Position numbers and translations under genes: made by a program. A DNA stretch of 26,461 nt. Source: a virus. The notes beneath the pieces were generated by a model, which did no database searches, was not told where the DNA came from, and was given only the letters and a program-made list of their open reading frames with translations. Positions within the stretch are counted from its first letter, which is position 1, and each line of letters opens with the position of its first letter. Shown one piece after another: positions 1 through 26,461 of the stretch. The stretch covers positions 1-26,461 of the IMG/VR virus record IMGVR_UViG_3300008259_000384, one strand, 5' to 3'.

Positions 1-252
1 GGTACTAGTATTGATGTAGCTGTTAATAACATTGCACGCGGAGACAAGAACGCTCTTGTCATTACCGATGCAGAAGACAGATGTCATCACTTTACCGATA
101 AAGCATTCTTTATAGGTCTAGAAGGAGCAAGGTTCAATCACTTTGATAGTGAAGTTATCAAGCAATACTCTCAAAGAGGACAAGTTGTAGTCTTTGACGG
201 TAGTAAGATCTCCAAAGTAGATCAGTATGGAAACACTATTGAGAATAACTAA
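1..252 (+). CDS. C-terminal end of a VWA-like domain protein (partial)
   Basis: The reading frame is open from the first base and ends in TAA at 250-252, giving 83 residues of a protein that begins upstream. The segment GTSIDVAVNNI followed by ALVITDAED resembles the last part of VWA-like folds, where a GT(S/D) loop helps bind a metal ion and a hydrophobic strand ends in TD. Such domains are found in phage-encoded VWA-like metallopeptidase relatives, but the N-terminal part that would decide this is outside the window. It lies 17 bases upstream of the next gene on the same strand, so the two are probably co-transcribed. The fold assignment is tentative; that this is coding sequence is secure. 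Confidence 0.6.
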   Translation, partial: GTSIDVAVNNIARGDKNALVITDAEDRCHHFTDKAFFIGLEGARFNHFDSEVIKQYSQRGQVVVFDGSKISKVDQYGNTIENN

Positions 253-269
253 AATCCAAAAAGTATCCT

Positions 270-872
270 ATGTTACTTGCAAACAGAAAGTTTAATCATG
301 AAACAGATAGCTTTCATGAATCACTTGGTATCCCCGGGGATATCCGTACTAAATGTAGAGAACGTGTTTTCTTTACAGCAATTAGTAATGCATTCCAAAG
401 AGAAGAACTCTTTGAAGACCCAGATGACGCTCCTAAAGAACTTCGTACTGTCAGCGGTGACTTGCAAAGATGTTTACAAAGCATAACAGATCAGTTAGAG
501 TATGAATATACTCTTATGATCTTTACAGGCTACCAACGTATGGCTAAAGAAATCTTTGGCTACTACAAACATCTTCAAGAAAACCAAGACAACAAAGAAG
601 ATAGACTTAAGTCTATGATTATAGAGCTTGTATCTGAAATGAGAAGTAAGCACGAAGAAGAAGATGATGATGAAGAAGACGCTCCTATAGATAAACTTGA
701 TAAAAAGTCTATGATGAAGCGTATTAGTTTTGTAAAGAAGAGTCACCACAATTTTGATACGTACATGAATATGTTACGTAGATGGGCTGATGGTAATAAT
801 TCAAACAATACAGAAAAGAAGCCTGATATTGATGACTTGTTAAGGAAACTTTTTTCTAATGAGGACGAGTAG
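270..872 (+). CDS. Conserved-type phage protein of unknown function, acidic
   Basis: Encodes 200 residues, not recognised. The N-terminal 110 residues look like a helical globular domain, with a hydrophobic stretch around residues 75-105. A very acidic run (EEEDDDEEDAP, about residues 129-140) follows, then a basic patch (KKSMMKRISFVKKSHH), and the C-terminus is again acidic (SNEDE). No signal peptide or membrane helix is visible. The ATG at 270 follows an A-rich leader with no Shine-Dalgarno motif. It is the last gene of a plus-strand unit: a strong terminator begins 9 bases after its TAG stop. It converges on the minus-strand lectin gene. Expression with the upstream VWA-like gene is inferred from the 17-base gap only. 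Confidence 0.75.
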   Translation: MLLANRKFNHETDSFHESLGIPGDIRTKCRERVFFTAISNAFQREELFEDPDDAPKELRTVSGDLQRCLQSITDQLEYEYTLMIFTGYQRMAKEIFGYYKHLQENQDNKEDRLKSMIIELVSEMRSKHEEEDDDEEDAPIDKLDKKSMMKRISFVKKSHHNFDTYMNMLRRWADGNNSNNTEKKPDIDDLLRKLFSNEDE

Positions 873-880
873 TTGTATAT

Positions 881-914
881 AGACCGGTGGGAGAAATCCC
901 ACTGGTCTTTTTTT
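881..914 (+). terminator. Rho-independent terminator
   Basis: A 12-bp stem (881-892 with 897-908, one G-T pair) closed by a GAAA tetraloop is followed by a T tract to 914. It serves the plus-strand gene ending at 872. The T tract runs into the stop codon of the convergent minus-strand gene (TTA on the plus strand at 913-915). On the minus strand the hairpin is followed by ATATACAACT rather than a T tract, so minus-strand termination here should be weaker. Confidence 0.9.
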
Positions 915-2352
915 AGTTTGAACTGTGAGATAGATTCACATCCCCAAGTATACAGTACTTTATGTTCTGTGTAACATCACTAGTAGCTACGTTTATAGTA
1001 AACGAGCTAACCGGATTGACAGTAAAGAAGTTAGATCTCGTAATACTGTCATAGTCTGATGGATTGAACCATAAGACTTCTGAAATTGATCTTAACCCTG
1101 TGGTGTGTGCTATGATTAAGAAAGCATCACCAAGGTCTAATATACCGTTCTTGTTTACATCTGCTGCCTTCCACTGTTTAGTTCCTGTCATAGATAATCC
1201 AGGACTAAGATTGTTAGGCGTATTAATGTTCAAGCACTCCGCCCATGTTGCTGTAAAGTCAGCTGAGGTTATACCCTGCATTGTTAATGAGGGTACAATC
1301 TTGTATGTAGAGTTCTGATTAGGTAAAGTAAACGTATAAGTCCCATTAGTATTTACGGTCTTATAGTCTACCAGTACATCTGATCCATTAACAACTCTGT
1401 ATAAAGTGAGCAGAGGTCTAGATGTTAGTCCCGCAGGAATAGTAACTGTTCCTGTCAACGTATTTGTTACAGCCACTGTGTTAGTTGTATTAGCTGTATA
1501 AAATCCAGTAAAGGTAGCATCAGCAGGATTTGACCAGGTACCAAACTCTATTATATATGCACAGTTGTAGTTGTTTGGAAGGTCGTTCCAACAACCCCCT
1601 CCACCCCATTTAGTCACTGCATAGTGTTCCCCACCCGCGTTATTAGGTTCACCTGCACACCAGTTGTTATACTGACCAGCTATGTTACCAGCAGTCTGAC
1701 CGTTTGCTGTCTTGATTAACGTACCATTCTCAGGACCTGCGTCTACACGCCAATAACCCTCTTGAGCTACATCTGAGAGTGCAAACCAAATATTATTCTG
1801 TGGTACGTTAGCAACAATAAAGTCTTGCTCAGACTGAGAAGTTATAGTCACAAGATAACCAGTCTGACCTTTAAAAGTTTGTTGTGAAGCAGCTGTCTTT
1901 GCTGCAGAATAAAAAGCAGTAGTAGATATTGGTCTATAAAAGTGACCATTGATAGCATTATAATAATAGCCAGCTGGGTTTTCTGTGGTAGATACAGATA
2001 TCTGTACGTTACCAAGTGTAGATCCAGTATTGATCTTTAAAGTAGCTAATGCATTATTTACGTTAGCTTGAGTACCAGTAAAACTTATACGTGTCTGATT
2101 GGTCCAGGAATTATATCCTGTAGCAAAAGATAAACCTGTAGTAGTTGTAATACTAAATGTAACTCCTGCAGGTGGGTCAACTAACCCTATAGAAGTTAAT
2201 AATGACTGTGTACTAAATCCACTAATAACAAACCCACTTGCATCTTGCCCGCTCACATTAACCTGGTATGTTCTACCAGGAGGAGCCGTAATAGACTGAG
2301 CTTGAGTAAGCACAGTCATCAAGCATAGTAATATGACAAGTAAGATTCTCAT
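913..2352 (-). CDS. Secreted C-type lectin-domain protein with dockerin-like C-terminus
   Basis: Encodes 479 residues with a Sec signal peptide (residues 1-18, probable cleavage TQA|Q). Residues 20-127 resemble a cadherin-like beta repeat. A C-type lectin domain occupies about 128-270, with the Ca/sugar motifs EPN (235-237) and WND (255-257), and Cys at 232, 254 and 264. In this family EPN is typical of mannose-type sugar specificity. About 297-352 is a beta-sandwich segment, and about 355-420 is dockerin-like, including the loop DVNKNGILDLGD (398-409). The protein stops right after LGDVNLSHSSN; the 633-aa protein at 7029-8930 has the matching LGDVDRSHSS but continues into a cohesin-like region and a T9SS tail. 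The ATGA overlap with the preceding gene indicates translational coupling. A surface sugar-binding adhesin is the likely role; whether it sits on host or virion is unknown. Confidence 0.85.
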   Translation of the reverse strand: MRILLVILLCLMTVLTQAQSITAPPGRTYQVNVSGQDASGFVISGFSTQSLLTSIGLVDPPAGVTFSITTTTGLSFATGYNSWTNQTRISFTGTQANVNNALATLKINTGSTLGNVQISVSTTENPAGYYYNAINGHFYRPISTTAFYSAAKTAASQQTFKGQTGYLVTITSQSEQDFIVANVPQNNIWFALSDVAQEGYWRVDAGPENGTLIKTANGQTAGNIAGQYNNWCAGEPNNAGGEHYAVTKWGGGGCWNDLPNNYNCAYIIEFGTWSNPADATFTGFYTANTTNTVAVTNTLTGTVTIPAGLTSRPLLTLYRVVNGSDVLVDYKTVNTNGTYTFTLPNQNSTYKIVPSLTMQGITSADFTATWAECLNINTPNNLSPGLSMTGTKQWKAADVNKNGILDLGDAFLIIAHTTGLRSISEVLWFNPSDYDSITRSNFFTVNPVSSFTINVATSDVTQNIKYCILGDVNLSHSSN

Positions 2353-3770
2353 AGGTTGATTTTACTTCCTACCAAAAAGAAACTCAGGATAGGAAACTCT
2401 CTGTTTGTACTAGCGTTAAGCTTATAGTTTACGTTAAACTTAAACTTCTTGCTTATCTGATAGTCAAATCCAGATCCTGCAAAGAAACTAAAAGTTCTAT
2501 CACTCTGTGTTACTTTATCTTTTGTTGAGTATATCAGAGGAGTAGAAATTATATACAGTTCAGGTGATATAGTTAACCTCTTACGTTTGTTTAAGTAAAA
2601 AGGCTTAGTATAAAAGGCAGTGATTGAAGGACTAAAGAATGTATTATCATCTTCACTTATTACACTTGCTGCACCTGATACATTAAAGCCGGTCACCCCA
2701 AACTTGCCAGCATTAAGAATACCACTGTACCCAATAAAGCCAAGGATATTTCCGTAGCTGTAAACTGCAGTCAGTGCAAAGTTGGATATATACTTAAGCT
2801 TCCCACTTTTGTTTACACTCATTTTAGTATACTTACCACTAAGAGCAAACTGCTTAAAGTTAAACCATATCATTCCAGTCATTCCCCAACTGGTCTTACC
2901 AGTCAGTGATGACTGACTCATAGATAGATTCAGGATGGGCGTAAACGTCTTATCCAAGTTCTGTGCCGTAGTAAAGTCAGATGATACTAGTATGGGGTTA
3001 TTCCCTCCACCTTTACCACCGCCTTTACTACCTGATTTACCTCCTCCTCCTGAAGAAGAACTATTGTCTCCTCCAGATTTATCTGATGAGGCATCAGCAC
3101 TCATTGTGGTAGAAGCCGCAACTTCTTGAGACCCTTCTGTAGAAGACTTTTGGTCAGATGAAGATGAGCTACTACTATTGCTCCCGCTAGAGCTACCAGT
3201 ACCAGTAGTATTTTGACTAGAGCTAGTAGACCCTGACGAGCCTCCTGATTGGTTATTAGAACTGGTATTAGAAGAATTAGAAGAACTATTAGAAGTATTT
3301 CCATTGTTATTAGATTTAGAGTCCTTGTTATCCTTTGAGCTAGCGTTGGATACGCCACCTCCCCCAGATGACACTGAGCTTCCTGTTGCACTTGAGACTA
3401 CAGAAGATGTAGCCTGACTCTGTGCAGAGCTCATGATTGATCCCACCACACTTTGTACTGTGTTACCAATAATCTGACTAGTAATCTGATTCTGGGTAAC
3501 CTGCCCGGATTGCTGACCGCAGGGTGAAATCTTTCTATAGTCAGCATATGTAGCATCTACCCAAACAGCAAAAGCCCCGCTACTGACATCTGCTGCAGTA
3601 AACGAGGCTGTACGATTTAGAAAGTATATTGTAGTAGTACCCGTTACAGGTATATTGAACGTAGTCACCACCTTTGTACAAGGATCTGTGAAGTTATACG
3701 TTAATACCTGACTTCTTGCAGTCAAAGTAAGGGCAAGCAATGTTATGATATAAAGGGCACGATGCCACAC
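2349..3770 (-). CDS. Exported protein with Ser/Gly/Asn-rich linker and beta-barrel-like C-terminus
   Basis: Encodes 473 residues. The start is GTG at 3770, sharing its first base with the TAG stop of the CsgG-like gene, and it leads directly into a signal peptide (cleavage near TARS|Q). Residues 21-115 form a small domain with two Cys (DPC and SPC). About 115-280 is low-complexity Ser/Gly/Asn sequence, probably flexible. About 285-473 shows alternating hydrophobic/polar strands with many Tyr, Phe and Gly residues, typical of an outer-membrane beta barrel, although the last residues (SKINL) lack the usual terminal aromatic. The gene lies between the CsgG-like pore gene and the lectin gene and overlaps both. 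I infer a surface-anchored or secreted partner of the CsgG-like protein. No known family was recognised. Confidence 0.7.
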   Translation of the reverse strand: MWHRALYIITLLALTLTARSQVLTYNFTDPCTKVVTTFNIPVTGTTTIYFLNRTASFTAADVSSGAFAVWVDATYADYRKISPCGQQSGQVTQNQITSQIIGNTVQSVVGSIMSSAQSQATSSVVSSATGSSVSSGGGGVSNASSKDNKDSKSNNNGNTSNSSSNSSNTSSNNQSGGSSGSTSSSQNTTGTGSSSGSNSSSSSSSDQKSSTEGSQEVAASTTMSADASSDKSGGDNSSSSGGGGKSGSKGGGKGGGNNPILVSSDFTTAQNLDKTFTPILNLSMSQSSLTGKTSWGMTGMIWFNFKQFALSGKYTKMSVNKSGKLKYISNFALTAVYSYGNILGFIGYSGILNAGKFGVTGFNVSGAASVISEDDNTFFSPSITAFYTKPFYLNKRKRLTISPELYIISTPLIYSTKDKVTQSDRTFSFFAGSGFDYQISKKFKFNVNYKLNASTNREFPILSFFLVGSKINL

Positions 3771-4537
3771 TAGTTCTTGAAGATCTGCTTCTTGATCATA
3801 CGCAGAACTACTCTTGAAGCCGCTGTTTCCAGAGCCTTCTTAGTAGTGATACCAATCGTTGATTGGTTGAACTTAATTTCAGAGAGGTTATCATCATTAA
3901 GAAGAGTAAGCTCTCTTACTGTCTTGGCTTCTCCAAGACCTGAGGCAGTGAAGTATTCTCCTGTTTCAGCATCCACGAACTTAGCTTGTAAACCAAGTCG
4001 TGTTACCATAGTTTCTTTTACACCATTTGCAAGCTTCACCTCCTCGTCAACAGATACAGAAAAGTCATATACTTCTATGTACACAAAGTAACGTGCTAAC
4101 ATAATCTTACCACGTCCATCCAGTTTGTTCTCAGTAATACCAGACTGACTGGCCTGAAACTGCTTTACCATGCGGTTCTTAATCTCAGTCTTATCTTCTG
4201 TAAAGGTGAACCTACCGGTCTCCTCCAGATACTCAACAATGATATTAGTAACACCCAGGCCAACTCGTTTGTCTTTAAGCTCTGGGTACATAGCATATAC
4301 ATCTTCATTGATACCTAAGCTTAATAGCTGTATAGGAATAGTTGGACCGTTATAGTCCATCAAAGAATCAATGTTTACTTTCTTTTCAAAGCCAGCCTGA
4401 TACTGTTCGGTCTTAGTAGACCCTACTGTCTGAGCTGTACACTTATTTAAAAGTGAACTGATCAAGAACATAGATAAAAACCACAGGCCTACAATCAAAG
4501 TAATCTTAAGTATATCTTTATCAACTTTCATCATCAT
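3770..4537 (-). CDS. CsgG-like outer-membrane secretion channel protein
   Basis: Encodes 255 residues (three consecutive ATGs at 4537, 4534 and 4531; the third best fits the spacing to the upstream TATAAAATC). After a hydrophobic export segment ending near CTA|Q, the sequence follows CsgG/HfaB-type proteins: LGVTNIIVEYLEETGRF (about 93-109), then LARYFVYIEVYDFS, then a strand pair around DAETGEYFTASGLGEA, and finally FNQSTIGITTKKALETA leading into an amphipathic helix. CsgG forms a ring-shaped outer-membrane channel for curli subunits. Unlike E. coli CsgG, no convincing lipobox is seen (LNKC has Lys before Cys). No CsgA-like repeats, CsgE or clear CsgF are nearby. It is coupled to the Ser-rich barrel protein gene. 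Family membership is fairly sure; the substrate is unknown. Confidence 0.8.
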   Translation of the reverse strand: MMMKVDKDILKITLIVGLWFLSMFLISSLLNKCTAQTVGSTKTEQYQAGFEKKVNIDSLMDYNGPTIPIQLLSLGINEDVYAMYPELKDKRVGLGVTNIIVEYLEETGRFTFTEDKTEIKNRMVKQFQASQSGITENKLDGRGKIMLARYFVYIEVYDFSVSVDEEVKLANGVKETMVTRLGLQAKFVDAETGEYFTASGLGEAKTVRELTLLNDDNLSEIKFNQSTIGITTKKALETAASRVVLRMIKKQIFKN

Positions 4538-5009
4538 TAGATTTTATAGGCTCAAGAGCTTGGATATAAGAATCAATTAATCTAGAAACAGCTTCTGGCT
4601 TTTCATCAGATTTAAACTTTACCCTTATTTTAGCTTGCCCAGAACTATTAGGATTAAATCCAGAATCAACTTCTATTCCTTTTATGTTATGCTGGTATCC
4701 CTTTTTCTTAAATAGTCCTAACAGAGATTTTTTAAGATTGGAAACATCTTTTTCTTCGTCTCCAAATAGCAGTCTACAGCTAAACTCAATATCTAATTCA
4801 TCTAATCCTATAGATGAGTGATCTGCTAAAATATAAAGAGGTACTACCAAGTCTTTACCACCTACATTAAACGAAGTAGTTTTAGGAGTACCATCTTCAT
4901 TAAAATAGTTTCTTATTGCATTAATATGCTGTCTTTCACTTATACTTTGAGAAACCATGGCGGCCTCTAAGAGACCGCCTATGAGTTCCTCTACGTTTAA
5001 TCTTGCCAT
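4521..5009 (-). CDS. DUF2589-associated protein of unknown function
   Basis: Encodes 162 residues. The start (VEELIGGLLEAAMVSQ) resembles the amphipathic opening of DUF2589 proteins such as the one encoded just upstream (LPIEELIVSPIIGMAKGQ), as does the later strand LVVPLYILADHSSIGLDELDIEF, which parallels PLVPLPSLAITSADINF in that neighbour. A C-terminal alpha/beta segment (about 85-150) contains IRVKFKS. I read it as a divergent relative or partner of the DUF2589 protein. No export signal or membrane helix is present, so it is probably cytoplasmic. The 3' end overlaps the start region of the CsgG-like gene. Function unknown. Confidence 0.7.
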   Translation of the reverse strand: MARLNVEELIGGLLEAAMVSQSISERQHINAIRNYFNEDGTPKTTSFNVGGKDLVVPLYILADHSSIGLDELDIEFSCRLLFGDEEKDVSNLKKSLLGLFKKKGYQHNIKGIEVDSGFNPNSSGQAKIRVKFKSDEKPEAVSRLIDSYIQALEPIKSNDDES

Positions 5010-5025
5010 AAAGTATTTTTACTGT

Positions 5026-5616
5026 TTAGCTTTCCTTAGACAATGGAACCAAAGATGGCTCAAGCATAGCAGTCAAAAAATCAGATAACTTTAACATACC
5101 TTCTGTAGGAGGTAACTGCTCAGCATGAACTTTAACTTCATACTTAGCTGAATTATCAGTACTTCTGGTATTTTCTTTGTGTGTACTTACGCTTCCACTT
5201 ACTTTAGCATTAAAGCTCATACCCCACCATTTACCACCAGCAGAAACTTCATAGCCAGTCTGGGTATCACTAGTTTCTTTTGATCCTTCTGATGTTTTAA
5301 CTTCCATTGTGAAGTTAATATCAGCTGAAGTAATAGCAAGAGAAGGAAGTGGAACCAAAGGAAGCATAGGAACTTTACTGTAAACAGTTTTAAGTTCTTG
5401 AACACCAGTGTCACCATTAGTAAACACTCTTTCCATCTGTACATCTAAAGAACGAGCCACCTGAGCGTCTCCTTTCTTTTCAAAAGCAACCTCAGAGATA
5501 TATCTCCAGGTTACTTCATTTAGCTTGGCTTGACCTTTGGCCATGCCAATAATAGGACTAACAATAAGTTCTTCAATAGGAAGTCCCCTGAACTGATCTG
5601 CAATAGAATCTGCCAT
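5026..5616 (-). CDS. DUF2589 family protein
   Basis: Encodes 196 residues with the hallmarks of DUF2589: an N-terminal FRGLPIEELIVSPIIGMAKGQ helix, the strand VPMLPLVPLPSLAITSADINF (about 103-123), the motif STHKENTRSTDNSAKYEVKV and a C-terminal helix after PPTEGMLKLSDFL. No export signal is seen. The biochemical role of DUF2589 proteins is not established. Here it is encoded with a smaller relative (4521-5009), a zinc ribbon protein (5635-5838) and a two-helix membrane protein, suggesting a functional group. Start context is TATAAAACTC six bases before ATG. Confidence 0.8.
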   Translation of the reverse strand: MADSIADQFRGLPIEELIVSPIIGMAKGQAKLNEVTWRYISEVAFEKKGDAQVARSLDVQMERVFTNGDTGVQELKTVYSKVPMLPLVPLPSLAITSADINFTMEVKTSEGSKETSDTQTGYEVSAGGKWWGMSFNAKVSGSVSTHKENTRSTDNSAKYEVKVHAEQLPPTEGMLKLSDFLTAMLEPSLVPLSKES

Positions 5617-5634
5617 AGTTTTGAGTTTTATAGG

Positions 5635-5838
5635 TTAAGTAAATTTTACCATCTTCTCATACTTTTTTTTAATCTCCTTTATCTCATGTGTTGCAGAATA
5701 AAAGGATGATTTGACATCTTCACTTACAGAAAAGTTAAAAACAGTATTACAGTGAGGACATTTGCTTTTGGGGTTTTTTATTATAAAGTCTAAATCAAAA
5801 CCCAGTTGATTTTTACATATTGGACACGGCATTGCCAT
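5635..5838 (-). CDS. Small zinc-ribbon protein
   Basis: Encodes 67 residues. Two CxxC pairs (CPIC at 5-8 and CPHC at 27-30) form a predicted Zn ribbon, followed by a Lys/Glu-rich helix (about 50-65). The start has AATAAAATC seven bases upstream; ATG at 5832 is an alternative. It overlaps the end of the membrane protein gene by 26 bases and sits next to the DUF2589 gene. A binding or scaffold role is possible; partners are not known. Confidence 0.75.
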   Translation of the reverse strand: MAMPCPICKNQLGFDLDFIIKNPKSKCPHCNTVFNFSVSEDVKSSFYSATHEIKEIKKKYEKMVKFT

Positions 5839-6058
5839 GATCTTTGATTTTATTAGAGTACTTTGAAAGCAGCCAGTATGACAGCCAAAAGACTCCTGAT
5901 AAACAATAAAATATCATATCGGTAAGCCAAAAGCTGCCCGTAATATCTAAAAGCGTCTTGAACAAAAAGTCGTAGCCCAGTGGCAAAAAAAACATTGCCA
6001 ACATCAAGCTTATATCCCGGGAGGAACGTAAAATCTTTAATCTGTTTCTTTTGTTCAT
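5813..6058 (-). CDS. Small two-helix membrane protein
   Basis: Encodes 81 residues with two predicted membrane helices (about 16-36 and 44-63) separated by a short loop, and a basic N-terminus (NKRNRLKILRSSR) suggesting that end stays in the cytoplasm. A competing frame (ATG at 6068) gives a less convincing product. Function not recognised. It could be part of the surface or lysis group encoded around it. Confidence 0.6.
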   Translation of the reverse strand: MNKRNRLKILRSSRDISLMLAMFFLPLGYDFLFKTLLDITGSFWLTDMIFYCLSGVFWLSYWLLSKYSNKIKDHGNAVSNM

Positions 6059-6091
6059 CAGCTTCCATATTACAGGATTAAGTGAAAAATA

Positions 6092-6700
6092 TTATTCCGG
6101 ATCTTTAATCTTGCCACACTTAACACACTCTTCATCACCATCACCGTCTACATCACCCCATACATGTTCACACTGTCTGTGGGCAAAGTATTCATCAATC
6201 TTACCATCACCATCAAAGTCTAGACCGTCCATTACGCCATCACCGTCTTCGTCAATCTCTGTACCTTTTTTAGAAACTGGTGCTGTATCAGATTTAGAAT
6301 CTCCTGCTTTAGCAGCAAATGCAGCAAATGTTGGATCTACAAGACTTCCACCGGCAGGCTTAGCTGACTCTTTCATTTCATTAGTATGAGACAGACTAAC
6401 ACCGTCTTCTTCATCCATTTTCTGAACTAACATCTTGTCCTTGTCGGTATCAGAGAACCAGTAGTCAATGATCTTGCCATATGAGCCGATGAAAGCACCC
6501 AGCATAAGAAGTAGAAGTTCTTTCCACTCACCAGCTATGGGATGACCCAACTCTATGGCAATAAATATGCCACCAACAATAAACATAAATGACCCAAGAA
6601 CAAGAGCTGTAATAAACCAGCGTCTCCTCATCATTGAATTGAGCAAGGCTTGAAATCCCGTTACTGGTGTTGTTTGTTCTTCTTTCTTTTTAAATAACAT
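6092..6700 (-). CDS. Membrane protein with Ca-binding DxDGDG loops
   Basis: The preferred start is ATG at 6700 (202 residues), because it clears the upstream gene and has TATAAAACC seven bases before it; the frame is open further up to 6802. Two membrane helices are predicted (about 28-50 and 58-80), followed by a charged segment (FSDTDKDKM). The C-terminus has three thrombospondin/EF-hand-like calcium loops: DEDGDGVMD (150-158), DFDGDGKID (161-169) and DVDGDGDEE (183-191). The third lies between C177 and the pair C192/C195, so a metal or disulfide site may be superimposed. The two-helix head resembles phage holin-type proteins, but the Ca-binding tail is not usual for them. Topology and role are inferred. 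Confidence 0.7.
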   Translation of the reverse strand: MLFKKKEEQTTPVTGFQALLNSMMRRRWFITALVLGSFMFIVGGIFIAIELGHPIAGEWKELLLLMLGAFIGSYGKIIDYWFSDTDKDKMLVQKMDEEDGVSLSHTNEMKESAKPAGGSLVDPTFAAFAAKAGDSKSDTAPVSKKGTEIDEDGDGVMDGLDFDGDGKIDEYFAHRQCEHVWGDVDGDGDEECVKCGKIKDPE

Positions 6701-6716
6701 ATACTTAGGTTTTATA

Positions 6717-7025
6717 TTACCACTTTGGTTCTTCTGAAAACTCTTTCTTCTTTGGAGCTGGTTCTGCAGGTTTAGCAGCTGGTTTCTCAACCACACGCTC
6801 AATTACTTTAGTACCACCGGCAGCTTGTTGCTGAGCCTGTGTATTATTAATGATAATACTTGGCTGTGCAGCGGCAGGAGCTGGAGCAGCTTCTTCTTTA
6901 CCTCCAAAAAATGTTGTACCTACCCAGGTGCCTGCACCAAGGATTACTGTACTGATAGTACCAATCAAAGTCTTCTTAAGACCTGACCAAGTACCTTCTT
7001 CTTGTGTTACTTGTTCTTCTGACAT
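6717..7025 (-). CDS. Single-pass membrane protein with Pro/Ala-rich tail
   Basis: Encodes 102 residues: an acidic N-terminus, one predicted membrane helix (about 18-40, rich in Gly and Thr), an Ala/Pro-rich linker (AAPAPAAAQ), an Asn/Gln patch and a Lys/Pro/Glu-rich end. Such Pro/Ala tails often span the periplasm. AATAAAATC stands seven bases before ATG. It lies three bases from the T9SS-substrate gene end and upstream of the Ca-loop membrane protein, so it may anchor or contact one of them; this is inference. Confidence 0.65.
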   Translation of the reverse strand: MSEEQVTQEEGTWSGLKKTLIGTISTVILGAGTWVGTTFFGGKEEAAPAPAAAQPSIIINNTQAQQQAAGGTKVIERVVEKPAAKPAEPAPKKKEFSEEPKW

Positions 7026-7028
7026 AGT

Positions 7029-8930
7029 TTATGATTTTATTAGTTTAGTTGTTATACGTTTACGGTTATCAAATAATACTAGATTATACATACCTACAGG
7101 CATGCTAGAACTTGATACTGGTTTACGAAATGTAAACTCAGTGTCTTCTGTTTTGAACTTACCTAAGTCCATAATAAGTCTACCTTGCATATCATAGACC
7201 AGTGCATTCATGTTGCTGTTCTTTGGTAGAAATACTACTACCTCAAACATGCCGGTAGTCGGATTAGGATTTACCGTGATAGTAGGCTCCATGTTTGCAA
7301 ATACTGGACCTCCTCCATTCATGCGGTAACTAAGAACTATACGGTCTGACTGCAACACAATGTTGTAGTGATCACCGTTTTCATCAGATGCATCCATCAA
7401 ACGCCTCACATATACAAAGCTGGTGATGTCTGTACCAGGATTCTTAGGTGAGAACTTAAGCTTATAAGGAGTAAAGTCTCCAGTTAAGAAACCCTTATCC
7501 TGGTTATTCATTCCACCAAACCTTACTATACCTTTTATACTGTCGTTAGTTACATACTGAAGCCAAGGTCCGTCAATGTTAGACTGGATCTGCTCAAAAC
7601 GAACAACCGCAGGATCATACTTCATCTCAAACTGTAAACCTGTGTTCTTGTACCCTGCGTAGCTTACGTTAAACGGTACATACAAAGGCTGTGTATTGTT
7701 TACATAAGTATCAGGTACAGTTACATTTATGTTACCACGGTATATTGTACGAGCTACAAGTTGCCCCTGTGCATTATATACTGGTGAAGAGTGAGAACGA
7801 TCTACGTCACCCAGTAACATATACTTGATATCAATGTTTGTAGAGTTAACTGTAGTCACAGAGTCATATACAAACAAACCTTTATCACGGTTATTGGCCC
7901 AAGTGGTCCACTGGTTTGCACCCATAGCCAATGAGTCAAACTCATTCTTCAAGAATACATTCACAAGACGAGCTGTATCAATTGGCTGTAGTCCTGATAC
8001 AGAAGCATAGATGTTATAAGGATCACCACCATCTAATACTCCATTACGGCTAACATCTGCTATCAAATAAGCCAAGCCGTTGGTTAGATACGTCCTTGGA
8101 AAGTTCTGATTAATATCAGCATTCTTAAACTCATTTAAAGTCTTTACAGCATCTGCTACAGTAACAGCACGGTCACGCATTGTGATCAAACTATCCTGAG
8201 GAAACACTACTTTAATCTTATACTTAGTGTTCTGCTCTATGTTACTTAATGTATAAGTACCATCTGCAGCAGGAACTGTACGTGATGCTTCTACACCTGT
8301 ATTGTTATCATAAGCAATAAGTGTAGGAAGGCCAGTACTAGCACCCATCCATATTTTACCAGAGATAGTCAGGTTACCTTGTAAGAAAATAGCAAGCTTC
8401 TTATTAGTCAGCGTTGCTACGTTATCTCCTATACTGGTACCGTCTACTCTAAAAAGTCTTGCCCAGTTAACAGTAATCGTATCTGATACGAAGTTGGCTG
8501 CAACAGCATTGATCTTAAACTTATTATGGATTATGTATCCATTGTTTGTACCAAATCCACTGCCGGCAGGAAGCGTAAGATAGTTACGTCCTACTGACCA
8601 GGCATTGTCTGCAGAGTAGACATAACTTCCATTACTATACCCACTGTACTTATAGTCATTAAATTGTCTATAGTCCAGCTGAGGCTGACGACCAGTAGTT
8701 ACATACGGAGTGTCTATGTGAGTACTCAGATGCGTAAACAGGTCCTTCTTAAACTGAAAGTCAACCTGAAACGTTCTGATATCCACAGAACCACTAGGCT
8801 GGTAGTACCACGCCACATCTAAAGTATCTCCTCTTTTTACACTAGCTAACTGCTGAAAGTGTCCGATTGTTTGTGAGTAAGTGAGTGTTGAAAGAAGAAG
8901 AAAGCAAGCAAGCAAAAGTTTTTTTATCAT
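7029..8930 (-). CDS. T9SS-exported protein with cohesin-like and dockerin-like domains
   Basis: Encodes 633 residues. A signal peptide ends near TYS|Q (19/20). Residues 25-170 look like a cohesin-type beta domain (RTFQVDFQF). About 184-242 is a small beta-sandwich and about 245-315 a dockerin-like pair ending in DVSRNGVLDGGDPYN. Next come LLGDVDRSHSS (372-382) and a second cohesin-like region (about 397-530, FNVSYAGYKNTGLQFEM). The end (553-633) is a typical type A T9SS sorting domain: NPNPTTGMF, a strand with VYDMQGR, then PVGMYNLVLF and a terminal TTKLIKS. T9SS machines of Bacteroidota carry such proteins across the outer membrane and usually remove the tail. The ATGA overlap with the short CsgG-like gene indicates coupled translation. 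It is most likely displayed on or released from the infected cell surface. Confidence 0.88.
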   Translation of the reverse strand: MIKKLLLACFLLLSTLTYSQTIGHFQQLASVKRGDTLDVAWYYQPSGSVDIRTFQVDFQFKKDLFTHLSTHIDTPYVTTGRQPQLDYRQFNDYKYSGYSNGSYVYSADNAWSVGRNYLTLPAGSGFGTNNGYIIHNKFKINAVAANFVSDTITVNWARLFRVDGTSIGDNVATLTNKKLAIFLQGNLTISGKIWMGASTGLPTLIAYDNNTGVEASRTVPAADGTYTLSNIEQNTKYKIKVVFPQDSLITMRDRAVTVADAVKTLNEFKNADINQNFPRTYLTNGLAYLIADVSRNGVLDGGDPYNIYASVSGLQPIDTARLVNVFLKNEFDSLAMGANQWTTWANNRDKGLFVYDSVTTVNSTNIDIKYMLLGDVDRSHSSPVYNAQGQLVARTIYRGNINVTVPDTYVNNTQPLYVPFNVSYAGYKNTGLQFEMKYDPAVVRFEQIQSNIDGPWLQYVTNDSIKGIVRFGGMNNQDKGFLTGDFTPYKLKFSPKNPGTDITSFVYVRRLMDASDENGDHYNIVLQSDRIVLSYRMNGGGPVFANMEPTITVNPNPTTGMFEVVVFLPKNSNMNALVYDMQGRLIMDLGKFKTEDTEFTFRKPVSSSSMPVGMYNLVLFDNRKRITTKLIKS

Positions 8931-9409
8931 AGGAGTTTGTCAATTAAAGCCTGACAGGCTTTTTTGATTACGTTACTAACAGATTGTTGATTAGGTTTTC
9001 CATCCTCAGGTACGACCAAGTTGGCCATAACTATTTCAGAAGAAGACTCTTCAATTTTCTTTGAGCTTACAAGCTTGCCGTTTTTATATAGCATGCCTTT
9101 CAAACCCATAATAGTAGTATTACTCTGCTTTTTAAAGACAGAAACACCACCATTTGTCTGTACGATATCAAAGAAGTATATCTCCGTAACTAGACTTAGT
9201 TCACCCTCATACTTTTTAGGAAGCAGGTCAAGTCCTTTGTCCTGAAGCACTTCAGCCAAGATGTTCTTTACACCAAAGCTTAGATTCTTATTAGCAGTAA
9301 GCGGACCAGTAGGAATATTGTTCCGTACACTATCAATATATATACTTTGTGAGTATGATGATACCCACACAGTACAGAATAGCATTATAAAATAACCTCT
9401 AAGGTTCAT
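8927..9409 (-). CDS. Short CsgG-related exported protein
   Basis: Encodes 160 residues with a signal peptide (cleavage near SYS|Q, 19/20). LSFGVKNILAEVLQDKG matches LGVTNIIVEYLEETG of the CsgG-like protein at 3770-4537. Later blocks correspond in order: EIYFFDI with VYIEVYDF, MGLKGMLYKNGK with LGLQAKFVDAETG, and a final helix VIKKACQALIDKLL with ALETAASRVVLRMI. It lacks the longer insert that forms channel strands in CsgG, so it may be a periplasmic or partner subunit rather than a full pore. Its TGA stop overlaps the ATG of the T9SS substrate gene. The CsgG relation is inferred by eye and should be tested by profile search. Confidence 0.65.
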   Translation of the reverse strand: MNLRGYFIMLFCTVWVSSYSQSIYIDSVRNNIPTGPLTANKNLSFGVKNILAEVLQDKGLDLLPKKYEGELSLVTEIYFFDIVQTNGGVSVFKKQSNTTIMGLKGMLYKNGKLVSSKKIEESSSEIVMANLVVPEDGKPNQQSVSNVIKKACQALIDKLL

Positions 9410-9442
9410 AACGTTAGATTTAGAGGTTGGTTTTATTATGAA

Positions 9443-9577
9443 TCAGCGTCCTTGTCCTCGGTACTTGGAGACTGCCTTGTCCTTTGGTCCTCTGCTTTTG
9501 GCAGCTTTACCGCCCTTACGTTTTCCAAAGGTGACCTTTCTTGATTCTCCGGCTTTGGAGCCTTTGGCCTTAGCCAT
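9443..9577 (-). CDS. Small highly basic protein ending KYRGQGR
   Basis: Encodes 44 residues, with about one third Lys/Arg, a Gly/Lys-rich middle (GKRKGGKAAK) and the C-terminus KYRGQGR. It could bind nucleic acid or be a minor virion component; nothing in the sequence decides this. It occupies the only gap between the endolysin gene and the short CsgG-like gene, on the same strand, with the A-rich start context TAAAAAC upstream. Confidence 0.6.
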   Translation of the reverse strand: MAKAKGSKAGESRKVTFGKRKGGKAAKSRGPKDKAVSKYRGQGR

Positions 9578-9608
9578 ATCTTGAAGTTTTTAGTAATAAC
9601 TTTTTTTA

Positions 9609-10208
9609 TCATGCAAGTAATGCGTGATACTCTTTAAAGTGTTTGATACGATCTGCTAAACCAATAGTACCACCGTTTACACGCTTTGTAGCTTTTGTAA
9701 CAGTCTCAACACTAGAACCTTGGTTAGCAATGGTGTTAAGACCATTCTTACTCCAGAACCAGGCAGCAGATGCCAAAGGATATTTGGTAGCTACTAGATC
9801 AGGATTATCTACTATACTCTCTGGTACAGAAGCATCAAATGCAGTATAGTTCTGCTTACCGGTCAATTGGATATATCCACGACCACGAAACTTATATCCT
9901 TCACCAGAAGCTTCAGGACCGTTACCCATACGTCCACCGTATACACGGTTAGCAATCTTTTCAGGCTTGCGTGCATACTGATCAGCCAAAGCCTGTGTAG
10001 GAAAATACTTTTTAAAAATGCCCATAAGACCCTTAGCTGAATAGTTAAGGTTCTCTTGCGTTAACTTAAATCCACCTGACTCGTGTCCACACTGAGCTAA
10101 GAAGTGAGCAAGACGTAGCGGTGTGTTCACTGCAAACTTCTGCATCACTTCAGGGATCTGTGCAATAACAGTATCAGGTACATGACCTTTGAGACGTGAT
10201 AAATCCAT
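9609..10208 (-). CDS. GH19 (chitinase-like) endolysin
   Basis: Encodes 199 residues, a complete glycoside hydrolase family 19 domain. The catalytic Glu is E43 in CGHESGGF, the second Glu is E103 in SGEGYKFRGRGYIQLTG (102-117), and LASAAWFW followed by a region ending in TKRVNGG and an arginine-rich last helix completes the fold. Phage GH19 enzymes cut the glycan strands of peptidoglycan between MurNAc and GlcNAc at the end of infection. There is no signal peptide, so release through a holin is expected; holin-like genes lie just upstream in the same transcription unit (11001-11548). Confidence 0.92.
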   Translation of the reverse strand: MDLSRLKGHVPDTVIAQIPEVMQKFAVNTPLRLAHFLAQCGHESGGFKLTQENLNYSAKGLMGIFKKYFPTQALADQYARKPEKIANRVYGGRMGNGPEASGEGYKFRGRGYIQLTGKQNYTAFDASVPESIVDNPDLVATKYPLASAAWFWSKNGLNTIANQGSSVETVTKATKRVNGGTIGLADRIKHFKEYHALLA

Positions 10209-10218
10209 ATACTAAGAA

Positions 10219-10377
10219 TTAAATATTAGCCTTAGGCTTGGGTTTGTAGTACTTCTTTTTCTTCTTCTGCTGTACTGGAGCAGCGGGTGCAGGCATAGTT
10301 TGTGCCTTTACCTCTTCAACCTTCTTCACTACTTTCTTTTTGAAGAGGCTGAGAAGCTTTTGAATCAACATTTTCAT
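10219..10377 (-). CDS. Small Lys/Pro-rich protein
   Basis: Encodes 52 residues. An amphipathic basic N-terminal helix (MKMLIQKLLSLFKKKVVKK) is followed by PAPAAPVQQ and a Lys/Tyr/Pro tail. It fits exactly between the endolysin gene (10 bases away) and the anchored periplasmic protein gene (1 base away). Its membrane-active helix next to the endolysin suggests a lysis accessory role, but this is only inference. Confidence 0.55.
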   Translation of the reverse strand: MKMLIQKLLSLFKKKVVKKVEEVKAQTMPAPAAPVQQKKKKKYYKPKPKANI

Positions 10378-10378
10378 A

Positions 10379-11011
10379 TTATCTGTTTTTAGATCCGATC
10401 TTCCAGTAACTCTGGAATCCGTAGTTTACATTGCCATTGATATCAGAACCGGCTTTTACACCCATAATCTGATCACGCTTGGTCTTTAGAATTAATCCTA
10501 CTTCAGCTGTGCTGGGAGCAAGCTTTGCATCAACATTTATAGCACCTCCTATATAAACTTGATTACGTTTAGGAGGATACTTGGTAATGGTGATCTTTTC
10601 GGTTATAGTAGGAATCTTATATTTATAGTCGTAGGATCTATTTAATAGTTTATTAAACTGTGTAGTATCTGCTACAGCTATGTAACCCAGAGTATCTAGT
10701 TTCAAAGTATCAGAGTATACATTCTTTGAAGCATGCTCTTTAACCAGTGCCTCAAACTGCAACTTTAAAGCTGCATAGTTTGTATCAGGCAAGTACTGAG
10801 GAGGAAGAGTATCAATATCATAGATTACTTCCCGGATAGTCATTTGGCGTATAATAGTACTGTCATGCTCGTTCCATACAGTGTCACGAACTACTACAGT
10901 ATCTGCTTTAGGCTTATCAAAAAAGCCAAATCCGTTGTTGCAACCAACGCGGGATAGCAGGATAAGACCAATAACTACCAGAATACCTATCGTATACTTA
11001 TTAAGCTTCAT
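10379..11011 (-). CDS. Membrane-anchored periplasmic protein, spanin-like position
   Basis: Encodes 210 residues. One N-terminal membrane helix (about 7-22) is followed by RVGCNN and a charged helical or extended region (30-130), then repeated beta strands in the C-terminal 70 residues (QVYIGGAINVDAKL, AEVGLILKTK, NYGFQSYWKIG) like a small outer-membrane-type barrel piece. This inner-membrane anchor plus long periplasmic reach, located between holin-like and endolysin genes, suits an envelope-spanning lysis protein, but no spanin family was recognised. The start overlaps the end of the holin-like gene by 11 bases. Confidence 0.65.
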   Translation of the reverse strand: MKLNKYTIGILVVIGLILLSRVGCNNGFGFFDKPKADTVVVRDTVWNEHDSTIIRQMTIREVIYDIDTLPPQYLPDTNYAALKLQFEALVKEHASKNVYSDTLKLDTLGYIAVADTTQFNKLLNRSYDYKYKIPTITEKITITKYPPKRNQVYIGGAINVDAKLAPSTAEVGLILKTKRDQIMGVKAGSDINGNVNYGFQSYWKIGSKNR

Positions 11012-11249
11012 CTTCTTTCTTTTTCTTGTGGCTGAATTTATCTACGCTGTCTGCTCCTATACCCACACAGGTCATAATAAGAACAGCGTCCACAAGAGCA
11101 TCAGACGGCTTGATATCACCGTGAGTAAAAGAGTTTGCTGTAAGAGTTACACAGAGAAACAGTGCACCCATAAATCCAACTACCGGCTTAATAGATGTAG
11201 ACCCGCGTTCATCTTTGAAGAGGTCCAATAACCATTGCTTAAAACTCAT
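11001..11249 (-). CDS. Holin-like two-helix membrane protein
   Basis: Encodes 82 residues with two predicted membrane helices (about 20-42 and 51-69), a charged N-terminal helix (LLDLFKDERGSTS) and a highly charged C-terminus (HKKKKEDEA), the usual plan of small phage holins. It overlaps the upstream membrane protein gene by 4 bases and the downstream anchored protein gene by 11 bases, and the GH19 endolysin gene follows in the same unit. A holin would release the signal-less endolysin. The assignment rests on topology and context. Confidence 0.65.
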   Translation of the reverse strand: MSFKQWLLDLFKDERGSTSIKPVVGFMGALFLCVTLTANSFTHGDIKPSDALVDAVLIMTCVGIGADSVDKFSHKKKKEDEA

Positions 11250-11548
11250 ATAGTACGTTTTTTAGGTTTAGGATTAGATGTATTGTCAGGTAGCACAGCA
11301 TATAACTCGTTGGCTATAAAAGGCTTAGGGTTTTCTTTACCCGGAGTATTAGCTGCTGTCTTTCCTCCGTAGACTTGACGTTCTAGGTTGTCTATACGAG
11401 TCTTGTCTATATTAGACTGGGCCATAAGAGCCTTGACATCAGCTTTAATTTCGTTGACGTCATTCCAGATCATCAGACTGACAATAGACACAAGACTGGG
11501 AAACACCCAGACTTTGAATGCTGCAATAGCCGGATTTTCCTTTACCAT
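11246..11548 (-). CDS. Membrane protein with coiled-coil segment
   Basis: Encodes 100 residues. One hydrophobic helix (about 10-28) precedes a coiled-coil-like stretch (DVNEIKADVKALMAQ to NLERQVYGG, 30-62) and a Pro/Asn-rich end. This layout resembles small holin-associated membrane proteins found in phage lysis cassettes. It is coupled by ATGA to the two-helix holin-like gene. Function inferred from position only. Confidence 0.6.
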   Translation of the reverse strand: MVKENPAIAAFKVWVFPSLVSIVSLMIWNDVNEIKADVKALMAQSNIDKTRIDNLERQVYGGKTAANTPGKENPKPFIANELYAVLPDNTSNPKPKKRTI

Positions 11549-11550
11549 CT

Positions 11551-11823
11551 TTAGCTAGCCTTTACAAGTTTGAACTCATAGACATCCCCAGCTGGCTTTT
11601 TCAAGCTGATAATCAATGTGTTAGGGATGATGTTTCCTTTCTTGTCCTTACGTACAAAATAGCGGAGCTTCTCAGGGTGAGAAACAGCTACCTGATTAGC
11701 ACCTGGAGCTACATTAGCTGCAGGAATCTCAACGAGATTAGCAGGCACCTTAGCACCACTCATCATTGTACCGGGGATAGGCCAGCCCAGAGCATCTTTC
11801 TGAGCATAGAACTTCTTTGACAT
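11551..11823 (-). CDS. Small protein of unknown function, first gene of minus block
   Basis: Encodes 90 residues, not recognised. It contains WPIPGTMMSG near the N-terminus and two predicted beta strands (RYFVRKDKKGNIIP and NTLIISLKKP) with no membrane segment. It is the promoter-proximal gene of the minus block, with TATAAATC nine bases before ATG. Being beta-rich and soluble next to lysis genes, it could be a virion or structural accessory protein, but I cannot support a function. Confidence 0.6.
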   Translation of the reverse strand: MSKKFYAQKDALGWPIPGTMMSGAKVPANLVEIPAANVAPGANQVAVSHPEKLRYFVRKDKKGNIIPNTLIISLKKPAGDVYEFKLVKAS

Positions 11824-11936
11824 CTTATATAAGATTTATAAACCTAGAATATGTAGGGCCTAAATAAACTCTACAATATAATATACGAAATTTTGTAGAA
11901 CTTACCTATATTTGTAGACCAAACCCTTTGAAATTT
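11824..11936. promoter_or_regulatory. Divergent promoter/operator region
   Basis: This is the only divergent gap in the window. On the plus strand, TATATTTG at 11907-11914 matches the Bacteroidota -7 element (TAnnTTTG) and would start transcription about 15 bases before the ATG at 11937; no well-spaced -33 TTG is visible. TCTACA (11870-11875) and TGTAGA (11894-11899 and 11913-11918) form inverted repeats and recur upstream of other plus-strand genes. The 15-base string ATTTTGTAGAACTTA (11890-11904) recurs exactly at 19942-19956. For the minus gene, TATAAATC precedes ATG by nine bases. Confidence 0.6.
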
Positions 11937-12434
11937 ATGGACCCAAAAACCTATGCTATCCAGCTTGAAAAGAAGCTGATAGAGCAGTTTAAAGACTCTT
12001 TCTATGAAAAGATGGGGTATTACCCAACAGTAATAACCCGAGTACAAACAGACATGGATCAGTACATACCTATGATGAGCCTGCAGTCACTGGAAGAATT
12101 CTTCCAACCATTCTTACCTACTAAGTATGGCAGGATAGTAAGACTTCAAAGTAAAGACCGGTATAGAGAAATCGTAGAACTCAGAAGCATATACTGTTTT
12201 CTTGCCAGACAGCTGGGTTACAGCCTAATAAGTATAGGTGAAAGTCTAGGCAAAAGAGATCATACAACGGTAATCCATAATGTTAGTTCTTGTAAAAACC
12301 TTTTACAGACCTGTGAAACCTTTAGGCAGAAATATCTTACAATCCTCACCTATATAAAAGAACATTATGAGTCACCAACTATGGACAACGCTAATCAAGT
12401 ACAATGTGAGCCCGAACCAGCTCTACTTCCTTGA
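11937..12434 (+). CDS. Stand-alone DnaA domain IV (DNA-binding) protein
   Basis: Encodes 165 residues from ATG 11937; an in-frame TTG at 11928 would add three residues but is less likely. Residues about 72-138 match the C-terminal DNA-binding domain of DnaA: RYREIVELRSIYCFLAR, then SLISIGESLGKRDHTTVIH, carrying the DHTTV signature that contacts DnaA boxes, then a last helix. The AAA+ ATPase domains are absent; residues 1-65 are an unrelated helical region. A lone domain IV could recognise DnaA boxes in the phage origin, load the phage helicase, or block host oriC. It is the first gene of the replication block, directly after the divergent promoter region. Confidence 0.85.
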   Translation: MDPKTYAIQLEKKLIEQFKDSFYEKMGYYPTVITRVQTDMDQYIPMMSLQSLEEFFQPFLPTKYGRIVRLQSKDRYREIVELRSIYCFLARQLGYSLISIGESLGKRDHTTVIHNVSSCKNLLQTCETFRQKYLTILTYIKEHYESPTMDNANQVQCEPEPALLP

Positions 12435-12945
12435 TTGCTGCAGAAACAAAATTAAACCGACCAGCCTCATAGATGTAGATGCTGAAAGAGAATCCGCTAC
12501 AAACAGAGGTCATATCGGACAAGATGGTAAACTAACTCCCGGGGCACTATTTATCCTGGATGAATTTGAAACTTTACTAGCCAAGACAAAAAAGAGGGTA
12601 GCTTCAGAAATCCTTGGTACTGACGCATTTAACGCTATAACTACCTACAGAAACATGTTTCCTGCCCAGAAATTACCTTCTGGAGAACTGGCTAGACAGT
12701 CGGTACAGGAACTTAAGGACAAGTTTGTTTGGTTCTTTAAAACCTATCCTGAGTTTGACTGGGACCTGGTACTGGATGCCACTGATTACTACGTGTATAC
12801 CAAGCAGAAAGACGGTTACTTGTACATGATTAACAGCTCTTATTTTATACAGAAGACTGACCCTCGTACTAAGATTAGCCGCTCAGCCCTGGCCGACCAT
12901 TGCCAGATGATATTAGACAACCCAGAGATTCTAAAAACTGCCTAA
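12367..12945 (+). CDS. Phage protein of unknown function, possibly winged-helix
   Basis: Encodes 192 residues. The N-terminal 75 residues (VSPNQLYFLDCC, then ERESATNRGHIGQDGKLTPGALFILDEF) read like a winged-helix domain, with a small beta wing between RGHI and KLT. The remainder is helical with conserved-looking aromatic residues (FVWFFKTYPEFDWDL, DYYVYTKQKDGYLYM). It overlaps the DnaA-like gene by 68 bases, so the two are probably coupled. Position between a DnaA-like protein and the helicase suggests a role in replication initiation or helicase loading; this is inference. Confidence 0.65.
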   Translation: MSHQLWTTLIKYNVSPNQLYFLDCCRNKIKPTSLIDVDAERESATNRGHIGQDGKLTPGALFILDEFETLLAKTKKRVASEILGTDAFNAITTYRNMFPAQKLPSGELARQSVQELKDKFVWFFKTYPEFDWDLVLDATDYYVYTKQKDGYLYMINSSYFIQKTDPRTKISRSALADHCQMILDNPEILKTA

Positions 12946-12950
12946 AAAGT

Positions 12951-13000
12951 TGTAGATTATTATGTAGACTTTTTTGTTGTTCTACAGTTTTAGTTCTACA
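12951..13000 (+). repeat. Array of TGTAGA / TCTACA half-sites before 13026 gene
   Basis: Two TGTAGA copies (12951-12956 and 12963-12968) are followed by two TCTACA copies (12981-12986 and 12995-13000), giving nested inverted repeats around a T-rich centre. They fill most of the 80-base gap between genes. The same half-sites occur in gaps at about 11870, 17080 and 19945. This suggests a regulatory site (promoter, operator or RNA hairpin) for the plus-strand genes. TACATTTA at 12997-13004 is a weak -7 candidate. Confidence 0.5.
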
Positions 13001-13025
13001 TTTACACTTACAAAACACATTCCAC

Positions 13026-13241
13026 ATGGAAACACTAACACACAAAGAGGAGCTAAAACAGCTCTTTACTCAACTCCCCTCTGCTAGGCTCACCGGAGAT
13101 ACCGGTGATGAAGTTAAATTAATTAACTACTCTATTCTTGAGACTATCGTAAGTAAGATGATGAATAAAGCTTACTACACAGGTAAAGCTGAAGGTCTTG
13201 ATTCTCTTCAAAGCCTGATGGACGAAGTTTTTTCAAAGTAA
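13026..13241 (+). CDS. Small phage protein of unknown function
   Basis: Encodes 71 residues from ATG 13026; upstream in-frame extension to 12900 overlaps another gene and is rejected. A mostly helical, soluble protein with charged N-terminal helix (THKEELKQLFTQL) and a C-terminal helix (GLDSLQSLMDEVF). The 16-base gap to the helicase gene suggests co-expression. The start lies just beyond the TGTAGA/TCTACA array. Confidence 0.6.
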   Translation: METLTHKEELKQLFTQLPSARLTGDTGDEVKLINYSILETIVSKMMNKAYYTGKAEGLDSLQSLMDEVFSK

Positions 13242-13257
13242 TTCATACTTACATTAT

Positions 13258-14319
13258 ATGGGGCTAGCAGAAGAAAAATACGGATGCAGAAGTTATGTCA
13301 GCGTTCTAGAAGAAGGTTTGACATACATAGAAAAGAGAATGACCGGTGAGATCAAGTCTCTTAAGACACCATGGCCTGGCTTTAATCAAGCAGGCGTTGG
13401 TGGACTTGAGTGGGGATCTATGCTCACTATCGGTGCACGTCCTGGTGCAGGAAAGACTATGATAGCCTCTCAAATAATAAGAGAAGCACACCGCCTTAAT
13501 CCTGATCAGAAGTTTAATATTGTTGAGTTCCAGTTTGAGATGGGTGCCAAGCAGTACGCAGCACGTCAGTTTGCAGCTGAGGTTGCTGAAGACTATGGAG
13601 TCATCTTAAGTACAGAAAAAGCGTTAGATAATTTTATCTACGAAAGAGCTAAACAGTATATCCAAGAAACGAAGTTCCTTTTTTCTAAAGGAATACACAG
13701 AGATATGTTTCCTATATCTCTTAATCACAAAGAAATAGAAGACGCTATAAAGATCAAGTACGTGGATGGCGGACGTAAGCCAATGATTGTTACAATAGAT
13801 CACAGTTGGCTTATCAAAAGAACAAGCTCAGAAAAAGATAAGTTTGATGTTCTCTACAACACAACAGAAGTTCTCATGAGATTAAAAAATGAGATTCCTA
13901 TTACTGTTGTAATGATCACTCAGTTAAACAGATCCATGGATGAGTCTTCACGTAAAACACCTGGGTCTATTGCAAACTATCCTACAAGCTCTGACATCTT
14001 TGGCGGTGACGCACTGATGCAAGGATCTGATATGGTAGTAGCTCTATCAAGACCTTTTAAATCTGACATTCGTTCATACGGTCCTTATGCTTACGAAGTA
14101 AACAAAGAAGATGTCTTTATGCACCTTCTTAAAGTACGTAATGGTGACGAACAAAAAAGTATTGTCTTCCTAAAAATGGATGGCAAGAACCAGCGTATGG
14201 TAGAAGTACCAGAGTTCACAGCAACAAGACCTGACGGAACATACTTACGTTATTCACAAAGAACAGGAGGTGGAGGTACAAGAAATATATCTGCTCCTAT
14301 TGGTAGTGAATTAGATTAA
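13258..14319 (+). CDS. DnaB-type replicative helicase, RecA core
   Basis: Encodes 353 residues covering the ATPase core of DnaB-family helicases: Walker A GARPGAGKT (59-67), then VEFQFEMG as in the motif region following it, Walker B IVTIDHSWL with D181, TQLNRS (221-226) as sensor-like motif H3, SSDIFGGDALMQGSD (244-258), and KVRNG (about 291-295) for the arginine-finger region. The usual N-terminal primase-interacting domain of DnaB (about 150 residues) is missing; only about 40 residues precede the core. A hexameric helicase unwinding DNA 5'-3' at the phage fork is expected, paired with the Toprim primase at 16105-17073. Confidence 0.85.
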   Translation: MGLAEEKYGCRSYVSVLEEGLTYIEKRMTGEIKSLKTPWPGFNQAGVGGLEWGSMLTIGARPGAGKTMIASQIIREAHRLNPDQKFNIVEFQFEMGAKQYAARQFAAEVAEDYGVILSTEKALDNFIYERAKQYIQETKFLFSKGIHRDMFPISLNHKEIEDAIKIKYVDGGRKPMIVTIDHSWLIKRTSSEKDKFDVLYNTTEVLMRLKNEIPITVVMITQLNRSMDESSRKTPGSIANYPTSSDIFGGDALMQGSDMVVALSRPFKSDIRSYGPYAYEVNKEDVFMHLLKVRNGDEQKSIVFLKMDGKNQRMVEVPEFTATRPDGTYLRYSQRTGGGGTRNISAPIGSELD

Positions 14320-14330
14320 AACACAATCAC

Positions 14331-14709
14331 ATGTTCAACACATCACTACTTTGAACTAATCACTCGTGATCTAGAACCAGCAGATCCTAACCGAACAGTA
14401 TATCGTATACCATATAACTCTTCATTTGAAGAGGAGTATGAGATCAATGAAAAAGGTTCTTATCTAGTACCGTTAGAAGAGCTAAGAGCTATTGATGCAC
14501 AAAGTGTTGCTATCAATGGTCAATCAGCGTTACTAGAAACAGCTAAGCCTCAAAACATAAAACAAGTTACAGCTTATAAAGCACCTGCTCCTATGGAAGA
14601 TGGTCCATACAGCGAGATGACAATCCGTGACTTTATGGCTATTACTACAGGCAAACCTGTTAGTGCTAAAACATGGCTTAACGAACTTATAAAATCAACA
14701 TCTAAGTAA
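14331..14709 (+). CDS. Frame-interrupted gene; candidate +1 frameshift at CTT_TGA
   Basis: ATG at 14331 opens a frame that stops after seven codons at TGA 14352-14354. One base over, a frame is open from before this ATG to TAA at 14707-14709 and encodes a protein-like sequence (FELITRDLEPADPNR, then MTIRDFMAITTGKPVSAKTWLNELIK) with no usable ATG near its start. The stop is the CTT_TGA string, the site where bacterial prfB shifts +1. Shifting there would give CTT (14349-14351), skip T, then GAA (14353-14355), producing about 125 residues. Alternatives: a one-base sequencing or natural indel, a non-ATG start such as ATC at 14326, or readthrough of the helicase stop, which is in the same frame. 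Function unknown. Confidence 0.6.
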
Positions 14710-14710
14710 T

Positions 14711-15394
14711 ATGGCACAAGGCATCCTAGTTATTGCAGAGTCCGGTGCTGGTAAATCTACCAGTATAGAAAACCTGGACCCAAAAGAAACATTTATTATT
14801 AACGTAGCTAACAAGCCTCTCCCTTTCAAAGGCTGGAAGAAAAAGTACATCCAATGGAGTAAAGATAACCCTACAGGTAATCTGTACACCGGTTCTTCCG
14901 CACAACAAATTGAAGCAGCTTTAGGTTACATCAACTCTAAACGTCCTGAAATCAAGACTATTGTCATTGATGACTTTCAGTACATGTCTAGCTTTGAGTT
15001 CTTTGACCGCAGCGATGAGAAAGGCTATGAGAAATTTACTCAGATCGGTGCTAACCTAGCTCGCATTGCACGTATGCCTAAGGATCTCAGAGATGATCTT
15101 ACTATTTTCTTTCTTACACATGCTGAAGAGTCAACAGACTTAGAAGGTAAACGCAAGTTTAAAGCAAAGACTATCGGCCGTATGGTTGATGAGAAGCTTA
15201 GCCTAGAAGGTTTGTTCTCTATTGTTCTCTTTGGTAAAGTCAAGAAAGACAAAGATGGCAACATCCGTTTTGTATTTGAGACACAAAACAATGGTGAGAA
15301 TACATGCAAAAGTCCTAAAGGCATGTTTGACAGCTTTGAGATAGCTAATGACTTGGCTCTTGTTAAAGAGTCTATATATACTTATGAAAACTAA
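14711..15394 (+). CDS. P-loop ATPase, Sak4/AAA_24-like recombination protein
   Basis: Encodes 227 residues. Walker A is AESGAGKST (9-17; first position Ala instead of Gly), Walker B is TIVIDDFQYM with D87/D88, and a polar strand IFFLTHAEE follows (about 131-139). This size and order fit the AAA_24/Sak4 group of short RecA-like ATPases, which phages use with SSB for single-strand annealing or recombination. The next gene is SSB-like, in keeping with that pairing. It starts one base after the preceding gene's TAA. A role in strand exchange or annealing is inferred from family and neighbour. Confidence 0.75.
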   Translation: MAQGILVIAESGAGKSTSIENLDPKETFIINVANKPLPFKGWKKKYIQWSKDNPTGNLYTGSSAQQIEAALGYINSKRPEIKTIVIDDFQYMSSFEFFDRSDEKGYEKFTQIGANLARIARMPKDLRDDLTIFFLTHAEESTDLEGKRKFKAKTIGRMVDEKLSLEGLFSIVLFGKVKKDKDGNIRFVFETQNNGENTCKSPKGMFDSFEIANDLALVKESIYTYEN

Positions 15395-15426
15395 TTCCTC
15401 ATTTTTTAAATTCAAAAACACAGCGT

Positions 15427-16038
15427 ATGTTCAGTACAAGCGGACAGGAAGTAAAACAAAGTGGCGGTTCTTCCAAGTCATTTAACCCCGGAGTAGTTTA
15501 TGCTCACATTAACAGTGGTCAACTGCGTACATCAAACAAAGGTGACAAGAAAGTACTGGAACTCTATTTAGAGGGACCAGCTCTTGAAAACTTTGAAGGA
15601 TGGCCAATTGACAAAGACAACCCTGATGGACCTAAGTACAAAGGTCAGACAGCTCGTGTTGGAGCCACTATGTGGACTGACGAGTTTGCTAATACAAACG
15701 TATCTCGTAATGAGATCATGTATAAGCTAACTATTATTGCTACAGAACTTGGTCTTAAACATGAACTAGATTCTATTCAGGCTAACACCATTGAAGAATG
15801 GGTTAAAGAAGTAATTGATCTAGTAAAAGGTCAGAACTTATATTGGTTCTTAAAGGGTACAGAGGAAGAATACAATGGAAAGACTATTGTAAAACTATCT
15901 CTGCCAAAATACAAGTTTGTTTCTATTGATGAAGCTAAGCTTGACAAGTTTGATAAATCAAATAAGTATCACTATAAAGCTTTAGTAACAAAGACTGTTG
16001 GAAGCTTTGAGCCAGCCACTGATGATTTTTCAATGTAA
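15427..16038 (+). CDS. Single-stranded DNA-binding-like protein
   Basis: Encodes 203 residues. The central region has beta strands and aromatic residues suited to an OB fold (FNPGVVYAHINSGQL, VLELYLEGPAL, TARVGATMWTDEFA, NLYWFLKGTEEEYNG, KLSLPKYKFVSI). The C-terminus is acidic with a final aromatic (ATDDFSM), like the partner-recruiting tail of SSB and gp2.5 proteins. The N-terminal 18 residues are Ser/Gly/Gln-rich and probably disordered. It follows the Sak4-like ATPase and precedes the primase, and is the last gene before a strong terminator. An SSB role is well supported by context though no family was proven. Confidence 0.7.
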   Translation: MFSTSGQEVKQSGGSSKSFNPGVVYAHINSGQLRTSNKGDKKVLELYLEGPALENFEGWPIDKDNPDGPKYKGQTARVGATMWTDEFANTNVSRNEIMYKLTIIATELGLKHELDSIQANTIEEWVKEVIDLVKGQNLYWFLKGTEEEYNGKTIVKLSLPKYKFVSIDEAKLDKFDKSNKYHYKALVTKTVGSFEPATDDFSM

Positions 16039-16055
16039 GGTTTAATGGTTATCAC

Positions 16056-16086
16056 GGGGACTGGTTTTTACTAGTCCCCATTTTTT
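16056..16086 (+). terminator. Rho-independent terminator after SSB-like gene
   Basis: A 9-bp stem with one G-T pair (16056-16064 with 16071-16079), loop TTTTTA and a T6 tract (16081-16086). It lies 18 bases after the SSB-like stop codon and separates the helicase/recombinase/SSB unit from the primase gene. Confidence 0.88.
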
Positions 16087-16104
16087 ATTTCTAACACCGC
16101 TGCT

Positions 16105-17073
16105 ATGTTTATTACAAAAAACTTAGTGCATGACGTCAAAGATGTCCCGGTGTCCTGGATATTTGAGCACTTTTGCAAGCTCAAAGAAAAGCTTAACGGT
16201 CATGACGTAAAAATCAAGAGTATATTCAATCCTAAAGAACGTACTCCTAGCATGTGTATTTATCTTAATAAGGATAACGTATACAGATATAAGGATTTCT
16301 CATCAGGTAAATATGGCTCTGCAATAGATCTGGTTAAAGATATTACCCAGCTTTCATACTATAAAGCTTGTCAGCAGGTAGTAGAAAAGTATAATGACTT
16401 TGTCCTGCATAACAACGGAGGCTATGATCTTCAAGAGTTTAAACAGGCAAGTAAATACAAAGTATCGTCTACTAAGTCTAGACAGTGGAATACATCGGAT
16501 CAGTATTTCTGGACCCAGTTTAATATTGGAACCAAGCTTTTAACTGAGCACCATGTGATTCCTTTAGAGTCATACTATATGATAAAAGATGATAAAGAAC
16601 TTTGTATCAAAGGAAACTATCTATACGGATATCATAAAGCAGACGGCAGTCTTTACAAAATCTACCAACCAAAGACCCTGGATAAGAAGTTCATTAAAGT
16701 TTCTGACTATGTTCAAGGTTCTGAACAGATTAAAAACCACCCATTTTTAATCATAACCAGTTCTCTTAAAGATATCATGTCTCTAAAAAGTCTAAAGCTT
16801 TCTATAGACATCATAGCCCCAGACTCAGAGAACTCCCTGATCAAAAAGGAGCTAATGAATGAGTACCTGAAAAAGTACAAAAAGGTGGTTGTTCTTTTTG
16901 ACTATGACGAAGCAGGAATAAAAGCCATGGAACGTTACCAAGAAGTGTACCCAGGTGTCCAGACAGCTGTACTACCAATGAGCAAAGATGTATCTGACTC
17001 TATCAGAGATTATACTGCACGGGAAGTGCGTGACAGATTAGTCCCCATTCTGAATAAAAAGTTGGAGAACTAA
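16105..17073 (+). CDS. DnaG-like primase with Toprim domain
   Basis: Encodes 322 residues. The N-terminus (about 38-95) follows the CHC2 zinc-ribbon domain of DnaG in pattern (FNPKERTPSM, then YRYKDFSSGKYGSAIDLV) but lacks its zinc-binding Cys/His set. The Toprim domain (about 210-290) has LIITSSLKDIMSL (215-227), where the usual catalytic Glu is Ser219, and VVLFDYDEAG with D266/D268. E242 in APDSEN lies nearby. The DnaG helicase-binding C-terminus is absent. It would make primers for the family B polymerase with the helicase at 13258-14319. Loss of zinc ligands and the Toprim Glu may mean altered metal use or a reduced activity. Confidence 0.8.
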   Translation: MFITKNLVHDVKDVPVSWIFEHFCKLKEKLNGHDVKIKSIFNPKERTPSMCIYLNKDNVYRYKDFSSGKYGSAIDLVKDITQLSYYKACQQVVEKYNDFVLHNNGGYDLQEFKQASKYKVSSTKSRQWNTSDQYFWTQFNIGTKLLTEHHVIPLESYYMIKDDKELCIKGNYLYGYHKADGSLYKIYQPKTLDKKFIKVSDYVQGSEQIKNHPFLIITSSLKDIMSLKSLKLSIDIIAPDSENSLIKKELMNEYLKKYKKVVVLFDYDEAGIKAMERYQEVYPGVQTAVLPMSKDVSDSIRDYTAREVRDRLVPILNKKLEN

Positions 17074-17078
17074 ATAAG

Positions 17079-17098
17079 TTCTACATTATATTTGTAGA
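17079..17098 (+). promoter_or_regulatory. Bacteroidota-type promoter overlapping TCTACA/TGTAGA palindrome
   Basis: TATATTTG (17087-17094) matches the TAnnTTTG -7 consensus, and TTG at 17062-17064 lies 22 bases upstream as a possible -33. The -7 element is embedded in an inverted repeat, TCTACA (17080-17085) and TGTAGA (17093-17098), so a protein bound here would block or guide RNA polymerase. The ATG of the GIY-YIG gene is 21 bases beyond the -7 element. Confidence 0.55.
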
Positions 17099-17114
17099 GC
17101 TAATCCATATCCCT

Positions 17115-17570
17115 ATGCAACAACCCTGGTTTTATAAAAACAAAGAGGTCCATACTATAGAAGACCTTCCAGATCATGAGAACATCCACGGGTTTGTATA
17201 TCTGATACAAGATACAATTACATACAAATTCTACGTAGGTAAAAAGGTCCTGCGTAATGTTCGTAAAACAAAAATCTCACAGCGTTTAAAGAAAGCTACT
17301 AAGACCCGTAAAACATATCAGCGGACTATAAAAGAGTCTGACTGGAAAGATTATCATGGCTCTTGTAAAGAACTACAAGATGACATACAGAAGTATGGTA
17401 AGCAAAGATTTAAACGCACAATACTAGAACTCTGCTGCACAAAGAAATATTTAAGCTTCTGTGAGATTAAGTGGCAGATTAAACTAGAAGTATTAAATGG
17501 CGGAAGCTATAACGGAAACATCCTGGGCCGTTACTATATCCGGGATATGCAAAACTGTTTTAAATCATGA
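17115..17570 (+). CDS. SegE-like GIY-YIG endonuclease domain protein
   Basis: Encodes 151 residues. GFVYLI (26-31) and YVGKK (40-44) are the GIY and YIG strands; ESDWKDYHGSCKELQDDI (74-91) and the end SYNGNILGRYYIRD follow the SegE-like GIY-YIG family. E117 in SFCEIKWQ is the candidate metal-binding Glu. These enzymes nick or cut DNA; phage members act as homing nucleases or degrade host DNA. No intron or split gene is visible beside it, so homing is not evident. A palindromic promoter precedes it and the next gene overlaps by ATGA. Confidence 0.75.
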   Translation: MQQPWFYKNKEVHTIEDLPDHENIHGFVYLIQDTITYKFYVGKKVLRNVRKTKISQRLKKATKTRKTYQRTIKESDWKDYHGSCKELQDDIQKYGKQRFKRTILELCCTKKYLSFCEIKWQIKLEVLNGGSYNGNILGRYYIRDMQNCFKS

Positions 17571-17776
17571 CTATCTATTTGATAAAGTATACTAACAACG
17601 ATACTAATGAGACTTTTAATCTAGCATTCAGCAACTTAACAGATGCTAGAAAAGAACTTAATAAGCTTATAAAATATGCCGTTGTTACTATTTACAACGA
17701 TGAACAACAAGGTCCAATACGTGTATTCAAGCCAAAGAACCAAGCTGACGTAATCAACCTTATAAATTCACTATAA
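17567..17776 (+). CDS. Small protein of unknown function
   Basis: Encodes 69 residues, coupled by a 4-base ATGA overlap to the GIY-YIG gene. The predicted fold is alternating strand and helix (TIYLIKYTNN, a helix at DARKELNKLIKY, then VVTIYNDEQ). Sequence features are insufficient for a function. The next small gene starts within its TAATG stop/start junction. Confidence 0.55.
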   Translation: MTIYLIKYTNNDTNETFNLAFSNLTDARKELNKLIKYAVVTIYNDEQQGPIRVFKPKNQADVINLINSL

Positions 17777-17931
17777 TGGAAACCGTAACTAAGTCTGTAG
17801 AAGACATTCAAAAAGAATATGACCAGATCATTGCATTTCTGGAATACGAAGAAGCATTTACAGTAGACCCAAGAACGCAGGAGCGTATTCGTAGAAAACT
17901 TCAACAGTTGGGCATATGGCCAGTAAACTAG
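17776..17931 (+). CDS. Very small protein (51 aa) of unknown function
   Basis: Encodes 51 residues. The start sits in TAATG with the previous stop, with TATAAATTC six bases upstream of ATG as seen before other genes. Mainly helical: an acidic first half (VEDIQKEYDQIIAFLEYEEA), then a basic helix (QERIRRKLQQLGIW). Its TAG stop lies 16 bases into the next gene. The tight overlaps on both sides support it being real. Confidence 0.6.
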   Translation: METVTKSVEDIQKEYDQIIAFLEYEEAFTVDPRTQERIRRKLQQLGIWPVN

Positions 17932-18338
17932 AAGAACTAATACTCAAGTATCCTAAGATTTTTGAGCAGTACGAAGGTAATCCTGGTATGGTTAACTGGT
18001 TAGATCTGCCTGAAGGTTGGATACCAGTAGTAGATAAACTATGTGGAGCTATTCAATCATACATAGATAATGTAACCCGATATACAGAAGGTAAAACATA
18101 TAAGACTCCTCAAGTAACCTGCACGCAGATGAAAGAGAAGTTTGGTGGACTACGCTTCTATGTAAACGGAGGAGATAATCATACAGACGGTATGATCTAT
18201 ATGGCAGAGCACTTGTGCTCACTAACCTGTCAAAAATGTGGATCTGAGAAAAACATAGGACAAACAAAAGGTTGGATAGCTACACTATGTGAAGAGTGTG
18301 GTAAAGAACAATCAACTTGGAAAATCAATAACGCATAA
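17916..18338 (+). CDS. Zinc-finger-containing phage protein with EKFGGLRFY motif
   Basis: Encodes 140 residues. EKFGGLRFYVNGG (about 74-86) is a motif seen in many small proteins of unknown role in phages and bacteria. The C-terminal part has CQKCG and CEECG, a likely Zn site for nucleic acid or protein binding. The start overlaps the 51-aa gene by 16 bases and the exonuclease gene starts two bases after its stop. Function not known. Confidence 0.7.
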   Translation: MASKLEELILKYPKIFEQYEGNPGMVNWLDLPEGWIPVVDKLCGAIQSYIDNVTRYTEGKTYKTPQVTCTQMKEKFGGLRFYVNGGDNHTDGMIYMAEHLCSLTCQKCGSEKNIGQTKGWIATLCEECGKEQSTWKINNA

Positions 18339-18340
18339 CT

Positions 18341-19369
18341 ATGGAACTAGAAAGCATAATGCAAGAATCAATAGAAGTCTTAGAAAAAGATTTCTATAAT
18401 AGAAAGTTCTTCTACTCGTACAGTAGCTTGAACAAACTGATCTGGAATCCTCAGATCTTTTATCAAATGTATGTACTGGGTCTGAAAGAAGAGAAGCTAG
18501 ATGCACATCTAGTTCAAGGTAAACTAATCCACCTACTCCTATTAGAGCCTGAAAAGTTTGAGAAAGAGTTTATGATGACTCCTTCCACTCTTCCATCAGG
18601 AAATCTTAGAGTAGTAGTTGACAGAGTATTTAAACACTACACAGAACTAAGTCGTAACGGTGATGACCGTACAGAGCTTGCACAGTTTGACGGTGCTATC
18701 CTGGATGTTATGAGAGACATGAACTACTTCCAGAATCTTAAGACAGATCAGCAACGCCTAGACAAAATTATTACTCCAGAAGCTATATCATACTGGGAGT
18801 TCTTAAAAACCAAAGGAGATAAAACACTTATTGATCCTGACACTTTTAAGTTTTGTACAGACGCGGTTGATATTATTAAGACTAATGAGCAAGTGTGTAG
18901 GCTTATTGGATGTGATGTAACTGAGTTTGACAGCAAAGAAGTAATCAATGAATTACCTGTAAGTGCAGAGTTCAGTAACAAAGCTTACGGTCTTAAAGGT
19001 ATAATTGATAATCTAGTAATTGATCATGATAAAAAGATCATTTACGTTAACGATATCAAGACTACCAGCAAAGATCTAAAAGACTTTCCTGAGACTATAG
19101 AGTATTACTCTTACTGGTTACAAGCTATTATCTACATGATTATAGTTAACCACCTGTACGGAGATCTTACCGGCCAAGGTTATGAGACCAAGTTTCACTT
19201 TGTTGTTATAGACCGGACCTTCCAAAGCTATGCCTTCCCTGTTTCTGAAGAGACACTAAACAAGTGGCTGGACAGATTCCAAGACTGTATAGCCAAAGCA
19301 GAGTGGCACTATAAAAACAGGAGCTATGAGCTACCTTATGATTTTGCAAAAGGGCTTGTAGTTCTATAA
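18341..19369 (+). CDS. PD-(D/E)XK exonuclease (RecE/Cas4/RecB-like)
   Basis: Encodes 342 residues. Family motifs are in order: QGKLIHLLL with H64, an acidic residue near E209, GIIDNL with D223, NDIKT with D238 and K240, and WLQAIIYM with Q261 and Y265. This is the core of RecB-type nucleases used by phages for exonucleolytic DNA resection before annealing. With the Sak4-like ATPase (14711-15394) and SSB-like protein it could form a recombination system. No iron-sulfur Cys cluster like that of Cas4 is apparent. The start follows the previous gene by two bases. Confidence 0.8.
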   Translation: MELESIMQESIEVLEKDFYNRKFFYSYSSLNKLIWNPQIFYQMYVLGLKEEKLDAHLVQGKLIHLLLLEPEKFEKEFMMTPSTLPSGNLRVVVDRVFKHYTELSRNGDDRTELAQFDGAILDVMRDMNYFQNLKTDQQRLDKIITPEAISYWEFLKTKGDKTLIDPDTFKFCTDAVDIIKTNEQVCRLIGCDVTEFDSKEVINELPVSAEFSNKAYGLKGIIDNLVIDHDKKIIYVNDIKTTSKDLKDFPETIEYYSYWLQAIIYMIIVNHLYGDLTGQGYETKFHFVVIDRTFQSYAFPVSEETLNKWLDRFQDCIAKAEWHYKNRSYELPYDFAKGLVVL

Positions 19370-19378
19370 ATAGAACTA
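19359..19378. repeat. Perfect palindrome TAGTTCTA-TAAA-TAGAACTA
   Basis: An 8-bp perfect inverted repeat with a 4-base loop spans the exonuclease stop codon and the bases just before the next ATG. Its arms contain TTCTA/TAGAA, related to the TTCTACA/TGTAGAA sites found in other gaps, although the central CA/TG is absent. It may be an operator or an RNA hairpin affecting expression of the 19379 gene. Confidence 0.5.
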
Positions 19379-19942
19379 ATGATGATAGAGAGCTTATACA
19401 CGAAATATTTCCAGAAGTCACGGTCCTTCTTGTTCCCCGCCCTGGGGATCAAGAAGACCGCAAACTTCTCTCCGTCTGGAACTTATGTGGCCCTAGATGG
19501 TCTAATCCAGCCGGAAGATGTCAAACTAATCTGTGCTTACAAAGAAGACCCCTCTGAAGGGTTCAGGATCTTTGAAGAGCAGATGCTTTTAAGTAATCCT
19601 TTATTCAACCAAGTACTCCATATCCGTGATTATAACCTCTATGTATTTGATTTTCAGACATATACAGACGACTGGTTTAACTTTATGCTTGGCAAATACT
19701 CTAAGCTATCCAATGTTTTAAAGAGAGCTATCAAAACGTACTACGGGGAAAACTCTACCGAGTACAAGTACATAGAGTCCTTTTTGTATCCTGATAAGCA
19801 CTTTGAAGTATACGCAAAGCTTCTAGACGTAGAAGTCCGCACTCTTAGAAAAATAGGAGAGCTCTGTGACCCCTGTGACTTAGAAAAAGAAAACCTAAAA
19901 ATTCCTGTAGAAGATTTGGAGATCTTGCAGAAAACTGTTTAA
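19379..19942 (+). CDS. Phage protein of unknown function
   Basis: Encodes 187 residues, not recognised. It has a beta-containing N-terminal half (TYVALDGLIQPEDVKLICAYK, YNLYVFDFQTYTDDW) and a helical C-terminal half (LSNVLKRAIKTYYGE, EVRTLRKIGELC). No signal peptide or membrane segment is seen. ATG at 19382 is an alternative start. It sits between exonuclease and polymerase genes, so a replication-linked role is possible but unsupported. Confidence 0.65.
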   Translation: MMIESLYTKYFQKSRSFLFPALGIKKTANFSPSGTYVALDGLIQPEDVKLICAYKEDPSEGFRIFEEQMLLSNPLFNQVLHIRDYNLYVFDFQTYTDDWFNFMLGKYSKLSNVLKRAIKTYYGENSTEYKYIESFLYPDKHFEVYAKLLDVEVRTLRKIGELCDPCDLEKENLKIPVEDLEILQKTV

Positions 19943-19967
19943 TTTTGTAGAACTTAATTATAGACCT
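19942..19967 (+). promoter_or_regulatory. TTTTGTAGAACTTA element shared with the 11.9-kb region
   Basis: ATTTTGTAGAACTTA (19942-19956) is identical to 11890-11904, and TAGACC follows in both places with different spacing. Here the 26-base gap between genes consists almost entirely of this element, so it may be a promoter or operator for the 19969 gene. There is no TAnnTTTG here. Confidence 0.5.
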
Positions 19968-19968
19968 T

Positions 19969-20373
19969 ATGAATAAATCAATGATGCTAGTTACCGGCAG
20001 CTGGGGTAACAACAAGACATTTAAAATGATCCCTGTTACACCAGAGTGTCCTTTTAACGAAGCAATATTTGACCGTGATAGTAAAGTACTTGCTCTTATT
20101 GGTAAAGAAAAGAAACAGAGCATGCACATGGTTGCAAAGCTTGATGATAACGGAGATGTTAAAACACTAAAGTTAGGAAGAAGAGCAGGTGGTAAAGAGT
20201 ATGCAGAAGAGCGTAAGACTCTAGAAACATACTATGAATACTATGTAGAGAACCCAGATGAAATTAAAAATATAATCAACCTGTTTGCTGTAAACGCTGA
20301 CTCCTTTGACTACACTCAGTATATGGAGCAAGCATATGTAGAAGAACCTACTAGTAATCTAATCACTGTCTAA
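19969..20373 (+). CDS. Phage protein of unknown function
   Basis: Encodes 134 residues, not recognised. A strand-rich N-terminal half (MLVTGSWGNNKTFKMIPV, SKVLALIGKEKKQSMHMVAKLDD) is followed by a charged turn (LGRRAGGKEYAEER) and a helical, acidic C-terminal region. A terminator lies shortly downstream, so it ends a transcription unit. A possible DNA or RNA contact through the basic turn is speculative. Confidence 0.65.
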   Translation: MNKSMMLVTGSWGNNKTFKMIPVTPECPFNEAIFDRDSKVLALIGKEKKQSMHMVAKLDDNGDVKTLKLGRRAGGKEYAEERKTLETYYEYYVENPDEIKNIINLFAVNADSFDYTQYMEQAYVEEPTSNLITV

Positions 20374-20400
20374 CGACAGTCCTATGACCAAACCCAACCT

Positions 20401-20428
20401 AAAGGCAGATTTAAACCTGCCTTTTTTT
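20401..20428 (+). terminator. Rho-independent terminator before DNA polymerase gene
   Basis: An 8-bp stem (AAAGGCAG 20401-20408 with CTGCCTTT 20417-20424), an 8-base loop and a T7 tract (20422-20428). It is 28 bases after the stop at 20373 and 43 bases before the polymerase ATG, so the polymerase needs its own promoter or readthrough. Confidence 0.85.
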
Positions 20429-20470
20429 GGCAAGACTAAAGGGGGAACAGCTTAACTGAACGTCCGTATC

Positions 20471-22408
20471 ATGAGTAACCAACAGACACACTGGGTGATG
20501 GACTACGAAACACTTTGCAATTGTTTTGTAGCAGTCTTCCAACACTATAAAGATGAAGGTGTCAGACACATATTCATCATACACAAAGACCGAAATGACT
20601 TTACAAAGTTTGTAAACTTCTTAAAATCTTGTGTAAAGAATAAACAGTACCACATCTCATACAACGGTCTGGCATTTGACGCTCAGATCACGCAGTGGAT
20701 AATAGAGAATCATCAAACATTATCTACTAAGAGTACAGAAGATATCGTAAAAGGTATCTATGACTTTGCACAGAAAACAATATCTCGTACAGACAGAGGA
20801 GAATTCCAAGAATATCCACCTTTTAAGTTAAGGATTAAGCAGATTGACTTGTTTAAGATGAACCACTGGGACAACCGTGCCAAGATGAGTTCTCTTAAAT
20901 GGATACAGTATTCCATGGACTGGGATAATGTAGAAGAGATGCCACATCCCCATCATGCCCCTATTGAAGATGATGTACAACTTAAGAGTTTAGTATCCTA
21001 TTGTATTAATGATGTACTATCTACTAAAAAAATATTACACCACAGCAAAGAACAGTTAGTACTAAGACAGAATCTAACCAGAGAATATGGTATAGATCTG
21101 TATAGTGCATCTGAACCCAGGATATCAAAAGAACTATTCTTGCACTTCCTGCATCAAAAGTTAGGCTGGGAAAAAGCAGAGATAAAACAACTGCGTACTC
21201 CTAGACCATATATTATTTTAGCAGACTGTATACTACCATATATACAGTTTAAAACACCAGAATTTCAAAGTGTACTTGAGTATTTTAGAAAGAAGGTAAT
21301 TACATCTACAAAAGACGGGTTTAAGCACAGCGTCACATATCGTGGAGTACAAACTGACTACGGTCTGGGCGGTATTCACGGTGCTACAGACGCAGGTGTT
21401 TATGAAGCTAAACCTGGATGGACCATCATGACCTCAGACGTTACTAGTTTCTATCCAAACCTTGCTATCAAAAATGGTTTTCATCCTGAGCACTTACCTG
21501 CAAAAGAGTTTGGTGAGCTCTATGAATGGTTCTTTGAAGAACGTAAGAAGATTCCTAAGTCTGATCCTAAGAACTATGTCTACAAGATTATCCTGAACTC
21601 TACCTACGGCCTTACAGGTGATGAGAACTCTTTCCTGTATGACCCACGCATGACTATGCAGATTACTATCAACGGACAACTAAGTCTTAGTATGCTTTAT
21701 GAGATGATCTGTGAGGAGATTCCTGAAGCTGTACCGCTCATGCAGAACACAGACGGTCTAGAAACTATGATCCCCACATCTGCTGTAGAAAAGTATATGA
21801 ATATCTGCACCAGATGGGAAATGATGACTAAACTGTCCTTGGAGCATGATCAGTATAAGAAGATGATCATGCGAGACGTCAATAACTACATTGCTATCAA
21901 CAAAGATGATAAAGTAAAATGTAAAGGTGCCTTTGAGTGGGAAGATCTAGACAAAAAGAAAGTAGCTGTATTTCATAAGAATAAAAGCTTTCTAATAATC
22001 CCCAAGGCTATCTATGCATACTTTGTAAATGGTACTAAGCCAGAAACATTTCTAGCACAGAATACAGAAATAACTGATTACTGTGCAGGAGTAAAAGCTA
22101 AATCCGGCTGGTACTTTGAGGAGCAATACATTGACAGCGGTCAGTTAATAGTAAACCGTCTACAAAAGATCGTAAGATATTACGTATCCAATACAGGATC
22201 TAAACTAGTAAAGTGCCATAAAGATGGCCGGGTAATCCAAGCAGAAGCAGGACAGTGGCTACAAACTGTAGTCAACTCCATAGACAAGAACAAGTCTTTT
22301 CAGGATTATGACATTAACCTGCAGTACTATCTAGAAGAGATATATAAACAGATAGAGCAGATAGAAAGAATTAAACCTAAATCATTTACACAACTATCAC
22401 TTTTTTAA
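20471..22408 (+). CDS. Family B DNA polymerase with 3'-5' exonuclease
   Basis: Encodes 645 residues. Exonuclease motifs: Exo I DYET (D11, E13), Exo II NGLAFD (65-70), Exo III YCIND (Y177, D181). Polymerase motifs: A is SDVTSFYP (322-329, D323), B is KIILNSTYG (372-380), and C is QNTDGLE (about 425-431, D428). In most family B enzymes motif C reads DTD; here the first Asp is Asn. At 645 residues it is shorter than cellular B-family enzymes, and no terminal-protein gene was seen, so protein priming is not indicated. It would copy the phage genome with the helicase, primase and SSB-like protein. Confidence 0.88.
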   Translation: MSNQQTHWVMDYETLCNCFVAVFQHYKDEGVRHIFIIHKDRNDFTKFVNFLKSCVKNKQYHISYNGLAFDAQITQWIIENHQTLSTKSTEDIVKGIYDFAQKTISRTDRGEFQEYPPFKLRIKQIDLFKMNHWDNRAKMSSLKWIQYSMDWDNVEEMPHPHHAPIEDDVQLKSLVSYCINDVLSTKKILHHSKEQLVLRQNLTREYGIDLYSASEPRISKELFLHFLHQKLGWEKAEIKQLRTPRPYIILADCILPYIQFKTPEFQSVLEYFRKKVITSTKDGFKHSVTYRGVQTDYGLGGIHGATDAGVYEAKPGWTIMTSDVTSFYPNLAIKNGFHPEHLPAKEFGELYEWFFEERKKIPKSDPKNYVYKIILNSTYGLTGDENSFLYDPRMTMQITINGQLSLSMLYEMICEEIPEAVPLMQNTDGLETMIPTSAVEKYMNICTRWEMMTKLSLEHDQYKKMIMRDVNNYIAINKDDKVKCKGAFEWEDLDKKKVAVFHKNKSFLIIPKAIYAYFVNGTKPETFLAQNTEITDYCAGVKAKSGWYFEEQYIDSGQLIVNRLQKIVRYYVSNTGSKLVKCHKDGRVIQAEAGQWLQTVVNSIDKNKSFQDYDINLQYYLEEIYKQIEQIERIKPKSFTQLSLF

Positions 22409-22417
22409 TCTACACTT

Positions 22418-23275
22418 ATGCCAGTAAAAACCCAATTCGTAACTGAGCAGCACATCCGTAACGCAGCTTTACCTACACACGGTAAACGTTACACAGTAAT
22501 CCCCCACGCTTTCATCATTGATGAAACGCGTAAAGAACTAGCCGCAGCAGGCTTTCAAATTAACCAAGAGCTGTATAAAACCAGCCTTGATGGACAAGTA
22601 GCTCAAGGTGTGTATCACCTGAACTATGGAAATGACCAAGACATGGGTCTTATGTTTGCATGGTCTAACTCTTACAACAAACAGATGAGGTTCAAGTGTG
22701 CTATTGGTGCACAAGTATTCATCTGTATGAATGGAGTAGTATCAGGTGATCTGGCAAACTTTCAGCGTAAGCACACTGGTTCTGCGTTGATAGATGTTAC
22801 AAACTCTATCCAGTTCCAGATTACTAATGCTAAGCAGTACTATGACAACTTAGTAGCTGACAAAGAAATGCTTAAGCAAGTAACTCTTGACCAGTCTCAG
22901 AAAGGTAGTATTGTTGGTAGACTTCTAATTGATCAGGAAATCCTAACACTAACTCAAGTTGGTATTATTCAGCGTGAGATAGAGAAACCTACTCATCAGT
23001 ACTCTATGAATCCTAACTCAGCTTGGGATTTATATAATCATATCACACTAGCTCTGAAAGATTCTCACCCTCTGAGGTATCTATCTGATCATCAAAAAGT
23101 ACACAACTTCTTTGTTGATGAGTTTGGTAATCTACAAGGAGTATATGCACCTATTGTTGATGAAGTAGACACAGACGGATATGAAGAAGAAATGCCATTA
23201 GCTGTTACTGTAAACACAGAAGACACAGCTGATGAAGTAGAAGAAGATTTACTCTTTGGTGTAACATTTAATTAA
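22418..23275 (+). CDS. DUF932-like phage/plasmid protein
   Basis: Encodes 285 residues. The middle part (MGLMFAWSNSYNKQMRFKCAIGAQVFICMNGVVSGDL, read in parts) resembles the DUF932 pattern, in which recall of N-G and a later H-x-G (here RKHTG) are typical. The final 50 residues are acidic (DEVDTDGYEEEM and on). DUF932 proteins occur widely on phages and plasmids without an established role. The start has TTTTTAATC seven bases before ATG. Family assignment is by eye and moderate. Confidence 0.55.
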   Translation: MPVKTQFVTEQHIRNAALPTHGKRYTVIPHAFIIDETRKELAAAGFQINQELYKTSLDGQVAQGVYHLNYGNDQDMGLMFAWSNSYNKQMRFKCAIGAQVFICMNGVVSGDLANFQRKHTGSALIDVTNSIQFQITNAKQYYDNLVADKEMLKQVTLDQSQKGSIVGRLLIDQEILTLTQVGIIQREIEKPTHQYSMNPNSAWDLYNHITLALKDSHPLRYLSDHQKVHNFFVDEFGNLQGVYAPIVDEVDTDGYEEEMPLAVTVNTEDTADEVEEDLLFGVTFN

Positions 23276-23282
23276 TAATAAG

Positions 23283-23308
23283 GGAGGGGTGGGTAAAACC
23301 ACTCCTCC
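23283..23308 (+). other. Strong RNA hairpin without T tract
   Basis: A 10-bp stem (23283-23292 with 23299-23308, one G-T pair) and a 6-base loop GTAAAA. The G-rich arm GGAGGGG is unusual in this AT-rich sequence. No T tract follows, so it is not a standard terminator; it may protect the upstream mRNA 3' end, or mark a processing site or a control element for the gene starting at 23325. Confidence 0.65.
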
Positions 23309-23324
23309 ACTTAAATCTAAACTT

Positions 23325-23618
23325 ATGTCTGACTTACAGTTAATAAACGCCAGAGAAATGGCAATCAAACATCCTTCTACATTTAATGCTCCTTGTGAAG
23401 ACTGTCTTAATGATATTAATGAAGGTGACTATGTTAAGATATGTCCAGGAGAAGAAAGGTTCTGGTGTAATGTAATAACAGTAGATAAAGATAACCGTAG
23501 CATTACAGCCTCAGTATCTAACAGACTTATCTATTATGATCTGCCGGTAGGTACCGTTCTAGAAATAGGCTATGATAATGTATACGATATTCTCAAACCT
23601 GAAGATATGAACTTATGA
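23325..23618 (+). CDS. Small Cys-containing protein of unknown function
   Basis: Encodes 97 residues from ATG 23325. An in-frame GTG at 23289 lies inside the hairpin and is rejected as a start; TTAAATC seven bases before ATG fits the local pattern. Cys residues at 24, 27, 40 and 48 (PCEDC, ICPG, WCN) could bind zinc. The rest is beta-rich (VITVDKDNRSITASVSNRL). It overlaps the dNMP kinase gene by 4 bases (ATGA). Confidence 0.65.
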   Translation: MSDLQLINAREMAIKHPSTFNAPCEDCLNDINEGDYVKICPGEERFWCNVITVDKDNRSITASVSNRLIYYDLPVGTVLEIGYDNVYDILKPEDMNL

Positions 23619-24298
23619 TAATAGGAATCAATGGATACTCTGGTACCGGTAAAGACACAGTCGGTAAACTTATACAGCTTGCAGCTACAGATACCATACC
23701 TGAAGGCTATGATGTCTACGATATAGTAGATAATTACCCAGACCACCAATGGTGGCTGGAAGAAAAGTCTGGATGGGAAATAAAAAAATGGGCTGGTAAG
23801 CTCAAGACTATAGCTAGTGTTCTTACAGGTATAGAGACTGAAAAGTTTGAAGACCAAGAGTTTAAGACAAAAGCTCTTGGTAGAGAATGGTGTTATCCTA
23901 CTGAATGGCAAGGTAGAGAACACTGGGTAGAAATGACAGTAAGAGAATTTTTACAGCGTCTAGGTACTGACGGCCTACGTACAGGTCTTCATGAAAACAC
24001 CTGGGTAAATGCTCTTATGGCAGACTACGAAGGTACCTATGACTTGGATACTGACCGTACAACTTACCCTAACTGGATCATTACAGACACCCGTTTTCCT
24101 AATGAAGCTGAGGCTATCAAAAATGCGGGTGGTATAGTAATCCGGATAGATCGCCCAGGAGTTACTGCAGTAAATGCACATCCTTCTGAGACAGCTTTAG
24201 ACAACTGGAAGTTTGATCATAAGATTATGAACGGATCTGATCTGACTAGTCTATTATTTTCAGTTGGCAATCTATTAAGAAAAGAAAAACTGATATGA
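23615..24298 (+). CDS. Deoxynucleoside monophosphate kinase
   Basis: Encodes 227 residues. The P-loop is GYSGTGKDT (7-15), followed by WAGKLKTIAS and VREFLQRLGTDGLR as in T4 gp1-type dNMP kinases, then WIITDTRFPNEAEAI (binding region) and the typical late motif SETALDNWKFDHKIMNGS. These enzymes phosphorylate dNMPs to dNDPs for phage DNA synthesis, sometimes including modified bases. It overlaps both neighbouring genes by 4 bases, so it belongs to a coupled unit with the radical-SAM gene. Confidence 0.85.
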   Translation: MIIGINGYSGTGKDTVGKLIQLAATDTIPEGYDVYDIVDNYPDHQWWLEEKSGWEIKKWAGKLKTIASVLTGIETEKFEDQEFKTKALGREWCYPTEWQGREHWVEMTVREFLQRLGTDGLRTGLHENTWVNALMADYEGTYDLDTDRTTYPNWIITDTRFPNEAEAIKNAGGIVIRIDRPGVTAVNAHPSETALDNWKFDHKIMNGSDLTSLLFSVGNLLRKEKLI

Positions 24299-25149
24299 GA
24301 ATAATTAAACAACAAACCAAAACCCTGATAACCCGTGACAATGGACGGAGTTCGGATGCAGTAGCACCGAACTTCATCTACGGGTGTTTGGGAGGATGTA
24401 TGAGCTCCTACTGCTATGTAGGACGCTATAATCATGACAGAGTATACGTCAATGAAAACATGGATGATTTACTCATGTCTGTACATGGCTGGATTAGTAA
24501 ACAGCCCTGGCCTAAAGAACCAAATCAGTGTGACCCAAAGTACTACGTCATAGACATTGGATGCTCTACAGATATCCCACTCATGCGTAAGCATTATAAC
24601 TGGCAGGAAGTCTTTGACTACTTCAGTTACAAAGACGGTATGGCTAAGAGCACATTTGCCACTAAGTATCCTACTATGTTCTTGCCGATGAAGTACAACC
24701 TGGAAAAAGAAAAACACCGTATCAGGGTAAGCCTGATGCCTCAGAAATACTCTGACATCCTGGAGCCAGGGACAGACAAAATCTCTGATCGCATAGCTGA
24801 GATACCAAAGCTGATGGAATATATGGAAGTACACATCAACTTTTCTCCTATCATCTACACTGACGACTGGTTAGAAGAGTATAAGAAACTCTTTAAAGAA
24901 ATCCGATCTGCCGGCATAGATACTAAATGTGAGTGTATCTTTTTAACACACAATATTCATCAGCACGAGCGTAACTCTAAGCCTGTTCAGGATCTCCTGT
25001 GGCGTCCAGATATCCAAGAGAAAAAAGACTCTCAGTACGCTCCTGATAATATCAGGTATCAGTTTCAACTGAAACGCCAAATGATACAAGAGTTTACTCA
25101 CCTGTATGCAGATTACTTTAATCCCTCTGGTATCCGTTACATCTTTTAA
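24295..25149 (+). CDS. Radical-SAM protein related to spore photoproduct lyase
   Basis: Encodes 284 residues. Near the N-terminus YGCLGGCMSSYCYVGRY has Cys31, Cys35 and Cys40, a CX3CX4C pattern; most radical-SAM enzymes have CX3CX2C. The rest follows the spore photoproduct lyase order: IDIGCSTDIPL, TKYPTMF, RIRVSLMPQ, RIAEIPKLMEYMEVHINFSPIIY and WLEEYKKLF. Spore photoproduct lyase uses SAM radical chemistry to repair thymine dimers in DNA, so DNA repair or base modification is a reasonable guess. Whether the altered cluster spacing holds a 4Fe-4S cluster is not known. The gene is coupled by ATGA to the dNMP kinase gene. Confidence 0.75.
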   Translation: MRIIKQQTKTLITRDNGRSSDAVAPNFIYGCLGGCMSSYCYVGRYNHDRVYVNENMDDLLMSVHGWISKQPWPKEPNQCDPKYYVIDIGCSTDIPLMRKHYNWQEVFDYFSYKDGMAKSTFATKYPTMFLPMKYNLEKEKHRIRVSLMPQKYSDILEPGTDKISDRIAEIPKLMEYMEVHINFSPIIYTDDWLEEYKKLFKEIRSAGIDTKCECIFLTHNIHQHERNSKPVQDLLWRPDIQEKKDSQYAPDNIRYQFQLKRQMIQEFTHLYADYFNPSGIRYIF

Positions 25150-25152
25150 CCT

Positions 25153-25371
25153 ATGGCACAGACAGCATTAGATTGGTTTCTCTCTAGAGTTAATAAAACT
25201 AGCTACGATAAGATCAATGAGCTTATAGAGCAAGCTAAACAACTAGAAAAAGAGCAGCGTATACAAGACTATAATGCTGGATATACCGATGCTCAGTGTA
25301 ACCATATCAATGATGCTGAGAATTATCTTAATGAAATAACCTATATGACCGATGAAAATACTACACATTAG
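25153..25371 (+). CDS. Small phage protein of unknown function
   Basis: Encodes 72 residues, mainly helical and charged (ELIEQAKQLEKEQRIQDYN). It starts 3 bases after the radical-SAM stop, and the ATG of the metallophosphoesterase N-terminal part lies inside its last codons. Short acidic helical proteins of this kind are common among phage genes; no role is known. Confidence 0.6.
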   Translation: MAQTALDWFLSRVNKTSYDKINELIEQAKQLEKEQRIQDYNAGYTDAQCNHINDAENYLNEITYMTDENTTH

Positions 25372-25904
25372 TGACACTCATGGCTACCATGGTACTTTCC
25401 CTGAAAGTAGGTTTGAAAGTATGGATGTAGTAGTGCATAGCGGTGACTGCTCCAACTATAGAGACTCCTATAGAAACAGTAATGAAGTACTTGACTTTAT
25501 TAGATGGAGTCAAGTTCTGGGGTAGTCCTATCACTCCTACATTTTGTGACTGGTCTTTTATGAAAGCCAGGGATAAGACCTATAAAGTATGGGCACAGAT
25601 CCCTGATGATACAGATGTACTAGTAGTCCATGGACCTCCCAAGGGAGTCCGGGACTTAAGCTTTGACAGACAGGGTAACCTAGAAATGTGCGGAGACCTA
25701 GCTCTTATGAAAAGATGCTATGCACTAAAGGATACACTAAAGCTAGTATGCTTTGGGCACATCCATAACATGGACGGTGTAGATACTAACCAAGGAGTAT
25801 CTCACTATTCCCGTACAAAGACGGTCTTCTCTAATGCAGCCTGTGTTTATGACGGACGCTTTGACCTTGGACTTACATCACACGGAAACATTTTAGAACT
25901 ATGA
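25352..25904 (+). pseudogene. Metallophosphoesterase split by out-of-frame internal deletion
   Basis: Frame one (ATG 25352, TAG 25523-25525, 57 residues) is a typical N-terminus: ISDTHG (6-11), VVVHSGDCS and NSNEVLDFIRW. The other frame then carries the C-terminal half to TGA 25904: LLDGVKFWGSPITPTF, VLVVHGPPKG and VCFGHIHN. The two parts share the bases near 25490-25515. The central GNH(E/D) metal motif expected between them is absent, so a piece whose length is 3n+2 bases appears missing. The C-terminal part alone could start at ATG 25482 or GTG 25443. Most likely a natural deletion or an assembly error; without the GNH motif the enzyme should be inactive as a calcineurin-like phosphoesterase. 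Confidence 0.75.
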
Positions 25905-26152
25905 GCACAAGACCAACACTCACAGAAACAGAAGTGCTGTTTATGCACTACAAAAAAGGTATGGCAGGCAGCGGTATGACTGCACTAATAGATGCCATAT
26001 GGAAACTAGATAGAAAGAACAGAGCTAAAATAGCTCTAGGTTATCCTGAACTCGTTACAGTTTGTAACAGGTTCAATGACGAAAACGGTTACTGGGAAGA
26101 TCTTCAATCTAGATGGAGAGAAGCTAATCAGTACGTCAATGCAGATTTATAA
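25901..26152 (+). CDS. Small phage protein of unknown function
   Basis: Encodes 83 residues, coupled by ATGA to the preceding gene. GMAGSGMTALIDAIWKLD (about 20-37) and ALGYPELVTVCNRFNDENGYWEDL read as a compact helical protein typical of small phage genes of this neighbourhood. No metal-binding or membrane motif is visible. Intact coupling to the broken phosphoesterase suggests the upstream gene was once translated in full. Confidence 0.6.
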   Translation: MSTRPTLTETEVLFMHYKKGMAGSGMTALIDAIWKLDRKNRAKIALGYPELVTVCNRFNDENGYWEDLQSRWREANQYVNADL

Positions 26153-26169
26153 CAAATAAATCCTATACT

Positions 26170-26397
26170 ATGAAAGACACATGTATCCTATGCGGAGTGG
26201 AGACGGCTTATGATGAGACTACCCACGTTGACATGCGGGTAGGCTACATAGAAGGAGCTGGACAACTCTGTACTCAATGCTACCGGACTGGTACTAACCG
26301 CAACCATATTGCAGTACCAGAATCCATGATTCTAAACACACCTAATGATATGGAACTAGGTGGTAAAGTAAGAAATCTATACTATGAAAATAGATAA
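26170..26397 (+). CDS. Small putative zinc-binding protein
   Basis: Encodes 75 residues. CILC (5-8) and CTQC (34-37) could form a zinc ribbon; the segment between is beta-like (HVDMRVGYIEGAGQL). AATAAATC lies seven bases before ATG, matching the local start pattern. The end overlaps the next partial gene by 14 bases. Function unknown. Confidence 0.65.
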   Translation: MKDTCILCGVETAYDETTHVDMRVGYIEGAGQLCTQCYRTGTNRNHIAVPESMILNTPNDMELGGKVRNLYYENR

Positions 26398-26461
26398 GAA
26401 TCAAGTACTGTTGTGGGTATGCCTGGTTGGGTTGTTATCAGTGTTAGCAGTAGCCATTTAC
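26384..26461 (+). CDS. N-terminus of a membrane protein (partial)
   Basis: ATG 26384 opens a frame that runs to the window edge (26 codons). After a short charged start (MKIDKNQ) the sequence is a hydrophobic helix (VLLWVCLVGLLSVLAVAIY), a membrane anchor or signal peptide. The rest is outside the window. Confidence 0.55.
   Translation, partial: MKIDKNQVLLWVCLVGLLSVLAVAIY

Follow-up and report, generated by a model that had tools for sequence, protein, structure and literature searches.

A CX3CX4C branch of spore photoproduct lyase-like radical-SAM proteins in phages and bacterial chromosomes, with a probable role in the repair of UV lesions

The stretch of DNA analysed here (hereafter the window) is a 26,461-base IMG/VR virus record that carries a gene for a radical-SAM protein resembling spore photoproduct lyase (SPL). 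On the 5' side of this gene lies a replication module comprising a DnaB-type helicase, a primase, a PD-(D/E)XK nuclease, a DNA polymerase and a deoxynucleoside monophosphate (dNMP) kinase. The genes of immediate interest are:

20471-22408 (+): DNA polymerase, part of the same replication module (PHROG 1252, 7.9e-143)
23615-24298 (+): dNMP kinase (PHROG 139, 1.6e-40; Pfam DNMK, 3e-14; synteny)
24295-25149 (+): SPL-like radical-SAM protein of the CX3CX4C branch, 284 residues

The start ATG of the SPL-like frame overlaps the stop codon of the kinase (ATGA at 24295-24298). The replication module also harbours an ORF for a SegE-like GIY-YIG endonuclease (17115-17570, +).

Radical-SAM enzymes are usually recognised by the motif CX3CX2C. 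In the window protein the motif reads NFIYG-C31-LGG-C35-MSSY-C40-Y41 (Cys codons at 24385-24387, 24397-24399 and 24412-24414), so that the preliminary description was right in reporting a CX3CX4C spacing, a Ser at position 38 and the sequence SYCY around Cys40. Its idea that the third Cys is displaced by a two-residue insert is borne out by the alignment, which places the extra residues at positions 36-37, between Cys35 and the Ser/Thr-Tyr-Cys that follows. The motif and the other residues discussed below are:

24385-24417 (+): cluster motif C31-LGG-C35-MSSY-C40-Y41; Cys31, Cys35 and Cys40 invariant in 72/72 clade members
24400-24405 (+): M36-S37, the two residues inserted relative to CX3CX2C homologues (alignments)
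24409-24411 (+): Tyr39, equivalent by alignment of Bacillus subtilis SPL Tyr97 (PMC3742179)
24415-24417 (+): Tyr41, equivalent by alignment of B. subtilis SPL Tyr99, radical relay (PMC3742179)
24562-24564 (+): Cys90, equivalent by alignment of B. subtilis SPL Cys141, H-atom donor (PMC3742179)
24934-24936 (+): Cys214, found in 68/72 members and mostly confined to the CX3CX4C clade (clade alignment)

Relatives were gathered by scanning viral sequences twice and by searching for one exact pattern. The CX3CX4C spacing is common to the 184 loci fetched, and 118 contigs match one exact pattern, which rules out a sequencing artefact. Far above chance, it is shared by every one of the 72 non-redundant clade members (66 from phages, 6 from bacterial chromosomes); Cys40 is thus conserved throughout, none of the close homologues has the normal spacing, and the window copy is not a mutated exception. 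All viral homologues of at least 55% identity, stop-bearing copies excepted, follow the pattern C-[L/A/N/C]-G-G-C-[M/L]-x-[S/T]-Y-C-Y. CX3CX2C, on the other hand, is found in all viral homologues of about 41-44% identity, in all plasmid-borne bacterial homologues, in Bacteroidota relatives of 36-41% identity (bacterial genome scan), and likewise in the sister phage clade, in actinobacterial and Deinococcus homologues and in SplB. The isolate phage records in the collection gave no match to the window protein.

The earlier assignment to an SPL-like radical-SAM protein stands: the Pfam SPL domain is matched at 46.6 bits against a gathering score of 27 (3e-12), and TIGR03886 at 205.8 bits (1e-60). 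The latter score lies well below the equivalog cut-off of 437.55, which 0 of 26 relatives reach, and TIGR04070 is missed by far (41.8 bits vs. an equivalog cut-off of 400). Neither the window protein nor any of the 72 clade members has the CX3CX2C spacing by which SPL is defined. An AlphaFold2 model built from a 91-row alignment is confident overall (pLDDT 93, pTM 0.91), with the motif loop among its least certain parts (pLDDT 73-77). By both structural aligners, Geobacillus SPL structures head the matches to this predicted model and are the sole high ones, with Z 27.0 and an rmsd of 2.3 A across 267 residues; the next-best family is RlmN (Z 14). A family profile run against the PDB retrieves SPL 4fhc at 2e-21; phmmer with the single window protein gave no match there. 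The match to SPL begins at about SPL residue 61, the N-terminal 60 or so residues of SPL being absent. The predicted fold is therefore that of the SPL catalytic domain, and from the three invariant cysteines together with the SPL barrel we infer membership of the radical-SAM superfamily and, with it, cluster binding and SAM cleavage.

In Bacillus SPL, experiments identify C141 as the H-atom donor, its replacement in C141A giving TpTSO2- as product, and place Y97 and Y99 in a radical relay (PMC3742179). Their counterparts Cys90, Tyr39 and Tyr41 are each present in 72/72 members of the CX3CX4C clade. Outside the clade, Cys90 is kept by 12 of the 13 CX3CX2C phages sampled and by the Bacteroidota homologues in the sample, but the nine actinobacterial, Deinococcus, cyanobacterial and Methylobacterium proteins sampled all have Glu at position 90. 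At the donor Cys, the phage protein thus resembles true SPL more than the Glu-bearing TIGR03886 proteins do, and because Glu replaces the H-donor Cys in the latter, the name 'spore photoproduct lyase family' may cover enzymes of two different chemistries. Positions specific to the CX3CX4C clade include 46, 53, 91-92 (S-T vs. N-S/T-S, beside the donor Cys) and 214.

In a tree built by a 'quick' method with the motif columns removed and no bootstrap, all CX3CX4C rows (69 phage, including three stop-bearing ones, and 6 bacterial) form one clade with an SH-aLRT of 97. The distinct branch suspected in the preliminary description is therefore real, and since one change suffices for a single clade, the two-residue insert arose once on this topology. 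The branch is, however, not confined to phages as had been supposed. Chromosomal CX3CX4C copies of 45-49% identity, with the motif C-[L/A]-G-G-C-R-[N/D]-[S/T]-Y-C-Y, were retrieved by an alignment scan of bacterial genomes (a single-protein scan found none) from Lewinella, Neolewinella, Cesiribacter and Odyssella and from MAGs labelled Paracaedibacteraceae, Rickettsiaceae and 'Burkholderiales'; chromosomes of the Rickettsiales/Holosporales type are among the carriers. Among the neighbourhoods read, the chromosomal gene stands alone. A further homologue of the clade, in Rickettsia tamurae (L276, 4001-4856), has a frameshifted N-terminus and a Tyr in place of Cys90, and looks like a pseudogene. 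On the 3' side of the chromosomal gene in Neolewinella maritima (L212, 5256-8806) regular repeats (translated QSNYRWKMARR) alternate with variable spacers; this is probably a CRISPR array.

We consider it probable (roughly 60%) that the window protein is an SPL-type radical-SAM enzyme for the light-independent, direct reversal of dithymine UV lesions in phage DNA; cluster binding, SAM cleavage, substrate and biological role are here taken over from SPL by analogy. Cys31, Cys35 and Cys40 would hold one [4Fe-4S] cluster. The insert would lengthen the loop from the second ligand to the third and leave all three ligands in place. The cluster would cleave SAM to a 5'-deoxyadenosyl radical, which would abstract a hydrogen from a dithymine photoproduct (spore photoproduct or a close relative), whereupon the thymine-thymine bond would break, Cys90 would donate a hydrogen back, and Tyr41/Tyr39 would hand back the radical so that SAM is regenerated. 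Expressed alongside the replication genes, the enzyme would allow the phage to repair its own DNA. The CX3CX4C enzyme would then probably work like SPL, yet it fails two tests that define SPL, motif spacing and equivalog score. It also counts against this reading that phage DNA is not known to carry spore photoproduct as a major lesion, and a search of the open-licence literature for spore photoproduct in phage particles found nothing relevant. The repair role is made plausible by a Curtobacterium TIGR03886 homologue that is induced by UVC (PMC12029717) and by the homologues carried by Deinococcus gobiensis and D. deserti (PMC3314630).

Gene content was surveyed in 26 phage records of relatives, of 47-362 kb, which may be incomplete. 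Each of the 26 holds exactly one SPL copy, and neither photolyase nor T4 endonuclease V occurs in any of them (0/26 each). The thymidylate-synthase family (PF00303) is absent from 25 of the 26, some of which may be fragments (the window's own record has 26 kb), and the sole gene of this family sits in the 362-kb record. With due regard to possible incompleteness, these counts favour repair over base modification. The preliminary description had offered both; with the SPL catalytic Cys and Tyr pair kept as well, base modification finds no support and DNA repair is the likely role.

The strongest rival, rather unlikely in our judgement, is an SPL-fold enzyme acting on a different lesion (another dimer, an adduct or a crosslink) or on RNA, the altered loop and the C-S-T-D second shell reflecting a changed substrate. 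Positions 46, 53, 91-92 and 214, being specific to the clade, speak for it, and the taxa of the bacterial members are not known to form endospores; every known SPL catalytic residue is nevertheless kept, and the gene neighbourhood gives no hint of another substrate. A DNA base-modification or nucleotide-level enzyme partnered with the adjacent dNMP kinase is improbable. The gene order, with the kinase before the SPL-like gene and the ATGA overlap in the window, had suggested such a coupling, and among 59 related loci 38 have a kinase close to the gene. Most of these are close relatives, however, and more distant phages have no kinase nearby, so that the coupling comes down to synteny among related phages; the thymidylate-synthase family is all but missing (25/26 records), the chromosomal copies stand alone in the neighbourhoods read, and the repair residues are intact. 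It is very improbable that the branch has degenerated into non-enzymatic proteins, with the change in the loop tolerated once function was lost. The apparent R. tamurae pseudogene and the stops within the motif in three phage lineages speak for this reading, but the cluster cysteines, C90, Y39, Y41 and some 30 more positions are invariant in 72 divergent members.

The stops just mentioned lie in frame directly after Cys31-Leu32, in four contigs from three phage lineages. The loci are:

L061, 4977-5676: SPL-like locus with CTT-TGA-CTT, shared by L061/L151 and L181 (near-identical phages)
L188, 10760-11546 (-): SPL-like locus with CTT-TAG-CTC
L101: SPL-like locus with TTG-TGA-CGTG, 7 nt and out of frame

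Directly upstream in L061/L181 and L188 is an HNH/NUMOD endonuclease ORF (HNH_3/NUMOD4/NUMOD1); L101 has no adjacent endonuclease, and L056, 97.7% identical to L061, lacks both endonuclease and stop. The endonuclease of L061 opens at the codon where the SPL-like gene natively starts, and that of L188 is fused behind native codons 1-27. Both phages then repeat the 5' end of the SPL-like gene, and the start codon of this second copy overlaps the stop codon of the endonuclease (TTATGA). At the DNA level, stop-bearing genes are 86-89% identical to one another in their 5' segments but 58-62% in the adjoining bodies; between L061 and L056 the values are 74% for the 5' segment and 97% for the body. 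This pattern suggests that the 5' segment travels as a cassette. Searches by insertion pattern and by endonuclease found no further cassettes.

Since TGA and TAG terminate ordinary genes in the stop-bearing phages, an alternative genetic code is ruled out. The 5' segments show a dN/dS of about 0.12-0.2, of the changes between the L061 and L056 bodies 6 are synonymous and 1 is not, and the L188 body ranks first of the 26 records by TIGR03886 score, all of which suggests that these genes are still translated through. Tentatively, a mobile homing-endonuclease cassette that targets the cluster motif could have rebuilt the 5' end with a stop between Leu codons (L061, L188) over which ribosomes hop, restoring C-L-G-G-C; we regard this as possible but less likely than not. 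The rival is that the cassette knocked the gene out, and the L061 stop may simply be recent. By sequence reasoning, a prfB-like +1 frameshift would leave L061 and L188 out of frame; in L101 it would bring the frame back, with poor re-pairing, and L101 does not, on its sequence, fit a simple hop. The RNA flanking the stop has unremarkable predicted structure in L061 and L188 (z about -0.1 and -0.3) and reaches z -2.0 in L101.

The synthetic 'stop hop' geometry comprises nine nucleotides with matching codons flanking the stop, and Atkins et al. (2016) knew of no natural in-frame stop hop (PMC5009743). The bypass gap of T4 gene 60 is linked to a homing endonuclease (PMC5009743; PMC2988022). As in T4 gene 60/MobA, a homing endonuclease here sits beside a gene interrupted at a stop between matching codons; unlike there, the geometry is that of a 6-nt 'stop hop' and not of a 50-nt gap, and the bypass is a candidate one. 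If hopping does take place, the stop of L061/L188 would be a natural 'stop hop' of the kind that the 2016 review did not know. The motif stops in three related lineages offer a simple system in which to look for it.

Among known systems, SplB (PF20903, TIGR04070; PDB 4fhc-4fhg, 4k9r, 4rh0) shares with the window protein the predicted fold over residues 1-284, the equivalents of Cys141, Tyr97 and Tyr99, the three cluster cysteines, T123-K124, R142/R144/S146 and other positions. It differs in having CX3CX2C, the N-terminal 60 or so residues and a link to sporulation, and identity is about 20%. The closest named family by score (1e-60) is TIGR03886, 'spore photoproduct lyase family protein' (Deinococcus, Curtobacterium, Methylobacterium, Streptomyces), which has R18-S19, E213, Q241-E242 and a C-terminal RY region in common with the window protein; its members are nonetheless CX3CX2C proteins with Glu at the donor-Cys position in 9/9 cases vs. 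0/72 in the clade, and the window protein scores below its cut-off. ThiC (CX2CX4C) likewise departs from the CX3CX2C spacing, but with a non-canonical active-site architecture (PMC4389238), whereas the window protein keeps the SPL barrel and lengthens the second interval only. No description of a CX3CX4C radical-SAM enzyme was found in the open-licence literature. That a CX3CX4C branch is both fixed and widespread while keeping the SPL fold suggests that a canonical barrel can accommodate a longer cluster loop, and such enzymes can escape motif searches.

The window further encodes a large phage protein (7029-8930, -) whose C-terminus is a sorting domain of type IX secretion (Por_Secre_tail, 1.9e-06), suggestive of a host among the Bacteroidota. 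Direct-reversal UV repair may be carried by many uncultured phages, whose hosts are probably Bacteroidota. Downstream of the SPL-like gene, a metallophosphoesterase-like gene (25352-25904, +) is apparently split: its ORF starts at 25352 (MKILHISDTHG...) and stops at about 25525, and the remaining domain lies in another frame (ORF listed from 25443).
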